A stretch of DNA of 64,000 nucleotides. Source: Propionibacteriaceae bacterium. GTDB taxonomy: Bacteria; Actinomycetota; Actinomycetes; Propionibacteriales; Propionibacteriaceae. The first letter of the stretch is position 1. Every line of letters starts with the position of its first letter. The notes below the pieces were generated by a model, which saw only the letters and a list, made by a program, of their open reading frames with translations, searched no databases and was not told the origin of the DNA. Both the position numbers and the translations under genes were made by a program. The DNA lies in assembly GCA_031267645.1 (NCBI GenBank), contig JAIRYW010000061.1, forward strand, positions 1-64,000. The letters run 5' to 3'. Positions 1-64,000 of the stretch are shown in pieces.

Positions 1-2271
1 CTTGGCTTGGGCCACCGGGTCCAATTTGGCGGCTTGGCAGGCCGCCAAAGCCAGCTCCAGGGCGGGCAGCCCCTGGCCGTAGGTGACCAGATAGGTGGCG
101 GCCAAGCGGCGCGCCTCCAGATAGCCGCGGGCGGTGGCCGGGATCAGGTCGAGGGCGGACAGCACCGAGGCCAGGTCGGTCAGCTGCCCGTCCGGGCTCC
201 GCCGCCGGGCCCGGACCCGGGCCAGGCCGAAGCCGGCCGCCGTCAGATAGCTGGTGTCGGTGGCGGCGCAGACCCCGTACAGACTCTCCGCCAGGTCGGG
301 CTGGCCGCCCACCTCGCAGGCCACGGCCAGGGCGAACTTGGGGGCCAGTTCGCCGGGCACCTGGCCCAAGACGGCGTTGAAATAGGACTGGGCCTGGTTC
401 CACTGCGACTGTTGCAAGAGGCTGACGCCGGCCATCCAGGCCGCCCGCCACTCCCACGGGTCGACGCTCAACATGGCCTCCACCCGCTGGTCCACGAAGG
501 CGGCGTCGCCCAGCTCCAACCCCACCCAGCAGCGGGCCAACTCGACCTCGGGCGAGTTGACCGGCGGTCGGCCCAGGGCGGCCACGCGTTGAGTCGGCGG
601 CAAGGGGGCCAAACTGGCCAGCCAGTCGACGGCCGGATCGGTCGGATCCGGCTTCAGCCGCGGCAGATGCGACCAGTCGAAGCTGTCCGAGGCCACGGTG
701 GGGTGCTCGAACAGCTCGGAGACGGCCGAACTGGTGGCCACCGAGCCCCGCTCGACGCCCACCGCCTCGCGCAGGACGCCCAACAGCTGGACCCGCAATT
801 CGTCGATCGAGCTGAAACGGTCGGACGGACTGGGGGCGCAGGCCCGGGCGATCAAACGGTAGAGGGAGTCGTGCCGGGCCAGGCTGGGCAGCTCCTCGAC
901 CGGCGGCAGAGTGGTCTGGTAGGTGGTCTGATAGCCCTTGACTTCGGCGCAGCAGACCAGCAGGGTACGCCCGATGGTGTAGATGTCGGAGGCCGACGAA
1001 CAGCCCTGGGTGGGGACCTCGGGGGCTTGGAAGCCAGCCGTGCCGAAGATGGGCGAGACGTCGTCGTCGATCCGGCGCACCCCGCCCAAGTCAATCAATT
1101 TGACGGTGTCGTCCAGGTGCATCAGGTTGTCGGGTTTGAAGTCGCAGTAGAGCAGACCGCGCTGGTGCAGGTAATTGAAGGCCGGCAGGACGCCCAGGAT
1201 GAGGGCGATGGCCTGGTCCACCGGCAGGGGGTCGTGCGTGCCGGCGGCCGAACGGCGGTCTTTCAAGATCTGCTTGACCGAACGCCCGTTGACGAACTCC
1301 ATCACGATGTAGGCGGCGTTGCGGTGGGTCACGAAGTTGAAGATCTCGACGATCAAGGGGTGCTGGACCTCGGCCAAGAAACGCTGTTCGGCGATGGCGG
1401 AGGCCTGGGCGTTGGCGTCGCCGACGTTGAGCAGACCCTTCAGCACCACCCAGCGGTTGGAGACGTTACGGTCCTGGGCCAGGTAGATCCAGCCCATGCC
1501 GCCGTAAGCCAGGGGGCCGCGCACCTCGTATTGGCCGGCCACCAACTCGCCCACGGTCAGTTTGGGGGTGAAGGAGTAAGGCTGACGGCACTGGGGGCAG
1601 AAACCCTCCAAGCGGCCCTCCCCGGTCTCGTCCGAGCGGCCCACGGCCGCCCCGCAGCTGGGGCAGACCCGGCGCTCCTCCGGGATGGCCGGGTCGGTCA
1701 AGATGGTCGCCGCCGGGTCGCCGGCCGGTTCCACCGGCACCTCGGTCAAACCGGCCCCGAGATGTCCGGAGCGCAGTCGGGTGGAGGTGGCCGCCCGACT
1801 GACCGAGACCGGGCCGGCGCCGACCCGTAAACGGGCTGAGCCCAAGGCGGTGGTGCCCAAACGGCTGGTCAGGGGAGCGGCTAGGACGGCGCTGGAGGGA
1901 CGGGCCGGCGGCGGTGGCCCGGCCGGGGCGCCGCAGATGGTGCAATAGCCGTCCTCGACCAGACCGGGGCAACCCGGGGCCTGACAGCGGACCGCGGTCG
2001 GCGGCGGTCCGACCGGTCCGGCCGGTGGGGTGGGGCCGGCCGGCCGGTACGGGGTCGGCCCCATCGCCTGACGGCCAGGGCTGAGACGAGGCGACGGCGG
2101 GGCCACCGGGGCCGGCGTCGGGGTCGGGTGGTTGAGCGGGCGGCCCGGTCCAGGGCTTGGGGCGACGGACGGCCCGGCGCCGGAGCCGTCCGAGCCGACT
2201 GGTGGCAGACCGCAGACGTCGCAGTAGCCGTCGATGATGCGACCGGGACAGCCGGGGCGTCCGCAGCTCAT
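1..2271 (-). CDS. pknG: PknG-type serine/threonine protein kinase, C-terminus cut by window edge
   Basis: Cytosolic eukaryotic-type Ser/Thr kinase of the PknG family, which in mycobacteria and corynebacteria phosphorylates the FHA protein GarA/OdhI to set TCA-cycle and glutamate flux. 757 codons are visible and the frame is open at base 1. Two short Cys motifs of the form C-x4-C...DGYC-x2-CG lie near residues 3-24 and 94-122. A rubredoxin-like CPSC...CPQC module follows at about 201-232, then the kinase domain: Gly-rich loop GPLAYGGMGW near 254, Lys in VVLKGLL near 275, catalytic loop YCDFKPDN near 375 and DLGG (in place of DFG) near 394. Helical TPR-like sequence continues to the edge. The ATG overlaps the upstream stop as ATGA, so it is translationally coupled as the last visible gene of the operon. 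The domain order matches PknG; substrate and regulation are inferred. Confidence 0.93.
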   Translation of the reverse strand, partial: MSCGRPGCPGRIIDGYCDVCGLPPVGSDGSGAGPSVAPSPGPGRPLNHPTPTPAPVAPPSPRLSPGRQAMGPTPYRPAGPTPPAGPVGPPPTAVRCQAPGCPGLVEDGYCTICGAPAGPPPPARPSSAVLAAPLTSRLGTTALGSARLRVGAGPVSVSRAATSTRLRSGHLGAGLTEVPVEPAGDPAATILTDPAIPEERRVCPSCGAAVGRSDETGEGRLEGFCPQCRQPYSFTPKLTVGELVAGQYEVRGPLAYGGMGWIYLAQDRNVSNRWVVLKGLLNVGDANAQASAIAEQRFLAEVQHPLIVEIFNFVTHRNAAYIVMEFVNGRSVKQILKDRRSAAGTHDPLPVDQAIALILGVLPAFNYLHQRGLLYCDFKPDNLMHLDDTVKLIDLGGVRRIDDDVSPIFGTAGFQAPEVPTQGCSSASDIYTIGRTLLVCCAEVKGYQTTYQTTLPPVEELPSLARHDSLYRLIARACAPSPSDRFSSIDELRVQLLGVLREAVGVERGSVATSSAVSELFEHPTVASDSFDWSHLPRLKPDPTDPAVDWLASLAPLPPTQRVAALGRPPVNSPEVELARCWVGLELGDAAFVDQRVEAMLSVDPWEWRAAWMAGVSLLQQSQWNQAQSYFNAVLGQVPGELAPKFALAVACEVGGQPDLAESLYGVCAATDTSYLTAAGFGLARVRARRRSPDGQLTDLASVLSALDLIPATARGYLEARRLAATYLVTYGQGLPALELALAACQAAKLDPVAQAK

Positions 2272-3488
2272 GGGTCGGACCTCCGATCAGTCGTCGGGAG
2301 CGGTGGCGTGGGATCGGTCGGATCGCCGCCGGAGCCGTCCGACTGGGCGGCGGTCCGCTCGGCCGCCGGGTCCAGGTCGAGGGCGGCGGCGTAAGCGTCC
2401 AGGATCGGGCGCAACACCGCCATCGGCGTGGGTCGACGCGACAACAACTCTTCGGCCTGGTCGGCCAGACCGGCCGTGGCGGCGTCCGGTCGGCGGGCCC
2501 CCCGTTCCTGGTCGCGCAGCCGGGTCAGCTCGGCGCCGGCCGCCGTCCAGTCGTCCCAAGCCGCCCGATTGGCCCGTTCGACCAAGTCCAGGGCTTGGGC
2601 CACCGTCTCCAGCCGGGTCCGGTAGAGATTCAACTCGGCCTCGTCGGCGGGCGGTTGGCCGAGGGCGGCCAACCGGGGCAGGGCGTATTTCGGGGCTGGT
2701 TGGACCCGCCCTCGGACCCGTTCGACCAGGGCGGCCAGCTCGGTCTCGCGCTGGCCCAGACGCTCCCGCAAGGCCTGGGCCTGGGCCGTCAGCTGGGCCA
2801 ACCGGCGGCGACGGGCGTTGCCCACGATGAGATCGCGTTCGAGTTGGGCGGCCTGGATCTCGATCGGACCCAGACGGCCGCCGATGTCGCCGCCGCGACC
2901 GGCCATGGCCGCCAACTGGTCGATGGATTCGGCCATCTGGTCGACCTGGCGGCGCCAATCGGTCCGGTCGTCGGCCGGCTCCAACTCGACCTGTTGGCGC
3001 AGACGCTCGACCTGGGCCCGCAGACCGGACAGACGCAACGAGGCCTGGCCGTCCAAGGCGGTCAGGCTGAGCTGGGCCGTCAACTGGGCGGTCAAGGCGT
3101 CGGACAGCCGACAGGCCTCGGGCAAGTTGACCGACAGCCCGGCGGCCGGGCCCTGGGCCGAGACGGGCTGAGGCTGGGCGTCGTCCAACCGGCTCCAGAT
3201 CAATTGCGACAGCTGGCTCAGCTGGACCGCTCCGACCCGGCCGGAGTCCCAGCCCCGGAGGAGGTCTTGGTAACGACGTTGGACCGCCTGCCAGACCGAC
3301 AGGGCCACCATCAGGTCGCCGGTCTGGGCCCCCGCCGACGGCCGCTGGGCCAGAGCCCGGTCGAGGCGGTCCAACTCGGCCCGGCGTTGGCCCAGCCATT
3401 CGCCCAACTGGTCGAGGTAGACCAGCATCTGCTGAGGTTGGGCCGGCCGGTCCAGGGCGCCAGGCGGCCAGGGGGCGGTCGGACTCAC
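2268..3488 (-). CDS. coiled-coil protein of the pknG operon
   Basis: Soluble 406-residue protein with no signal peptide or membrane segment. It is rich in Leu, Gln, Arg and Ala with long predicted helices, especially residues 20-60 and 130-330, and has an acidic, Pro-rich tail. I do not recognise a named family. The GTG start at 3488 overlaps the stop of the GlnX-like gene as GTGA, and its own stop overlaps the pknG start as ATGA, so it should be made together with both. In mycobacteria the gene between glnX and pknG is the lipoprotein glnH; this protein occupies that position but has no lipobox or solute-binding features. A scaffold or adaptor between the membrane sensor and kinase is a reasonable guess. 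An in-frame ATG at 3611 would put the start deep inside the upstream gene and is rejected. Confidence 0.8.
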   Translation of the reverse strand: MSPTAPWPPGALDRPAQPQQMLVYLDQLGEWLGQRRAELDRLDRALAQRPSAGAQTGDLMVALSVWQAVQRRYQDLLRGWDSGRVGAVQLSQLSQLIWSRLDDAQPQPVSAQGPAAGLSVNLPEACRLSDALTAQLTAQLSLTALDGQASLRLSGLRAQVERLRQQVELEPADDRTDWRRQVDQMAESIDQLAAMAGRGGDIGGRLGPIEIQAAQLERDLIVGNARRRRLAQLTAQAQALRERLGQRETELAALVERVRGRVQPAPKYALPRLAALGQPPADEAELNLYRTRLETVAQALDLVERANRAAWDDWTAAGAELTRLRDQERGARRPDAATAGLADQAEELLSRRPTPMAVLRPILDAYAAALDLDPAAERTAAQSDGSGGDPTDPTPPLPTTDRRSDP

Positions 3489-4834
3489 CTGTACTCCGTC
3501 AATCGGGTGCGGAAGCCGATCAGAGCCAAGCTGACTCCGACCAGGCCCAAGAGCAGGGTCAGCGAGGCCTGTTCGAGGGCCGATTCCAAACCGCCGTCGG
3601 CCACCTGCCACACCAGCTCGGCTTCGAGCTGGGCACTGGCTTCGACCAGGTCGAGCCAGGGCGAGCTGGCGTTCAGGCCGAAGATCTCAGCCGCCTGAGC
3701 CGGGTCGGTCTGGGGTTCCAAGCGGTCGTGGGCGGCTTGGATCTCGTCCCAGGCCGCCATCAGAGCCGGCCAGGCCGGCTGCAGTCCGACGGCCGAGTCG
3801 GCCAATTCGGCCAGCCAGACCTTGGCCTGGCCCAGCCGGCGGCCGGCCTCGTCGTGTTGGGCCGAGAAAGCCGCGGGCTGGCCGATCGCCCCGCAGTCGG
3901 CCGCCGCCACCGTCCAGGCCGCGGTCTCGACTTGATGGATCAGACGGACGGACTGGACAGCGACGCTGGCCTGGTCCAACTGGTTCCAGACCCGTTGGCT
4001 GGACAGCGACGATTGGAAGGTCAAGGCGATCAGAGCCGCCATGGCTCCGATCAGGCCCAGGTTGATCAGCCGGTGGGTGCGCCGCGACATCACCACCTGG
4101 ATCAAGAGCAAGAGGGCGACGCAGACCCAGCTGGAGACGGCCGCGGCGGTGGTGAAGCCCGGTCTGGCCCCGGCCCCGGCCCGGTCCGACTGCTCGATCA
4201 AGGCGGCCAGCTGGACGTCCAAGGCTGCTCCGGCCACCTGGTGGGCTTGGGCGCCCTGGTCGAGCCCGGCCGCCGGGTCGGTGGCGCGGACCCGTAAGGC
4301 CTGGTCGACCAAGTCCTGGTAGGACATGGCCGTTTGAGACAGAGCCACCAAATCGTCGAAGGCGGCCCAACCGGAGCTCACGGCGCTCAGAATGCCCCGG
4401 TGGACGTCGCCCATGGCGGCGTTGAAGGCGTCGGCCGGGCCGGTTCCGGCCGCCGGGTCGATCAAGGCGACGGCGGCGGCGGCGTCGGCCCGGGCCCAGT
4501 CGGTCTCCAAGGCGCGCAGTCCGACGCCGCGGTGGGAGGCCGTGTTGAAGTCCTGAGCCCGTTCCGGCGGCAGGGTCACGGCCAGCAGACTGAGGATGGT
4601 GGCGACCGCCATGACGGCCAAGCTGATCCAGCGCAGACGGCCCAACAATTTGGGAGTCGGCGCCGCGGTCCGCCTGGGCCGCGGCCGGCCGCTCGGCCCG
4701 ATCAGGCTCTGGCCGCTCCCCCCGGTCGGAGCGGGGCGGCCGGCCGGGACGGGCGGGGTGGCGGTGGCGCTGGCGGGGGAGGGAGCGCCCGGCGGCGGGG
4801 CGGGTCGCCCGGCGGCCGGCCCGGGCCTAGGCAT
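3485..4834 (-). CDS. glnX: GlnX-like four-helix transmembrane sensor protein
   Basis: Membrane protein of 449 residues. After a cytoplasmic Pro/Arg-rich leader (about 1-65) come TM1 (about 68-90), a helical extracytoplasmic domain (about 95-215), a TM2-TM3 hairpin (about 228-275), a second helical extracytoplasmic domain and TM4 (about 425-443). The two outer segments look like four-helix-bundle sensor domains. The layout and the position two genes before pknG match mycobacterial GlnX (Rv0412c), which with the amino-acid-binding lipoprotein GlnH signals to PknG. No GlnH is present here, so the ligand may be sensed directly or through another protein. The ATG at 4834 overlaps the upstream AAA+ gene by 8 nt; a longer open frame reaching 5524 runs antiphase through that gene and is not used. 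Confidence 0.72.
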   Translation of the reverse strand: MPRPGPAAGRPAPPPGAPSPASATATPPVPAGRPAPTGGSGQSLIGPSGRPRPRRTAAPTPKLLGRLRWISLAVMAVATILSLLAVTLPPERAQDFNTASHRGVGLRALETDWARADAAAAVALIDPAAGTGPADAFNAAMGDVHRGILSAVSSGWAAFDDLVALSQTAMSYQDLVDQALRVRATDPAAGLDQGAQAHQVAGAALDVQLAALIEQSDRAGAGARPGFTTAAAVSSWVCVALLLLIQVVMSRRTHRLINLGLIGAMAALIALTFQSSLSSQRVWNQLDQASVAVQSVRLIHQVETAAWTVAAADCGAIGQPAAFSAQHDEAGRRLGQAKVWLAELADSAVGLQPAWPALMAAWDEIQAAHDRLEPQTDPAQAAEIFGLNASSPWLDLVEASAQLEAELVWQVADGGLESALEQASLTLLLGLVGVSLALIGFRTRLTEYR

Positions 4835-6074
4835 CGTCCGCCTCGGCCGGCTTCGTCCCAGCCGGTTCCGTCTCGGTCGGTTCCGTCTCGACCGACTCTG
4901 GTCCGGCCGGCCATTCGACGGGGTCGGTCTCGATCGGCCCGATGACGTCGGCCGGCGTGAGCTGGCGCAGTTGGTCGGTGCTGGGATCGGCCACCTCGCG
5001 CAGGCGCCAGGCCTGACGGCCGATGGCGGCCTCGAAGACGTTACGGGCAAAACGGCCATTGCCGAAGCCGTCGTCGCGGACCTGCTGGGCCAGCACCAGC
5101 CGGAAGGCGTCGATGGAATCAGTCCCGAGGTCGTAATCGTCTCTTTGGGCCATCCCGGTGAAGATGCCGACCAATTCGTCGTCGCTGTAGTCGTCGAACA
5201 CGATGGTGGTACGGAAACGTGAGGCCAGGCCCGGGTTCTCGGCGATGAAACGCTCCATCGGGGCCGGGTAGCCGGCCACGATGACGACCAAGTCCGAGCG
5301 GTGGTCCTCCATCTCCTTGACCAGGGTGTTGATGGCCTCCTCGCCGTATTGGTCGCCGGCCAGGGCATAGGCCTCGTCGATGAAGAGGACGCCGCCCAGG
5401 GCTTGGGCCGCCACCTCGGCCGTTTTGATGGCGGTCTGGCCCAGGTAGCCGGCCACCAGCTCGGAACGGTCGACTTCGACCAACTGGCCCTGGCTGAGCA
5501 AGCCGAGAGCCCGGTAGATCCCACCGACCAGACGGGCCACCGTGGTCTTGCCAGTGCCCGGGTTGCCCACGAAGACCAGGTGTCGGGTCACGGTCGGGTC
5601 TTTCAAACCGGCCTTGGCGCGCAAGCCCTGGACCCGCAGGATGGCGGATTGGCGGTGGATCTCCTGCTTGACCGAGATCAGGCCGACCAACTGGTCCAAT
5701 TCGGCCAGCAGCTCCTCCAGCGTCTTGGGCTCCGGCTCCGGTTCCACCGGCGCCGCGGTCTCGGCGGCGGCGGCTTGGGTCAGGTCGGCCGGGGCCGGGG
5801 AGGTGGCCGAGCCGGTGGCGTCCGGAGGGCCGACCGGCCAGTCGGAGATCGGGCGGCCGGCCTGGTTCAACGGGCCGAAGGCGCCGGGGGCGTGCGGATC
5901 GAGGCCGCTGAGATCGAAATGATCGACTGACGGCAGGTCGGCGGCCGGCAGCCCTAAATCACGCAGGCGTTGGGACTGCTGACGCAGCTGGCCCAGGACG
6001 CGCGACAGGAGCGCTGGCGCCTCCTGCGTGAACTCCTCCATGGCCTGTTCAGGCGTCTTGTCCGGCTCCGTCAC
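4827..6074 (-). CDS. AAA+ ATPase, CbbX/SpoVK/EccA-like
   Basis: Soluble ATPase of 415 residues. The N-terminal 130 residues are poorly conserved, acidic and Pro-rich. A CbbX/SpoVK-type AAA+ domain follows: Walker A GNPGTGKTTVAR, Walker B LFIDEAYAL, and a sensor and arginine-finger region ending in ASRFRTTIVFDDY. This clade includes the rubisco activase CbbX and the N-terminal-TPR ATPases of type VII secretion, but no TPR repeats or ESX genes are visible here. GTG start at 6074, overlapping the upstream stop as GTGA. Its place between telA and the GlnX-like sensor suggests a remodelling enzyme for the membrane or kinase complex of this operon; the substrate is unknown. Confidence 0.85.
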   Translation of the reverse strand: MTEPDKTPEQAMEEFTQEAPALLSRVLGQLRQQSQRLRDLGLPAADLPSVDHFDLSGLDPHAPGAFGPLNQAGRPISDWPVGPPDATGSATSPAPADLTQAAAAETAAPVEPEPEPKTLEELLAELDQLVGLISVKQEIHRQSAILRVQGLRAKAGLKDPTVTRHLVFVGNPGTGKTTVARLVGGIYRALGLLSQGQLVEVDRSELVAGYLGQTAIKTAEVAAQALGGVLFIDEAYALAGDQYGEEAINTLVKEMEDHRSDLVVIVAGYPAPMERFIAENPGLASRFRTTIVFDDYSDDELVGIFTGMAQRDDYDLGTDSIDAFRLVLAQQVRDDGFGNGRFARNVFEAAIGRQAWRLREVADPSTDQLRQLTPADVIGPIETDPVEWPAGPESVETEPTETEPAGTKPAEADDA

Positions 6075-6616
6075 CAGGCCTCCAGATCGAGCGGGTTGTC
6101 CGAGGGCGGGGCGCCCAGTTCGTCCACCTGGGTCGCGACCGGCGCCTCGGGGGCGAATCTCTGACGTAGGAAGCGTCCCTGGGCCACCAGGGCGCGGGCG
6201 TCTTTCTGCAGCACGGCGTCGTACATCCGGTCGACCGCCGCCCCCAGCAGATCGAGCTGATCGATCAAGATCAACAAGCTGGTCTTGCCCTGGGCGATCG
6301 GCCTGGTGTTGGCCCAGTCGCGGGGCAGACGGAGGTACCCGGTCAGCGACTCGGGCAGGTAGCTGGTGGCGGTGGCGACGAGGGCGTACTGGTCGACCGA
6401 GGTCAGGCCGGAGTTGTCCATCCTGGGCACGGTCTGGCGCAAACGGGTCGTGACTCGGCGGACCCGGGCCACCACCGCTGGCGGCAGGCTGGGATCGTCC
6501 ACCGACTGGTCGACCTGGTCGAGGGCGGCGACGATGTCGGCCGGAGTCGGAGCAGGCGGCACCACCGGGGCCTCCGCCGCCTCGTCATCTCCTTTGATCC
6601 AGCCGAACAAAGCCAC
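6071..6616 (-). CDS. conserved-looking protein downstream of telA, unknown function
   Basis: Small soluble protein of 181 residues, starting MALFGW, with a Pro/Ala-rich N-terminal segment followed by helical sequence; no signal peptide or membrane segment. TelA-family genes are often followed by small helical XpaC-like partners, and this gene sits 12 nt after telA, but I cannot recognise an XpaC signature with certainty. GTG start at 6616 with no strong ribosome binding site, consistent with translation re-initiating from telA. Its stop overlaps the AAA+ gene start. Its function is probably tied to TelA. Confidence 0.75.
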   Translation of the reverse strand: MALFGWIKGDDEAAEAPVVPPAPTPADIVAALDQVDQSVDDPSLPPAVVARVRRVTTRLRQTVPRMDNSGLTSVDQYALVATATSYLPESLTGYLRLPRDWANTRPIAQGKTSLLILIDQLDLLGAAVDRMYDAVLQKDARALVAQGRFLRQRFAPEAPVATQVDELGAPPSDNPLDLEAW

Positions 6617-6628
6617 GGGAAAGGACTC

Positions 6629-7870
6629 TCAGCGGATCGAATCGACGTCGAAGTCGGTCGGAATGACGGGCTGAGAGGACTGGGCCCGGTCCAGGTAGGC
6701 GCGCGACTTGACGACCTCTTGCTCCAACACGCCGATGGTCTGAGACATCGACTGCAAGGCCTCGGCCTTGAAGCTGTCGATCGTGTCCATGGTTTGGTAG
6801 ATGTTCTGGAAGGCGGCTTGCAACTGATCCAGACCGAGGGTCGAGCTGGAGGCCTGCTGGCGGATCGCGGCCGAATTCTCCTTCAACATCTCGGAAGTGC
6901 GCTGGATCATCTCCGAGGTGGTCGAGTTGAGGGCGGTGATCTGGTCCAGGACCAGCTTCTGATTGCCCAGGGCGGCGGCCACGATGACCGCCGTGCGCAG
7001 GGCCGAGATGGTCGTGGTGGAGGCCCGGTCGACGCCCTTGATCAGCTCGATGTTGTTCTTGATGATGATGTCGATGGCGAGGTAGCTCTGGATCGAGACG
7101 GCCAGCTGGGTCAACAGGTCCTGGTGCTTCTGGCGGACGTAGAACAAGACGTCCTCGCTCATGACCTTGGCCCGCTCCGGGTCGCTCAAACCGACCTCGG
7201 CCACACGGGCGGCCAGGCGACGGTCGAGTTGTTCGGCGATGTAGACGTATTGATTCAGCCGACCCATGGTCTGCCACAGGTTCTGCTTCTCCATGTTGAG
7301 GGCGACATTGTCGCGGGTCAGCTCGTCTTGGGCCGACCGCAGGGCGTGCAGAATGGCGTTGAGGTGGGTCTGGGAGGACTGGTACTTGCGGAAGTAGTCC
7401 TCTAGCTTGCGCCCGACCGGGAAGATCCCGAGCAGCTTCTTGGTCGGCGAGACGTCATGGCTCGGATCGAGGTCCTCGATGGTGCGACGCAGCTCCATCA
7501 AGGTCTTGCCCACGGTCGAGCCTTCGGCCAGGCCGCCCTCGCGCAGCGACTTGACTGGCATGTTGAGCAGTCGGTTGGAGGTTTCGGCGGCCCGCCGGAT
7601 GTCCACGTCGCCCATGCCCCGGACGGCGTCGGCCTGGGCCGAGAACTCGGGCGAACGGGTCTGAGCCTGGTCGATGGCGGCCATGAAGCCGTCCACCTTC
7701 TGATCTAGGACGGGCACCTGGGCGGCTTCGACCTGGGGAGCCAGAGCCGGAGCCTGAGTGTCGGCGATCGGTTTGACCGGGGCTGGCGCCTCCAAGGTCA
7801 GAGGCGGAGCCGTGATGGGCGGGGCCAGCGGCGCGGCGGCGGCGTCGCCGAGGGACAACGAGTCTGTCAT
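6629..7870 (-). CDS. telA: TelA/toxic anion resistance family protein
   Basis: Protein of 413 residues in the TelA (tellurite/toxic anion resistance) family. Residues 1-75 are Pro/Ala-rich. The rest is a long all-helical domain with the family features: LLGIFPVGRKLEDYFRKYQSS near 170, then regularly spaced helices to a Gln-rich C-terminus. Family members are linked to resistance to tellurite and cell-envelope-active compounds by an unsettled mechanism. The ATG at 7870 is chosen because a good site, AGGAGA, lies just upstream and the conserved sequence starts after it; an in-frame start at 7993 has no such support. First gene of the six-gene operon ending in pknG, divergent from adnA. Confidence 0.9.
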   Translation of the reverse strand: MTDSLSLGDAAAAPLAPPITAPPLTLEAPAPVKPIADTQAPALAPQVEAAQVPVLDQKVDGFMAAIDQAQTRSPEFSAQADAVRGMGDVDIRRAAETSNRLLNMPVKSLREGGLAEGSTVGKTLMELRRTIEDLDPSHDVSPTKKLLGIFPVGRKLEDYFRKYQSSQTHLNAILHALRSAQDELTRDNVALNMEKQNLWQTMGRLNQYVYIAEQLDRRLAARVAEVGLSDPERAKVMSEDVLFYVRQKHQDLLTQLAVSIQSYLAIDIIIKNNIELIKGVDRASTTTISALRTAVIVAAALGNQKLVLDQITALNSTTSEMIQRTSEMLKENSAAIRQQASSSTLGLDQLQAAFQNIYQTMDTIDSFKAEALQSMSQTIGVLEQEVVKSRAYLDRAQSSQPVIPTDFDVDSIR

Positions 7871-8084
7871 GAGGTCTCCTGATCTTTGGACGATCGGCCG
7901 CCCGGGTGGCCGCTGGCCCGGTCGACCTGGGCTCGGTGGGACCAGACAAGGCGGACCTGAGCCTGACCAGCTTCCCACATCTGGCCCGGCCATGCGAGCT
8001 TGACCGAGGGGTCGGACCAGGGCGTGTCAGATGGCTGGGAAGGGGCTGGGACGGACTGTCGGCGCGGTCTGCTTTGATGGCTCC
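7871..8084. promoter_or_regulatory. divergent intergenic region telA / adnA
   Basis: 214 nt holding the promoters of the telA-pknG operon (leftward) and adnAB (rightward). On the plus strand TTTGAT at 8073-8078 lies six nt before the adnA ATG, the spacing of a leaderless -10 element. No LexA box or other dyad is visible, so SOS control of adnAB is not apparent. No convincing leftward promoter was picked out by eye. Confidence 0.4.
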
Positions 8085-11000
8085 ATGTCGATCGAGCCGC
8101 CAGTCTTCCGCCTGGTCAACCGGCCTATCGCAGCGGCGCCTGACTTCCGACCGACCGACCGCCAACGCCAGGTGATGGGCTTCGACGGCGCCCGTCTGTT
8201 GGTCTTGGGCGGCCCTGGCTCCGGCAAGACCGCCGCCCTGGTGGCCACGGCCGCCGCCCAGCTGTCGGCTCGGCCCGATTGGCGGGCCGTCCTGGTGAGT
8301 CCCGACCGCGTCGGGGCCGAGGCCCTGCGCCTGGATCTGGCCCGCCGCGCCCCCGCGGTCTGGGGTCGGGCCCGGGTCACGACCTGGCACGGCCTGGCCT
8401 TCAGTCTGCTGCGGACCGCCGACTCGGCGCGGGCCTGGTTGAGCGCCAGTCAAAGCGACCAGCGCTGGCGCGAACTGATCGACCAAGGCGGGGCCGCAGC
8501 TTGGCCGGCGCAGTTGGCCCAGGCCTGGCCCACCCGTCGTTTCGCTCGGCAGACCCGTCAGGCCGTGGAGCGGTTGCGTCAATTCGGCTGGCGGCCGTCC
8601 GACTTGGCGGCCCGCGCCGACGCAGCCGGGCGGCCCGATTGGCGGGCCTTGGCCGGCCTGTGGTCCGATCAGGCCGACGTCAAGGCCTTGCACGGCGACC
8701 TCGACGCCTCCGATCTGATGGCCGGGGCGCTAGCGGCGGTCCAATCCAACGCTGGGTCGAACGGTCTTGGGCTGGACGCCGAATTGGTCTTGGTCGACCA
8801 CTTCGAGGAGGCCGAGCCGGGTCAGATCAGGCTGTTGGAGGCCCTGGCCGGCGCGGTCGCCCGTTTGATCGTCTTCGCCGACCCGTGTCAGACGGTGGGC
8901 GGGTTCCGGGGGGCGCGGCCGGCGGCGGTCTTCGACTGGGTCGGCTCGACCGCTCCGGCGGCGGCCGCGGTCGTCGAATTACGGCGGCAGCATCGTCTGG
9001 CTCCCCGCCTCGAACTGGTCGAGCGGCGGTTGCGAGCCGGTCTGGCCCGGCCCCGGCCTGGGCCGGATCGAGCCGGCCGGTCGCTCTCCGGCGACCAGAG
9101 GGAGGACCCGGTCGATCCGGGTGAATCGGTGGTTCCGGTCGATCCGGTCGGCCGGAAAGCGGCCCGGGGCCCCGCCGACCCAGCGGGTCGGAGCGACTGG
9201 TTCGCCGGGGCCCCCCCGGCCGCCGGTTCCTTCGAAGTGGCGGTCTGTCCCAGTTCGCGGGCGGAGGCCGAGCTGATCGCGGGCCGGCTCAGCCAGTGGC
9301 GCTGGGAGCGGGGTTGGGACTGGTCCGATATGGCTGTCTTGGTGCGTTCGGGCGGGCCGATCCCCGCTCTGTGGTCGGCTTTGACGGCGGCTGGCCTGCC
9401 GGTTCGGATGGCCTGGGACGAGATCCCACTGGCCGGTCAGCCGGCCGTCGTCACCCTTTTGACGGCCCTCCGACTGTGTCTGGAGGACGATCCGACCGCG
9501 GCGCCGGGTTGGATCGGTTTGGCGGCCTCGCCCCTGGCCGGCCTCGAAGCGGCCGACCGGGCGGTCTGGGCGGCTGGGGCGACCGCCGGAAGCGGGCCGG
9601 CGGTGGGCCTGAGCCCGGCGGCCGAAGGCGGCCTGGCCCAGCTGGAGGACCGCCTGAGGCGGGCCCGGCGGCGGGTCGAGCAGGGCTCGGGGCCGGCCGG
9701 GCCCCTGTGGGAGCTGTGGCAGGGTTCGGCCTGGGCCGCGGCCCTGGCCGACGACCTGGGCCGCGGTCCGGCCCAGGCTCGAGCCGCCGACCGGCAGCTG
9801 GACCTGATCTGCGCCCTGTTCGATCTGGCCCACGGCCTGAGCCACAGCGGCGGTCCGGCCGGGGTGGCCGCCCTGATCGACCAGGTCGCGCGCCAGGAGA
9901 TCCCCCACCGCAGCGGCCGTTCCGAGGTCGGCCGGGAGGGTCTGGCGGTGCTGACCGCCCATCGGGCCAAAGGCCGACAGTGGCGGGCCGTGGTGGTGGC
10001 GGGGGTCTGCGAGGGCGTCTGGCCGAGCCTGCGTTCGGCCCGGGAACTGATCGATCTGACCGACCTGTCGCCCGACGGCCGTTTCGCTCCGCTCGGCCCG
10101 ACGGAACAGCTGGCGGCCGAGCGGCGCCTGTTCTACGTCGCCTGCACCCGGGCCAGCCACGCTCTGCTGGTCACCGCCGTGGATCAGAACCAGGACCAGG
10201 GCCTGCGGCCCTCCCGTCTGATCGACCAGCTGGGCGGACCGACCGCCCCGGCCGAGCCGGCTGAGGCGGCCTGGTCCGGCTTGAATCAGCTGGTGGGCGG
10301 GTTGCGCCGGGCCTGCCTCGACCCAACCGCCCATCCCAGCCTGCGGCAGGCCGCCGCCGCCCGCTTGGCCGATCTGGCCGGTCGGCGCGACCCGGTCAGC
10401 GGCCGGCCCCTGGTCCGCCTGGCCGATCCGGCGCGGTGGTGGCCGGTCGGCCAGGACTGCCCGGACGGCGACGACGACGGTCGAGCCGGCCGGGCCGAGC
10501 CGGCCGTCCGACCGGGTTTCGAGCGGCCGTCGCCGGCCGCTTGGAGTCCGGAACGGGGCGGCGCCGACTGGGCCGGTCCGCTCCGGGGAGCGGGGCGATC
10601 CGCCCTGGACCAGTCGTCCGAGTCGGGGCGGCCATCCCCGGCGGAGGGCGGGGACGGCCCTTGGCGTTTGACCGGATCGCATCTGCGGGCCCTGTTGACC
10701 TGTCCGAGGCAGTGGTTCTTGGATCGCCGAGTCAAAGCGGCCGGTCCGCCCGGGCCGGCCGCCGCCGTCGGCGCCTTGGTCCATCAGCTGGTCCATGACT
10801 TGGGCCGTGGCCTGATCGACCGTTCTCAAGCTGACCAGCGCTTGGAGCGGGACTGGCCCCAGATCGACTTTCCGGCCCGCTGGCGGGCAGAGGCCGAACG
10901 TCAGGCGGCCGGCCAGGCCCTGGACCGCTTCGAGAATTGGCGGGACGGCCAAGGCGACTGGCGTCTGATCGGGCTCGAGGTCCCCTTTGAGCTCAATCTG

Positions 11001-11519
11001 ACCGTGGGCTCGCAGCTGTTCCAATTGGTCGGTCGGATCGACCGGATCGACCAAGACGCGGCCGGGCGGATCCGAGTGGTCGACTTCAAAACCGCCCGCC
11101 AGGCGATCACGGCCGCCCAGGCCGCCGCCGACGACCAACTCGGGATCTACCAACTGGCTGTCCGCGGCGGCGCCCTGGCCGATTCGACGGGCCCGAATCC
11201 GAGTTTGGCGGCCGCCGAGCTGGTTTATCTACGCTGCCCGGCCGGGCCTGGAGGGGCCTGGCCGACCCTCCGTCGGCAACCCAGCCTGGACCAGTCGCCC
11301 CAGCGCCAGCAGAGCCAACCGGTCCAAGGTCTGAGCCCGGCCGGAGCGACCCGAGTTGGTCCGGCGCGGACTTGGCCGAGTTGGGTCCACCACCGTCTGG
11401 CCTGGGCCGGTCGGCTGATGGCCGAGGGGCGCTTCCCGGCTCTGCCACAGGCCGGCTGCGCCTGGTGCCACTTCAAAGCCAGCTGTCCGGCCGGCCCATC
11501 CCAGGTGGAGGACGCGTGA
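8085..11519 (+). CDS. adnA: AdnA-type helicase-nuclease subunit
   Basis: Subunit of the AdnAB heterodimeric helicase-nuclease that resects double-strand breaks in actinobacteria. 1144 residues: a UvrD-like N-terminal motor with Walker A GGPGSGKTAAL, but motif II reads VDHFEEAEP instead of DEAQD, a degenerate form expected for the AdnA motor. The C-terminus is a PD-(D/E)XK nuclease: a first Fe-S Cys in CPRQWFLDRR, catalytic GRIDRID...VVDFKTA, and three further Cys in CAWCHFKASC. Two long Pro/Arg/Gly-rich linkers (about 330-380 and 790-860) separate the domains. The ATG at 8085 fits a leaderless promoter; a start at 8031 is possible but less likely. The stop overlaps adnB as GTGA. Confidence 0.92.
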   Translation: MSIEPPVFRLVNRPIAAAPDFRPTDRQRQVMGFDGARLLVLGGPGSGKTAALVATAAAQLSARPDWRAVLVSPDRVGAEALRLDLARRAPAVWGRARVTTWHGLAFSLLRTADSARAWLSASQSDQRWRELIDQGGAAAWPAQLAQAWPTRRFARQTRQAVERLRQFGWRPSDLAARADAAGRPDWRALAGLWSDQADVKALHGDLDASDLMAGALAAVQSNAGSNGLGLDAELVLVDHFEEAEPGQIRLLEALAGAVARLIVFADPCQTVGGFRGARPAAVFDWVGSTAPAAAAVVELRRQHRLAPRLELVERRLRAGLARPRPGPDRAGRSLSGDQREDPVDPGESVVPVDPVGRKAARGPADPAGRSDWFAGAPPAAGSFEVAVCPSSRAEAELIAGRLSQWRWERGWDWSDMAVLVRSGGPIPALWSALTAAGLPVRMAWDEIPLAGQPAVVTLLTALRLCLEDDPTAAPGWIGLAASPLAGLEAADRAVWAAGATAGSGPAVGLSPAAEGGLAQLEDRLRRARRRVEQGSGPAGPLWELWQGSAWAAALADDLGRGPAQARAADRQLDLICALFDLAHGLSHSGGPAGVAALIDQVARQEIPHRSGRSEVGREGLAVLTAHRAKGRQWRAVVVAGVCEGVWPSLRSARELIDLTDLSPDGRFAPLGPTEQLAAERRLFYVACTRASHALLVTAVDQNQDQGLRPSRLIDQLGGPTAPAEPAEAAWSGLNQLVGGLRRACLDPTAHPSLRQAAAARLADLAGRRDPVSGRPLVRLADPARWWPVGQDCPDGDDDGRAGRAEPAVRPGFERPSPAAWSPERGGADWAGPLRGAGRSALDQSSESGRPSPAEGGDGPWRLTGSHLRALLTCPRQWFLDRRVKAAGPPGPAAAVGALVHQLVHDLGRGLIDRSQADQRLERDWPQIDFPARWRAEAERQAAGQALDRFENWRDGQGDWRLIGLEVPFELNLTVGSQLFQLVGRIDRIDQDAAGRIRVVDFKTARQAITAAQAAADDQLGIYQLAVRGGALADSTGPNPSLAAAELVYLRCPAGPGGAWPTLRRQPSLDQSPQRQQSQPVQGLSPAGATRVGPARTWPSWVHHRLAWAGRLMAEGRFPALPQAGCAWCHFKASCPAGPSQVEDA

Positions 11520-14500
11520 GCCCCGCCCGCCCGATCCGCTTGAGCGACCCCGAGCAATTGGCCGGGCTGCTCGACATCGCCTTCTCCGACGAGCAGCTGG
11601 CCGCCATCGCCACCGGCTTGGAACCGGTCCTGATCGAAGCCGGGGCTGGCTCCGGCAAGACGGCCGTGATGGCGGCCCGGGTGGTCTGGTTGGTGGCCAG
11701 CGGCCAGATCGAACCGGACCAGGCGCTGGGTCTGACCTTCACCCGCAAAGCTGCCCGGGAGCTGGCCGACCGGGTCGGCGCGGCTTTGGAACGGGCCGGC
11801 TGGACCGATCGGGAGCAGGACCGGGGCGAGCCGGTCGTCTCCACCTACGACGCCTTCGCCGCCGCTTTGACACGTGACTACGGAGCCTGGCTGGGCCAGG
11901 AGCGGCCCGGTCGGCCGCTCGACCAGGGCCGACGCCATCGGCTGGCGGGTCAGACGGTGGTCGAATGGGACCGGTCCTTGGCCGCTCTGAGCCGCTTCAG
12001 CCCAGCCGCCCTGACGACCCGGCTCCTGGCCCTGGACTCGGCCATGACCACCCATCTGGTGGACGAGGCCGACCTGCGCCGGTTCTGCGCCGCCGAGCAG
12101 GCGCTTTGGGAGGCCGCTCCAGCCGGTCCCAGGGGACCGACGGCGGCCGTCGTCGAAACTCTCCGGACGGTGGCCGAACGGCTCGAATTGCTCGACCTGA
12201 GACAGGATTACCGACACCGCAAACAGGTGGCCGGTCTAGCCGAGTTCGCCGACCAGATGGCCCAGGCCATCGCCTTGGCGCGGGCCGAGCCCGAGGTCGG
12301 GCGCGACCTGCGTCGCCGTTTCGCCGTCGTCCTGGTGGACGAGTACCAAGACACTTCGAACGCTCAGGCGGCTCTCTTGCGCGATCTCTTCGGAGCCGGT
12401 CTGGATCCGGCCGGGGCCGGCTTCCCGGTCACGGCGGTGGGGGACCCGCGGCAGGCCATCTACGGCTGGCGGGGGGCCTCGGCCGCCAACTTGGCCGCTT
12501 TCTGTGGCGATTTCACCAACCGCGCCGGCGCTCGGGCCCGCCGTCTCAGCCTGTCCGTCAACCGCCGCAGCGACCAGGCGATCGTGACGGCCGCCAACCG
12601 GGTGGCACAGGCCTTGGCCGACGGCGACTCGCCCCCGGCGGCCGAGCCGTTGCGCTGCCTGCCGACGGCCGGGCCGGGCCGGATCGAGACGGCCGGTTTC
12701 GAGACCTGGCCCCAGGAGTTGGATTGGGTGGCCGATCGGGTGGCCAGCGCCCTGGACCGAGGCGAGGCCGCGGCCTGGGCCCGGATCGCGGTCCTGGCCC
12801 GGGGCAACGCCGAGCTACGGGAACTTTGGGCCGCCCTCGACCGGCGTGACGTGCCGGTCGAGTTGGTCGGCTTGGGCGGATTGCTCGATCTGCCCGAGGT
12901 GGCCCATCTGGTGGCCCATCTGCGCCTGATCGACCAACCTTGGTCCAATCCCGACCTGGTGACGGTCCTGACCGGGCCGCAGTGGCGCTTCGACCGGGCG
13001 GACCTGGCCCGGCTGGGCCGCCGGGCCCAACGGTTGGCCGAGACGTCGGACCGACCGGACCCGGCCGCGTCCGGTTCAGACGGCCAGTCGGTCAGTTTGA
13101 TCGGCGCCCTGGCCGACCCTGGACCGGATCTCAGCCCGCGGACCCAGGCCCGCCTCAAGGACTGTCGGCGTCAACTCAGCCGATTGGCCAGCCACCGGCT
13201 CGACCCGGTGGTCGATCTGGTCGAGCTGATCGTGGCCCTGACCGGATTGGAGGCCGAGACAGCCAGTCTGCCGGAGGCGGTCGGCCGGGTCCGGCGCGAC
13301 CATTTGAACGCTTTCCGCGACGCCGTGGCCGATTTCGGGGCCGGCGATCCAGCCGGGGGCTTGGCCGGTTTGGTGGCCTGGCTGGAGGCCGAACGAGAGT
13401 TCGGCGTCGGCCTGGAGCGGGCCGAGGCCAGCCCGGCCGACTCGGTCAAATTGATCACGGCGCACCGGGCCAAAGGCCTGGAGTGGGATGTCGTCTACCT
13501 GCCCGCCTTGGTCGGGGGCGTCTTCCCCAACAGCCGTGTGACCGACAATCCACTGCGCAACCCGGCCGCGCTGCCGCACCAATTACGGGGCGATCGGGCC
13601 GCCTTGCCGCAGCTGGAGGGGGCCGACGCCAAAGGGATCGAACGGTTCGGCCAGGCCATGCGCCGCCAAGCCCTGCTGGCCGAACATCGTCTGGCCTACG
13701 TCGCCATCACCCGCGCCCGCCACCACCTGGTCGCCAGCGCCCACCACTGGGCGGCCGGCCTGGCCCGCCCCCGGGCCCGCTCGGTCTACTTCGACCTGCT
13801 GCGCGAATCAGGCGTCGGCCCCGACTCGGGCGACCTGCCGGAGCTGGCCGAGGGGGCCGTCAACCCGATCGACTGGGCCCAGCCCGGTTGGGACTGGCCC
13901 CCAGCCGAGGATCCGGAAGCCCGGGAGAACTCGCTCCAAGCCCGTCGGGAGGTGACTCGGTTGCGGCGCGACCCGGTCGGACGAGGCCAGGTCGAGCGCG
14001 AACTGGCCCTGGCCCCGGCCGAGGTCCGTCGTCAGGTCCAAGTCTGGGACCAGGCCATCGCCCAAGTCCTGGGCCGAGCCGAGGCCCGGCCCGGGCGGGC
14101 CGTGGCGGTGCCGCTGCCGGCCAGCCTGAGCGCCCACCAAGTGCTGTTGGCCCGCCAAGACCCGGCCGCCTTCGCCGCCGCCCTGGCCCGTCCCTGGCCG
14201 GCTCGGGAGGACCCGGCCCGCCGGGTCGGGCAGAGCTTCCACGACTGGGTCCAGGACCGTTTGGACCGCCCCTCCCTGCTTGACTGGTCCGACCCGGTCG
14301 AGCAGGGGGAGCCGACCGGCCGGACGGCCGGGGATCCGGGCCTGGAGCTGCGCCGCCGCTTCGCCAACGGCCGCTTCGCCCAAGTCCAACCCTGCGCCGT
14401 CGAACACAGTTTCACCCTGGTCTTGGGCGGGCGCCTGGTGCGGGGCCGGATCGACGCCGTCTACGCGCGGGCCGACCTGCCCGAGCCGCCCCCGCTGGCC

Positions 14501-14779
14501 GACTTCCTGGTGCTGGATTGGAAGACCGGCCACAGCCGGCCCGACCCGCTCCAGCTGGCTTGGTACCGCTTGGCTTGGGCCGAGCGGGTCGGGATCGCGG
14601 TCGAGCGCGTGGCGGCCGGCTTCTACCACGTCCGATCGGACCGGCTCGACCTAGTGGCGGACCTGCCTGGCCGAGCCGAGTTGACCGCCTTGCTGGAGGC
14701 GCTGGGAGATCGGCCCGAGTCGGATCGGCGCGCCGCTGGGGCGGGACGGGCCCCGTCCGGTCGGCCCGCTCCGGAGTAG
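11516..14779 (+). CDS. adnB: AdnB-type helicase-nuclease subunit
   Basis: The second AdnAB subunit, with 1087 residues and a complete SF1 motor: Walker A EAGAGSGKTAVM, DEYQD (motif II), GDPRQAIYGWRGAS (motif III), TAHRAKGLEWD (motif V) and the Arg-containing motif VI. In contrast to AdnA, all ATPase motifs are canonical, so this should be the driving translocase. A RecB-family nuclease lies at the C-terminus, with GRIDAVY and LVLDWKTGHS supplying the acidic residues and Lys. GTG start at 11516, in a 4-nt overlap with adnA; an upstream in-frame start at 11372 lies inside adnA and is not used. AdnA-AdnB-NudC order is as in mycobacteria (Rv3202c, Rv3201c, Rv3199c). Confidence 0.94.
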   Translation: MSPARPIRLSDPEQLAGLLDIAFSDEQLAAIATGLEPVLIEAGAGSGKTAVMAARVVWLVASGQIEPDQALGLTFTRKAARELADRVGAALERAGWTDREQDRGEPVVSTYDAFAAALTRDYGAWLGQERPGRPLDQGRRHRLAGQTVVEWDRSLAALSRFSPAALTTRLLALDSAMTTHLVDEADLRRFCAAEQALWEAAPAGPRGPTAAVVETLRTVAERLELLDLRQDYRHRKQVAGLAEFADQMAQAIALARAEPEVGRDLRRRFAVVLVDEYQDTSNAQAALLRDLFGAGLDPAGAGFPVTAVGDPRQAIYGWRGASAANLAAFCGDFTNRAGARARRLSLSVNRRSDQAIVTAANRVAQALADGDSPPAAEPLRCLPTAGPGRIETAGFETWPQELDWVADRVASALDRGEAAAWARIAVLARGNAELRELWAALDRRDVPVELVGLGGLLDLPEVAHLVAHLRLIDQPWSNPDLVTVLTGPQWRFDRADLARLGRRAQRLAETSDRPDPAASGSDGQSVSLIGALADPGPDLSPRTQARLKDCRRQLSRLASHRLDPVVDLVELIVALTGLEAETASLPEAVGRVRRDHLNAFRDAVADFGAGDPAGGLAGLVAWLEAEREFGVGLERAEASPADSVKLITAHRAKGLEWDVVYLPALVGGVFPNSRVTDNPLRNPAALPHQLRGDRAALPQLEGADAKGIERFGQAMRRQALLAEHRLAYVAITRARHHLVASAHHWAAGLARPRARSVYFDLLRESGVGPDSGDLPELAEGAVNPIDWAQPGWDWPPAEDPEARENSLQARREVTRLRRDPVGRGQVERELALAPAEVRRQVQVWDQAIAQVLGRAEARPGRAVAVPLPASLSAHQVLLARQDPAAFAAALARPWPAREDPARRVGQSFHDWVQDRLDRPSLLDWSDPVEQGEPTGRTAGDPGLELRRRFANGRFAQVQPCAVEHSFTLVLGGRLVRGRIDAVYARADLPEPPPLADFLVLDWKTGHSRPDPLQLAWYRLAWAERVGIAVERVAAGFYHVRSDRLDLVADLPGRAELTALLEALGDRPESDRRAAGAGRAPSGRPAPE

Positions 14780-14782
14780 GGT
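14777..14782 (+). promoter_or_regulatory. -10 element of a leaderless nudC promoter
   Basis: TAGGGT ends six nt before the nudC ATG and its first three bases are the adnB stop codon. No ribosome binding site precedes nudC. The same hexamer at the same distance precedes the App1 gene at 47942. Confidence 0.5.
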
Positions 14783-14788
14783 TCAGCC

Positions 14789-15724
14789 ATGGTGGACTCT
14801 GATCCCCGTCTCGGGTTCGACCGTTTCGAGCACACTTGGCGCGACGATCCGTCCTGGGTGCGGGAACGCTGGGACAGCCCGAACGGATCGCTCATTGTGA
14901 TCGGGCCGGGGCCGTCGGTCAACGTCGGACGGGACCAACCGGACGGCGACCATTGGCTGATGGGCGGCCCGGCCGCTCTCGGCCGGCTGGCTCAGACGGA
15001 TTTGGAGGAGGTCAGGCTGGCCGGACGGCCGTCGCGCGACCAGCCCTACGACGATCAGCGGCACATTCTGGTGGGGGGCGTCGGCGACGTCAGCTGGTTC
15101 TGCGATCTGGCCGTCGAACAGCCCGGACTCGACCTCAGGCTGGCCGTGCCGTTGCTGCCGCCGGCCGAGGCCGCGGTGGCCCTGGCGACGGTGGCCCTGG
15201 CCAACTGGCACCGGCTGGAGCCGTATTGCCCCCGCTGCGGGGGCCCCAGCTCGATCCGACAGGCCGGGGCGGCCCGTCGGTGCCCGGTCTGTGAACAAGA
15301 TTTATTCCCTCGTACCGACCCGGCCGTGATCGTGGCCGTGACCGACGACCGGGACCGTTTGCTATTGGCCCACCAGCGACTCTGGGAGAAGGACCGCTAC
15401 TCCTTGGTGGCCGGTTTCGTCGAGGCCGGCGAGACCTTGGAGGCGGCGGTCCGGCGCGAGATCGCCGAAGAGGTCGGCCTCGTGGTCGATCGCGTCCGAT
15501 ACGTCACCAGCCAGCCCTGGCCGATGCCGCGGTCGCTCATGCTCGGCTTCGCCGCCCACGCCGTCGACACCCGTCTGACGCCCGACGGGGGTGAGATCGG
15601 CGACGCCCGTTGGTTCCGGCGCGACCAGATCCCCGGCGCCGTCGAAGACGGCAGCCTGCGCCTGCCCGGGCCGGCCTCGATCGCTTTCCGGCTGATCCGG
15701 GCCTGGCTCGAAGGGGTCCTGTGA
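14789..15724 (+). CDS. nudC: NADH pyrophosphatase NudC
   Basis: Nudix hydrolase of 311 residues that cleaves NADH to NMNH and AMP and can remove NAD caps from RNA in characterised homologues. A Cys4 zinc site (CPRC...CPVC) near residues 149-171 precedes the Nudix domain. The Nudix box, GFVEAGETLEAAVRREIAEE, is intact, and the downstream SQPWPMPRS motif is diagnostic of the NADH-specific subfamily. It lies nine nt after adnB, so it can be read from adnAB or from its own apparent leaderless promoter. Length and motifs are typical. Confidence 0.95.
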   Translation: MVDSDPRLGFDRFEHTWRDDPSWVRERWDSPNGSLIVIGPGPSVNVGRDQPDGDHWLMGGPAALGRLAQTDLEEVRLAGRPSRDQPYDDQRHILVGGVGDVSWFCDLAVEQPGLDLRLAVPLLPPAEAAVALATVALANWHRLEPYCPRCGGPSSIRQAGAARRCPVCEQDLFPRTDPAVIVAVTDDRDRLLLAHQRLWEKDRYSLVAGFVEAGETLEAAVRREIAEEVGLVVDRVRYVTSQPWPMPRSLMLGFAAHAVDTRLTPDGGEIGDARWFRRDQIPGAVEDGSLRLPGPASIAFRLIRAWLEGVL

Positions 15725-15905
15725 CCTCGACCCGGCGACTCGACGGTTTCTAACCGTGATGTGTCGATAACCTCTGGCGCGCAGGCGTCCGGTGAGGTCG
15801 ACCCGGCGGCGCTGGGTCGACTGGCCGAGATCCGACCGGTTGACCCTTAGGGCCCGGTCCGCCGCGACCGCTCCGGCCGCTGGCCGGTTCCGGGGCGCCC
15901 GAGGC
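15725..15905. other. convergent spacer nudC / recD
   Basis: 181 nt between the convergent nudC and recD stops. The only structure seen is a short hairpin, ACGGTT-tct-AACCGT (15743-15757), in an unusually A/T-containing patch; it lacks a T-run, so a terminator role is uncertain. Confidence 0.35.
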
Positions 15906-17726
15906 TCAGGATTGGGGGGCCAACAGACGTTCGGTCAAACCGGAGGCGCGTAGGGCGGGTTGTTGGACGGCCTGCCGGATGGCGTCCAGGGAGCCGATCA
16001 AGCGCACCCGCCGTTGGGCCCGGGTGACGGCGGTGTAGAGCAGTTGGCGGGTCAACAGGGAGGCCCCGGACGGCGGCACCACCACGCTGACAGCGTCGTA
16101 CTGGCTGCCTTGGGCCTTGTGGATGGTGCTGGCGTGGTTCGGCTCCAGGCCCTCCAGCTGGGCCGGGCCGAACAGGCGCAGGCCGCTGGAGGTGTCGAGC
16201 ACGACCCGCCGCCGGCCGTCGAAGTCCACCACTAGGCCGGTGTCGCCGTTGTAGACGCCCAGAGCGTCGTCGTTGCGGGTGGCCAGGACCGGCAGGCCGA
16301 CCGGCCAAAGCCCCGAGCGGTCCGGGGCCGGCAGGGCTTGGGCCAGCCAGGTCTCGGCCAAGCGGCTCCAGTGGGAGACCCCGGAGGGGCCCAGGCGGTG
16401 GGCGCAGAGCAGGCGATGGCGGCCGCTGGCGGCCAGGGCCTCCGGCCAGTCGGCGGCGGCCAGGGCCTGGCGCACCGCCCGCCCGCAGTCGACCACCTCC
16501 TGGCGCAGCCCGTCCAAGGCGGCTAGCTCGGCCGTCGGCGACCCGCTGTCGAGGGGGGCGAATTCGACCCCCTCCGGCTGGCTGGCCACCAGCTCGACCA
16601 CCGCCTCGGCTCGGCCGTCCCGAATCAGTTCGGCCAGTTCGGCCAGTGCGCCGGTGAAGCGGTAATTGTGGTCGAGACGGACGTAGGGGATGGCTGCGGC
16701 CTCACCGGGGTGGCCTTCGGCCGCCGCCACGATGTCGGCCAGGACGGCCCCGGCTTCGACTGAGGCCAGCTGGTCCGGGTCGCCCACTAAGACGACGCGG
16801 GCCGGCTCCGGGACGGCCTGCAACAACAGCCGCATGTGACGCAGGCTCAGCATGGAGACCTCGTCCACCACCAACCAGTCCACCGGCAAGAGCCGGTCGG
16901 GGCCGAAGTCGACCGCCCCCCAGGGTTTGATGCCCAGGACGCGGTGGATGGTGCCGGCGGTCGGGATCTGGTCGGCCAACCAGCTCGCTCCGAGTTGGCC
17001 CAGGTTGCGCCGCACGGCGGCGTCCAAGTGGGCCGCCGCCTTGCCGGTGGGGGCGGTCAAGCAGATCCGGGGCGGGTGCGACGGGGACGGGCTGAGGCTG
17101 GCCAGGACGCGCGCCACGGTGGTGGTCTTGCCGGTGCCCGGGCCGCCGCCGATGACCAGGCAGCGGCTGCGCTGGGCCAGCTGACAGGCCCGCTCCTGGG
17201 CGTCTGAAGCCGGCGGCGCGCTCGGCGGACATGAAACGTCAATGTATGATTTACATAATTGATCGGGGGGCTGGTCGTTCGACTGTAGGCGGTGGCGCAG
17301 TGATGCGACCACGGCTTGCTGGTCGGCCCAAGACCGTTCCAGATAGAGCCAACGGTCGACCAGCCGCAGGGGGCGGTCGCCCGGCCCGTCGGGCCCGGAG
17401 CGGACTAGGCGGCTGAGTCGCAAGCGGTCCAACCAGAGGTCCGGGGCCGGCCATTCGAGCTGGCTCAGATCGACCTCGACGCCGTCTGCGACGGCCGGGG
17501 CCAACTGGTCGACCTGGCTCAGATCGAGACAGACCGAGCCGGCGCGCAGAGCGGTCACGGAGAGGGCGGCGGCCAACATGACCAACTGATCCGACTCGCC
17601 GTACAGATGGGCCAGGTGGCGGGCGATCTGAGTCTCGGCCAGCCCGATCAGCCCGGCCCGGCCGAAGTCGACCAGCGGACCGGTGGCGGCGATGCTGAGA
17701 TCGAGCGAGGTTTGGTCCGTCGTCAT
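15906..17726 (-). CDS. recD: exodeoxyribonuclease V alpha subunit RecD
   Basis: The 5'-3' helicase subunit of RecBCD, 606 residues. The N-terminal 130 residues form the interaction domain. The SF1B motor follows: Walker A GGGPGTGKTTT, DEVSML (motif II), VGDPDQLASVEAGAVLADI (motif III), and near the end HKAQGSQYD and YTAVTRAQ (motifs V and VI), matching E. coli RecD. ATG at 17726 in a 4-nt ATGA overlap with recB, last gene of recC-recB-recD. A longer frame up to 18434 lies inside recB and is not used. Presence of RecD with a complete RecB and RecC argues for a working RecBCD rather than a relict. Confidence 0.95.
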   Translation of the reverse strand: MTTDQTSLDLSIAATGPLVDFGRAGLIGLAETQIARHLAHLYGESDQLVMLAAALSVTALRAGSVCLDLSQVDQLAPAVADGVEVDLSQLEWPAPDLWLDRLRLSRLVRSGPDGPGDRPLRLVDRWLYLERSWADQQAVVASLRHRLQSNDQPPDQLCKSYIDVSCPPSAPPASDAQERACQLAQRSRCLVIGGGPGTGKTTTVARVLASLSPSPSHPPRICLTAPTGKAAAHLDAAVRRNLGQLGASWLADQIPTAGTIHRVLGIKPWGAVDFGPDRLLPVDWLVVDEVSMLSLRHMRLLLQAVPEPARVVLVGDPDQLASVEAGAVLADIVAAAEGHPGEAAAIPYVRLDHNYRFTGALAELAELIRDGRAEAVVELVASQPEGVEFAPLDSGSPTAELAALDGLRQEVVDCGRAVRQALAAADWPEALAASGRHRLLCAHRLGPSGVSHWSRLAETWLAQALPAPDRSGLWPVGLPVLATRNDDALGVYNGDTGLVVDFDGRRRVVLDTSSGLRLFGPAQLEGLEPNHASTIHKAQGSQYDAVSVVVPPSGASLLTRQLLYTAVTRAQRRVRLIGSLDAIRQAVQQPALRASGLTERLLAPQS

Positions 17727-20700
17727 GCCGACTCCCCAGCCAGCAGCCGGTCCAGGCCCTCGACCAAGGCCACCGGAGGCCGCCAGGCGAAGACGCCGCA
17801 GGGCGTGCCGTCCACCGTCGGGGTGTCGGGCCCGGCCATGCCCCGGACGAAGAGGTAGGCGATGCCCCCCAGATGGACGGCGGGATCGTAGCCCCGCTGG
17901 CGCCAGCGTAGAAAACGGTGCAGAGCGACCTCGTACAATAAAGCTTGCAAAGGGTAATGGGAGGCCATCATGGCCTCGGCCAGGCGGTCGGGGGTGTAAT
18001 GGCGCAGGCGCAGCGGTTGGTCGGGCGGGGCCAGCCGGTTGGTCTTGTAGTCCACCACCAGGTGACGCTGAGGCTGGCCCAGACGTAGCACGGCGTCGAT
18101 CGAACCGGTCAAGTAGCCCTGGAGCTCGACCTGGTCCAAGCCGGCCTGACGCAGTCGGCCGGCGTAATCGGCCAGGGGGTCGCCTTCCGGCAGATGCCGG
18201 TCCAGCAAGTCGGCCAGGCCGCCTAGACAAGCCCGGGGGCGGCCCAGGGCCAACGGCAGTTCGAAGTCCAACTCGGCCAGGCGGTCGGACAGCGGCAACT
18301 GGGCCAGGCTGAGGCCGTCCGCGATCGGGCCGAGCGGCGTGGCCAGGCCGGGCCCCAGGGCCTCCACCAGACGGTCCGGGTCGAGGCCAATCAACTCGCT
18401 GCCGGCCAGGCCGTCCACCACCAGCTGGCGCCACTGTTCCGGTCGGGCCGGGTCGGCGTGCTCGAAAACGGCGTGGACCAGGCTGCCGAAACCGACCCCG
18501 CCGGGCAGATCGGCCAGGGGCGAGGCCTGGTCCAAGCGGTGGTCCGGCCGGTCGTCGAGAGCGGCCTCAAAAGGCGGGCGGTCGGCCCAATCGAGGTCGG
18601 ACTCGTCCGACTCGGCCTCGATCGGGGCGTGCTCCAGACCGGCCGTCAGAGCCGAATAGGAGGTCCGCCGCCAGACCTGGTCGACGGCCCGGTCGAAGGG
18701 GCGCCGGAGCGGGCCGGGGCGGGCCGGGACCGGCTCCGACGGCGGTGCCGCGGTGTCCGCCATGGGCTGGACCGTCAGGCCGGGCAGATCCAGCCCGGCC
18801 CAGTCCAGCGGGGCCGGCGGCAGGTCGGCCCGGTCGGCCACCGAGCCGTCCGGCCGGCGGCCGAAGAGGACACGGTGCAGGGCGGAGGCTTCGGAGTTGC
18901 GCGGCGTGGGGACCCACCAACAGGTGGCCAGGCAGGCCGCCCGGGTCAAACCGACGTAGAGCATGCGCAAAGACTCCCCGGCCTCGTCGTCTTGGTGGCG
19001 GGCCAGATGCTGGGACCGCTCGGGGTCGCCGGTCCGGCCCAGGTCGATCCGACGCCGTCCGTCCGTTTCGTGATAGAGGAAGGCTTCATTGTCGTCGATC
19101 CGACGGGGGTAGCGGTCGGACGCTTGCGGCAGGTAGACCACCGGCCATTGCAGGCCCTTGGCCTGATGCACGGTCAACATACGGACGGCTTGGGCGTCAC
19201 GGTCCAAGCGGCGGATGGCCTCGTCGCCCCGGCGGCTGGAGCGCTCGATCTGATGGCGCAACCAAGCCGTCAGGCCGGCCAGGTCCAAGCGACGGTCTTT
19301 TTGGGCCCGGCCCAAGAGATCGGTCAAGTGGCGCAGGTCGGTCCAGCGGCGCGGCCCGTCGGAGGAGTCGGCCAAGCCCGCCATCAGCCCGGTCTGATCG
19401 GCCAGCCACTCCAACATGGCGGCCGGGCCGCCGTTCGTCAGCACCCGGCCGGCCTGGCGCACGGTGGCGGCCAACTCGGCCAGGCGGTCGGAGTCGGCCG
19501 CCACCAGGTCGTCCAAGGACCAGCCCACCAGGCTGGTCAGGCTGGCCGCCCGTAACCGCGCCGTGGTGGGTTGTTGGACGGCCTCCAACCAGGCTAGCCA
19601 GTCGAAGGCGGTCGGACCGGCGAAGACGCTCTGGGCCCCGCTGAAGACGGCCGGCAGCCCGGCCGCGGTCAAGCGGTCCAGCAACTCGCGGCCGCGTAGG
19701 TTGGTCGAGACGATGATGGCGACGTCGCTGGGTTGGAGCGGACGGCTGGTCCGGCTCGGGCCCGAGGGCGATTCGAGGCGCAGGTCGCTGTTCAGCAGAG
19801 CGGTCAGATCGCCCACCAAGTCGGCGTCGATCGACTGACGGGCCTGGCCCACCGGGCTGGGCCGGCCCGACGGCGGCACCCGCAGCCGCAGCGGCGGCTC
19901 CCAGGCCGTGCCCGCGACGCCGGCCAGACGCGGCGTGGCCGGGTTGGTCTTGACCGGTCGGACGCGGATGCGGTCGTCGCCCAGAGCCAGGCCGGACATC
20001 AGGTCGCAGACCGCCTCGACGATGGCCGGGGCGCTGCGGCGGTTGGTGTCCAAGGTGGCCTGTTCGGCGGTGGCCGTGGCGGCTAGATAGGTCTTGACGT
20101 CGGCCCCTCGAAAACCGTAGATCGATTGCTTGGGGTCGCCGATCACGACCACGGCCGAGCGCTGGACGAAGGCCGAGCGCAGGATCTCCCACTGCACCGG
20201 GTCGGTGTCTTGGAACTCGTCCACTAAGACGACTGGGTACAACTGGGCCAATCGGCTGGCGGCGGTCGGCCCGGTGACGGGGTCGCCTAAGGCTTGGCGC
20301 AGGCGCAACAGCATGTCGTCGAAGGTGTAGAGCCCGCCCAGACGCTTGCGGCGCTCCAACTCTTGGCGCAAGGACTCCACGAAGAGCGGCCCGGCCGGGG
20401 CGGCGGGATCGGGGGCCAGCTCGATGCTGGGCGCGAAGACGGCCTGGTGGGCCCAACCCAGGGCGGTCGGGAAGCTGAAGTCGGGCGGGGCCGAGGCGTA
20501 CCGAGACAGGTAGAGGTCGCCCGCCGTCTGGCGCGTCAGATCGTCGACTTCGGGCGCCATCCGATCAGCCGGGTCGTGGTCGACCAGGACGCCCAAGCCG
20601 GACAGCATACGGTCGCAGAAGCCGTGGGTGGTGAAGATGGCGGCCCGGTCGAAGTCGCGCAGAGCGGCCTCGGCCCGACTCCAGCGCAACTGGCGGGTGG

Positions 20701-21019
20701 CGTCGTCGACCTGGCAGATCAGGCGCACGACTGGATCGGCGGCGGCCCCGCCGGCCGTCGCTCCGGGCGAGGCGGTGGTCGGATCGGCCAAAGCGGCGGC
20801 CAGGACGCTCAGACGGTCGTGCACCCGGTCGCGCAACTCGGTGGTGGAGGCGTCGGAGAAGGTGATGACCATGATTTGGTCGATGCGGTGGCCGGCCTCG
20901 ACCAGATGGCGGGCGGCCAAGGTGGCCACCGCCCAGGTCTTGCCGGTGCCGGCGCTGGCCTCCAAACTGAGGAAGTCGCCGGGGCCGGGCAAAGGGCCGG
21001 TCGGGTCGAAGGGTCTCAT
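17723..21019 (-). CDS. recB: exodeoxyribonuclease V beta subunit RecB
   Basis: The 3'-5' helicase and nuclease subunit of RecBCD, 1098 residues. Helicase motifs are complete: SLEASAGTGKTW (Walker A), LVDEFQDTDPVQW (II), IGDPKQSIYGFRGAD (III), TVHQAKGLQWPVV (V). The C-terminal nuclease domain keeps FGSLVHAVFEH, GSIDAVLRL, VVDYKTNRL and a late Gln-Tyr-type motif (LQALLYEVAL), so the single nuclease centre should be active. ATG at 21019 in an ATGA overlap with recC; the in-frame start at 21208 lies inside recC and encodes non-conserved sequence. Confidence 0.95.
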   Translation of the reverse strand: MRPFDPTGPLPGPGDFLSLEASAGTGKTWAVATLAARHLVEAGHRIDQIMVITFSDASTTELRDRVHDRLSVLAAALADPTTASPGATAGGAAADPVVRLICQVDDATRQLRWSRAEAALRDFDRAAIFTTHGFCDRMLSGLGVLVDHDPADRMAPEVDDLTRQTAGDLYLSRYASAPPDFSFPTALGWAHQAVFAPSIELAPDPAAPAGPLFVESLRQELERRKRLGGLYTFDDMLLRLRQALGDPVTGPTAASRLAQLYPVVLVDEFQDTDPVQWEILRSAFVQRSAVVVIGDPKQSIYGFRGADVKTYLAATATAEQATLDTNRRSAPAIVEAVCDLMSGLALGDDRIRVRPVKTNPATPRLAGVAGTAWEPPLRLRVPPSGRPSPVGQARQSIDADLVGDLTALLNSDLRLESPSGPSRTSRPLQPSDVAIIVSTNLRGRELLDRLTAAGLPAVFSGAQSVFAGPTAFDWLAWLEAVQQPTTARLRAASLTSLVGWSLDDLVAADSDRLAELAATVRQAGRVLTNGGPAAMLEWLADQTGLMAGLADSSDGPRRWTDLRHLTDLLGRAQKDRRLDLAGLTAWLRHQIERSSRRGDEAIRRLDRDAQAVRMLTVHQAKGLQWPVVYLPQASDRYPRRIDDNEAFLYHETDGRRRIDLGRTGDPERSQHLARHQDDEAGESLRMLYVGLTRAACLATCWWVPTPRNSEASALHRVLFGRRPDGSVADRADLPPAPLDWAGLDLPGLTVQPMADTAAPPSEPVPARPGPLRRPFDRAVDQVWRRTSYSALTAGLEHAPIEAESDESDLDWADRPPFEAALDDRPDHRLDQASPLADLPGGVGFGSLVHAVFEHADPARPEQWRQLVVDGLAGSELIGLDPDRLVEALGPGLATPLGPIADGLSLAQLPLSDRLAELDFELPLALGRPRACLGGLADLLDRHLPEGDPLADYAGRLRQAGLDQVELQGYLTGSIDAVLRLGQPQRHLVVDYKTNRLAPPDQPLRLRHYTPDRLAEAMMASHYPLQALLYEVALHRFLRWRQRGYDPAVHLGGIAYLFVRGMAGPDTPTVDGTPCGVFAWRPPVALVEGLDRLLAGESA

Positions 21020-24000
21020 CGCCGGCCCCCGGCTCGCGTCAGGGGCAGGTAGACGGCTTCGGCCAGGGCTTCGAAGCGGCTGGTGGTCTGGCTCAGGGGC
21101 CGGGCCGCCCATTCCTGGTCGCTCGGACGGGGGGGCTCGGACCAGAGCTGGCCGGGGTCGGGGCGGACCAATCGCCAGGCCGGGTCGCGCTCGTGCTCCT
21201 GGCTCCAACGCCGCCGCAGTGAGTCATGGTCGACCGGCCGCCCCCGGGCTTGGAACCAGGCCCAGGCCGCAGCCGTGCCCCCGGGCAGGGGCAGGACCTC
21301 GGCTCCGGCCCGCCGGCGCAGCTCGGTCAGACGTTCCAATTCGGCTCGGGCCGTCTCCGCCGCCGGGGCCCGCAACTCGATCAGGCCGTCGCGGGCCACC
21401 AGGACGGCCCGCCAGGCGCGCTCGGGCCGAGCCGCGCGCAACCCGAGCAGATCGATCCAGAGCGCCAGCTGGTGACGGGCCTGGAGCCGGCTGGCCTGGA
21501 CCGCCACCAGCACCGAGTCTCGGCTGGCCAGCTGCCCGATCAAACGAGCCTGGGTCAGTTTCAGGTCGACAGCCTGCCATTCGACCGCCGCTTGGCGCCA
21601 GGGCGCGGCTCGACCGGCCACGGCGCTGGCCTCGGCCCAGCAGCGGTCCAGCGTCTGACGGCCCAGGTCACGCGGTGGCAGGGCCCCGCGGCGCCATTCG
21701 GCCGCCAGCAGGGCCTCGGCCGGATGGCCGTCCAGCAGACCGCGCAAGAGGCGGTCGGTGATCTGCCAGCGGGCCAAGGGGTCGAGTTCCAGGGGCAGTT
21801 CGTCGGCCGTCGCCTCGGGTCGGCTGGCGGCGGCGGTCAGAGCGGACGGAGTCAGGCCGGCCCGCTGGCGTAGGTAGTAAGCGGCCGGTTGGCCCAAGGC
21901 GGCGGCCAGGTCGCCCAGCTGGACCACTGGCGGCCCGGCCGGCGGCCCCAGGGCGGGCCGGGCCGGCGGTTCGACCGACCGGGCCCGAGGCGGCCTGGGC
22001 GGCGCTGGGTCGAAGGTGGGCCTGGCCGAGCCGTCCGCCCCGGCCAGGCGTAGGTCTTGGGCTGGGTGCGAGCGCACCAGGTCGGGCCCGCAGTCGCGCC
22101 CGGACCAGGCTTGGGCCAGGTCCAGCAGATCGCGCACCGGGGTGGGCGGGTTGACCGGGCGGTTGTCGCGGGGATCGCGCCCGCGGTAGATGACGATGAA
22201 ACGCTGGCCGGCGTCGAGCAAAGAGTCGAAGAAGACCTGGCGGTCGATCAGGGTGGGCTGGGCTTGGGCCGGCCGGCCCCAGTCGGCCAATAAGTCGTCG
22301 CCGTCCAGCCGGGGGGCGCGGGGGAAACAATCGGCGTCGAGGCCGAGCCAGCAGACGACACGGTGCGGCACGTGGCGCAGATCGCCCGGGGCGGCCACGG
22401 TCAGATCGCCGGTCAGGAGCCGGTCCCGGCCGGACTGGTCGGCCAGCAAGCCGTCCAAGACCGCCTTGGCCTCGGCCAGGTCGAACAAGGGCCCCGGGGC
22501 TTCGGATCGGCCCGGGTCGGCCGTTCGATCAGGCCCGGATCGACCTGGGTCGGCCGCTCGATCGGCCCCGCCTCGATCCGACCTGGCCGGAGCGTCGGAA
22601 AGGGCGTCGACCGGAGCGTCGGAGGGGGCGGACGGGGCTCCGGCGCCGGAGGGGACCCGCCGCAGGCGAGCCAGCAGAGAACGGGCCTCTTGCAGCTGCT
22701 GACCTTGCCCCGGCTCGACCTGCCCCAGACTGCTCCAGACCTGGTCGAAGCGGTCGCACCACCCCGCCAATGAAGTCGGACTGGCACAGAGGTCGAGCAG
22801 GCGCCGGACGCGCCCGGCGATTTCCAGCAGCAGACCGACCAAGCCGGCCTGATCGCCGGTGACTTGGTCCAAGGGCAAGACATTGTCGTGCCAAACCAGG
22901 TCCTGCTCGGACAGGCCGACCCCTAGGACCAACCGGTTGAGACCGGCCTGCCAGGTGTTCTCGGCGAACTCGGCTAAGCCGTAGGCGCTTCGGCGGGCGG
23001 CGTTGACGCCCCAGCGGACGCCGGCCTCGGCCAACAGCCCGGGCAGGCGGTCGGCTTGGGCCGGCGTGATTCGGAAGCGAGTCCGCACCGGCGGGCTGAG
23101 ACACAGACCGATCAATTGGCTGAGCCCGGCCCGCGACCCGGCCAGGTCGAGGAAGTCGAGCAGCAGGTCCAACATCGGATTGGGCCGACTGCGCCAGGCG
23201 TCGGCCAAGCGGACGCGCAAGCGGTGGCCGGGGTGGCGCCAGGCCGTCTCCCCGTCGTCCTCCAGCCCGGCCTCGATCCAACTCCGATAGGCCTCCAAAC
23301 GGGGGCAGAGCACGGCGATGTGGCGCGGCTCCAGGGTGGGGTCGTCGGCCAAGAGCTCGAGCAGGACCTGGCGCAGGACGTCGACCTGGCGGTCGGGCCC
23401 GTGGCTGGAGTGGAAGACCAAGCTGCCGTCGCCCCACTGAGCCTGGTCCAGGGGCGGTCCCGGCCGCCCGCCCAGGGCGGCTTGGAGGGCTCCCAAAGCG
23501 GTCGGGGGCGGCGGCGGACTGTCCCACTCCCGCTCGACCGCGGCCAAATCGCGCAAGGCGCCGCCGACCTGGCGGTGGACCTGGCTGAACGAGGCGGTCA
23601 GCCCGGCCGTTCGGCCCGGGGGGGAGCCGGCCGGCGGGGCTGTCGCCGGGTCGGCCGACGGGACCGACCGGGTGAAGAGATCGACCTGATGGTGGCCGGC
23701 CAAGCGGGTGAAGACCTGACCGGCCCAGTCGGTCAACTGGTCGGGACAGAACAAGGCGATCCGTTCGACCCCGGGCCAACCGGTCGACTCCAGCTTCTCC
23801 AACAGGGCCGGGTCGGGTTCGGCCGTACCGAGCAGTTCGACCAGGGCCTGCCACAGACCGCGCTGCCAGACGGCCGTCTCAGGATCGAGCGGGCCCCAGG
23901 CCGCCACCAGCTCGGGCCGCCAGCGGCGGTAACCCTCGAACAGGCCGGTCAGGCGGCGCGCCAGCTGGACCCGGCGCTGGGGCCGGTCCCGCGGCTGGCC

Positions 24001-24483
24001 CAGATGGCGACGGACCGGCTCGAACCAGGCCTGGTCCTGGCATCGCTCCAACACGGTCAGCAAGGCATTGGTCAAGGACTGGCCCCGCCAGGGGTCGCCG
24101 TCCGGCCGGTCGGCCTCGCACAAGCGGTTCAGGCAGGCTTCCAAAGACAGGAAGTCGACTCCGGCGCAGACCCCGTCCTGACCGTTCCGGGCCCCCAGCC
24201 GGGTGGACAGGCGTTGGGACAGCCAGCGGCGTAGAGCGGGGGAGTCGGCGCAGACCAGATCGCGGCTGAAGGGGTCGGCCGGCGGCTCGATCCACAGGTC
24301 GGCCAGGCGGTCGGCCAACACGCTCGGATCGGCTGCCAGATGGACGGTCAGGGGAGAGCCGAGCGATTCGGAGCGAGGACCGGCCAAGTCGCGCCCGAGG
24401 GAGACCGGAGCGGGCGGTCCGCTGTCAGCAGCGCTGGGGGCGAGCGGTCCGTCGGCTGGCGGACGCTGGTCCTTGGATCCCAT
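21016..24483 (-). CDS. recC: exodeoxyribonuclease V gamma subunit RecC
   Basis: Inactivated helicase/nuclease-fold subunit of RecBCD, 1155 residues, which splits the duplex and reads Chi in E. coli. Recognisable RecC segments include SPALRRWLSQRLS near residue 85, SHGPDRQVDVLRQ near 365 and, later, FDSLLDAGQRFIVIYRGRD. The first 45 residues are Pro/Ser-rich and non-conserved. A low-complexity insertion near 620-660, with repeated ADPGRSxPDR-like units, interrupts the middle. ATG start at 24483. First gene of the operon, divergent from the UvrD2-like gene. Whether it recognises a Chi-like sequence cannot be told from here. Confidence 0.92.
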   Translation of the reverse strand: MGSKDQRPPADGPLAPSAADSGPPAPVSLGRDLAGPRSESLGSPLTVHLAADPSVLADRLADLWIEPPADPFSRDLVCADSPALRRWLSQRLSTRLGARNGQDGVCAGVDFLSLEACLNRLCEADRPDGDPWRGQSLTNALLTVLERCQDQAWFEPVRRHLGQPRDRPQRRVQLARRLTGLFEGYRRWRPELVAAWGPLDPETAVWQRGLWQALVELLGTAEPDPALLEKLESTGWPGVERIALFCPDQLTDWAGQVFTRLAGHHQVDLFTRSVPSADPATAPPAGSPPGRTAGLTASFSQVHRQVGGALRDLAAVEREWDSPPPPPTALGALQAALGGRPGPPLDQAQWGDGSLVFHSSHGPDRQVDVLRQVLLELLADDPTLEPRHIAVLCPRLEAYRSWIEAGLEDDGETAWRHPGHRLRVRLADAWRSRPNPMLDLLLDFLDLAGSRAGLSQLIGLCLSPPVRTRFRITPAQADRLPGLLAEAGVRWGVNAARRSAYGLAEFAENTWQAGLNRLVLGVGLSEQDLVWHDNVLPLDQVTGDQAGLVGLLLEIAGRVRRLLDLCASPTSLAGWCDRFDQVWSSLGQVEPGQGQQLQEARSLLARLRRVPSGAGAPSAPSDAPVDALSDAPARSDRGGADRAADPGRSGPDRTADPGRSEAPGPLFDLAEAKAVLDGLLADQSGRDRLLTGDLTVAAPGDLRHVPHRVVCWLGLDADCFPRAPRLDGDDLLADWGRPAQAQPTLIDRQVFFDSLLDAGQRFIVIYRGRDPRDNRPVNPPTPVRDLLDLAQAWSGRDCGPDLVRSHPAQDLRLAGADGSARPTFDPAPPRPPRARSVEPPARPALGPPAGPPVVQLGDLAAALGQPAAYYLRQRAGLTPSALTAAASRPEATADELPLELDPLARWQITDRLLRGLLDGHPAEALLAAEWRRGALPPRDLGRQTLDRCWAEASAVAGRAAPWRQAAVEWQAVDLKLTQARLIGQLASRDSVLVAVQASRLQARHQLALWIDLLGLRAARPERAWRAVLVARDGLIELRAPAAETARAELERLTELRRRAGAEVLPLPGGTAAAWAWFQARGRPVDHDSLRRRWSQEHERDPAWRLVRPDPGQLWSEPPRPSDQEWAARPLSQTTSRFEALAEAVYLPLTRAGGRR

Positions 24484-24612
24484 CCCGCTCGGCCCTCCTC
24501 GCTCACGACCGCGTCGATCATTGGTTCCCTAAGGTATCGCCCCGCTCGGACATTCGGCGCCGGTCGGTCCGGCCCCAGGCCGGGGGAGGGATGGACGTGG
24601 CACAGTGTGGGG
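24484..24612. promoter_or_regulatory. divergent intergenic region recC / uvrD2-like
   Basis: 129 nt that must carry promoters for recCBD (leftward) and the UvrD2-like helicase (rightward). On the plus strand CACAGT at 24601-24606 ends six nt before the GTG, a weak leaderless -10 candidate. On the minus strand TACCTT lies in an A/T-containing patch around 24530. No LexA box is present. Confidence 0.35.
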
Positions 24613-26046
24613 GTGACATCCTCGGCTGACATCCTGGCCGCGCTGGACCCGGAGCAGCGCGAGGTGGTCTGCCGTTCCGGTCGACCGCTGGCGGTCACGG
24701 CTGGTCCCGGGACGGGCAAGACCCGAGCCCTCACGGCGCGCTTGGCCCATGGCGCGGCCAGCGGTCAGATCGACCCCCAGGCCGCCTTGGCCGTCACCTT
24801 CACCACGCGGGCGGCCCAGGAGCTGCGCGACCGCTTGGCCGCCTGGGGGGTGGAGGGCGTCCAAGCCCGCACCATCCACTCGGCCGCTTGGCGCCAGGCC
24901 AGCCACTTCTGGCCCCGGGTCTTCGGCTGCGCCCTGCCCCGGTTGTGCTCGCAGCCGACCGACCTGCTGGCGCCGCTGGTGGATCGCCTGGGTTGGTCGT
25001 CTCGGCCCGGGCTGACGCGCGATCTGGCCCAGGAGATCGCCTGGACCAAGCAGAGCAACGTCCTGCCGGAGTCGTACCCCGGTCTGGCCGCCGGAGCCGG
25101 CCGGCGGGTGGTCGGCCTGACCGCCGACCAGGTGGCCGACACCATCGGCGAGTACGAGCGGGTCAAGCAGGGGCAGGGTTTGATCGACTTCGACGACATT
25201 CTGCTCTGCGCCGCCGCCGTGCTGGAGTCGAGCGAGGAGGCCGCCCGCCAAATGGCCCGGCGTTACCGCCACTTCGTGGTGGACGAGTTCCAAGACGTCT
25301 CGCCCATCCAGAGCCGGCTGATCGATCTTTGGACCGGCTCTTGCCAAGACGTCTGCGTGGTGGGCGATCCGGCCCAGACCATCCATCGTTACGCCGGCGC
25401 CCGGAGCCAATATTTGACCGGCTACGCCGCCCGCCGGGGCGGTCTCAGCCTCCGTTTGACCCGGAACTACCGTTCCAGCCCCCAGATCTTGGCCCTGGCC
25501 AACGCCTTGATGGCCGACCACGGCGGCGTCAGATTGGTCGGCCGTCCGCAGCCGGGTCCGCCGGTCGAGGTCCGGCCGGCCGAAACGGCCCAGGCGGAGG
25601 CCACGGAATTGGTCGCCTGGTTGTCCGAATTGGCCACCGGCGGCTTGGACTGGTCCGATCTAGCCGTGCTCTATCGTCAGCACAGCCAGGCCGAGGTCCT
25701 GCTCCGAGCCCTCAGACGGGCCGGTCTGCCCGTCGCCGCCATCGATCCGGCCCTGACCCGGTTGGGCTATGGCGACGACCGCGGGGCGGCCGATCAGGCC
25801 GGCTTGACCTTGGCCACCCTGCACGCCGCCAAAGGCCGTCAGTGGCGCGCCGTCGCCTTGGTCGGGCTGCAAGAGGGCGATCTGCCGCACGGTCGGGCCA
25901 GAACGGCCGAGGACCTGGCCGAGGAGCGGCGTCTGTTCTACGTCGGCCTGACCCGGGCGCAGGACCATCTGCGACTGTCTTGGAATCGGGGCGGCGGGGC
26001 CGGGCGGCCGGCCTCGCGTTTCCTAGCCGAACTGCCCTTGGGCTGA
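24613..26046 (+). CDS. short UvrD2-like SF1 DNA helicase
   Basis: SF1A 3'-5' helicase of 477 residues. Motifs: AVTAGPGTGKTRAL (Walker A, residues about 29-42), VVDEFQDVSPIQ (II), VGDPAQTIHRYAGA (III), RNYRSSPQ (IV), TLHAAKGRQWRAV (V) and YVGLTRAQDHL (VI). The sequence and its place after adnAB-nudC match mycobacterial UvrD2 (Rv3198c), but that protein is about 700 residues and carries an HRDC domain and a tetracysteine domain; this one stops just after motif VI and has neither. GTG at 24613 chosen because conserved sequence (ALDPEQREVV) begins a few residues later; the upstream frame to 24340 is non-conserved. Confidence 0.88.
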   Translation: MTSSADILAALDPEQREVVCRSGRPLAVTAGPGTGKTRALTARLAHGAASGQIDPQAALAVTFTTRAAQELRDRLAAWGVEGVQARTIHSAAWRQASHFWPRVFGCALPRLCSQPTDLLAPLVDRLGWSSRPGLTRDLAQEIAWTKQSNVLPESYPGLAAGAGRRVVGLTADQVADTIGEYERVKQGQGLIDFDDILLCAAAVLESSEEAARQMARRYRHFVVDEFQDVSPIQSRLIDLWTGSCQDVCVVGDPAQTIHRYAGARSQYLTGYAARRGGLSLRLTRNYRSSPQILALANALMADHGGVRLVGRPQPGPPVEVRPAETAQAEATELVAWLSELATGGLDWSDLAVLYRQHSQAEVLLRALRRAGLPVAAIDPALTRLGYGDDRGAADQAGLTLATLHAAKGRQWRAVALVGLQEGDLPHGRARTAEDLAEERRLFYVGLTRAQDHLRLSWNRGGGAGRPASRFLAELPLG

Positions 26047-26057
26047 GGGCGGGCCGC

Positions 26058-26768
26058 TCAGAGCCGCCGCAGAACCGCCACCACTAGACCCAAGATGGTG
26101 GCGTGGTTGCCGTCGATGGGGGAGTAGAGCGGGTTGTGGGGCAGCAGCCAGACCTGCTCCGGCGTCCGGCGCAGAGTCTTGACGGTGGCCTCGTCGTCCA
26201 GCAGGGCGGCCACGATCTGGCCGTTCTCCGCCGTCGGTTGCGAGCGCACCACGACGTAGTCGCCGTCGCAGATGGCGGCCTCGACCATGGAGTCGCCCTT
26301 GACCTGGAGCATGAAGAAATCGCCCTTGCCGACCAGCTGTTGGGGCAGGGCGAAGACGTCCTCGACCTCCTGCTGAGCCAAGATGGGCTGGCCGGCGGCG
26401 ATCCGGCCGACCAAGGGTATGGCCACTGGCCGGAGCATTGGATCGGCCGACTCGAACTGGGGCCGGACGGGTTCGGCCCGGCTCGGGGCGGGGGATTTGG
26501 ACCGGGACCAGCGCACCTCCAAGGCCCGGGGTCGGTTGGGGTCGCGGCGTAGGAAGCCGAGGGCCTCCAGATTCTTCAACTGATGGGCCACGCTGGAGGG
26601 GCTGGCCAGGCCGACCTCTTGACAGATCTCACGCACGGTGGGCGGATACCCCCGCTGGTCGACGGCGTCCTGGATGAAATCCAGGACGCGCCGTTGGCGG
26701 TTGGTCAGACGACCGGTCGAAGCGGCGCTGGGCGGTGGTTCGGACGAACTCGGGCGGGACTTCACCAT
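26058..26768 (-). CDS. lexA: LexA SOS repressor
   Basis: Repressor of the SOS regulon, 236 residues. The N-terminal winged helix (about 15-80) contains [20 protein letters not shown], the LexA recognition region. The C-terminal S24 peptidase domain has the Ala-Gly cleavage site in GRIAAGQP, catalytic Ser in [10 protein letters not shown] and catalytic Lys in EATVKTL. ATG at 26768 chosen: the promoter hexamer TAGATT ends seven nt upstream, giving a leaderless mRNA, and the conserved domain starts soon after. It faces a divergent small membrane gene across three SOS boxes, so it is autoregulated. Confidence 0.97.
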
Positions 26769-26775
26769 GGATCTG

Positions 26776-26804
26776 AATCTAGCCGTCCAGAGGACTGAAT
26801 TCAA
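26776..26804 (-). promoter_or_regulatory. lexA promoter
   Basis: On the minus strand TTGAAT (26804-26799), a 17-nt spacer and TAGATT (26781-26776), followed by seven nt and the lexA ATG. The -35 is overlapped by SOS box 1, so LexA binding would block its own promoter. Confidence 0.75.
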
Positions 26805-26816
26805 ACACTTGTTCGA
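26801..26816. promoter_or_regulatory. SOS box 1 (LexA operator)
   Basis: TCAAACACTTGTTCGA, a close match to the actinobacterial/Gram-positive operator TCGAACRNRYGTTCGA (one half-site mismatch). Overlaps the lexA -35. Confidence 0.85.
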
Positions 26817-26881
26817 ACGTGTCGCGCGCGCTGTCAGCGCCCTGTGCTGGGATGCGGAGATCGGACCGGAGACGAGATTAT

Positions 26882-26897
26882 TCGAACACCTGTTTGA
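26882..26897. promoter_or_regulatory. SOS box 2 (LexA operator)
   Basis: TCGAACACCTGTTTGA, one mismatch in the right half-site. Overlaps the -35 (TTGATT, 26894-26899) of the divergent small membrane gene. Confidence 0.85.
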
Positions 26898-26922
26898 TTT
26901 TGGGCGCGGACTGCGCTAAGAA
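26894..26922 (+). promoter_or_regulatory. promoter of the divS-position gene
   Basis: TTGATT (26894-26899), a 17-nt spacer and TAAGAA (26917-26922). It lies between and partly under SOS boxes 2 and 3, the arrangement of a tightly LexA-repressed promoter. Confidence 0.65.
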
Positions 26923-26927
26923 TGGTG

Positions 26928-26943
26928 TCGAACAGATGTTCGA
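26928..26943. promoter_or_regulatory. SOS box 3 (LexA operator), perfect palindrome
   Basis: TCGAACAGATGTTCGA has perfect half-sites and lies over the expected transcription start of the divergent gene. Confidence 0.9.
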
Positions 26944-26964
26944 TCGAGACCGAAGGGGGTCGTC

Positions 26965-27222
26965 ATGACAGCACAGCCGTGGCAGTCGGCGCAGACTGAG
27001 ACCGAGATCTGGGAGCGTCCACGCCTGCGTCTGATCCAAGGTCGATCAGGCGGTCTCCCGGAGTCGTCTGCGATCGCCCTGGATCAGGGTCGGCCGGTGT
27101 CCTGGGAATTGACCCGGCGGGGTCTGGCGCTGTCCCTGGGGCTGGTGGCCAGCCTGTTCGGCGGGGCCGCCTTCACCATCGTCTGGAACTTCTTCCAAAT
27201 CACCAACGGAACACTGCCCTGA
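26965..27222 (+). CDS. small SOS-controlled membrane protein at the divS/chiZ position
   Basis: Single-pass membrane protein of 85 residues: a hydrophilic N-terminus, one transmembrane helix (about 53-77) and an eight-residue tail. It sits divergent from lexA, where mycobacteria have chiZ (Rv2719c) and corynebacteria have divS, the SOS-induced division suppressors. Those proteins have one TM helix plus, usually, a C-terminal LysM domain; here the protein ends just after the helix. ATG at 26965 is preceded by AAGGGGG. Operators under its promoter predict strong induction by DNA damage. A role as a division inhibitor is inferred from position and topology, not sequence similarity. Confidence 0.75.
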   Translation: MTAQPWQSAQTETEIWERPRLRLIQGRSGGLPESSAIALDQGRPVSWELTRRGLALSLGLVASLFGGAAFTIVWNFFQITNGTLP

Positions 27223-27236
27223 ACGGTCCCCGGCGG

Positions 27237-27264
27237 GCCGGTCCTAGCCCGAGCCCGGACCGGC
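27237..27264. terminator. hairpin between convergent genes
   Basis: GCCGGTCC (27237-27244), a 12-nt loop and GGACCGGC (27257-27264): a perfect 8-bp stem between the divS-position gene and the RDD gene. There is no T-run, as is common for GC-rich actinobacterial terminators. Confidence 0.5.
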
Positions 27265-27306
27265 GGCGTCAGGCTTCCGATCGGCCTCCGGGCCGCCCCG
27301 GCGCGG

Positions 27307-28101
27307 TCAGTTGTCGGTGACGACGAGGGTGTCGACGATCTTGTCGGCCAGGGTCTGACGCTTGGAGTCCCAGAGCGGGAAGAGCCAGCCGACGCCGCAG
27401 ATGATGGAGTCGACGATGTGGGCGAAGTGGCGCACGATGGCCAGGCCCACCCCGATGGGCTGACCGGTGGAGCCGCGCACCAACTTGGTCTTGGCCACCC
27501 GACGGCCGAAGGTGACGCCGGTCTTACCGCCCAGGTAGATGGTGTTGTAGACCAGATAAGCCAGCCCGAGCAAACTCATGACCCAGCCGAAGGGGTTCGA
27601 ATCAAAATAGAAATTGCCATAGGAGTCAATCGAGAAGGAACTAGTGTTGAAACCTTGGAGGATCGACACCGGAAGGTAGTCGATCAACGCGCCCAGCACG
27701 CGCGATCCCCAATTGGCCAATTGGCCTTGGCTCGGAGAGACGTTGTAGGCCGGCGGCGGCGGAGCGACCGGATAAGGGGACTGGCTGTAGCCCGGCGGCG
27801 GCGTGTAAGCCGATTGACCATAGCCAGGGGTGGCGTAGTTGGCCGGCTGGGACTGGCCGTAGCCGGGTGTGCCGTAGGCGGGAGGCTGGGGTTGGCCGGG
27901 GTCGGCGCCATAGCCGGGAGGCGGCGGCGGAGCGCCCCAAGCCGGGCCGGAGCCGTAGCCGGAGGACTGATAAGGGTCGCTAGTCGGGCCGCTCTGCCCG
28001 TAAGCGGCGGCTGATTGGTCGTAGCCAGCGGGTGGATTCGGTTGGGACCCCGGATAGGGGGATTGAGGATTGGGAGGCTGATTCCAGTTGTCAGTGCTCA
28101 C
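27307..28101 (-). CDS. RDD family membrane protein with Pro/Gly/Tyr/Gln-rich N-terminus
   Basis: 264 residues. Residues 1-135 are a low-complexity cytoplasmic segment of repeated PGYGQSQ-, PPPGY- and PAYGTPGY-like units. Residues 140-264 are an RDD domain: LANWGSRVLGALIDYLP (the Arg and Asp signature), hydrophobic helices, then TGVTFGRRVAKTKLVR, and a last helix region ending SKRQTLADKIVDTLVV, the usual RDD ending. The family is membrane-bound; most members have no proven function, although some are implicated in ion transport. GTG start at 28101 with AGAGGA upstream. Confidence 0.88.
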   Translation of the reverse strand: MSTDNWNQPPNPQSPYPGSQPNPPAGYDQSAAAYGQSGPTSDPYQSSGYGSGPAWGAPPPPPGYGADPGQPQPPAYGTPGYGQSQPANYATPGYGQSAYTPPPGYSQSPYPVAPPPPAYNVSPSQGQLANWGSRVLGALIDYLPVSILQGFNTSSFSIDSYGNFYFDSNPFGWVMSLLGLAYLVYNTIYLGGKTGVTFGRRVAKTKLVRGSTGQPIGVGLAIVRHFAHIVDSIICGVGWLFPLWDSKRQTLADKIVDTLVVTDN

Positions 28102-28211
28102 GATCGTCCTCTCGGATCAGGCGCGGGAGATAACGGACACGGCAGCATATCGCATCGCAGGGGCGCTGACGGCGGCCTGGCCGGGGGTCCACCCTCTGGG
28201 ATACTGGGCCC

Positions 28212-28661
28212 ATGTCGTCCCCGCTTCGGTCCTCCCCCCGGCCCCGGCCCGGGGCGGCGGCGATCGCTCCGGAACCGGCCCGGCCGCCAGGCCGTTCGTT
28301 GGCGGCGGTGGGCGGCGTCGGCGCCGTCGGTTTGGGCCTGTCCGCCCTCCACCTCTGGTTCGGAATCGGCTTGGACTGCCCCTTCCGGGCCTTGACCGGT
28401 TGGCTCTGCCCCCTCTGCGGCGGCACCCGGGCCGGCGTCGCCCTGCTGACTGGACAGTGGTCGGCGGCTTGGCGCGACAACCCGCTGCTGGTGGTGCTGG
28501 CCGGGCTGGTGGCGCTGCGTTCGGTCGGTTGGGCGGTGGAGCTATGGCGTCGGCCCCGGGCCGTCAGCGGTCGCCGTCTGTTGCCGGCGGCTTGGTCCAG
28601 GCACTGGCTGGCGCTGAGCGCCGGCGTGGCTCTGGTCTACACCGTCTGGCGCAACCTCTGA
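28212..28661 (+). CDS. DUF2752 small membrane protein
   Basis: 149 residues with two or three membrane helices (about 32-50, 93-112, 128-146) and the DUF2752 signature: LDCPFRALTGWLCPLCGGTRA, a CPF...CPxCGGTR cluster of three Cys. The function of the family is unknown; the Cys cluster could bind metal. Divergent from the RDD gene. GATACT at 28200-28205 ends six nt before the ATG, so the mRNA may be leaderless. Confidence 0.88.
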   Translation: MSSPLRSSPRPRPGAAAIAPEPARPPGRSLAAVGGVGAVGLGLSALHLWFGIGLDCPFRALTGWLCPLCGGTRAGVALLTGQWSAAWRDNPLLVVLAGLVALRSVGWAVELWRRPRAVSGRRLLPAAWSRHWLALSAGVALVYTVWRNL

Positions 28662-28806
28662 CCCGAGGCCCGGTCTCCGGCCACCGCGCGGGCGGTCCCG
28701 TCCCGACAGGCCGGCCGGTCCGCCGCCGGACCTTCGAGAATCTCCGGCCCAGGGCGGCGCGTCTCAGGGCGAGTCTGGTTGACTCTGAGCCCACTGGTAC
28801 TAACAT

Positions 28807-28822
28807 CACTACATCTAGTAGT
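28807..28822. promoter_or_regulatory. NrdR box 1
   Basis: CACTACATCTAGTAGT, a near-palindrome resembling the NrdR box (ACACWATATATWGTGT type). It starts 32 nt before box 2, the three-helical-turn spacing typical of paired NrdR boxes. Confidence 0.75.
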
Positions 28823-28838
28823 CACACGCGTGTGATAT

Positions 28839-28854
28839 CCCCATGTATAGTGGC
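28839..28854. promoter_or_regulatory. NrdR box 2 with embedded -10
   Basis: CCCCATGTATAGTGGC. TATAGT (28846-28851) inside it is a strong -10 match, so NrdR binding would block the nrdR-nrdJ promoter. Between the boxes lies a perfect 12-nt palindrome, CACACGCGTGTG (28823-28834). Confidence 0.75.
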
Positions 28855-28893
28855 TACCCCCAAGATGGCCGCGCCCGAAACTGAGGATGGACG

Positions 28894-29367
28894 ATGCACT
28901 GTCCCTACTGCAAGCACCCCGACTCCCGGGTGATCGACTCGCGGGTGGCCGACGACGGTGGGACGATCCGGCGGCGCCGTCAGTGCCCGACCTGCGACCG
29001 TCGCTTCACCACCGTCGAACAGACCCAGCTGGCCGTCGTCAAGCGCTCCGGCGTGATCGAGCCCTTCCTGCGCGACAAGGTCGTCCAGGGGGTGCGCAAG
29101 GCCTGCAAGGGCCGGCCGGTGACAGACGCCGACCTGGCCCGGCTGGGCCAGCGGGTGGAGGAGCTGATCCGCCAGACCGGCCTGGCCGAGGTGCCCAGCC
29201 TGAGCGTGGGACTGGCCATCTTGGGTCCGCTCAGCGAGCTGGACCCGGTGGCCTACCTCCGCTTCGCCTCCATCTACAACAACTACGAATCGGCGGACGA
29301 CTTCGAACAGGCCATCGCCGAACTGCGCCATGGCCCCCTGAACGACCGCGACCTCCAGACTGTCTGA
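28894..29367 (+). CDS. nrdR: transcriptional repressor NrdR
   Basis: ATP/dATP-sensing repressor of ribonucleotide reductase genes, 157 residues, full family length. An N-terminal zinc ribbon (CPYC at 3-6 and CPTC near 31-34) with the RRRRQC segment binds DNA. The ATP-cone domain (about 46-136) begins [16 protein letters not shown] and ends in the conserved [17 protein letters not shown]. It sits upstream of nrdJ and behind two NrdR boxes, so it should regulate its own operon. Confidence 0.97.
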
Positions 29368-29422
29368 CCGACCTGTTTGACTTTTCGATTGCCGCCCACC
29401 CTGACCGAGAAAGGCCCTGCCC

Positions 29423-32242
29423 ATGACCCAGACCCCAACCGCCCCCAGCGCCGTCGATAGCTCGGGGTTGGCCTTGCGGCGGACCTTCTCGACCGCTGGC
29501 GTGCACCCTTACGACGAGGTGGTCTGGCAGCGGCGGGACGTGGTTCAGACCAACTGGAAGACCGGCCAGACCGTCTTCCACCAGGCCGACGTCGAGTTCC
29601 CCGACTTCTGGAGCGTCAACGCCTCCACCATCGTGACCACGAAGTACTTCCGAGGGGCCCTGGGCACGCCCCAGCGCGAGTCCAGTCTGAAGACCCTGAT
29701 CGACCGGGTGGTGGCGAAGTACCGCTGGGCCGGCCAGCGGGCCGGCTACTTCGCCAGCGCGGCGGAGGCCGAGATCTTCGGCGACGAGTTGACTTGGATG
29801 CTGCTGCACCAGGTCTTCAGCTTCAACTCGCCGGTCTGGTTCAACGTCGGCACCGACTCGCCGCAGCAGGTCAGCGCCTGCTTCATCCTGTCGGTCGACG
29901 ACTCCATCGAATCGATCCTGAATTGGTACCGCGAGGAGGGCTTCATCTTCAAGGGCGGCTCCGGCGCCGGCGTCAACCTGTCCCGTATCCGCTCCTCCAA
30001 GGAGCTGCTCAGCTCCGGCGGCACCGCCTCCGGGCCGGTCAGTTTCATGCGCGGGGCGGACGCCTCGGCCGGCACCATCAAGTCGGGCGGGGCGACCCGA
30101 CGGGCGGCCAAGATGGTCATCTTGGACATCGACCATCCCGACATCGAGGAGTTCATCGACACCAAGGCCAAGGAAGAGGACAAGATCCGGGCCCTGCGCG
30201 ACGCCGGCTTCGACATGGAGGTGGGTGGGGCCGACATCGCCTCGGTCCAGTACCAGAACGCCAACAACACGGTCCGGGTGTCGGACGAGTTCATGCGCGC
30301 GGTCGAGCGCGACGGCGAATTCAACTTGAAAGCGCGCTTGGACTCTCGCGTGGTCGAGACGGTCCAGGCCCGGCAGCTGTTCCAGCGCTTGGCCCAGGCG
30401 GCTTGGCGCTGCGCCGACCCCGGCATCCAGTACGACGACACCATCAACCATTGGCACACCACCCCGCAGTCGGGCCGGATCACGGCCTCCAACCCCTGCA
30501 GCGAGTACATGAGCTTGGATAACTCGTCTTGCAATCTGGCCTCGCTCAACTTGATGAAATTCCTCCGTCCCGACGACTCCTTCGACTTCGACCGCTTCAT
30601 CGCCGCGGTCGAGATCGTCATCACGGCCATGGACGTCTCGATCTGCTTCGCCGACTTCCCGACCGAGTCGATCGGCCACACCACCCGTCAGTTCCGCCAG
30701 CTCGGCATCGGCTACGCCAATCTGGGGGCCTTGTTGATGGCGGTCGGGCTGGCCTACGACTCCGAGGCCGGCCGGGCCCTGGCCGGGGCCATCACCTCGC
30801 TCATGACCGCCACGGCTTACCGCCGCTCGGCCGAGTTGGCCGGCGTGGTCGGGCCCTACGAGGGGTACGAGCGCAACGCCGAGGCCCATCAGCGGGTCGT
30901 CCAGCAGCATCAGCGGGCCAACTCGGACTTGTCGGTCGACTCTTGCCCGCTGGCCCAGCCGGTCCGCCGAGCCGCCTCGGAGCAGTGGGGCCAGGCGGTC
31001 GAGCGCGGTCGCAGCCAGGGTTACCGCAACGCCCAGGCCTCGGTCTTGGCCCCGACCGGCACCATCGGCTTCATGATGGACTGCGACACCACCGGGGTGG
31101 AGCCAGACTTCGCCTTGGTCAAATTCAAGAAGATGGTGGACGGGGCCTCGCTCCAGATCGTCAACGGCACGGTGGCGCGGGCCCTGCGCGCCCTGGGCTA
31201 CGACGCCGGCCAGACCGAGGCCATCGTGGCCCATGTGGCCGAACACGGCCATGTCATCGCGGCCCCGGGGCTGAAGCAGTCCGACTACGCCGTCTTCGAC
31301 TGCGCCATCGGTGAGCGCGCCATCTCGGCCATGGGCCACGTCCGCATGATGGCGGCGGTCCAGCCCTTCATCTCCGGCGCCATCTCCAAGACCGTCAATC
31401 TGCCGGAGTCGGCCACGGTCGACGACATCGCCCAGGTCTACCGCGAGGGTTGGCGGCTCGGCCTCAAGGCCCTGGCCGTCTACCGTGACAACTGCAAGGT
31501 GTCCCAGCCCCTGTCCGGGAGCAGCAAGGCCGAGGCCAAAGCCAACGCGCCCGAGGTTCGGATCGAGTACCGACCGCGCCGTCAACGGCTGCCCAAGTCG
31601 CGCCACGGCAAGACCATCTCCTTCGCGGTGGCCGGCGCGGAGGGTTACATCACGGCCAACTCGTACGACGACGGCCGCTTGGGCGAGGTCTTCCTCAAAC
31701 TGGGCAAGCAGGGCTCGACCCTGGCCGGGGTGATGGACGCCTTCTCCATCGCCATCTCGATCGCCCTGCAGTACGGCGTGCCGTTGGAGACCTACGTCCA
31801 GAAGCTGACCAACCTCAAATTCGAGCCGGCCGGCATCACCGACGACCCCGACGTGCGCATGGCCCAGTCGATCATGGACTACATCTTCCGCCGTCTGGCC
31901 CTGGACTACCTCGAATTCGACGAGCGCTCCGAGCTGGGCATCTACACCGCCAGCGAGCGGGCCCGGTACGTCGAGACCGGCTCGTACCTGTCGGAGGAGG
32001 ACGAGGCCCAACTGTTGGAGTCGGAGACGCTGCGCAATGACGCCGCCGACAACCTCAGAATCGACCAGGCCGGTCCGATCCAGCCCTCTCTGCTGGAGGC
32101 GCCGCGCACCACGGCTGAGTTGATGGAGTCGTTGGGCCAGGCCGTCGACGCTCCCTTGTGCCTGACCTGCGGCACCAAGATGCGTCCCTCGGGCAGCTGC
32201 TACGTCTGCGAGGGCTGCGGCTCGACCTCCGGCTGCAGCTGA
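29423..32242 (+). CDS. nrdJ: class II (coenzyme B12-dependent) ribonucleotide reductase
   Basis: Reduces ribonucleotides to deoxyribonucleotides with an adenosylcobalamin-generated thiyl radical, without oxygen. 939 residues: substrate-site Cys in VSACFILSVDD (about 152), radical-site NPCSE (about 357-361), ASVLAPTGTIG in the barrel, and a C-terminal Cys-rich ribbon (CLTCG...CYVCEGCG...SGCS, about 911-939) that supplies the reducing thiols. This is the NrdJ type of actinobacteria. It follows nrdR by 55 nt with GAGAAAGG upstream of the ATG. No class I (nrdAB/nrdEF) gene is in the window; whether one exists elsewhere is unknown. Confidence 0.97.
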   Translation: MTQTPTAPSAVDSSGLALRRTFSTAGVHPYDEVVWQRRDVVQTNWKTGQTVFHQADVEFPDFWSVNASTIVTTKYFRGALGTPQRESSLKTLIDRVVAKYRWAGQRAGYFASAAEAEIFGDELTWMLLHQVFSFNSPVWFNVGTDSPQQVSACFILSVDDSIESILNWYREEGFIFKGGSGAGVNLSRIRSSKELLSSGGTASGPVSFMRGADASAGTIKSGGATRRAAKMVILDIDHPDIEEFIDTKAKEEDKIRALRDAGFDMEVGGADIASVQYQNANNTVRVSDEFMRAVERDGEFNLKARLDSRVVETVQARQLFQRLAQAAWRCADPGIQYDDTINHWHTTPQSGRITASNPCSEYMSLDNSSCNLASLNLMKFLRPDDSFDFDRFIAAVEIVITAMDVSICFADFPTESIGHTTRQFRQLGIGYANLGALLMAVGLAYDSEAGRALAGAITSLMTATAYRRSAELAGVVGPYEGYERNAEAHQRVVQQHQRANSDLSVDSCPLAQPVRRAASEQWGQAVERGRSQGYRNAQASVLAPTGTIGFMMDCDTTGVEPDFALVKFKKMVDGASLQIVNGTVARALRALGYDAGQTEAIVAHVAEHGHVIAAPGLKQSDYAVFDCAIGERAISAMGHVRMMAAVQPFISGAISKTVNLPESATVDDIAQVYREGWRLGLKALAVYRDNCKVSQPLSGSSKAEAKANAPEVRIEYRPRRQRLPKSRHGKTISFAVAGAEGYITANSYDDGRLGEVFLKLGKQGSTLAGVMDAFSIAISIALQYGVPLETYVQKLTNLKFEPAGITDDPDVRMAQSIMDYIFRRLALDYLEFDERSELGIYTASERARYVETGSYLSEEDEAQLLESETLRNDAADNLRIDQAGPIQPSLLEAPRTTAELMESLGQAVDAPLCLTCGTKMRPSGSCYVCEGCGSTSGCS

Positions 32243-32366
32243 CCTCAGGCGGCTGATCTTCGACCACGGTCGACCGGCGCCGGCCAGCGGTCGAGCGCCG
32301 GGCGCCGACCTGGACGAGTGGGCGAGACATTCGCCCGCGCCGGGGTGATCGGGCCAAGATTGACTG

Positions 32367-33293
32367 GTGCCAGCGCTGACGGGCTACCTCACGATCGGCC
32401 TTTTGATCGGTTTGGGCTGGTGGCTGGCCCGAATCGGCTGGCTGACCTTGGAGCAGCGCCGGCTGATGTCGTCCCTGGCCTTCAACGTGGCCTCGCCGGC
32501 CCTGCTCTGCTCGATGATGGCCACGGCCGACTTGGGCCATGTCTTCGCCCGCAGCGTGCTGGTGTCGTACGCCGCCATCGTGGTGGCCGGTCTGGTCTAC
32601 TTGGCGGTCTCCCGGCTCTGGTTCCGCCACGACCTGGCCGACGGCGCCATCGGGACCTTGCTGGCCTGCTACACCAACGCCGGCAATCTGGGCCTGCCGG
32701 TGGCCGCCTACGCCCTGGGCGACGTCACTTGGATGGCCCCCATCCTGCTGATCCAGGTCGGTCTGCTGCAGCCGCTGGCCTTGGCTCTGCTGGACTTCGG
32801 CACGGCCGCGCGACGGGGCCAGCCGGCCTCGGGCTGGCGTTTGGTCACCCTGCCGGTGCGCAATCCGCTGACGGTCGGCGTGCTGACCGGGCTGGCCGTC
32901 AATCTGTTGGGCTGGACCATCCCGATCCCTCTGGCCGACCCTTTGGGATTGGTCGGGAACATGGCCGTGCCGCTCATGCTGGTGGCCTTCGGCGTCTCGC
33001 TCCGACTCGACCCCAAACCGGCCGGTGGGACGGACCGGGTCGAGAGTTGGTCGCTGGTGGCGATCAAGACCGTGCTCCAACCGGCGGTCGCCTTCGGCCT
33101 GGCTCTGGCCGTCGGTCTCGACCCGGCCGCCCGCCAAGCCGTCACGGTGGTGGCCTGTCTGCCGCCGGCCCAGAACATCTTCATCATGGCCAGCCGCTAC
33201 GACGTCCGTCTGGCCTTCTCCCGCGACACCATCTTCCGGGCCACGGCCGTTTCGGCGGTCGTCATCCTGGCGGTCAGCGCCGCCCTCGGCTGA
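32367..33293 (+). CDS. AEC family transporter, first tandem copy
   Basis: Auxin-efflux-carrier (AEC) family permease of 308 residues with about ten transmembrane helices in two five-helix halves. Family marks: SSLAFNVASPALL near residue 30, CYTNAGNLGLPVAAYALGD near 95-115 (the unwound, Asn-rich helix crossing), and LPPAQNIFIMASRYD near 265-280. Bacterial members export or exchange organic acids such as malate, or auxin-like compounds; the substrate cannot be predicted here. GTG at 32367 with no ribosome binding site; CAAGAT ends six nt upstream, consistent with a leaderless mRNA. The next gene is a paralogue. Confidence 0.9.
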   Translation: MPALTGYLTIGLLIGLGWWLARIGWLTLEQRRLMSSLAFNVASPALLCSMMATADLGHVFARSVLVSYAAIVVAGLVYLAVSRLWFRHDLADGAIGTLLACYTNAGNLGLPVAAYALGDVTWMAPILLIQVGLLQPLALALLDFGTAARRGQPASGWRLVTLPVRNPLTVGVLTGLAVNLLGWTIPIPLADPLGLVGNMAVPLMLVAFGVSLRLDPKPAGGTDRVESWSLVAIKTVLQPAVAFGLALAVGLDPAARQAVTVVACLPPAQNIFIMASRYDVRLAFSRDTIFRATAVSAVVILAVSAALG

Positions 33294-33358
33294 ACTGAGG
33301 CCCGTTCCGACTGGTGGCTGGACTACCGTTCCGGGGTCGGGCGGGCCAGGATAGACGG

Positions 33359-34300
33359 GTGCACGCCCTGACCGGCTTCATCACGCTGGCTGTTTTGATC
33401 TCGGTGGGTTGGCTCCTGGCCGCCGCCGGGGTGCTGACGACGGGGCACCGCAGCATGATGTCGTCCCTGGCCTTCAACGTGGCCTCGCCGGCCCTGATGT
33501 GCACCATGGTGGCCCACGCCGATCTGAACCGGGTCTTCGCCCAATCGGTCGTGGTGTCGTACAGCGCCATGGCGGTGGCGGCCCTGATCTGTCTGGTGGT
33601 GACTGTCCTGGCTTGGCGCCGGGGTTTGGCGGCCGGCACTCTGAGCGTCCTGCTGGGCTGTTATCCGAGTGGCAACTTAGGGGTGCCGGTGGCGGCCTAC
33701 GCCCTGGGCGACGTGACCTGGTTGGCCCCCATCGTGCTGGTCCAAGTCATCGCCATCCAACCCTTGGTGCTGGCCCTGCTCGACGCCGGCACGGCCAGCC
33801 GGCGGGGCATCGAACGGGCCGGCTGGCGGCGGCTGGTCCTGCCCTTGCGCAATCCCCTGACCATCGGCGTGCTGGCCGGCCTGGCGGTCAACCTGTCCGG
33901 TTTGACCATCCCGGCCGCGCTGGGCGATCCGCTGGAGATGGTGGCGGGGGCGACCGTGCCGTTGATGCTGTTGGCCTTCGGGGCCTCGCTCAAACTGGAC
34001 GCCGGTCCCCGTTCCTCGGCCGACCTGGTCGAGAGCTGGTTCCTGGTCGCGGTCAAGGTCCTGGTCCAGCCGGTCACGGCCTTCGCCCTGGCCCGGCTGA
34101 TGGGTTTGGGGGCCGACATCACCTACGTCGTCACCCTGGTGGCCTGTCTGCCGCCGGCCCAGAACATCTTCATCTTCGCCGGGCAGTACGACGTCAGGGT
34201 CGATTTCACCCGGGCCACCATCTTCCGCTCGACCGCCGCCTCGGCCGTCGTCATCTTGGCCGTGGCCAGCCTGCTGTCGCCGGGGGCGGTCCCGGGCTGA
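33359..34300 (+). CDS. AEC family transporter, second tandem copy
   Basis: 313-residue AEC permease, paralogous to the preceding gene along its whole length (shared SSLAFNVASPAL, PVAAYALGDVTW, CLPPAQNIFI), with about ten membrane helices. The critical crossing differs: CYPSGNLGVPVAAY here, CYTNAGNLGLPVAAY in the first copy, one residue shorter with Pro-Ser replacing Thr-Asn-Ala, which may alter substrate preference. GTG at 33359. The stretch just upstream (CCAGGATAGACGG) is a near copy of that before the first gene, so the duplication included the promoter. An in-frame start at 33314 is less likely. Confidence 0.9.
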   Translation: MHALTGFITLAVLISVGWLLAAAGVLTTGHRSMMSSLAFNVASPALMCTMVAHADLNRVFAQSVVVSYSAMAVAALICLVVTVLAWRRGLAAGTLSVLLGCYPSGNLGVPVAAYALGDVTWLAPIVLVQVIAIQPLVLALLDAGTASRRGIERAGWRRLVLPLRNPLTIGVLAGLAVNLSGLTIPAALGDPLEMVAGATVPLMLLAFGASLKLDAGPRSSADLVESWFLVAVKVLVQPVTAFALARLMGLGADITYVVTLVACLPPAQNIFIFAGQYDVRVDFTRATIFRSTAASAVVILAVASLLSPGAVPG

Positions 34301-34342
34301 ATGGGGATCGACAACCAGCCGTGGGGCCGGGCCGGCGCGTGC

Positions 34343-34348
34343 TAGTTT
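34343..34348 (+). promoter_or_regulatory. -10 element of the leaderless ybjN-like gene
   Basis: TAGTTT ends seven nt before the ATG; no ribosome binding site is present. This is the spacing expected for transcription starting at the start codon. Confidence 0.6.
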
Positions 34349-34355
34349 GTCTTCG

Positions 34356-35324
34356 ATGAGCCTGTCACACGACTTCGACATCGACCGCAGCACCGAGCAC
34401 GCCTGGTCGGGCTTCGAGGCGCGCTTGGGCGAGGTCCTGTCCATGATGGACGCCACCGAGCCGTTGACTCTGTCGACCTTGGACGGCCAGTCCGGCCTGT
34501 CCGGCTACGTCCGCTTCGTGGCCCTGGACTCGCAGCGTCTGCTGGCCCTGGTGCCGGACAATGTCATGATGCCGAGCGAGCATCGCCTGTCCTCTTCCCA
34601 GATCGAGGCGCTGCTGGCGGCCGGCTGGCGGCCGCCCGACCCGGCGGCGGCCGACGACCGCCTCACCCACTACTGGCTGACCGGTTCGCAAACCGACTCC
34701 GACCGCCTGGCCCGGGCCGCCGTCGCGGTCCTGCGTGACGTCTTCGGCGTGCACCACCCGGTCTTCCTGGCGGCCGACGTCTTGGCCGAGATCCTGCAAG
34801 GCCCGACCGGAATGGCCGAGCCGGGGGAGTTGATCGATTGGGCCGGCTTGCCCAGCGACGAGGTGACGGCCATCATGCCGGCCAACTCCAGCCATCTGCG
34901 CCGTCTGGTCGAGCAGGTCCTGTCCGACATGCCCGACATCACGCCGATGCGCGACGCCGACGGCGACTTCGCCATCCGGGTGGGATCGACCATGGTCTTC
35001 GTCCGGGTGCCCCAGGACGGGGCCGAGGTCTTGGTCTTCGCCCCCCTGGTGCACGACGTGGACGGACGTTCGCGGGCGGCCGAGGTGCTCAACGACATCA
35101 ACGCCCACGCCCGCTGGGTCCGCTTCGCCCTCCTGCGCGACCGCGTCTTCGTCACCATGTCGATCCTGGCCCAGCCTTTCGTGGGAGCCCACCTGCGCCA
35201 GGCCATCTCGGAGCTGTGCAAGGTGGCCGACGGGGTGGACGACCTGCTGGCCAGCAGTTTGCACGGCCGCACCACCTTCACCGACTCCGACTCACCCGGC
35301 CCCGGCGCCATCGACTTGGTCTGA
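34356..35324 (+). CDS. YbjN-domain protein
   Basis: Soluble protein of 322 residues without signal peptide. The C-terminal half (about 175-300) looks like a YbjN/type III secretion chaperone-like fold: a helix, strands such as FAIRVGSTMVFVRVP and VLVFAPLVHDV, then VLNDINAHARWVRFALLRDRVFVTMSI and a closing helix. The N-terminal half (about 20-110) is a separate domain with TLDGQSGLSGYVRFV. YbjN-like proteins are common in actinobacteria and have been linked to stress and sensory regulation without a known mechanism. ATG at 34356 chosen from the leaderless promoter. Confidence 0.8.
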   Translation: MSLSHDFDIDRSTEHAWSGFEARLGEVLSMMDATEPLTLSTLDGQSGLSGYVRFVALDSQRLLALVPDNVMMPSEHRLSSSQIEALLAAGWRPPDPAAADDRLTHYWLTGSQTDSDRLARAAVAVLRDVFGVHHPVFLAADVLAEILQGPTGMAEPGELIDWAGLPSDEVTAIMPANSSHLRRLVEQVLSDMPDITPMRDADGDFAIRVGSTMVFVRVPQDGAEVLVFAPLVHDVDGRSRAAEVLNDINAHARWVRFALLRDRVFVTMSILAQPFVGAHLRQAISELCKVADGVDDLLASSLHGRTTFTDSDSPGPGAIDLV

Positions 35325-35399
35325 CCAGAGGCCGGACCGGCGTGGTAGAAAGGGTCTAGAGGGGCGTTGTCGGCCCCTTGGGCCGAAGGAGGCGACATC

Positions 35400-36278
35400 A
35401 TGAGCTTGGAACAGAGCCGAGACCGGGTCCTGGTCGGAGTGGACGGGTCGAAAGACGGTCTGCGGGCGACTCGTTACGGAGTCGGGCGGGCCAAACGTTT
35501 GGATCTCGACCTGTGGTTGGTGCACGCCTTGGACGACGGCGTGGTGGCCGGCGGTTGGGGCGTCATCTACGATCCCGGCGTCTTGGAGCAGTCCGGCCAG
35601 GCCGTGGTCCAGCAGGCCGTCGACCTAGCGGTCGAGCGCGGTCTGCCGCCGCAGCGCGTCCACACCAGCGTGTTGGTCGGCCATCCGGCCGTGGTCTTGG
35701 AGGAGCTCAGCCACCAAGCCGAGACGATGGTGTTGGGACGGCGTTCGGCCAGCGGTCTGGAGCGCATGTTCGTGGGCTCGACCAGCACCTCTCTGGCCGC
35801 CACGGCCGGTTGTCCGCTGGTCGTCATCTCGTCCGCCTCGACCCCGGAGGCGACCGGGTCCAAACGACGGGTCAGCGTCGCCATCGGCACCGGCCGGAGC
35901 GAGAAAGCGCTGCGCTGGGGCTGCCAGGAGGCCGTCGTCCGGCAGGCCGTGCTGGACATAGTCCACGTCATTCCGCCGCAGGCCTCGACCGCTCTGGCCC
36001 TGGTCAGCCCGCCCTCGCAGACCGAGTTGGTGTGGGAGTCCCGGGTCAAGGAGGAGCTGGAGCGACGGGCGGGGCCGCTGCGCCAGGAGTTCCCCCAGCT
36101 GGTCATCGAGACCCATCCGATCATGGGCAGTCCGATCGACCAGTTGATCGCTCAGACCCAGATCTCGGACTTGCTCATCTTGTCGGTGCGCAGCCGGCCC
36201 ATCACCGGCATCGCCCTGGGCGGGCCGATCCGGGGCGTCTTGGCCCACGCCGCCTCGCCGGTGGCGTTGATCCGCTGA
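35400..36278 (+). CDS. tandem-domain universal stress protein
   Basis: 292 residues made of two UspA domains (about 8-145 and 157-290). The first has VLVGVDGSKDGLRATRYG and ends LGRRSASGLERMFVGSTSTSLAATAGCPLVVI, a full ATP-binding G-2x-G-9x-G-S/T-type motif. The second starts RRVSVAIGTGRSEKALRW and ends TGIALGGPIRGVLAHAASPVALIR, a less canonical motif. Mycobacterial tandem Usps of this kind respond to hypoxia and redox stress. A strong AAGGAGG precedes the ATG at 35400. Confidence 0.92.
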   Translation: MSLEQSRDRVLVGVDGSKDGLRATRYGVGRAKRLDLDLWLVHALDDGVVAGGWGVIYDPGVLEQSGQAVVQQAVDLAVERGLPPQRVHTSVLVGHPAVVLEELSHQAETMVLGRRSASGLERMFVGSTSTSLAATAGCPLVVISSASTPEATGSKRRVSVAIGTGRSEKALRWGCQEAVVRQAVLDIVHVIPPQASTALALVSPPSQTELVWESRVKEELERRAGPLRQEFPQLVIETHPIMGSPIDQLIAQTQISDLLILSVRSRPITGIALGGPIRGVLAHAASPVALIR

Positions 36279-36284
36279 ACGACT

Positions 36285-36320
36285 GGCCTCCGATCCGGTC
36301 CGATCGGCCGGGTCGGAGCC
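36285..36320. terminator. bidirectional hairpin between usp and sigB
   Basis: GGCCTCCGATCCGG (36285-36298) pairs with CCGGGTCGGAGCC (36308-36320) with small mismatches. It lies between two convergent genes only 46 nt apart, so it probably terminates both. Confidence 0.55.
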
Positions 36321-36324
36321 GGGC

Positions 36325-37263
36325 TCAGATGGCGTAGGACTGGCGCAGCTGGGCGATCGCCTTGCGCTCGATCTGACGCACCCGCTCGGGCGTGATGCCC
36401 CAGCGTTGGCCGATCTCGACCAGCTTGGACGGCGAGCCGTCCAGCAGGCCGTAACGCCGCCGCACGATGTCGGCCGAACGCTCGTCCAATGGTTCGATCA
36501 TGGCTTCGACGCGGGCTCGCTCGTCGGCGTCGACCACCATCTCGTCGGTGGTCGGGCCGTTGTCGATGGCCAGGAGGTCGCCCAAGGTGGCGGCCCCGCC
36601 CTCTTCCAAGGGGGCGTCCAAGGAGATCGGCTCGCGGGCGTAACGCAGCAGGTCGGCCACCAGGGCGGGCTTGAGGCCGAGGGTTTGGGCGATCTCCTCC
36701 GGTTCCACCTCACGGCCCAACCGGACCTCGAGGTGGCGCCGGGTCGACTCGATCTGGCTGAGCTGCTCGGCCACGTGGACCGGCAGGCGGACGGCCCGCC
36801 CCTGGTGGGCGATGGCGCGGGAGATGGCCTGACGGATCCACCAGGTGGCGTAGGTGGAGAATTTGTAGCCCTGGGTGTAGTCGAATTTCTCGACCGCCCG
36901 GATCAGACCCCGGTTGCCCTCCTGGATGGCGTCGGCCAAGGGCACCTGGTTACGGCTGTAGCGGCGGGCGATCGAGACCACCAGGCGCAGATTGGACTCC
37001 ACGAAGCGACGCCGGGCGGCGCGGCCCAACTCGGCCAGTTCAGCTAGGACCGGCCGGTCCCGTTCCGTCGTCTCCGCTTGGCTCAGGGGCAGGCGGCCGT
37101 CCAAGGCGGCCTCGGCGGCCAATCCGGCCTCGATGGTCTGGGCCAATTCGACTTCGTCGCTGGCGCTGAGCAAGGGGGTGGCGGCGATGGTCTGCAAATA
37201 CGACCCCACCGCGTCGAGGCTGGCGTCCGTCGGTCGGCGGTCACGGGTCTGAGACACGATCAT
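36325..37263 (-). CDS. sigB: group 2 sigma factor, SigB-like
   Basis: Sigma-70 family factor of 312 residues: region 1.2 (DAVGSYLQTIAATPLLSASDEVELAQTIEAG), region 2 (SNLRLVVSIARRY ... [19 protein letters not shown]), region 3 and region 4 with the helix-turn-helix and terminal RQIERKAIAQLR. It lacks the long acidic N-terminus of SigA and keeps full promoter-recognition regions, the profile of a stress/stationary-phase group 2 sigma factor such as mycobacterial SigB. ATG at 37263 with AAGGAG nine nt upstream. The promoter looks like an ECF SigH/SigR type, so it probably responds to thiol or heat stress. Confidence 0.92.
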   Translation of the reverse strand: MIVSQTRDRRPTDASLDAVGSYLQTIAATPLLSASDEVELAQTIEAGLAAEAALDGRLPLSQAETTERDRPVLAELAELGRAARRRFVESNLRLVVSIARRYSRNQVPLADAIQEGNRGLIRAVEKFDYTQGYKFSTYATWWIRQAISRAIAHQGRAVRLPVHVAEQLSQIESTRRHLEVRLGREVEPEEIAQTLGLKPALVADLLRYAREPISLDAPLEEGGAATLGDLLAIDNGPTTDEMVVDADERARVEAMIEPLDERSADIVRRRYGLLDGSPSKLVEIGQRWGITPERVRQIERKAIAQLRQSYAI

Positions 37264-37294
37264 GTCTAACTTCTCCTTAACTGACGCCTATGAC

Positions 37295-37320
37295 AACGAT
37301 CCGATGGAGTGTTTCATTCC
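37295..37320 (-). promoter_or_regulatory. SigH/SigR-type promoter of sigB
   Basis: On the minus strand GGAAT (37320-37316), an 18-nt spacer and GTT (37297-37295). This matches the GGAAT-N18-GTT consensus of the actinobacterial oxidative/heat stress ECF sigma factors SigR and SigH. It lies 32 nt upstream of the sigB ATG, as in mycobacterial sigB. Confidence 0.65.
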
Positions 37321-37333
37321 CGAGCTAGGCTGA

Positions 37334-37429
37334 CCGCCGCCTAGTCGGCGGCGGGTCGGAAACCGAGCCGGTCCGCGGCCAGGGTTGGAGACGGTCGCTC
37401 CGCGGACGGGGTCGGAAACGGTCGCTCCG
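37334..37429. repeat. hairpin and near-tandem GGARACGGTCGCTCCG repeats
   Basis: The spacer between ptrB and sigB holds CCGCCGCC-tagtc-GGCGGCGG (37334-37354), a perfect 8-bp stem. Next come two copies of GGARACGGTCGCTCCG (37387-37402 and 37414-37429), spaced 27 nt, and a degenerate relative near 37358. Thirteen bases of the unit recur at 37553-37565 within the 3' end of ptrB, so the array may derive from that gene's end. Confidence 0.5.
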
Positions 37430-37496
37430 GGGCCAGCGCCGCCAGGGCGGACCGGGTCCGCCGGCGGCGGCCTCCGGGTGGCCGGGGGGCGGAGCC

Positions 37497-39587
37497 TCAG
37501 CTCAACTGGCCGATCAACCAGGCCAGTTCGGCGGCCTCTTCGGCCCAAGCTTGGAAACGGTCGCTGGGGCCGCCATGGCCGCCCACCAGGTCGGTGCGCA
37601 ACAAGATCGGTCGGTCGTCCGGTTGGCGGGCGCGTTGCCGCAGGGCTTGCACCCAGGCGGCCGGCTCGGCGTAGCTGACACGGGTGTCGTGCCAATTGGC
37701 GGTGGCCAGAATGGCCGGATAGACCGCCGCTCGGACGTTCTCGCTGGGAGCGTAGGCGGCCATCGCCCGATAGGCCTCCCAGTCCTGGGCCGGATCGCCC
37801 CACTCGTCGTACTCGGTCACGGTCAGAGGCAGCTCGGGGTCGAGCATGGTGGTCAAAGGGTCGACGAAACCGACGCCGACCTGAGCCGCCCGGAACAGTT
37901 GCGGGGCCAGGTTGAGGCTGGCCCCGACCGCCAGGCCGCCGGCCGAGGAGCCGCGCAAACCGAGCCGGGCCGGATCGACCAGGCCGGCTCGGATCAGACC
38001 CTGGGCGCAGGCCACCAGGTCGCTGAAGGTGGTGGCCTTGCGGCCCAGCCGGGCCTGCTCGTACCAGTCGTGGCCCAGCTCGCCGCCGCCGCGGACGTGG
38101 GCGTAGGCCACCACGAAGCCGCGATCGAGCAAGGACAGCCGGGAGATGGAGAACTCCGGCTCCAGACTGATCTCGTAGGCCCCGTAGACGTACAACAGGC
38201 CGGGCCCGCCGCCGTCGACCGGACGGTCGGCCCGGCGCAGACAGGAGATCGGCACCGCCTGGCCGTCCGGGGCCTCGACCCACAGCCGCTCGGCCAAGTA
38301 GTCCTGCGCCACGAAGGCGCGCCCGCTCGGATCGGGCTCGACCCGGTCGGTCTTGACCAGTCGGCGACCGCCGCCAACCAGGTCGAGGTCGTCCAGTCGG
38401 GCCGGGGCGGTGTAGGTCTGACGGGCCACCAGCAGATGGTCGGACTCGAACCAGTCGTCTGGGCAGGCCGTCAGATTGGCCAGCTGCTCGGGTTCGGCCA
38501 GTTGGCGCGGGGGGCCCAAGACGGTCCCGTGGCGGGGGTAGAGGCTGACCCCGAGCAGGCCGTCGCGGCGGAAGGACAAGATCAGCCAGTCGGCCATCAG
38601 ATCGACTCCGAGCAGGCGTTGGCCGGCCTGTCCGCGGACCAGGCTGTGCCACTGATCGGGGCGGGCCAAGTCGGCCCAGGCCAGGTCGAAGTCGGGCCGG
38701 TCCCGGTTGTGCAGCAGGAAGACGACCGAGCCGGCCACGTCCAAACAGGTCTCCACGCCCTCCCGCCGCGGCCCGCACTCGACCAGACCGGCCCGCGGGT
38801 CCTGGCGGCTGACCAGCCAACTCTGGCTGGTCCGTTTGCTGGCCGCCGTGACGATCAGCCAAGCCTGGTCGGAGGAGGCGTCGAGGTCGAGCCAGAAAGC
38901 CTCGTCGGTCTCGTGCCAGAGCAACTGGTCCGAGTCGCTGGGCTGGCCCAGACGGTGGCGCCAGACCTGGTACGGCCGCCAGCTGTGGTCCAGCCGGGTG
39001 TAGAGCAGATGCTCGTCGTCCAACCAGGCGATCTGGCCCAGATCGGTCAACTCGACGCGGTCCGGGCCGCTCTGGTCGAGCTGGCGCAGGCGCAGCTCGT
39101 AACGCTCTTGGCCGGACCAGTCGACGGTCCAGGCCATCAGGTCGCCGTCCGGGCTGAGGGCTAGGTCGCCCAGGGCGCAGAAGTCGTGCCCGGCCGCCTC
39201 CAGGTTGCCGTCCAACAGCAGTTGGGCCCCTTCCAGCTTGAGATCGGGCGGTTCGGAGCGTGAGCCGGCCGGGCGCCGGAAGTGGCGGGGATAGGGCTGG
39301 TCGGCCAGGGTCTGGCTGTAGTGCCACCAACTCCGGCCTCTCCCGTCGCGGGAGAACTCGGGGGCGGAGAAATCGTCCGAGGCGCTGCGGCTGCGGATCT
39401 CGGCTAAAATTTGGCCGGCCAGAGCGGCCGTGTCCTGGGTGCGGGCCAGGGTGTGGGCGTTCTCGGCTGCCAGATGCTGGCGCACCGCCGGATCGTCGGC
39501 CTGTCTGAGCCAGGCGTACGGCTGCCAGCGCCGGCGGCCGTGCCAGGTGCTGACGTCGGGCAGGCGCGGGGCACGGGGAGGCGACAC
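37497..39587 (-). CDS. prolyl oligopeptidase family serine peptidase (S9A, oligopeptidase B-like)
   Basis: Cytosolic serine peptidase of 696 residues. The N-terminal two-thirds (about 75-400) form a beta-propeller that restricts access to short peptides. The C-terminal alpha/beta-hydrolase domain has the nucleophile in [10 protein letters not shown], the acid region after LLRTDL, and the catalytic His in [15 protein letters not shown] in place of the usual GGSAGG is a small variation. Start: TTG at 39593 and GTG at 39587 are both in frame; GTG is preferred because TAGTCT ends seven nt before it. It lies between sigB and sigA, divergent from sigA. Confidence 0.92.
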
Positions 39588-39594
39588 GTCCAAG

Positions 39595-39600
39595 AGACTA
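39595..39600 (-). promoter_or_regulatory. -10 element of leaderless oligopeptidase gene
   Basis: Minus-strand TAGTCT ends seven nt before the GTG at 39587, the same hexamer type and spacing as before the ybjN-like gene (TAGTTT). No ribosome binding site is present. Confidence 0.55.
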
Positions 39601-39721
39601 TCGGCTTGGATCGGGCCTCAGTCGGTGGCATGATTGGTCGGGAACGGGCTTGACGACTCTGGGGATGTCTATGCCCCAAGTAGAGTCGGTCGCTCATTTC
39701 TCTAGAACAGAAGAGGTATTC

Positions 39722-41260
39722 GTGCCCCAAGCTCAGGCCGCCGCCGAAACACCCGTCACCGATCCTCCACCCGCCGTCCGTCCGGCTCGGAGCCGTCGCC
39801 CCCGCGCCAACTCGACTTCGTCCGCTCGTCCCGTCGTGACGGCGGTCGACCAGCCGGTTCCAACCGAAGCGGCCGCCCCTGGTGAGACGCCCGCGGCGCC
39901 GCCGGTCCGCCCGGCCCGGAGCCGGGCCCGCGCCGCCGCCCCCCGCGCCGCTCGGGCCCAACGGCCGACCTCGGCCGGATCGCCGACGGAGGAGACGGTG
40001 GACGCCAGCGACGAGTTGGCCCCGGACGACCTGGCCGAGACCGCTCTGACCGACGAGGCCGCCGCAACCGACGAGGCCGGGGAGGTCGAGGCCGACGGCA
40101 CGCCCTCGGTCATAGACACCGTCTTGGCCGCCTCGGACGGCTCGATCGAGTTCGAGCTGTCGCCCGGAGGCGACGAGGTCGTGCTCAAGATGCGGACCAA
40201 GAAGCGCAGTTTGGACGACGTCGACGAGTCCGAGTTCCAGCCTCAGAAAGAGGCCGTGCTGGAGGCCGAGCTAACCGAGGAGGAAGGCTTCTCGCTGTCC
40301 GACAGCGACGACGCCGACGAACCGGAGCAACAGGTCATGGCGGCCGGCGCGACGGCCGACCCGGTCAAGGACTACCTCAAGCAGATCGGCAAGGTGGCCC
40401 TGCTCAAGGCCGAACAAGAGGTCTCCTTGGCCAAGCGCATCGAGGCCGGTCTGTTCGCGGCCGAGCGGGTCAACACGTCGGCCGACAGCCTGAACCCGGA
40501 CGACCTGCGGGACCACGAGTGGATCGCGGCCGACGGCCAGAAGGCCAAGAACCACCTGCTGGAGGCCAACCTGCGTCTGGTGGTGTCCCTGGCCAAGCGT
40601 TACACCGGCCGGGGCATGCTCTTCTTGGATCTGATCCAAGAGGGCAATTTGGGTTTGATCAGGGCGGTCGAGAAGTTCGACTACGCCAAGGGCTACAAAT
40701 TCTCGACCTACGCCACCTGGTGGATCAAGCAGGCCATCACTCGGGCCATGGCGGACCAGGCCCGCACCATCCGCATCCCGGTCCACATGGTCGAAGTGAT
40801 CAACAAGCTGGCCCGGGTGCAGCGTCAGATGCTGCAGGACCTGGGCCGCGAGCCGACTCCACAGGAGCTGGCCCGCGAGCTCGACATGACGGCCGAGAAA
40901 GTGATCGAGGTCCAGAAGTACGGTCGCGAGCCGATCAGTCTGCACACCCCGCTGGGCGAGGACGGCGACTCCGAGTTCGGTGACCTGATCGAGGACTCCG
41001 AAGCCGTGGTGCCGGCCGACGCCGTCAACTTCACCTTGCTCCAAGAGCAGTTGCACGACGTCTTGGACACCCTCAGCGAGCGCGAGGCCGGAGTGGTCTC
41101 GATGCGATTCGGGCTGACCGACGGCCAACCCAAGACACTGGACGAGATCGGTAAGGTCTACGGTGTGACGCGGGAGCGTATCCGTCAGATCGAGTCGAAG
41201 ACGATGTCCAAGCTGCGCCATCCTTCGCGTTCCCAAGTTCTGCGCGACTACCTCGACTGA
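39722..41260 (+). CDS. sigA: principal RNA polymerase sigma factor SigA/HrdB
   Basis: Housekeeping sigma factor, 512 residues. About 200 residues of Pro/Ala-rich then acidic region 1.1-like sequence precede region 1.2 ([30 protein letters not shown]). Region 2 follows ([19 protein letters not shown] ... [19 protein letters not shown]), then region 3 and region 4 ([26 protein letters not shown]...LRDYLD). The -10-recognising residues are identical in style to HrdB/SigA. GTG at 39722 is preferred because AGAGG lies just upstream; an in-frame ATG at 39671 starts with a similar tripeptide (MPQ) and is an alternative. Divergent from the oligopeptidase. Confidence 0.96.
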
Positions 41261-41296
41261 GATCGAGCGAAAGGGTCCCTAGGAGGAGCATCGGGG

Positions 41297-42064
41297 ATGG
41301 CCGAGTCAAACGACCATGAGGTTCTCAACGGTTGGGTCAGCGCCCATCTGGCCGTCACCATCGAGGGCCAGGCCCATCTGGCCCAGTTGATCGGTTCGGA
41401 CGCCCCCTCGCGTTGGGAGGCCAGTCTGTCGACCGGCGTCTTGACCTTGGACCAGACCGATCTGGAGTTCGCCCTCCTCGGCTCGGTCTCGGAGGAGGAC
41501 AACACCTGGCTGTGGAGTTGGGCCAACCCGGGCCTCGACCCCTCCACCCTGGCCATCCAACGGGCTCTGCCGCTGCGCGGCTTCGGGTCCGAGTTCGGGT
41601 TGTGGGAGTTCAGCGCCGACACCTTCGAGATGGACGGGGTGGTCGACTTCGGCATGACGGCCGGCTCCAGCCTGGCCTCGGTGGCCGGCCCCCAGATCGG
41701 TGGCGGGGCCATCTTCTCCGGCTCCTATCCGGGCGGCCGTTTCCACGTCGTCGTGACCGATCCCCGGCTGCACCGTTTCGGGCCTTCGGCGGTGTCGGCC
41801 CCGAAGTACTTCACCCGGGCGGTGTCCTACGGCCTGGGCCATCAGCGCGAGGTGGTCGAGACCTACGCCGCCATCCACCAACTGCAGATGGCCGAGACCG
41901 AGTCGATGGTCCGGCTCGGCTTCCCCGACCGGTCGCACCTGGACGTCAGCTTCGACGAGCATCAGCGTATGACCCGGATCCACGCCAACCTGCACACCAA
42001 TCGGCCGGCCCCCACCCTGGCCACCCGGCCCACCCTGGCCGCTTCCGCTCGACCGCGGGCCTGA
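41297..42064 (+). CDS. DUF6882-like protein
   Basis: Soluble protein of 255 residues that follows sigA by 36 nt with AGGAGG before the ATG at 41297. It resembles the DUF6882 family: a helical start, FALLGSVSEEDNTWLWSWANPG near residue 55-75 (the conserved WxWxWxN-type segment), and a beta-rich remainder. The C-terminal 25 residues are low complexity. No function is known. It is probably cotranscribed with sigA, though that does not define its role. Confidence 0.7.
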   Translation: MAESNDHEVLNGWVSAHLAVTIEGQAHLAQLIGSDAPSRWEASLSTGVLTLDQTDLEFALLGSVSEEDNTWLWSWANPGLDPSTLAIQRALPLRGFGSEFGLWEFSADTFEMDGVVDFGMTAGSSLASVAGPQIGGGAIFSGSYPGGRFHVVVTDPRLHRFGPSAVSAPKYFTRAVSYGLGHQREVVETYAAIHQLQMAETESMVRLGFPDRSHLDVSFDEHQRMTRIHANLHTNRPAPTLATRPTLAASARPRA

Positions 42065-42177
42065 TTGGGTCGGACGACCGGGCCCGGATCGGGGTCCTTC
42101 CGGCCAACCCCGGCGGTGGTGCCGAGCCGGCGGCGCCGACGGCGGCGCGGGGCCGAAGATCGAGGCCGCCGGTCCAT

Positions 42178-42183
42178 TAATCT
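42178..42183 (+). promoter_or_regulatory. -10 element of leaderless parE
   Basis: TAATCT ends six nt before the parE GTG at 42190; no ribosome binding site is visible. The 125-nt spacer upstream holds nothing else recognisable. Confidence 0.55.
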
Positions 42184-42189
42184 GCTGCG

Positions 42190-44292
42190 GTGACTTCGGA
42201 CGACCTGACAGCGGCGCCGGCCCGCCGTTCCCCCCGCAGCGGCGCCACCGCCTATGAGGCCCGCCATCTGCTGGTGCTGGAAGGCCTGGAGGCGGTGCGC
42301 AAGCGGCCCGCCATGTACATCGGCTCGACCGACACCAAGGGCCTGATGCATTGCCTGTGGGAGATCATCGACAACTCGGTCGACGAGGCTCTGTCTGGCT
42401 TCGGGCGGCTTATCACGGTCGTCTTGCTCAGCGACGGGTCGATCGAAGTGAACGACCAAGCCCGGGGCATCCCGGTCGACCTCGAGCCCAGAACCGGCCT
42501 GGCCGGGGTCGAGGTGGTCTTCACCCGCTTGCACGCCGGCAGCAAATTCGGCTCTGGCTCCTACAACGCCGCCGGCGGCCTGCACGGCGTCGGCGCCTCG
42601 GTCGTGAACGCGCTGTCGTCCCGCCTCGACGTCGAGGTCGACCGCTCCGGCGCGACCTGGGCCATGAGCTTTAGGCGCGGGGCCCCCGGCCTCTTCCAGG
42701 GCGACGGTCCCGACGCCCCCTTCACCAAACAGTCCGGCCTGCGCCGAGTGGGCAAGGTGGGCAAGGCCGTCACCGGCACCCGGGTGCGCTACTGGCCGGA
42801 CCGTCAGATCTTCCTGCCCGAGGCCAGCCTGTCCTGGTCCGCCCTGGTCGAGCGGGCCCGCCAGACCGCTTTCTTGGTGCCCGGGCTGGAGATCGCCCTG
42901 AGCGACCGGCGGGGGCCGGAGCCGGCCCAGCAAACCTTCCGCTACGACGGCGGCGTGGCCGAATTGTGCGACTTCTTGGCCCCGGACCCGCCTTTGAGCG
43001 AGGTCTGGCGTCTAACCGGCCAGGATCGTTTCACCGAGACGGTGCCGATGCTGGACCAAGACGGGGCGATGACGCCCCAAGACGTCGAACGCGACCTCGA
43101 GATCGAGGTGGCCCTGCGCTGGGGGACTGGGTACGAGGCCAGCGTGGCCTCCTTCGTCAACATCATCGCCACCCCCAAAGGCGGCACCCACGTCCAAGGT
43201 TTCGAGCGCGGCCTGGTCCGCGCCTTCGCCAAGGCGCTGGACGGCACCCGCTTGACCAAGGCCACCGACGAGGTGCTCAAAGAGGACATCATGGAGGGGA
43301 TGACGGCGGTCGTGGCGGTGCGTCTGGCCGAGCCCCAGTTCGAGGGCCAGACCAAGGAGGTGCTGGGCACGCCGGCCGTCACCCGGCTGGTGGCCAAGCT
43401 GGTCGAAGGCGAGCTGGGGGAGTTGTTGACCAGCCAGAAGGCGGCCCTCAAGACGGTCGCTAGGTCTGTCATGGAGAAGGTCGTACGGGCCTCCCGCACC
43501 CGCCAGCAGGCCCGGGCCCAACGCGAGGCCCAGCGGGCCAAGAACGCCCTGGCCTCCAGTTCGCTGCCGCCCAAGCTGTCCGACTGCCGTTCCAACGACG
43601 CCGACCGGACCGAACTGTTCATCGTCGAGGGGGACTCCGCTCTGGGCACCGCCAAGCTGGCCCGGGACTCCGAGTTCCAAGCCCTGCTGCCGATCCGGGG
43701 CAAGATCCTGAACGTCCAGAAAGCCTCGCTCACCGACATGTTGAAGAACGCCGAGTGCGCCTCCATCATCCAGGTCGTGGGGGCCGGCTCGGGGCGGGGC
43801 TTCGACTTGGAGCAGGCCCGCTACGGCAAGGTCATCTTCATGGCCGACGCCGACTCCGACGGGGCCCACATCCGCTGCCTGCTGGCCACCTTGTTCTTCA
43901 CCTACATGCGGCCCATGATCGAAGCCGGCCGGATCTACACCGCCGTGCCACCCCTGCACCGCTTCGAGATCACCAACCCCAAGAAGGGCCAGGAACGCTT
44001 CATCTACACCTACTCCGACCCGGAGTACCAACGCAAAGCGGCCGAGCTGCAGAAACGCGGCGTCCGCTTCAAGGAGCCCCAGCGCTACAAGGGCTTGGGC
44101 GAGATGGACGCCGACCAGTTGGCCGACACCACCATGTCGCCGAGGCGGCGCACCTTGCGCCGGATGCGCATCGAGTCGGCCGAACAGGCCGCCCGCGCCT
44201 TCGAGATCCTGATGGGCAACGAGGTCGCTCCCCGGCGCCAGTTCATCGTCGAGGGGGCCTACAGCCTGGACGCCGACCGGATCGACCTCTAG
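42190..44292 (+). CDS. parE: DNA topoisomerase IV subunit B (ParE)
   Basis: ATPase subunit of a type IIA topoisomerase, 700 residues. GHKL ATP site: EIIDNSVDEALSG (Asn and Glu) and GGLHGVGASVVNALS. A transducer domain follows, then TOPRIM with FIVEGDSALG and MADADSDGAHIR supplying the metal-binding Glu and Asp residues, and a C-terminal RYKGLGEMDADQL. Its location beside sigA/hrdB, rather than beside recF and dnaA, and its partnership with the gene at 44381-46822 point to topoisomerase IV as in Streptomyces, not gyrase. Assignment as parE rather than gyrB is context-based. Confidence 0.88.
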   Translation: MTSDDLTAAPARRSPRSGATAYEARHLLVLEGLEAVRKRPAMYIGSTDTKGLMHCLWEIIDNSVDEALSGFGRLITVVLLSDGSIEVNDQARGIPVDLEPRTGLAGVEVVFTRLHAGSKFGSGSYNAAGGLHGVGASVVNALSSRLDVEVDRSGATWAMSFRRGAPGLFQGDGPDAPFTKQSGLRRVGKVGKAVTGTRVRYWPDRQIFLPEASLSWSALVERARQTAFLVPGLEIALSDRRGPEPAQQTFRYDGGVAELCDFLAPDPPLSEVWRLTGQDRFTETVPMLDQDGAMTPQDVERDLEIEVALRWGTGYEASVASFVNIIATPKGGTHVQGFERGLVRAFAKALDGTRLTKATDEVLKEDIMEGMTAVVAVRLAEPQFEGQTKEVLGTPAVTRLVAKLVEGELGELLTSQKAALKTVARSVMEKVVRASRTRQQARAQREAQRAKNALASSSLPPKLSDCRSNDADRTELFIVEGDSALGTAKLARDSEFQALLPIRGKILNVQKASLTDMLKNAECASIIQVVGAGSGRGFDLEQARYGKVIFMADADSDGAHIRCLLATLFFTYMRPMIEAGRIYTAVPPLHRFEITNPKKGQERFIYTYSDPEYQRKAAELQKRGVRFKEPQRYKGLGEMDADQLADTTMSPRRRTLRRMRIESAEQAARAFEILMGNEVAPRRQFIVEGAYSLDADRIDL

Positions 44293-44327
44293 GGCCGTTC
44301 CGGCCGTTCAAGCCATTCAGTCAGGCG

Positions 44328-44356
44328 GGGTTGGCCGCCCCGGCCTCGGCCAACCC
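44328..44356. terminator. bidirectional hairpin between parE and parC
   Basis: GGGTTGGCCG (44328-44337), a 9-nt loop and CGGCCAACCC (44347-44356): a perfect 10-bp stem in the 88-nt gap between convergent parE and parC, without a T-run. Confidence 0.6.
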
Positions 44357-44380
44357 GGTCCCGGGCCGTCGGCGATCGGC

Positions 44381-46822
44381 TCAAAGCGACCGGCGGCTGC
44401 CGACGGCGGCGATCGGCTGGGCCGCCGGGGAGCCGGACATGTCGCGCCGGGAGTCCGGCGTGGGCAAGGCCACCGGATTGCCGGAGGCGGCCGCCGCCAC
44501 GGCCGGGGCCGGTCCGGCCCAGGCCAGCAGCAGCCGGTCCTCGCCCTTCAAGAAGCGGTGGCAGCGCACCCCGCCGGTGGCCCGACCCTTGACCGGGTAG
44601 AGGTCCAGAGCCGTCACCTTGACCGTGCCGGCGTCGGTGCCGGGCAGGGCGGCGGCCGATCCGGCCACCGTCACCACCTCGGCCTCGGCCGGGTCGACCG
44701 CGCCGAAGAAGACGGCCTCGGCCCCGCGGCTCAGCCCGACCCCGGCCATGCCGCCGCCGGAGCGGCCCTGGGGCCGGACCTTGGCGGCCGGGAAGCGGAG
44801 CAGTTGGGCGTCGGAGGTGATGAAGACCAGATCCCAGGACTCCTGGCCCAACTCGACCGCGCCCACCACCTCGTCGCCCTCGGCCAGCCGGATCAGATCC
44901 CAGGACTCTTTGGACAGGATCTCCGGATTGGTCCGTTTGACCTGTCCCAGCCGGGTGCCGAAGGCCCAGCCCAAAGAGCCGGCCTCCAAAGAGGTCAAGG
45001 CCAGGGCCCGCTCGCCCGGCTGCAAGGCGATCAGCTCGGCCAGGGGGGCGCCGCCCTGCAGATTGGGCGGGTCGGCCGTGGGCGGGATCGACGGCAGGTC
45101 GATGGCCGGGCAGCGGACCAGGCGGCCCCCAGAGGTCAAAACCCCCAGCTCGCTGCGAGTGGTGGTGCGCAAGGCGGACAGCAAGACGTCGTGGCTGGCC
45201 CGCGGACCGCTCTGTCCGGTCGGCTGCTCGGAGTCGATCCGAGCGATCAGACCAGCCGAGCTGAGCGCCACCAGGCAGGGGCCGTCCGGAATCTCGATGG
45301 GGGCGGCCGAGGCCGGGCTGACCACCCCGGCTCCTGACAACAGGACGGTCCGACGGGGCGTGCCGAAGCGGCGCACGACTTCGTCCAAGTCATCGGCCAC
45401 CTGCGCGGCCAGACGTTCGGGCGAGGCCAGGATGGCCTCGAGGCGGGCCATCTCGGAGCGTAGGCGGTCGGCCTCGGCCTCCAACTCGAGGCGGGATAGT
45501 TTGGTCAGACGACGCAACTGCATGTCGAGGATGTGGTTGGCCTGGACCTCCGTCAGATCGAAGGCCTCGATCAAGCGCTGCCGGGCCTCGGCGGCGTCGT
45601 CCGAGCCGCGCACGATGGCGATGACGTCGTCGATGTCGCAGATGGCCACCAACAGGCCGGACACCAGGTGGAGCCGTTCGGCCGCCTTGTCCAGGTGGAA
45701 GCGGGCTCGCCGCCGGGTGACGTCGAGGCGGTGGTCCAAGAAGACCCGGAGCAGCTCCAGCAGGCCGAGGGTGCGGGGCTGGCCGTCGACCAGGGCGACG
45801 GCGTTGATGGAGAAGGAGTCCTCCAATTTGGTGCGCTGGAAGAGCTGCTCCAGCAGCGAGTCCGGGTTGATGCCGTTCTTGACCTCGATCACCAGACGGG
45901 TGCCATGGGTCAGGTCGGTCAGGTCTTTGACGTCGGCCACGCCTTGGAGCTGTTTGCGCTCGACCAGGGTCTTGATCTGTTCGATGATCTTCTCGGGGCC
46001 GATCAGATAGGGCAGCTCGGTCACCACGATGCCCTTGCGCCGGGGCGTGACCTGTTCGATCCGGGTCTGGGCTCGGATCTTGAAGGAGCCCCGGCCGCTG
46101 GCGTAGGCCTCGCGCACCCCGTCCAGGCCGATGATCTTGCCGCCGCCGGGCAGATCGGGGCCGGGGATGAAGCGCATGACGTCGTCCAAGTCGGCCGTGG
46201 GCTGGGCCAGCAGGTGTTTGAGGGCTTGGACCACTTCGATCAGATTGTGGGGGGCGATGTTGGTGGCCATGCCGACCGCGATGCCGGCCGCGCCGTTGAC
46301 CAGCAGATTGGGCCAGGCCGCCGGCAGCACCACCGGCTCGGACTCTTTGCCGTCGTAGTTGGGTCGGAAATCGACCGTGTCGGCCTCCAAATCGGCCGTC
46401 ATGGCCTCGGCCGCCGCTCCCAGCCGGCACTCGGTGTAACGCATGGCGGCCGGTCCGGCGTCGGGTGAGCCGAAGTTGCCGTGGCCGTCGATCAGGGGCA
46501 GGCGGATGGCCCAGGGCTGGGCGATCCGGACCAGGGCGTCGTAGATGGCGGAGTCGCCGTGCGGGTGCAGCACGCCCATCACTTGACCGACCACGCGGGC
46601 GCACTTGACGTGGGGACGGTCGGAGCGCACCCCCATCTCGGACATGGAGTAGAGGATGCGGCGTTGGACCGGCTTGAGGCCGTCCCGGGCGTCGGGCAGG
46701 GCGCGGGCGTAGATGACCGAGTAGGCGTACTCCAGGAAGGAGGTCTCCATCTCCTGGCAGACGTCGATGTCGACGATGCGCTCGTCGAAGTCCTCGTCGA
46801 GGCCAGGCGGTTTGGCTGCCAT
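44381..46822 (-). CDS. parC: DNA topoisomerase IV subunit A (ParC)
   Basis: DNA-cleaving subunit, 813 residues. The quinolone-resistance region reads HPHGDSAIYDALVRIAQ; the active-site Tyr is in AAMRYTECRL near 127; the GIAVGMATNIAPHN and coiled-coil tower regions follow. The C-terminal beta-pinwheel has blades such as GRSGGGMAGV in place of the gyrase-defining GyrA box QRRGGKG, supporting topoisomerase IV. The last 45 residues are Pro/Ala-rich. ATG at 46822 with AGGAG upstream. It converges on its partner parE, an arrangement that separates their promoters. Confidence 0.9.
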   Translation of the reverse strand: MAAKPPGLDEDFDERIVDIDVCQEMETSFLEYAYSVIYARALPDARDGLKPVQRRILYSMSEMGVRSDRPHVKCARVVGQVMGVLHPHGDSAIYDALVRIAQPWAIRLPLIDGHGNFGSPDAGPAAMRYTECRLGAAAEAMTADLEADTVDFRPNYDGKESEPVVLPAAWPNLLVNGAAGIAVGMATNIAPHNLIEVVQALKHLLAQPTADLDDVMRFIPGPDLPGGGKIIGLDGVREAYASGRGSFKIRAQTRIEQVTPRRKGIVVTELPYLIGPEKIIEQIKTLVERKQLQGVADVKDLTDLTHGTRLVIEVKNGINPDSLLEQLFQRTKLEDSFSINAVALVDGQPRTLGLLELLRVFLDHRLDVTRRRARFHLDKAAERLHLVSGLLVAICDIDDVIAIVRGSDDAAEARQRLIEAFDLTEVQANHILDMQLRRLTKLSRLELEAEADRLRSEMARLEAILASPERLAAQVADDLDEVVRRFGTPRRTVLLSGAGVVSPASAAPIEIPDGPCLVALSSAGLIARIDSEQPTGQSGPRASHDVLLSALRTTTRSELGVLTSGGRLVRCPAIDLPSIPPTADPPNLQGGAPLAELIALQPGERALALTSLEAGSLGWAFGTRLGQVKRTNPEILSKESWDLIRLAEGDEVVGAVELGQESWDLVFITSDAQLLRFPAAKVRPQGRSGGGMAGVGLSRGAEAVFFGAVDPAEAEVVTVAGSAAALPGTDAGTVKVTALDLYPVKGRATGGVRCHRFLKGEDRLLLAWAGPAPAVAAAASGNPVALPTPDSRRDMSGSPAAQPIAAVGSRRSL

Positions 46823-46883
46823 GCTGCTCCTGTTCCAGACCGGGCCCGACCCGGTCCGTCCGCAGGTTACCGGTTGGCCAGCC

Positions 46884-47942
46884 TCAGTCGGAGCCGCCGC
46901 GCGGTCTAGGCGGCGGCAGGCAGGCCTGTAGACCGGGCTGCAGGCTGGCCCCGTCCGGCCCCCGCACCTCGGGCGCCGTGGCGGGCGGCCTGGCCCCGTC
47001 GCGCCAGCGCTCGCGCCAACTGCCGTGGGCCAGGACCTGCTGGACCGGATTCAACTCCCGGATCGCCACCGCCGTCACCTGGTCGGGGAACTGGCGGGCG
47101 AAGTCGGCGTAGATGACGGGGTCGAACTGGCCGTCGTCGCCGATCAGGAGCCAACTGATGTCGGGGAAGTCGCGGGCCAGCGAGCGCAGAGCCTTGGTCT
47201 TGTGCTGGCGGCCGCTGCGGAACCAGCCGGTGTTGGTCGGACCCCAGTCGCTCAGCAGCATGGGGCCGGCCGGGTAGCCGTGGCGGAGCATGAAACGCTC
47301 CAAGAAGGGCAGGGTGTTCCAGGAGCCGGTCGAGACGTAGAAGACCGGCGTGCCGGGCCGCTGCCGCAGGATGTCGCGGTACATCCGGGCCATGCCCGGC
47401 ACCGGCAGGCGGGCCGACTCGGTCAACACCAGGTAGTTCCAGGCCGCCACCAGCAGACGGGGCAGATGGGTCGACAAGATGGTGTCGTCGATGTCGGAGA
47501 TCAAACCGAAACGGACCTGGTCGGACAAGATCAAGACCCGGGCGCCGGTGGCGGGGCAGTCGTCGGTCTCGATCGTGATCTGGCGCCAGCCCGGTCCCAG
47601 GCCGTGGCGGTCGACCGTGACGTCGATGTAGCCGTCGCGGTCGGAGGTGACATGGACCGCCCGGGAGCCGATCCGGACCACGGCCGGCCTGCTGACCGCC
47701 GACAAAGCGACCAGGTTGCGCCAGCCCCGCCGCTCCAACCAGGCCTCGTCGCGGCGGCTGGCGGCGTCCATCCGGCCGGGCGGACAGAGCACGATCCGCC
47801 CCAGCACGCGCAAGCGCTGGCTGGAACCGTAGCCGGTATGGCTGATGATGGCGTCGTGCCAGCCCAGGCGGCGTAACAAACCTTCGACCCGACGGTTGAT
47901 CGTCCGCTCGATCCGGGCGGCGATGAACGGCCGACTGGACAT
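46884..47942 (-). CDS. App1-family phosphatase (DUF2183)
   Basis: 352 residues with the App1 phosphatidate-phosphatase catalytic domain (DUF2183). The haloacid-dehalogenase-like motif DxDxT appears in GLISDIDDTIL near 150, followed by PVFYVSTGSWN, FMLRHGYPAGPMLLSDWG, the Lys-containing HKTKALRSL and LLIGDDGQFDPVIYADF. The yeast namesake dephosphorylates phosphatidate; bacterial substrates are not established. The N-terminal 135 residues are a beta-rich accessory domain. ATG at 47942, where TAGGGT ends seven nt upstream, so the mRNA is probably leaderless. Confidence 0.88.
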   Translation of the reverse strand: MSSRPFIAARIERTINRRVEGLLRRLGWHDAIISHTGYGSSQRLRVLGRIVLCPPGRMDAASRRDEAWLERRGWRNLVALSAVSRPAVVRIGSRAVHVTSDRDGYIDVTVDRHGLGPGWRQITIETDDCPATGARVLILSDQVRFGLISDIDDTILSTHLPRLLVAAWNYLVLTESARLPVPGMARMYRDILRQRPGTPVFYVSTGSWNTLPFLERFMLRHGYPAGPMLLSDWGPTNTGWFRSGRQHKTKALRSLARDFPDISWLLIGDDGQFDPVIYADFARQFPDQVTAVAIRELNPVQQVLAHGSWRERWRDGARPPATAPEVRGPDGASLQPGLQACLPPPRPRGGSD

Positions 47943-47949
47943 GGGTCCG

Positions 47950-47955
47950 ACCCTA
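47950..47955 (-). promoter_or_regulatory. -10 element of leaderless App1 gene
   Basis: Minus-strand TAGGGT seven nt before the ATG, the same hexamer used before nudC. The 127-nt divergent gap also serves the next gene. Confidence 0.5.
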
Positions 47956-48057
47956 CTCCGGCCCGGGCCGCTGGAAGCCGGCTTGGGACGGCCGCGGGGG
48001 AGGAATCAGGGGGGTCTCAGGGAAGCCTCGGCACCGGTCGGGTGCGCCGCCGGGCGC

Positions 48058-48063
48058 CATGAT
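48058..48063 (+). promoter_or_regulatory. -10 candidate of leaderless phosphatase-superfamily gene
   Basis: CATGAT ends six nt before the ATG at 48070, with no ribosome binding site. Confidence 0.4.
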
Positions 48064-48069
48064 GGCTGT

Positions 48070-49194
48070 ATGGCCGCAGTCGAACCAGTCTTGCCCGATT
48101 ACGCCGGACGGGTCTTGGGCAACCTCCTGCCCGCGGTGGCGGCTGGCCTCGGTCTGCCCGATTGGGGCGATCCCTTCGGCCTGCCGGCGGCCCGGCGGTA
48201 CGTCGTCCTGCTGGCCGACGGACTGGGCTGGGAATTGCTCTTCCGCCACCTCGACCGGGCTGAGACCTTGGCCCAGGCGGCTGACCGGGCGATCAAGTTG
48301 ACCTGCGGGGCGCCGAGCACCACGGTGACCTCTTTGAGCTCTTTCGGCACCGGATTGGCTCCGGGCCAGCACGGCCTGGTGGGATATCGCTTCTGGGCGG
48401 CGGAGCAGAGCCGCGGCGTCGGTCCGCTGGCTTGGGACTGGTCGCTGTCGCCGCGGCGGGCCCAACCGGCCGCCACCGTCTTCGAACGGGTGGCGGCGGC
48501 CGGTTTGACCGCCGCCCGGGTCTTGCCGGGCGACCACGCCGAGTCGAAGTTCTCCCAGGCCGTCCTCCGGGGCGGCCTGGCCTTGGGTTTCGCCGAAGCC
48601 GACGACGACGACCTGGCGGCCCAGGTGGTCGGGGCGGTCCAGGCCGGCCCGAGCGGCCTGGTCTACTGCTACGACCGCAGCCTGGACCACGCCGGGCACC
48701 TGGCCGGCGTCGCTTCGACGGGCTGGCTGGACGCCCTGGCCGGGCTGGACCGGCGGGTGGCCCGTCTGCGCCGAGCTTTGCCGGACGACGTCGTCCTGCT
48801 GCTGACGGCCGACCACGGCATGGTCGACGTGCCGGAGCTGGGGCGGCTCTGGATCGAGGACGAGCGCGGCCTGAGGGCCGACCTGTCCTATGTGGCGGGG
48901 GAGCCCCGCTTCCGTCACCTCCACACCAACCGGCCCCAGGCCGTGGCCCAGCGCTGGCGCGACCGCTTCGGTCCGGCGGCTTGGGTCCGGACCAGGGAGG
49001 AGGCCATCGCCGAGGGCTGGTTCGGGCCGACCGTCCCGCTGGCCCGGCGCCGGGTGGGCGACGTGGTGGTGGCGTCCGGGCCGGATCTGGCCCTGTTCAC
49101 CCGCCGGGCCGCCCACGAGGCTCGGCTGGTCGGCATGCATGGCTCCTTGACCGCCGCCGAGATGGAGATCCCGCTGTTGGTCTGGTCGCCCTGA
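48070..49194 (+). CDS. alkaline-phosphatase-superfamily (nucleotide pyrophosphatase/phosphodiesterase-like) protein
   Basis: 374 residues without signal peptide, so cytosolic. Metal and catalytic positions of the superfamily can be followed: Asp in VLLADGLGWELL, a Thr nucleophile in CGAPSTTVTSLSSFGTG, DHAGHL, TADHGMVDV with Asp-His, and a late His in GMHGSL. This subgroup (type I phosphodiesterase/nucleotide pyrophosphatase) is widespread in actinobacteria near sepH, and its substrate is unknown. An in-frame start at 47845 lies inside the divergent App1 gene and is rejected. Confidence 0.88.
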   Translation: MAAVEPVLPDYAGRVLGNLLPAVAAGLGLPDWGDPFGLPAARRYVVLLADGLGWELLFRHLDRAETLAQAADRAIKLTCGAPSTTVTSLSSFGTGLAPGQHGLVGYRFWAAEQSRGVGPLAWDWSLSPRRAQPAATVFERVAAAGLTAARVLPGDHAESKFSQAVLRGGLALGFAEADDDDLAAQVVGAVQAGPSGLVYCYDRSLDHAGHLAGVASTGWLDALAGLDRRVARLRRALPDDVVLLLTADHGMVDVPELGRLWIEDERGLRADLSYVAGEPRFRHLHTNRPQAVAQRWRDRFGPAAWVRTREEAIAEGWFGPTVPLARRRVGDVVVASGPDLALFTRRAAHEARLVGMHGSLTAAEMEIPLLVWSP

Positions 49195-49270
49195 TCGCCT
49201 GAAGCCGGGTCCGAGCCCGGGGCAGGGGAGGGGCGGCGCCGCGACCGTCGCCTCAGGCCGGGGCTGGGCC

Positions 49271-50125
49271 TCAGGCCGGCGAGTCGTCCGGGCCGGGGCC
49301 GCCGAACATGATCTCGTCCCAACTCGGCACCGAGGCGTGGGAGCGGCGCTTGGGCCGCCGTCGCAGAGGGGTCACCGGTGGCGTCGGATCGGGTTCGGCT
49401 CCGACCTCGTCGGTCGCCCGGGCCGTCTCCGGCTCGACTCCGTCCAAGGGCTCGCGCAGGCCGCGGTAAATCCGGACCGAGTCCTCCTGGATGACAGAGA
49501 TGAAATCGTACAAACTGTCCAGATCGGGCAACTGGCCCGGTGCGACCGGCGCCGCCTCCAGATCGAGCGGACTCTGGGGCGGCAGGTCCATCCAGCTGGG
49601 GCCGATCGGGAGCGGGCCGGGCCGGGCGGCGCCCTGGTCGTAATCGACCGTCGGCTCGGAGTCCGGGTCCCCGCCGGGGCGGCGCGGCGGCGGCCCAGGG
49701 GTGAGGCTGGGATCGCCGATCAGCCAGCGGGCCTCGTCGTTCTCCGCCGTCGAGAAGCGCAGACGGTGGTCGAAGGCGAAACGAGCCACCTGTTCGGCCC
49801 CGGCCGAGTCGTAACGGGCCTCGACCATCCAGCGGCCGTCGGAGCGGCGCCAGGCGTCCCAGACGACTCGGTCGACGTCCAGGCCGCGGCTGACCAACCG
49901 TTCGGCCGCCACCTGGCGCAGGTGACGGGAGGCGGTCGACTGTCCGGCCCGCCGGACCGGACAGGTCAAGGCCAAGGAGGCGATGTGGGCCCGTTCGGCC
50001 AGGACCGGGGCGGCGAAGGCCTCGATCCGCTCCCGTGGCAGCCCGGCGATCTGGACCAAGTCCTCGAACGACTCCCCAGACCGGATCCGGGATTGGATCT
50101 CACGCGGGGTGAGGGAGGATTCCAT
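49271..50125 (-). CDS. sepH: SepH-like cell division regulator, N-terminally short
   Basis: Actinobacterial FtsZ-binding division protein SepH (DUF3071), 284 residues. The conserved helix-turn-helix is present from the start: LTPREIQSRIRSGESFEDLV...AGLPRERIEAFAAPVLAERAHIA. The middle is Pro-rich, and the C-terminus has the typical RSHASVPSWDEIMFGG ending. Streptomyces SepH has roughly fifty extra N-terminal residues before the LRPREIQ-like segment; here the in-frame sequence upstream of the ATG is not conserved and runs antisense to the DUF4193 gene. ATG at 50125 follows TGGAGAAG. In S. venezuelae SepH stimulates FtsZ assembly through the retained helix-turn-helix region. Confidence 0.88.
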   Translation of the reverse strand: MESSLTPREIQSRIRSGESFEDLVQIAGLPRERIEAFAAPVLAERAHIASLALTCPVRRAGQSTASRHLRQVAAERLVSRGLDVDRVVWDAWRRSDGRWMVEARYDSAGAEQVARFAFDHRLRFSTAENDEARWLIGDPSLTPGPPPRRPGGDPDSEPTVDYDQGAARPGPLPIGPSWMDLPPQSPLDLEAAPVAPGQLPDLDSLYDFISVIQEDSVRIYRGLREPLDGVEPETARATDEVGAEPDPTPPVTPLRRRPKRRSHASVPSWDEIMFGGPGPDDSPA

Positions 50126-50404
50126 CGCTTCTCCAGAGCTGGTCGGCGGGTCGACTGTTGGCGACCAACATACCGGTAAGAGCCCGCCCGGCCGAACTGG
50201 ACCGGGCCAGTCGAGTCCAAGTCGATCGGTCCGAACCAGCTGGCCGGGCCCGCCCCCTCCCCTCCAAATCGGGAGCATTGGGCCGCTGGGGCGGCGACGG
50301 TGTACAGATCTTGAACCATGTGGTACACATGACCGGACCAGAGTCCCGCAGGGCAAGATTTCCCCCACCACGGGACTGAGACGGGTCATGACGGGAAGGT
50401 TGAT
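50126..50404. promoter_or_regulatory. divergent region sepH / DUF4193 gene with dyad
   Basis: 279 nt without a gene. It holds CATGTG-gta-CACATG (50317-50331), a perfect 6-3-6 inverted repeat, flanked by a wider TGTAC-N17-GTACA dyad (50301-50327). These lie about 75-100 nt before the DUF4193 start and look like a regulator site. No confident -35/-10 pair was found by eye. Confidence 0.4.
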
Positions 50405-50701
50405 ATGGCGACAGACTACGACGCCCCACGCAAGTCGGATGAGGAGATCAGCGAAGACAGCATCGAGGAGCTCAAGTCTCGCCGCAACGACAAGAACTCC
50501 GGCAAAGTCGACGAAGACGAGGCCGAGGCGGCGGAGTCGTTCGAACTGCCGGGGGCCGACCTGTCGCATGAGCAGTTGACGGTCCGGGTCCTGCCCCGCC
50601 AAGCCGACGAGTTCACCTGCGCCGGCTGTTTCCTAGTCAAACACCGCAGTCAGATCGCGCAGAGCCGCCAAGGGCGTGACTACTGCGTCGACTGCGTCTG
50701 A
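50405..50701 (+). CDS. DUF4193 protein
   Basis: 98-residue actinobacterial protein of unknown function (DUF4193). It has an acidic N-terminal half starting MATDYDAPRKSD and the conserved C-terminal treble-clef-like cysteines FTCAGCFLVKHRSQIA...YCVDCV, four Cys likely to bind zinc. GAAGG precedes the ATG. It sits next to dut, as in mycobacteria (Rv2699c) and Streptomyces. Confidence 0.93.
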   Translation: MATDYDAPRKSDEEISEDSIEELKSRRNDKNSGKVDEDEAEAAESFELPGADLSHEQLTVRVLPRQADEFTCAGCFLVKHRSQIAQSRQGRDYCVDCV

Positions 50702-50740
50702 GCCAACTCGCGCCGGCGCGGCCGTTCCCGGCCGCCCGGC

Positions 50741-50998
50741 TCAGTCGGAGGGCTCGAGGGATTTCAAAGTCGCCCGCTGGGCCCCCCGGGAGACGACCAG
50801 TTGGAGCAGGCCGAGGCCGAGGCTGGACACGACGAACCAGCTCACAGCCGACCGGGTCGAGACCTGGGGGTCGTTCGGGTCGGGCGGCTCCTGCCCGGTG
50901 GCCAGCGACCAGACTCGGCGCAAAGCCAGCCCGCCGATCAAACTGACCGCCAAACTGGCCAGGGCCGGGTAGATCCTCCGTTTGAGCGATTCGCTCAT
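50741..50998 (-). CDS. DUF4235 small membrane protein
   Basis: 85 residues: a membrane helix (about 10-28), a loop with the family mark [11 protein letters not shown], and a second helix (about 48-66), fitting DUF4235. Function unknown. ATG at 50998 with AGGAGG five nt upstream; an adjacent GTG at 51001 is too close to that site. It stands alone, convergent with the DUF4193 gene and divergent from dut. Confidence 0.8.
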
Positions 50999-51151
50999 CA
51001 CCGCCTCCTCTTCGACCGCCTTGTCCTCCCCATCCTAGAGCCCCGCCGGTCGCCTGATTTTGGAGACACCGCCCTCGTCTCACTACGATGGCCGGACTCC
51101 GACCCGGACGCCCGCTCCCCGGGGCCCGGAACCTGGCAGAAGGAGCCGACC

Positions 51152-51658
51152 ATGTCCGCTGACCCGCCCCCGACCGTGCTGGTGCGTCGCTTGGACCGCG
51201 ACCTGCCCCTGCCCCGATACGCCCATGGGGGCGACGCCGGAGCCGATCTGGCCACCAGCCAGGACATCCGGCTGGAGCCCGGCCAACGGGCGCTGGTCGG
51301 GACCGGGTTGGCCCTGGCCCTGCCGGAGGGCCACGTCGGCCTGGTCCACCCTCGTTCCGGCTTGGCCGCCCGCTCCGGCCTGACCATCGTCAACGCCCCC
51401 GGCACGGTCGACGCCGGTTATCGGGGCGAGATCAAGGTCTGCCTGCTCAACACCGACCGTCACCAAGCCATCGAGCTGCGGCGGGGCGATCTGATCGCCC
51501 AGTTGGTGGTCCAGCGGGTCGAGCGGGCCGGTTTCGTCGAGGTCGACCGGCTGCCGGACTCCGAACGCGGGGCCGACGGACACGGTTCGACGGGCGGGGT
51601 GGCTCAGTGGCGTAGCGTAGTGTCCGACCGATCCGCCCAGGGGAGTGATGCCTTGTGA
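51152..51658 (+). CDS. dut: deoxyuridine 5'-triphosphate nucleotidohydrolase
   Basis: dUTPase of 168 residues, hydrolysing dUTP to dUMP and pyrophosphate as a homotrimer. All five motifs are present: [50 protein letters not shown] and the flexible C-terminal [11 protein letters not shown]. The tail beyond motif 5 is about 18 residues longer than the minimum. ATG at 51152 with AAGGAG upstream. First gene of an overlapping dut-DUF3710-OB-fold operon. Confidence 0.97.
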
Positions 51659-52398
51659 TCTTTCGTCGCCGTTCAGACAGCCCGACTTCGCCGCTGACGC
51701 CGGAATCGGCGGGCTCGCCCGACGACTCCGAGCCGTGGGAGGAGACGGACCCGCTGGATCCGGCCGATCAGGTCGAGTCCGATTCGCCGGTTTCGCCGGT
51801 CGAGTACGAGGACGAGTGGGCCGAATTGGACGCCAGCCAGGACTGGCGTCAGGACGGCCCCTTCGACGTCCATGAGATCGACCTCGACGCCGACGAGGTC
51901 GACCGCATCGACTTGGGGGCGCTGATCGTGACGCCCGAGCCCGGCATGGGCCTGCAGCTAGTGGTCGATCCGGCCGTCGGACAGGCCACCATGCTGCGGG
52001 TGGTGGCGGCGGCCGACGCCGCCATGGAGGTCAGGCTGCTGGCCGCTCCGGTCAAACCCGGTTTCACGGCCGAGGTCAGACGTCGTCTGATCGAACAGAC
52101 GACGGCCGAGAAAGGCCGTCACCAACTCCTGGCCGGGCCCTTCGGGACCGAGATCCGCCGGGTCGTCAAGATGGCCCAGGAGGACGGCTCCGAGACCAAT
52201 CGTCAGGTCAGGGACTGGCTGGTGGCCGGGCCGAGGTGGCTGTTGCAGGCCCGCCTGCTGGGCCGGGCGGCGGCCGACACCAAGGCCAAGGGACCGGCCG
52301 CCGAGCTGGAGGAGTTCTTCCGCAATCTGATCGTGCGGCGGGGCGAGTCGGCCCAGGTGCCGGGCTCGCCCATCGCTTTGACCCCGCCGCAGCCGTGA
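51655..52398 (+). CDS. DUF3710 protein
   Basis: 247 residues, actinobacterial DUF3710 family (Rv2696c type). An acidic disordered N-terminus (1-65) precedes the conserved [25 protein letters not shown] segment and a mixed alpha/beta domain ending RNLIVRRGE. Function unknown. GTG start overlaps the dut stop as GTGA, and its stop overlaps the next GTG in the same way. Confidence 0.93.
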
Positions 52399-52772
52399 GC
52401 CAGGGCCCCGGCCTGTGGCAACGGATCTTGGCTCTGGTGGCCACGGAGGAGGACGATCCGGCGGCCTTGGACCAACCCCCCACCGGGCCTAGCCCGATCG
52501 GTCAGGCCGAAGCCCGTCGAACCTTGTGGGCGCGTGGTCGCGTCGGCTCCACAGCCGTCACCCGGCATCCCCACTCGACTTGGTTCGAGGCCGACCTGAG
52601 CGACTCCTCGGGCCAGATCAGGCTGATCTGGTTGGGCCGCCGGGAGGTCTCGGGAGTGACCGAGGGGCGGACCTTGGAGGTGCGCGGGCGGGTGGTCCGC
52701 CGGGGCGACGTCCTAGCCCTCTTCAACCCGGATTATCTGATCGAGGCCGACCAGGACCCCGAGCCGACCTGA
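52395..52772 (+). CDS. OB-fold nucleic-acid-binding protein
   Basis: 125 residues. Residues about 45-120 form an OB fold of the tRNA_anti type: ARGRVGSTAVTRHPHSTWFEADLSDSSGQIRLIWLG ... GRTLEVRGRVVRRGDVLALFNP. It corresponds to Rv2694c beside dut and DUF3710 in mycobacteria; function unknown. GTG at 52395 in GTGA overlap. The last 40 nt overlap the 3' end of convergent ceoC. Confidence 0.88.
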   Translation: MSQGPGLWQRILALVATEEDDPAALDQPPTGPSPIGQAEARRTLWARGRVGSTAVTRHPHSTWFEADLSDSSGQIRLIWLGRREVSGVTEGRTLEVRGRVVRRGDVLALFNPDYLIEADQDPEPT

Positions 52773-53479
52773 TCGGGCGGATCGGTCGAATCGGATTCGG
52801 CCGGCACGGTCTTGACCTGGCCGCCTTCGGACAGCAGGCCGGCTAGAGCCTCCTCCATGTCCAAGGTCACCAAGTAGACCAAGTCGTCGCCGGCCCGCAA
52901 GGACTCGATCTGGTCGGGCGGAGTGGGCTGGCCCTGGCGCACCACCGCCACCAGGACGGCCCCGCTGGGATGGGGCAGGACGTTCAGCCCCTGGTCGGCC
53001 CAGGGACTGGTGGCCGGCAGGCGGACCTCGACCAGGGCGGTGGCGCTGCGGTCGAAGCTGACCAGCCGGGCCAGATGGCCGATGGCGACGGCGTGGTCGA
53101 CCACGGCCCCGATCAGACGGGGGGTGGAGACGGCCACGTCCACCCCCCATGACTCGGTGAAGAGCCACTCGTTGCTGGGGTGGTTGACCCGGGCCACCAC
53201 CCGCGGGACGCCGAACTCGGTCTTGGCCAAGAGGGAGTGGACCAGATTGGCTTTGTCGTCCCCGGTGGCGGCGATGGCGACGTCGCATTCGCTCAGATGG
53301 GCCTCGCTGAGGGACTGCAACTCGCAGGCGTCCGCCATCATCCATTCGGCCTGGGGCACCGTCTCGGGCACGATGACGTCCGGGCTGCGGTCGATCAGGA
53401 GCACCTGGTGGCCGTGGCTGATCAACTCACGGGCGATCGAGCGGCCGGCCTTGCCGGCTCCGGCGATGGCGATGCGCAT
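52733..53479 (-). CDS. ceoC: potassium uptake RCK protein CeoC (TrkA family)
   Basis: Cytosolic NAD-binding regulator of Trk-type potassium uptake, 248 residues. An N-terminal RCK/Rossmann fold with GAGKAG near residues 7-12 and an Asp ending the second strand (VLLIDR) is followed by a TrkA-C domain (about 135-215). A polar tail of about 25 residues follows. ATG at 53479 with CAGGAG upstream. Second gene after ceoB. The membrane subunit is not in the window. Confidence 0.92.
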   Translation of the reverse strand: MRIAIAGAGKAGRSIARELISHGHQVLLIDRSPDVIVPETVPQAEWMMADACELQSLSEAHLSECDVAIAATGDDKANLVHSLLAKTEFGVPRVVARVNHPSNEWLFTESWGVDVAVSTPRLIGAVVDHAVAIGHLARLVSFDRSATALVEVRLPATSPWADQGLNVLPHPSGAVLVAVVRQGQPTPPDQIESLRAGDDLVYLVTLDMEEALAGLLSEGGQVKTVPAESDSTDPPDQVGSGSWSASIR

Positions 53480-53593
53480 CTGGGCTCCTGTCTTAGCGGG
53501 GCCGCCCGGCGCGGGCCGGGGCGGTCGAGGCGGATCGATCGGATCTGGGACTGGCGCCGAGGCCGGTCGGGACGGACATGGGCCGGCCTGCGA

Positions 53594-54259
53594 TCAAGTT
53601 CGGGGGGCCGGAGGCAGGGAGAGAGCCTCCTCGATCTCGGAGGCCTGGTCGGCCGCCACCATGGCGTAGACGATGTCGCCGTCCTGCAACACCATCTCGG
53701 GGCGGCTCACGACGCCTTGGCCGAAGCGGCCCAAGGCTGGGAATTTGGCCGGCAGACGGCGTTCCAGCTCAGCCAGGCTGCAACCGATCCAAGCCGGGTG
53801 ATAACTCAGTTCGAGCAGACGGACGCCGCCGGAGGGGTCGCGCCAGAGCGACTCGCCGCCGACCGGGATGAGACGGCGCAGGACCTGGTCGGCGGTCCAG
53901 CGCACCGTCGCCACGGTCGGGATGCCGAGGCGCTCGTAGACCTCGGCCCGACGGGGGTCGTAGATGCGGGCCACCACGGTGGGGACGTGGTACTGCTCCC
54001 GGGCGATCCGGGCGGTCAAGATGTTGGTGTTGTCACCGTCGGCCACCGCCGCCAGGCCGTCGGCCCGCTCCACCCCGGCTCGGATCAAGACGTCCCGATC
54101 GAAGCCGACGCCGGCCACGGTGCGGCCTTTGAAATCCGGTCCCAAGCGACGGAAAGCGTCGGCCGACAGGTCGATGGCGGCCACCGAGTGGCCCCGGTGC
54201 TCCAACGATCGAGCCAAGATGGCTCCGACTCGGCCGCAGCCCATGATGACGTAGTGCAC
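53594..54259 (-). CDS. ceoB: potassium uptake RCK protein CeoB (TrkA family)
   Basis: 221 residues: Rossmann RCK domain with GCGRVG near 7-12 and AIDLSADAF, then TrkA-C (about 140-213). Together with CeoC it forms the paired RCK system known from mycobacteria (Rv2691, Rv2692). GTG at 54259 preceded by GGAGGA. The 114-nt gap to ceoC has no clear terminator, so the two are probably one operon. Confidence 0.92.
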   Translation of the reverse strand: MHYVIMGCGRVGAILARSLEHRGHSVAAIDLSADAFRRLGPDFKGRTVAGVGFDRDVLIRAGVERADGLAAVADGDNTNILTARIAREQYHVPTVVARIYDPRRAEVYERLGIPTVATVRWTADQVLRRLIPVGGESLWRDPSGGVRLLELSYHPAWIGCSLAELERRLPAKFPALGRFGQGVVSRPEMVLQDGDIVYAMVAADQASEIEEALSLPPAPRT

Positions 54260-54394
54260 GACGATCCTCCCTCCGCAGACCGGTCCGCCCGCCGCCCTCG
54301 CTCAGCCTACCTGGCCGGCGGGGCCCACTCCGGGCGCCTAGACGCGGAGCGGTCCGGTGATTGCGCCGCCTGGACCGGTGTGCAAGACTGACGG
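54260..54394 (+). promoter_or_regulatory. divergent region ceoB / cobalamin riboswitch
   Basis: 135 nt carrying the leftward ceoBC start signals and, on the plus strand, a possible riboswitch promoter: TTGCGC (54361-54366), 17-nt spacer, AAGACT (54384-54389). The match is weak. Confidence 0.35.
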
Positions 54395-54530
54395 CACAAA
54401 ATAATCACCTGTCAGGTTGGGAAAGCCGGTCGAAACCCGGCGCTGACCCGCAACGGTAGATCAGGCGACTGATGAGTCCGAACGCCAAACCGACAGGGGA
54501 GCGAATCCATCCGTCGAGGTCTGCGGAAGG
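54395..54530 (+). ncRNA. cobalamin (adenosylcobalamin) riboswitch aptamer
   Basis: Conserved core of a B12 riboswitch: GGGAAAGCCGGTCGAAACC (P3/P4 region), GCTGACCCGCAACGGTA (the hallmark CCCGCAAC-x-GTA segment) and GAGTCCGAACGCC. The closing P2-like stem forms from CCTGTC-a-GGTT (54408-54418) and AACC-GACAGG (54488-54497). A GAAGGC-like element lies near 54526. The family senses adenosylcobalamin and usually switches the downstream gene off. It is followed by a terminator and then about 490 nt without a recognisable gene before the ABC transporter at 55067. Confidence 0.88.
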
Positions 54531-54542
54531 CTCCTTCTGGGG

Positions 54543-54577
54543 AACGCCTTCGAGATCGCTCTCGAGAGGCGTTTTCT
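54543..54577 (+). terminator. intrinsic terminator of the riboswitch
   Basis: AACGCCT-TCGAGA pairs with TCTCGA-GAGGCGTT (54543-54573; one bulged base, 4-nt loop), followed directly by a short T-run. It is the only hairpin with a T-run noted in this region, fitting a transcriptional off-switch. Confidence 0.85.
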
Positions 54578-54683
54578 ATGTCCGCTCAGCATTGGGAGGT
54601 CCGCCGGTCTCCGTCCAAGGGCCGGTCGGGCCCAGCCCCGGGTGGATTCCCGGCTTCGACCGTTTGACAGTCTTTCGCGTGGC

Positions 54684-54709
54684 ATTGGTCCGTTCAGGTT
54701 CGGACCAAT
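54684..54709. repeat. inverted repeat / hairpin in non-coding region
   Basis: ATTGGTCCG (54684-54692), an 8-nt loop and CGGACCAAT (54701-54709): a perfect 9-bp stem that lies 10 nt before a second, larger hairpin. No T-run follows on either strand. Confidence 0.7.
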
Positions 54710-54718
54710 GAGGACCGA

Positions 54719-54786
54719 AGCGGAGGCCGTGGTCGCCGACACAGCCAATTTTGCTCTCCAGGCTGACGGCGACCACGGCCTCCGCT
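54719..54786. repeat. 20-bp perfect inverted repeat / long hairpin
   Basis: The 19-nt arm GCGGAGGCCGTGGTCGCCG (54720-54738) plus one flanking A/T pair matches its complement at 54767-54786. Inside the 28-nt loop a further CAGCC/GGCTG pair extends the stem. No T-run, no coding sequence. Either a structured RNA or a remnant of a small palindromic element. Confidence 0.75.
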
Positions 54787-54916
54787 GCGTGCCGGACAGG
54801 GTAACACCGATCCCAGCCGACGGGGCTGGCGAGGGCCCGGAGAAGGCTGTCTCAAAGAGCGGCGTCTCAGGCCAGCTTGACGTGGGGGGATGGTCTTACC
54901 TAGGCTGCGAATTGCC

Positions 54917-54996
54917 TTGTCGGATCGAGTTCAGCAGTCAATAGAGACCGATCGACAGCAACTGTTAAGTTGCTCTCTGAGATGCCACCTGGTGGC
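54917..54996 (+). promoter_or_regulatory. putative promoter and leader hairpins of the ABC transporter
   Basis: TTGTCG (54917-54922), 17-nt spacer, AATAGA (54940-54945) form a possible promoter. The leader then has AGCAACT-gtta-AGTTGCT (54957-54974) and GCCACC-t-GGTGGC (54984-54996). The rest of the stretch to 55066 shows nothing recognisable. Confidence 0.4.
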
Positions 54997-55066
54997 GCGT
55001 CGGTTGCGTTGACCGCAGGGACTGAGAAGGATCGCCGACGGGGCCTTGAGCGTCCGAGGGGCCACC

Positions 55067-56059
55067 ATGACGGTTGAGGTCAGCGACCTGCACAAGTCTT
55101 ACGGTCGTGTGCGAGCCGCCCGGGGCATCAGCTTCAATGTCTCGGCCGGCGCTTTCTTCGCCTTCCTGGGCGTCAACGGGGCCGGTAAGTCGACCACCAT
55201 CAAGTGCTTGACCACTCTTTTGAAGCCGGATTCCGGGCGTTTGGTGGTGGCCGGCCATGAGGTCACCCGTCAAGACGAGGCGGTCCGCCAAAACATCGGC
55301 GTCGTCTTCCAGTCCCCTTTGCTCGACCTCAGATTGACGGTTCGGGAGAATCTGGACCTCCGCGCCGCCCTGCACCGGTTGAGCCGGCCGGATTGGGCTC
55401 GGCGCTTGGACGAATTGAGCGCCTTGCTCGATTTGGACGGTTTCATGGACCGGGCCTACGGCCGGCTGTCCGGTGGACAGCAGCGGCGCGCCGACATGGC
55501 CCGCGCCCTGTTGCATCGGCCCAAGGTCCTATTCCTGGACGAGCCCACCGCCTCCCTCGACCCCTACAGCCGGGAGCAGGTCTGGGAAGCCATCGACCAG
55601 GTCCGCCAGGGCCAGGAGACCACCATCTTCCTGACCACCCACTACATGGCCGAGACCGAACGGGCGGACCAGGTCTGCATCATCGACCAGGGCCAGATCG
55701 TGGCCCAGGGCACGCCGGCCGAATTGCGTCGACGCCACAGCAGTTCGCGCCTGAGCGTGCGCCTGTGGCGTCGTGGCGTGGCCCGTCAACGCCTGGCCAG
55801 CGTCGGTCGGCAGCTGCCCACCAGTTTCAAACCGGCCGAACCGCTCTGGCTGCCGGTCGACTCCTTCCGCGAGGCTCGTCGCCTGCTCGATCTGCTGGAC
55901 GAGGAGGTGGTCGACTTCGAGTTGCAGCACGGTTCGATGGACGACGTCTTCCTCAATCTGACCGGTCACTCGGACGGACCGATCGGCTCCGGAACCGAGT
56001 CGCTCCTGGCCCGTCGGCGAGGCTGGAAGCCAGCTCCGGCTGTGGTCGAGGCCCATTGA
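55067..56059 (+). CDS. ABC transporter ATPase, DrrA-like (ABC-2 exporter)
   Basis: 330 residues. Nucleotide-binding domain with Walker A GVNGAGKSTTIK, Q-loop VVFQSPLLD, signature LSGGQQRRADMARAL, Walker B VLFLDEPTASLDP and the switch His in LTTHYMAETERAD. A C-terminal 90-residue extension (DUF4162-like) is typical of the daunorubicin-resistance (DrrA) subfamily. ATG at 55067 with GAGGGG upstream. Its stop overlaps the permease start by one nt. The substrate is unknown; the cobalamin riboswitch about 500 nt upstream may or may not control it. Confidence 0.92.
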   Translation: MTVEVSDLHKSYGRVRAARGISFNVSAGAFFAFLGVNGAGKSTTIKCLTTLLKPDSGRLVVAGHEVTRQDEAVRQNIGVVFQSPLLDLRLTVRENLDLRAALHRLSRPDWARRLDELSALLDLDGFMDRAYGRLSGGQQRRADMARALLHRPKVLFLDEPTASLDPYSREQVWEAIDQVRQGQETTIFLTTHYMAETERADQVCIIDQGQIVAQGTPAELRRRHSSSRLSVRLWRRGVARQRLASVGRQLPTSFKPAEPLWLPVDSFREARRLLDLLDEEVVDFELQHGSMDDVFLNLTGHSDGPIGSGTESLLARRRGWKPAPAVVEAH

Positions 56060-56955
56060 TGGGACCGATCGCGGTCCTATTCCGCCGTCACCTCAGGGTT
56101 TTCCTGCGCGACCGCTTGATGGTCGTGATCTCGGTCATGACCCCGTTCGTGCTGTTCGTGCTCTTCCTGGTCTTCTTCCGCGACCTGATGACCGACCGGA
56201 TCTATGAGACCGCCGTCGGGCTGGATCGGGATCGGGCGGTCTATATGAGCGACGCTTGGCTCTTCGCCGGCGTGGTCAGCCTGGCCTGCTTCACCTCCAG
56301 CTTGGGCATGCTGGCCTCCTTCGTCGAGGACCGGGTCTCGCACCGCTTCAACGAATACCTGGTCTCGCCGGTCAGGCGCTGGCACCTGGCCGTCAGCTAC
56401 GTGCTGTCCTCCTTCACGGTCTGTGTGGCCGTGGCCTGGGTGGCCCTGGCCCTGGCCCCGCTGTGGACCTGGCTGTCCGACCAACCCATGATGAGCGGCC
56501 GCCAGTTCTTGGCCGCGCTGGGCGGCAGCGCCTTGGCCTGTTTGACCTTCTCCGCCTTCAACGTCTGCGTCGTGACCTGTCTGAGCAGCCAGGGCAGCTT
56601 CAGCGGTTACACCATCGGCCTCGGCGTGGCCTCCGGCTTCCTCTCCTTCTGCTACGTGCCGCCTCAATTCCTGACCGAGTCGGTCAACAATGTGGTCTCT
56701 TCCCTGCCCTTCGCCCACGCCGCCGTCTTGGTGCGGCAGCCGGTCATGGCGCCGGCCTTGGACCGTCTGGTCGAGGACCTGCCCGACCCTGGTCCGCGCG
56801 CTTCGGTCCGGCAGCTTCTGATGAACCACACCGCCATCCAGATCGAAGTGGACGGCCAGACGCTGGGGACGGGCACGATCGTCGCCATCCTGTTCGGCCT
56901 GGCCGTGGTCTTGATGGGACTGGCCTCTTACCGGATGAACCGCGTCATCCGCTGA
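56059..56955 (+). CDS. ABC-2 type transporter permease, DrrB-like
   Basis: 298 residues with six membrane helices, the ABC-2 layout: the first after a short cytoplasmic stretch (RDRLMVVISVMTPFVLFVLFLVFF), then helices near 80, 115, 160, 190 and a last one near 275-290. An elbow-like FNEYLVSPVRRWHLAVSYVL is typical of ABC-2 permeases. A hydrophilic loop of about 50 residues precedes the final helix. It overlaps the ATPase stop (TGATG), so the pair forms one exporter. The longer open frame beginning at 55393 is out of phase with the ATPase gene and is not used. Confidence 0.9.
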   Translation: MGPIAVLFRRHLRVFLRDRLMVVISVMTPFVLFVLFLVFFRDLMTDRIYETAVGLDRDRAVYMSDAWLFAGVVSLACFTSSLGMLASFVEDRVSHRFNEYLVSPVRRWHLAVSYVLSSFTVCVAVAWVALALAPLWTWLSDQPMMSGRQFLAALGGSALACLTFSAFNVCVVTCLSSQGSFSGYTIGLGVASGFLSFCYVPPQFLTESVNNVVSSLPFAHAAVLVRQPVMAPALDRLVEDLPDPGPRASVRQLLMNHTAIQIEVDGQTLGTGTIVAILFGLAVVLMGLASYRMNRVIR

Positions 56956-56976
56956 CCGGCGGCGTCGCGCGGTGGC

Positions 56977-59900
56977 TCAGAGCGGGCCGGCCGACCGGCC
57001 GGCCAGGGCTGGTCGGGGCCGGTCCTGGGCCGGCGGCGGGGCCGGGGCGGTCCGGGCCAGGTGGGCGGTGGCGATCATCAGTTTGATGCGGTTGAGCTGG
57101 TTGACCTCGCTGGCGCCGGGATCGTAGTCGATCGTGACCAGATTGGCGCCCGGATGCTGGCGCCGGATCTCGGAGAACATGCCCTTGCCCACGACGTGGT
57201 TGGGCAGACAGGCGAAGGGCTGGACACAGATGACGTTGGGCACGCCGTCATGGATCAGCTCCAAGATCTCAGCCGTCAAAAGCCAGCCCTCGCCGGCTTG
57301 GTTGCCCAAGCTGGTGACGGTCTGGGCTCGGCGGGCCATCTCGGCCATGTCGCCCGGAATGGTGAATTTGGGCCGCTGATGGCGGGCGTTGGCCCGGGCC
57401 AGGGCCCGACGGACCGGTCGGCGGTAAGTCTCCAAGAAGCGCCGCAGCAGGACTTTGAGGCGCCGCCAGCGCCCGTCGGTGCCGAGGTTGGCCCAGTTCC
57501 ACTCGATCTGGTAAAGCCCGTTGGTCATGAACTCCATCAGACCGGGCAGAGCCGCCTCGCAGCCCTCCTGCTCGATCACGTCAATGACGTGGTTGTTGGC
57601 GTCGGGCTGGAATTTGACCAGGATCTCGCCCACCACGCCGACCCGGGGCCGACGCGGCCGGCCGTCCAACGGCAAGCGGTCGAAGTCGTCCACCATGGCG
57701 TCGATCAGGCGCCGGTAAGTCAGACGGCGGCCGAAGCTGGGCGAACGTCCGTGCTCGAAGTACTCCCGGCCGATCTGGTCCCACTTGCGGTAGAGAGCGT
57801 TGGCCGCGCCGGACTCGGCCTCGTAGGGGCGGACCCTAAGGAGCAGGTCCTGCAGCAGGTCGCCGACGGTCAAGGCACGCATGGCCTGATGGATCAAAGG
57901 CAGGCTGAGACGGAAGCCGGGGTTGGACTCGATGGAGGAAGTCGAGATGGCGATGACCGGCACCTGAGGGTAGCCGGCGTCCTTCAAAGCCCGGCGCAGC
58001 AAGGCGGTGTAGTTGGTGGCGCGGCACATCCCGCCGGTCTGCGTGATCATGACCGAGGTCTGGTCGGGGTGGCAGTCGCCGCTGCGGAAGGCGTTGACCA
58101 GCTGCCCGATCACCATGATGGCCGGGTAGCAGGCGTCATTGTTGACGGTGGTCAGGCCGGCTTCGACGTCGGCCGCCGAGGCGTGCTCCAAGACCTTGAC
58201 CTTGTAGCCGCCGGCGTTCAGCACCGGTTCGATCAAGCGGAAGTGGATGGGCGCCATCTGGGGCGCGATGATGGTGTGGCTGCGCCGCATCTGGGGGGTG
58301 AAGAGGACTCGCTCCAAGACGTGGCGCCGTTGGGGCAAAGGCAACTCGACCAGGCGCTGTTGGCGTTCCTGGGCCGCCGCCGCCAAGGAGCGCAGCCGGA
58401 TCCGGGCCGCCCCCAAGGAGGACACCTCGTCGATCTTGAGCAAGGTGTAGACCCGGTTCTTGGCCTCCAGGATCTCCGCCACCTGCTCCGAGGTGATGGC
58501 GTCCAGGCCGCAGCCGAAGGAGTTGAGCTGGACCAGCTCCAACTCGGGCCGTTCGGTGACGCAGGCCGCCGCCTCGTACAGGCGGGAGTGGTAGGCCCAC
58601 TGGTCGCGCACCCGCAGCGGCCGTTCCAACTGGGCCAGGCCGAGCACCGAGTCCTCGGTCAGAACGGCCATGCCGAGGCCGTTGATCAGTTCCGGGACGC
58701 CGTGGTTGACCTCGGGGTCGACATGGTACGGCCGCCCGGCCAAGACGATGCCTCGGACCTGATGGCTGCGGCAGTACTCCAGGGCCCGCACCCCCTCGGC
58801 CTTGATGTCGGCCCGGACCTGGGCGTCCTCGGCGAAGCCGGCCGCCACCGCCGCCTCGGCCTCCTCCAAGCTGACCTCGAAGTCGGCCAAGACCTCGACC
58901 AGGCGGCGGGCCAGTTTGGGTCGGTCGTCCAGGTTGAAGTACGGGTTGATCAGGCGCACGCCCAGTTCGCGCAGCCGCTCCAGATTGTTCTGGATGACCT
59001 GGGGATAGCTGGCCACGACCGGGCAGTTGAAGTTACGGTCGGCCGCCGGCGTCAGATTCTGCTCGTAGTTGACCGAGGGGTAGAAGATGGTGCGCAGCCC
59101 CTTGTCGATCAGAGCCTCGATGTGGCCGTGGGCCAATTTGGCCGGGTAGCAGACGTTCTCCGAGGCGATCGACTCCATGCCCCGCTCGAACAGCTCATGG
59201 CTGGAGCGGGGCGAGATCACGACCCGGAATTTGAGCTGGGACAGGACCGTGAACCAGAAGGGGTAGTTCTCGTACATGTTGAGGGCCCGGGGCAGGCCGA
59301 TGTCGCCTCTGACGCCCTCCTTGGCGGTCAGACGGCGGTAGCCGAAGAGGCGCTTGTAGGTGTAGTCGAACAGGTTGGGCAGGTCCGACTTCCGCTGGTT
59401 GGCGTCGGCTCCCCGCTCGCAGCGGTTGCCGGAGACGTGGCGCTCGCCGTTGCCGAAGGTCGAAATGGTGCACTGGCAGTGGTTCTGGCACAGCTTGCAG
59501 GCGCTGAGCTGGGTGTCGACCGTGATCCGACGCAGCTGCGGCACCGACAGCAGGGCCCCGGGGCGGCCCGGTTGGAAACCGGCCCGGGCGGTCAGGGCGG
59601 CCCCGTAGGCCCCCATCAGGCCGGCGATGTCGGGTCGCACCACCTGACGGCCGGTCAGCAGTTCGAAGGCGCGCAGGACGGCGTCGTTCAGGAAGGCGCC
59701 GCCTTGGACCACCACGATGGGGCCGAGTTGGGCCGGGTCGCGCAGTTTGACCACCTTGTAGAGGGCGTTGCGGATGACGGCGTAGGACAGCCCGGCGGCG
59801 ATGTCGCCCACCGTCGCCCCCTCCTTCTGGGCCTGCTTGACCGAGGAGTTCATGAAGACGGTGCACCTCGAGCCCAAGTCGACCGGGGCCTCGGCCGCCA

Positions 59901-61311
59901 GGGCGGCGGCGGTGAACTGCTCGATGGACAGTCCGAGCGACTCGGCGAAGGTTTGGAGGAAGGAGCCGCAGCCGGAGGAACAGGCCTCGTTGACGGCGAT
60001 GGAGTCGATCACGGAGTCGTGCACGCGCAGGTATTTCATGTCCTGGCCGCCGATGTCGATGACGGAGCTGACCTTGGGGGCGATCTTGTCGGCCGCTCGG
60101 AAGTGGGCGATGGTCTCGACCTCGCCCTGGTCGACGTGCAGGGCGGCCTTGATCAGACCCTCGCCGTAACCGGTGACACAGGAGCGGGCGATGATGGCCG
60201 GGCCGGGCAAGGCCCGGCGGACGTCGCTGACGATGCCGATGGCGGCTTTGACCGGGTCGCCGCCGTTGCCGGCGTAGTGGCTCCACAGGATGCGCTCCTG
60301 GTCGTCGATCAAAACCGCCTTGATGGTGGTGGAGCCGGCGTCGACGCCCAGGAAGCAAGCCCCGCGGGCCTGGGCCAGGTCGGCCCGGGGAATGGTCTGG
60401 CCGCCGTGGCGGCGGTCGAACTCGTCTCGCTCGGCCTGGTCGGCGAAGAGTTTGGGCATCCGGCCGGAGGTCGGCACCAGGTGGCGGCGGGCCAACAGCC
60501 GGTCGGCCAACTGGTCCAACGGGATGGTCTCGCCGCTGGCCGCCAGAGCCGCCCCCAGGGCCACGTAGAGCTGGGCCCGGTCGGGGCAGACGAAGACTGA
60601 GGCCTGGTCTCGCAGAGCCCGCTCGAAAGCCACCCGCAGCTGGGGCAGGAAGAACAAGGGGCCGCCCAGGAAGACGACCTGGCCCCGGATGGGACGGCCC
60701 TGGGCTAGGCCGGAGATGGTCTGGGTGGCGACGGCGGCGAAGATGGAGGCGGCCAGATCCTCGTGCCGGGCCCCCTCGTTGATCAGGGGTTGGAGGTCGG
60801 TTTTGGCGAAGACGCCGCAACGCGAGGCGATCGGGTAGAGGTGGAGGTGTTCGCTGGCCAGGCGGTCCAGGCCGGCCGCGTCGGTGCGCAGCAGGGTCGC
60901 CATCTGGTCGATGAAGGCCCCGGTGCCGCCGGCGCAGGAGCCGTTCATACGCTGCTCCGGCAGCGGCTTCAGGTAGGTGATCTTGGCGTCCTCGCCGCCC
61001 AATTCGATCACCACGTCGGCCTCCGGGTGGTACCGCTGGACGGCCGTCGTGCCGGCGATGACCTCCTGCACGAACTCGACCTCGAGGGCACGGGCGATGC
61101 CGAGCCCGCCGGAGCCGGCGATGGTCGGGCGCACGGCCAAACCGGGGAAGCGTTTGGCCAGGTCGTGCACCAGGCGAGTCAACTCGGCCTGGACGTCGGC
61201 GTTGTGGCGGCGGTACTCCTGGCAGAGCACCGTGTCGCCGTCCAACAGGACCGCTTTGAGGGTGGTCGAGCCCACATCCAACCCGAGGGCCACGGCGGGT
61301 TCATCCACCAT
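56977..61311 (-). CDS. giant 2-hydroxyacyl-CoA dehydratase activase-family protein (two ASKHA domains, DUF2229, HgdB-like C-terminus)
   Basis: 1444 residues. Two BcrAD/BadFG-type ATPase domains: the first (1-290) has GLDVGSTTLKAVLLD, GGEDAKI, SCAGGTGAF and SRCGVFAKTD; the second (about 315-590) has GVDAGSTTIKAVLID, GGQDMKYL, EACSSGCGSF and SRCTVFMNSS. Both keep the Cys pair that binds a bridging [4Fe-4S] cluster in HgdC-type activators. A Cys cluster (CKLCQNHCQC...NRC, about 605-640) starts the DUF2229 part, and the C-terminal half is HgdB-like with ENVCYPA, NNDACYPA and GGMCRAT. Such proteins drive ATP-dependent low-potential electron transfer; the true substrate is unknown. GGAGGA precedes the ATG. 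Oxygen-sensitive chemistry is expected. Confidence 0.9.
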   Translation of the reverse strand: MVDEPAVALGLDVGSTTLKAVLLDGDTVLCQEYRRHNADVQAELTRLVHDLAKRFPGLAVRPTIAGSGGLGIARALEVEFVQEVIAGTTAVQRYHPEADVVIELGGEDAKITYLKPLPEQRMNGSCAGGTGAFIDQMATLLRTDAAGLDRLASEHLHLYPIASRCGVFAKTDLQPLINEGARHEDLAASIFAAVATQTISGLAQGRPIRGQVVFLGGPLFFLPQLRVAFERALRDQASVFVCPDRAQLYVALGAALAASGETIPLDQLADRLLARRHLVPTSGRMPKLFADQAERDEFDRRHGGQTIPRADLAQARGACFLGVDAGSTTIKAVLIDDQERILWSHYAGNGGDPVKAAIGIVSDVRRALPGPAIIARSCVTGYGEGLIKAALHVDQGEVETIAHFRAADKIAPKVSSVIDIGGQDMKYLRVHDSVIDSIAVNEACSSGCGSFLQTFAESLGLSIEQFTAAALAAEAPVDLGSRCTVFMNSSVKQAQKEGATVGDIAAGLSYAVIRNALYKVVKLRDPAQLGPIVVVQGGAFLNDAVLRAFELLTGRQVVRPDIAGLMGAYGAALTARAGFQPGRPGALLSVPQLRRITVDTQLSACKLCQNHCQCTISTFGNGERHVSGNRCERGADANQRKSDLPNLFDYTYKRLFGYRRLTAKEGVRGDIGLPRALNMYENYPFWFTVLSQLKFRVVISPRSSHELFERGMESIASENVCYPAKLAHGHIEALIDKGLRTIFYPSVNYEQNLTPAADRNFNCPVVASYPQVIQNNLERLRELGVRLINPYFNLDDRPKLARRLVEVLADFEVSLEEAEAAVAAGFAEDAQVRADIKAEGVRALEYCRSHQVRGIVLAGRPYHVDPEVNHGVPELINGLGMAVLTEDSVLGLAQLERPLRVRDQWAYHSRLYEAAACVTERPELELVQLNSFGCGLDAITSEQVAEILEAKNRVYTLLKIDEVSSLGAARIRLRSLAAAAQERQQRLVELPLPQRRHVLERVLFTPQMRRSHTIIAPQMAPIHFRLIEPVLNAGGYKVKVLEHASAADVEAGLTTVNNDACYPAIMVIGQLVNAFRSGDCHPDQTSVMITQTGGMCRATNYTALLRRALKDAGYPQVPVIAISTSSIESNPGFRLSLPLIHQAMRALTVGDLLQDLLLRVRPYEAESGAANALYRKWDQIGREYFEHGRSPSFGRRLTYRRLIDAMVDDFDRLPLDGRPRRPRVGVVGEILVKFQPDANNHVIDVIEQEGCEAALPGLMEFMTNGLYQIEWNWANLGTDGRWRRLKVLLRRFLETYRRPVRRALARANARHQRPKFTIPGDMAEMARRAQTVTSLGNQAGEGWLLTAEILELIHDGVPNVICVQPFACLPNHVVGKGMFSEIRRQHPGANLVTIDYDPGASEVNQLNRIKLMIATAHLARTAPAPPPAQDRPRPALAGRSAGPL

Positions 61312-61475
61312 AGACAGTCCTCCAGTCGGCTGGGCGGGACCTGAGACCCGCTTGACTTGACCTCAATAGACTAGTCCGAAAGCCCCGGCGCCAGCTCACC
61401 CGTGAGATCCGGTCCGACCCGGGTCGAACCCTGAGACGGAGAGCGGACGGCTGGTCGAGGCGGCGCTGAGACGTC

Positions 61476-62189
61476 CTAGGCTCCGCCCAAATAAGCCTCG
61501 ACCACGCGCGGGTCCTGGGCCAATTCGGCCGCCGGCCCGGACAGGGAGACCGTGCCGGTGTCCAAGACGTAGGCCCGGTGGGCGATTTGGAGGGCCGCCT
61601 TGGCGTTCTGCTCCACCACGAAGACGGTCGTGCCGGTCCGGTTGACGGCCGCGATGATACGCATGACCTGGGCCACCAAGAGCGGGGCCAGGCCCATCGA
61701 GGGCTCGTCCAGCAGCAGCAGGCGGGGGCCGCTGACCAGGGCCCGGCCGATCGCCAGCATCTGCTGCTCGCCGCCGGACAGGGTGCCGCCCTCTTGGCCG
61801 CTGCGCTCCCGCAGCCGCGGCATCAGGTCGTAGACCTGTTCCAAGCGCTGTTTGATCTGGGCTGGGTCGCGCACCAGGTAGCCGCCCAGGAGCAGATTCT
61901 CGTGCACCGTCATGGTGGAGAAGATGCGCCGGCCCTCCGGCGCCTGGACGATGCCTTGGGCCACCAACTGGTGCGGCTTCAAGCGGCTGATGTCTTGGCC
62001 CTGCCAGGTCAAGCTCCCGGCGCTGGGCCGCACGAAGCCGGAGATCAGGTTCAAGGTGGTCGACTTACCGGCCCCGTTGTTGCCCAAGAGGGCCACGATC
62101 TCGCCCTCTTCGACCTGCAACGAGACCTGTCTGAGGGCTTGGACCCGGCCGTAGCAGACGTCGACGGCGTCCAGTTGGAGCCAGTTCAT
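61476..62189 (-). CDS. livF: branched-chain amino acid ABC transporter ATPase LivF
   Basis: 237 residues: Walker A LLGNNGAGKSTTLN, signature LSGGEQQMLAIGRAL, Walker B LLLLDEPSMGLAP, switch His replaced in VFVVEQNAKAAL as usual for LivF, and the family ending VVEAYLG. ATG at 62189 overlaps the livG stop as ATGA. Last gene of the visible livM-livG-livF operon. The 164 nt between it and the activase gene show no clear structure. Confidence 0.93.
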   Translation of the reverse strand: MNWLQLDAVDVCYGRVQALRQVSLQVEEGEIVALLGNNGAGKSTTLNLISGFVRPSAGSLTWQGQDISRLKPHQLVAQGIVQAPEGRRIFSTMTVHENLLLGGYLVRDPAQIKQRLEQVYDLMPRLRERSGQEGGTLSGGEQQMLAIGRALVSGPRLLLLDEPSMGLAPLLVAQVMRIIAAVNRTGTTVFVVEQNAKAALQIAHRAYVLDTGTVSLSGPAAELAQDPRVVEAYLGGA

Positions 62190-63019
62190 GAGGCCTCCTC
62201 GGGTTCGACCGCCGGCTCGGACTCGGCGGCGCCGAGATAGGCCTCGATCACCAGCGGGTCGGCCCGGATGGCGGCCGGCGGACCGTCCGCGATCTCCTTG
62301 CCGTAGTTGAGCACCACGATGCGTTCCGAGATGTCCATCACCAGGCCCATGTCGTGCTCGATCAAACCGATCGAGACGCCCAAGGCCTGGATGCGGCGGA
62401 TCAGCTCGATCAGCTGGCGCTTCTCCGAGTGGTTGAGCCCGGCGGCCGGCTCGTCCAGCAGCAACAGGGCCGGCGAGGTGGCCAGAGCGCGGGCGATCTC
62501 GACCCGGCGCTGCTCGCCGTAAGGCAGGGCCGAGACGTAGGCCTCGGGGTCGCCTTTGAAGCCGACGAAGTCGAGCCAGGCCCGGGCCATCTGGGCGCAC
62601 AGCGTCTCGCTGCGGCGGAAACGGGGGGTGTGCAAGAAGGCGTCGAACCAGCTCTGGCGCAGATCGGTGTGCAGTCCGGTCTTGACGTTGTCCAGGATCG
62701 ACATGTCGCTGAACAACCTGAGGTTCTGGAAGGTCCGGGCCATGCCCAAGCGGGTGATGGCGGAGGGCCGGCGGCCCGTCACCGGCTGGCCTCGGAAATG
62801 GATCGAGCCGGCGGTGGGCCGGTAGAAGCCGGTGACGCAGTTGAAGGCGCTGGTCTTGCCGGCCCCGTTGGGTCCGATGACGGAGACGATCTCGCCTTGG
62901 TGTATGCGCAGATTGAGCCCGTCCACGGCCATCAGGCCGCCGAACTGGAGTTTGAGGTCGCTCACCTCCAGTAGGACGGGGGCCGGCTCCCCGGTCGGGG
63001 CGGCGCTCGGCCGGCTCAT
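62186..63019 (-). CDS. livG: branched-chain amino acid ABC transporter ATPase LivG
   Basis: 277 residues: Walker A VIGPNGAGKTSAFN, signature LPYGEQRRVEIARAL, Walker B LLLLDEPAAGLNH and LIEHDMGLVMDISERIVVLNYG, the LivG hallmark. Residues 1-10 and the acidic tail are not conserved. ATG at 63019 overlaps the livM stop as ATGA. Confidence 0.93.
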   Translation of the reverse strand: MSRPSAAPTGEPAPVLLEVSDLKLQFGGLMAVDGLNLRIHQGEIVSVIGPNGAGKTSAFNCVTGFYRPTAGSIHFRGQPVTGRRPSAITRLGMARTFQNLRLFSDMSILDNVKTGLHTDLRQSWFDAFLHTPRFRRSETLCAQMARAWLDFVGFKGDPEAYVSALPYGEQRRVEIARALATSPALLLLDEPAAGLNHSEKRQLIELIRRIQALGVSIGLIEHDMGLVMDISERIVVLNYGKEIADGPPAAIRADPLVIEAYLGAAESEPAVEPEEAS

Positions 63020-64000
63020 GGTCGGACCTCGCGCTCGGGGCTGGCCGGGGCGCTGGTCGGTCCGTCGGCGGTCGGGCCGCGATCCGCTGCGGCGGCGGGG
63101 GAGCTGGGGCTCTCGGGCGGGGGTGGGGGAGCGGTCTCGGCCGCCCGTCTGCGGTCACGGCTCCAGGGCAGGACCGCGCTGGCCGGCCACAGGCCGGCCG
63201 GTCGGAAGATCATGACCAAGATCAAGAGCAAGCCGAAGATGAGGTAGCGCCAGTCCGCCACGCCGCGCAGGAACTCGGGGGCCAAGGAGATGAAGAGGGC
63301 CCCCACGATGACGCCCGGCGTCGAGCCCATGCCGCCCAACACGACCGCCATCAAGATCAGGGCGGAGTGCAGGAACTGGAAGCTGGGCGGGGAGATGGCG
63401 GACTGTTGGGTGGCCATCAGCTGGCCGGCCAGACCGGCCCAGACGGCGCCGATGATGTAGGCCGTGATCTTGGCCAGATAGGTGTTGATGCCCATGGCTT
63501 CGGCCGCGTCCTCGTCGTCGCGGACCGCTTTCCAAGCCCGTCCCAGCCGGCCGCGGGCGATCTGGGAGATGCCGAGCACCCCCAGGACGGTCACGATCAA
63601 GGCCACGAAGTAGTAGAAGGTGACCTGGCCGTTGAATCTCAGGCCGCCCAGGCTGAAACCGTCGCGCAGCCGCCAGCCGAAGAACTGCCAGCCCGGGATG
63701 GCGTAGATGCCGGCCGGGCCGCCGGTGACCGACAGATTGTTGGCCGTGACCCGGATGATCTCGCCGAAGCCGAGGGTGACGATGGCCAGGTAGTCCGAAC
63801 GCAGCCGCAGAGTCGGTCCGCCGATCACGATCCCGGCCAGGACGCAGACCACGATGACCAAGGGGATGGCCTGGACCTGGCTCAGACCCAGCCGGGTGGT
63901 GGCGATGCCGGAGGTGTAAGCCCCCACCGCGAAGAAGGCGATGTAGCCGAGGTCGAGCAGGCCGGCGTAACCCACCACCACGTTCAGGCCCATGGCCAGC
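63016..64000 (-). CDS. livM: branched-chain amino acid ABC transporter permease LivM, N-terminus beyond window
   Basis: About 327 residues visible; the frame is open at 64000. Several membrane helices are present, with the LivM signature segments LDLGYIAFFAVGAYTSGI, SDYLAIVTLGFGEIIRVTANNL, the cytoplasmic EAA-like loop GRAWKAVRDDEDAAEAMGIN, and VLGGMGSTPGVIVGALF. A Pro/Ser-rich C-terminal tail of about 50 residues is unusual. livH and the binding protein are expected upstream, outside the window. Confidence 0.92.
   Translation of the reverse strand, partial: LAMGLNVVVGYAGLLDLGYIAFFAVGAYTSGIATTRLGLSQVQAIPLVIVVCVLAGIVIGGPTLRLRSDYLAIVTLGFGEIIRVTANNLSVTGGPAGIYAIPGWQFFGWRLRDGFSLGGLRFNGQVTFYYFVALIVTVLGVLGISQIARGRLGRAWKAVRDDEDAAEAMGINTYLAKITAYIIGAVWAGLAGQLMATQQSAISPPSFQFLHSALILMAVVLGGMGSTPGVIVGALFISLAPEFLRGVADWRYLIFGLLLILVMIFRPAGLWPASAVLPWSRDRRRAAETAPPPPPESPSSPAAAADRGPTADGPTSAPASPEREVRP

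Follow-up and report, generated by a model that had tools for sequence, protein, structure and literature searches.

In mycobacteria and corynebacteria, GlnX, GlnH and PknG connect amino-acid sensing to GarA/OdhI (PMC6069109, PMC8546545, PMC9769921), and the papers devoted to this system describe a three-gene operon only, which they call conserved (PMC6069109, PMC8546545). It should be borne in mind that the GlnH-GlnX and GlnX-PknG contacts are undemonstrated (PMC9769921). The natural deletions found in the genomes studied here bear on the unsolved question of how the signal passes from GlnX to PknG. The classical downstream target of the kinase is OdhA.

The locus that we studied lies at the start of a 107-kb contig, the first 64 kb of which form the window, i.e., the whole stretch of DNA that was analysed; the genome, of 2.85 Mb, is 98.6% complete. 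Six co-directional genes run leftward on the minus strand from position 7870 to base 1 (Table 1). The contig begins at base 1 of the window, so PknG is cut there and the gene content beyond it is unseen. Reading frames overlap by GTGA between the small protein and the AAA+ ATPase, by 8 nt between the ATPase and the GlnX-like protein, by GTGA again between the latter and the coiled-coil protein, and by ATGA between the coiled-coil protein and PknG; the TelA/small junction is a 12-nt gap. A preliminary description of the window had given this gene order and these overlaps, as well as the absence of GlnH from an operon that keeps a GlnX-like sensor and PknG, all of which we confirmed; the near-fixed stoichiometry that it read from the overlaps is not supported, and what they suggest is translational coupling. 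The closest named relative is the Propionibacteriaceae MAG Gx481_bin45 (locus L127; protein identity 88–90%). Several congeners bear isolate names in agreement with sample codes that are presumably those of termite-gut MAG surveys. From the gut of higher termites, 589 MAGs have been described (PMC7024585).

Table 1. Genes of the operon, in order of transcription, with their positions in the window.
Product	Position	Strand	Length	Family assignment
TelA-family protein (first gene of the operon)	6629..7870	-	413 aa	PF05816, 306 bits (cut-off 30)
Small helical protein	6071..6616	-	181 aa	No family in Pfam/NCBIfam
CbbX/SpoVK/EccA-type AAA+ ATPase	4827..6074	-	415 aa	AAA + AAA_lid_6
GlnX-like membrane protein	3485..4834	-	449 aa	NF058618, E=6.6e-10, full profile, below cut-off
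Soluble coiled-coil protein	2268..3488	-	406 aa	No family in Pfam/NCBIfam
PknG kinase	1..2271	-	757 residues seen	PF16919, PF00069, PF16918, all over cut-off

The membrane protein aligns with NF058618 over its full length, at 38.7 bits for a curated cut-off of 250; since this score is under the cut-off, we call it GlnX-like (GlnX below, for short). Hydropathy and region-wise alignment predict four TM helices, two ectodomains, a cytoplasmic loop with RRTHRxxN and a C-terminal tail with TEYR. PknG shows the expected domain order (rubredoxin, Ser/Thr kinase and PknG TPR, the C-terminus being cut by the contig end), with two zinc-ribbon-like motifs at its N-terminus. An apparent decay of the rubredoxin in GlnH-less lineages turned out to be a regex artefact, the four cysteines being present in the sequences inspected. 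As for the AAA+ ATPase, it carries the motifs GNPGTGKT, LFIDEAY and YLGQT; both Walker motifs (A and B) and a candidate arginine finger are kept in 73 of 73 relatives, 71 of which also have the CbbX-type pore loop YxGQT. Its nearest solved structures are CbbX (3syk, 196 bits) and EccA1 (9lur, 191 bits), it stays below the curated cut-offs for CbbX (214.5 of 459 bits), EccA (239.3 of 467) and SpoVK (261.1 of 423), and its N-terminal region has no recognised domain. CbbX itself acts on Rubisco by pulling on tails.

In order to compare neighbourhoods, relatives were searched for PknG and the surroundings of the matches were then searched with profiles. Further loci arranged TelA-small-AAA+-GlnX-coiled coil-PknG were found at all three levels, i.e., in the genus of the window, in its family and in its order. 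With the small protein as a query on named genomes, 299 relatives were obtained, of which the best 80 loci were compared: the small protein, the AAA+ ATPase and the coiled-coil protein occur together, in the same order, in 69 of these 80, and contig ends truncate most of the remaining loci. The genuine exceptions are a MAG in which the operon is kept without the AAA+ gene (L150) and an isolate with TelA and the small protein alone (L200). The families concerned are Propionibacteriaceae, Nocardioidaceae, Intrasporangiaceae/Dermatophilaceae, Cellulomonadaceae (Oerskovia) and Microbacteriaceae (Rathayibacter), and the genera include Nocardioides, Microlunatus, Terrabacter, Mobilicoccus, and others. 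The comparison that the preliminary description called for thus finds the order well beyond this genome, in two actinobacterial orders. Judged from these neighbourhoods, the six genes are shown to form a conserved unit over at least two orders (Propionibacteriales and Micrococcales), and their arrangement is ancient, not local to the window genome. A search of the open-access literature for PknG together with TelA returned nothing relevant; both the operon as a unit, as had been supposed from the start, and a GlnX without GlnH appear to be undescribed there.

GlnH is found neither in the operon of the window genome nor in that of congeners with the region assembled. In most relatives, it lies between GlnX and the coiled-coil protein, so the ancestral operon had seven genes, from which GlnH was lost; GlnX-GlnH adjacency is also seen in Mycobacteriaceae, Streptomyces and other families, which makes the absence of GlnH the derived state. 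The coiled-coil protein had been thought to sit in the place of GlnH, and we rejected it as a substitute because the two adjoin each other in 42 of the 69 named loci. A tree with 68 rows (27 GlnH-less and 41 GlnH-bearing loci) was built from the concatenated TelA, AAA+ and PknG sequences; on it, the absence of GlnH needs three changes: one in a 23-row Propionibacteriaceae clade that includes the window, one in three Mobilicoccus species, all isolates, and one in a single MAG (L154). The MAG was set aside as a firm third loss, given that it has a second glnX-glnH-pknG locus; on the sequences compared, GlnH loss is firmly placed for two events, in the Propionibacteriaceae clade of the window and in the Mobilicoccus isolates. 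A glnH homologue elsewhere in the genome, an objection that the preliminary description had raised against itself, was also rejected: nothing in the window genome matches at GlnH level, and its single SBP_bac_3 gene, within an SBP-permease-ATPase transporter operon, reaches about 105 bits with the GlnH model, compared with mostly 280–446 bits for the GlnH proteins encoded in operons of this type. Three other GlnH-less genomes have full-length GlnH-like matches, all in ABC transporter operons. Many of the GlnH-less genomes are MAGs.

We then compared mean pairwise identities within the GlnH-less genus with those of the GlnH-bearing Propionibacteriales. The values (GlnH-less/GlnH-bearing) are 74.8/74.3% for TelA, 63.0/62.2% for the small protein and 67.8/66.4% for AAA+; they are slightly lower in the GlnH-less genus for PknG (61.0/65.2%) and the coiled-coil protein (48.8/54.8%), with a marked drop for GlnX (24.9/41.6%). 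This change in GlnX, whose ectodomains have diverged or been deleted in loci without GlnH, had escaped the preliminary description. By region, GlnX identity in the GlnH-less genus versus the GlnH-bearing relatives is 25/52% in ectodomain 1 and 20/37% in ectodomain 2, compared with 66/60% in the cytoplasmic loop and 54/53% in the tail. The window protein keeps both ectodomains, though diverged. Ectodomain 2 is deleted in 8 of the 27 GlnH-less loci versus 0 of the 41 GlnH-bearing ones (Fisher p 3e-4, uncorrected for relatedness), the distance from the loop to the C-terminus being about 63–69 residues instead of 171–204. Twice (loci L129 and L138), the deletion extends to ectodomain 1 as well. 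The protein that remains, of about 200 aa, has four predicted TM helices, and it retains both R-[TS]-H-R and a C-terminal EYR or EYS. Parsimony places four deletions of ectodomain 2 on the tree; the phylogenetically independent pairs number 3, too few for a phylogenetic test. The alignments show that divergence and deletion after the loss of GlnH are confined to the extracellular side of GlnX and that the inside stays constrained, to judge from its identity; TelA, the small protein, AAA+, the coiled-coil protein and PknG persist as well. Fast ectodomain change could also be an adaptation to a new ligand.

Does the classical output persist in these genomes? The window genome has an OdhI/GarA orthologue (an OdhI-like FHA gene) and OdhA. 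Among 18 congeners, OdhA (PF16870) was not found in 10, seven of which are at least 92% complete; OdhI was not found in two genomes (G003 and G011), which have paralogue-level FHA matches only (about 52 bits) and still carry PknG and the operon. MAG incompleteness could explain some of these absences and is unlikely to account for all of them. A loss of the PknG phosphosite in OdhI was considered, the window reading EVTSVMP, and dropped, as the motif varies across the genus and the order.

TelA has a proline-rich N-terminus (PLAPP...LTLEAP) and a C-terminal FDVD motif, and the tail of the small protein ends in NPLDLEAW. The two are not recognisably related, and both end in a variable linker followed by L-[DN]-[LIV]. 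When a slightly more permissive pattern, [LMF][DNTAS][LIV], is used for the count, this tail motif occurs in 74 of 84 TelA and 61 of 84 small proteins versus 8 and 6 in shuffles, which ignore relatedness, and in 0 of 76 AAA+ and 1 of 72 coiled-coil proteins. In Kribbella, Terrabacter and Mobilicoccus, the small protein has L-x-P-P at its end in place of this motif; L-x-P-P is found in the TelA N-terminus as well. AlphaFold2 predicts an all-helical core (residues 25–154) for the small protein (pLDDT 81) and a helical fold for the coiled-coil protein (pLDDT 91), which has 44 invariant columns in a 21-row alignment. None of 62 homologues of the small protein gave a consistent Pfam match, XpaC family included. 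For both models, Foldseek found no match at E < 0.3 and VIA-align gave matches only within the common helical background; this is the case, for example, for the coiled-coil protein against EzrA (4uxv; Z 11.1, rmsd 13.7, 334 aligned), as the helical background reaches about 13.

We consider, with a probability of roughly 60%, that the operon encodes a PknG module that is intracellular, anchored to the membrane and equipped with an ATP-driven remodeller, GlnH and amino-acid sensing being a detachable input. The loss of the outside sensor and the retention of the intracellular machine suggest that this machine has a job of its own. From the single signalling machine with a remodeller proposed in the preliminary description, the conserved unit and its AAA+ motifs stand, and we infer the mechanism as follows. 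PknG would be attached, by its TPR domain, to the cytoplasmic loop and tail of GlnX, the coiled-coil protein being a likely bridge between them. TelA and the small protein would together make up a sub-membrane assembly, in line with what has been proposed for the TelA of Ter systems (PMC7824862). Their unstructured tails, sharing L-[DN]-[LIV], would be gripped by the CbbX-type AAA+ ring. Using ATP, the ring would pull on these tails and dismantle or reset the assembly, like CbbX on Rubisco, and the state of the assembly would set the access of PknG to its substrates. In GlnH-less lineages, either the membrane or the cytoplasm would supply the input, or else the diverged GlnX would bind a new ligand directly. 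That the ATPase acts on the TelA and small-protein tails is a tentative proposal, to which we give somewhat less than even odds. We are equally reserved about the broader scheme, in which PknG may be the output of an ATP-driven assembly (TelA, small protein, AAA+ and coiled-coil protein) anchored on GlnX that responds primarily to intracellular or membrane state, GlnH sensing is an add-on, and substrates exist beyond OdhI; this last element comes from the persistence of the module where OdhA, and in two cases OdhI, was not found.

The best surviving alternative, which we regard as unlikely, is that the diverged GlnX is still a receptor, either for a new ligand bound directly or through an SBP encoded elsewhere, and that, through OdhI, the pathway goes on controlling 2-oxoglutarate flux. 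The two ectodomains of the window protein, the OdhI and OdhA genes kept in the same genome and the suggestion of possible ligand binding by the GlnX ectodomain itself (PMC9769921) all fit this view; however, relatives delete one or both ectodomains, the only SBP_bac_3 of the window genome belongs to an ABC transporter operon, and several congeners are without OdhA. A little less probable still, TelA, the small protein and the ATPase could be an independent envelope-stress cassette merely sharing a promoter with the PknG genes. In Listeria, TelA does help the cell to tolerate nisin and tellurite (PMC12791056), the isolate locus L200 has TelA and the small protein without the rest, and the Mycobacterium and Streptomyces loci examined have GlnX, GlnH and PknG without the cassette, but the association is nearly unbroken, its order is fixed over two orders, and the reading frames overlap in the window. 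Finally, we hold it to be very improbable that GlnX is simply decaying after GlnH loss in an operon kept by linkage and devoid of a present signalling role: its low identity and deletions agree with decay, whereas its TM helices, loop and tail are kept in an intact reading frame, signs of purifying selection on the loop and tail are already suggestive, and TelA, AAA+ and PknG are without clear loss of constraint.

If the module with a detachable input is the right reading, the three-gene picture of PknG drawn in mycobacteria and corynebacteria would cover only a portion of a module that is larger in other actinobacteria, and the functions of PknG would extend beyond 2-oxoglutarate dehydrogenase. 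GlnX variants that lack one or both ectodomains and keep the loop and tail indicate where the contact with PknG must lie. Three unstudied proteins and a motor become candidate missing links in GlnX-PknG signalling.

Compared with the mycobacterial and corynebacterial system, the locus shares a GlnX-like protein, a PknG with rubredoxin, kinase and TPR domains, and an OdhI/GarA-like FHA protein with OdhA; it differs in the loss of GlnH, in the divergence of the GlnX ectodomains (deleted in relatives), and in four extra genes (TelA, small protein, AAA+ and coiled-coil protein) absent from the Mycobacterium and Nocardia loci examined, which read GlnX-GlnH-PknG. In the Streptomyces locus, a 445-aa protein occupies the slot before PknG, after GlnH, and its C-terminus weakly matches the coiled-coil protein (hhalign probability 42%, E 3e-4, 66 columns); there, however, GlnH is kept, and TelA, the small protein and AAA+ were not found in the stretch read. 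With CbbX, EccA and SpoVK, the ATPase has in common an AAA core with AAA_lid_6, the Walker motifs and the Y-x-G-Q-T pore loop, but its gene adjoins those of TelA and PknG and not Rubisco, ESX or sporulation genes. As in the TelA/YaaN-XpaC pair and in Ter systems, a TelA-family protein is followed by a small partner gene; here, in contrast, the pair is coupled to an AAA+ ATPase and a PknG kinase module.

Several loci depart from the full operon of the window. The operon of a congener (locus L150, JAITVZ010000132.1) retains TelA, the small protein, GlnX, the coiled coil and PknG and lacks the AAA+ ATPase; a search of that genome (G011) returned no match for OdhI or OdhA. Nostocoides japonicum T1-X7 has the TelA gene and its small partner, and the AAA+, GlnX, coiled-coil and PknG genes are all absent from the 9 kb that follow them. 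The MAG of locus L154 holds a second locus, L210, of three genes (glnX-glnH-pknG), and carries the GlnH-less long operon together with a separate glnX-glnH-pknG locus, which may be either a true paralogue or the result of mixed binning.

Positions of the genes and loci discussed
Feature	Position	Strand	Remark
PknG	window 1-2271		
Small protein	window 6071-6616		
TelA	window 6629-7870		
Two long overlapping ORFs	window 8031-14779	+	UvrD/RecB-type helicase-like, judged by eye
L097, OdhI/GarA-like FHA protein	G000:C32:90362-90847		beyond the window; a MerR-like gene comes next
OdhI-like gene, congener G006	C1:53971-54438		
OdhI-like gene, congener G006	C2:932-1402		
L210, glnX-glnH-pknG	G606:C58:4000-20000		MAG of L154
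Streptomyces 445-aa protein, locus L056	10009-11343		

TelA and the small protein share a short C-terminal motif, L-[DN]-[LIV], across genera, preceded in both by variable linkers. In PknG the rubredoxin domain is preceded, at the N-terminus, by two zinc-ribbon-like motifs (C-x4-C-x6-GYC-x2-CG), and one or two copies are also found in the PknG N-termini of most relatives inspected. Running in the direction opposite to TelA and starting about 160 nt from it, the putative helicase ORFs contain P-loops recognized by eye (GGPGSGKTAAL and EAGAGSGKTAVM).

The FHA protein L097 has an N-terminal zinc ribbon and reads EVTSVMP at the position of the GarA motif, where congeners differ from one another; its counterpart in GarA is ETTSVFR. 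A second conserved stretch of OdhI/GarA-like proteins, DDQTLTNEL, is common to many congeners and is present in L113, from which the first motif is gone. Two OdhI-like genes occur in a single congener, G006.

Streptomyces loci, L056 among them, encode an uncharacterized 445-aa protein between glnH and pknG; it is highly conserved there, with weaker versions in other families. Its comparison with the coiled coil gave an hhalign probability of 42%; judging from this alignment, the Streptomyces protein and the coiled coil may be distantly homologous.
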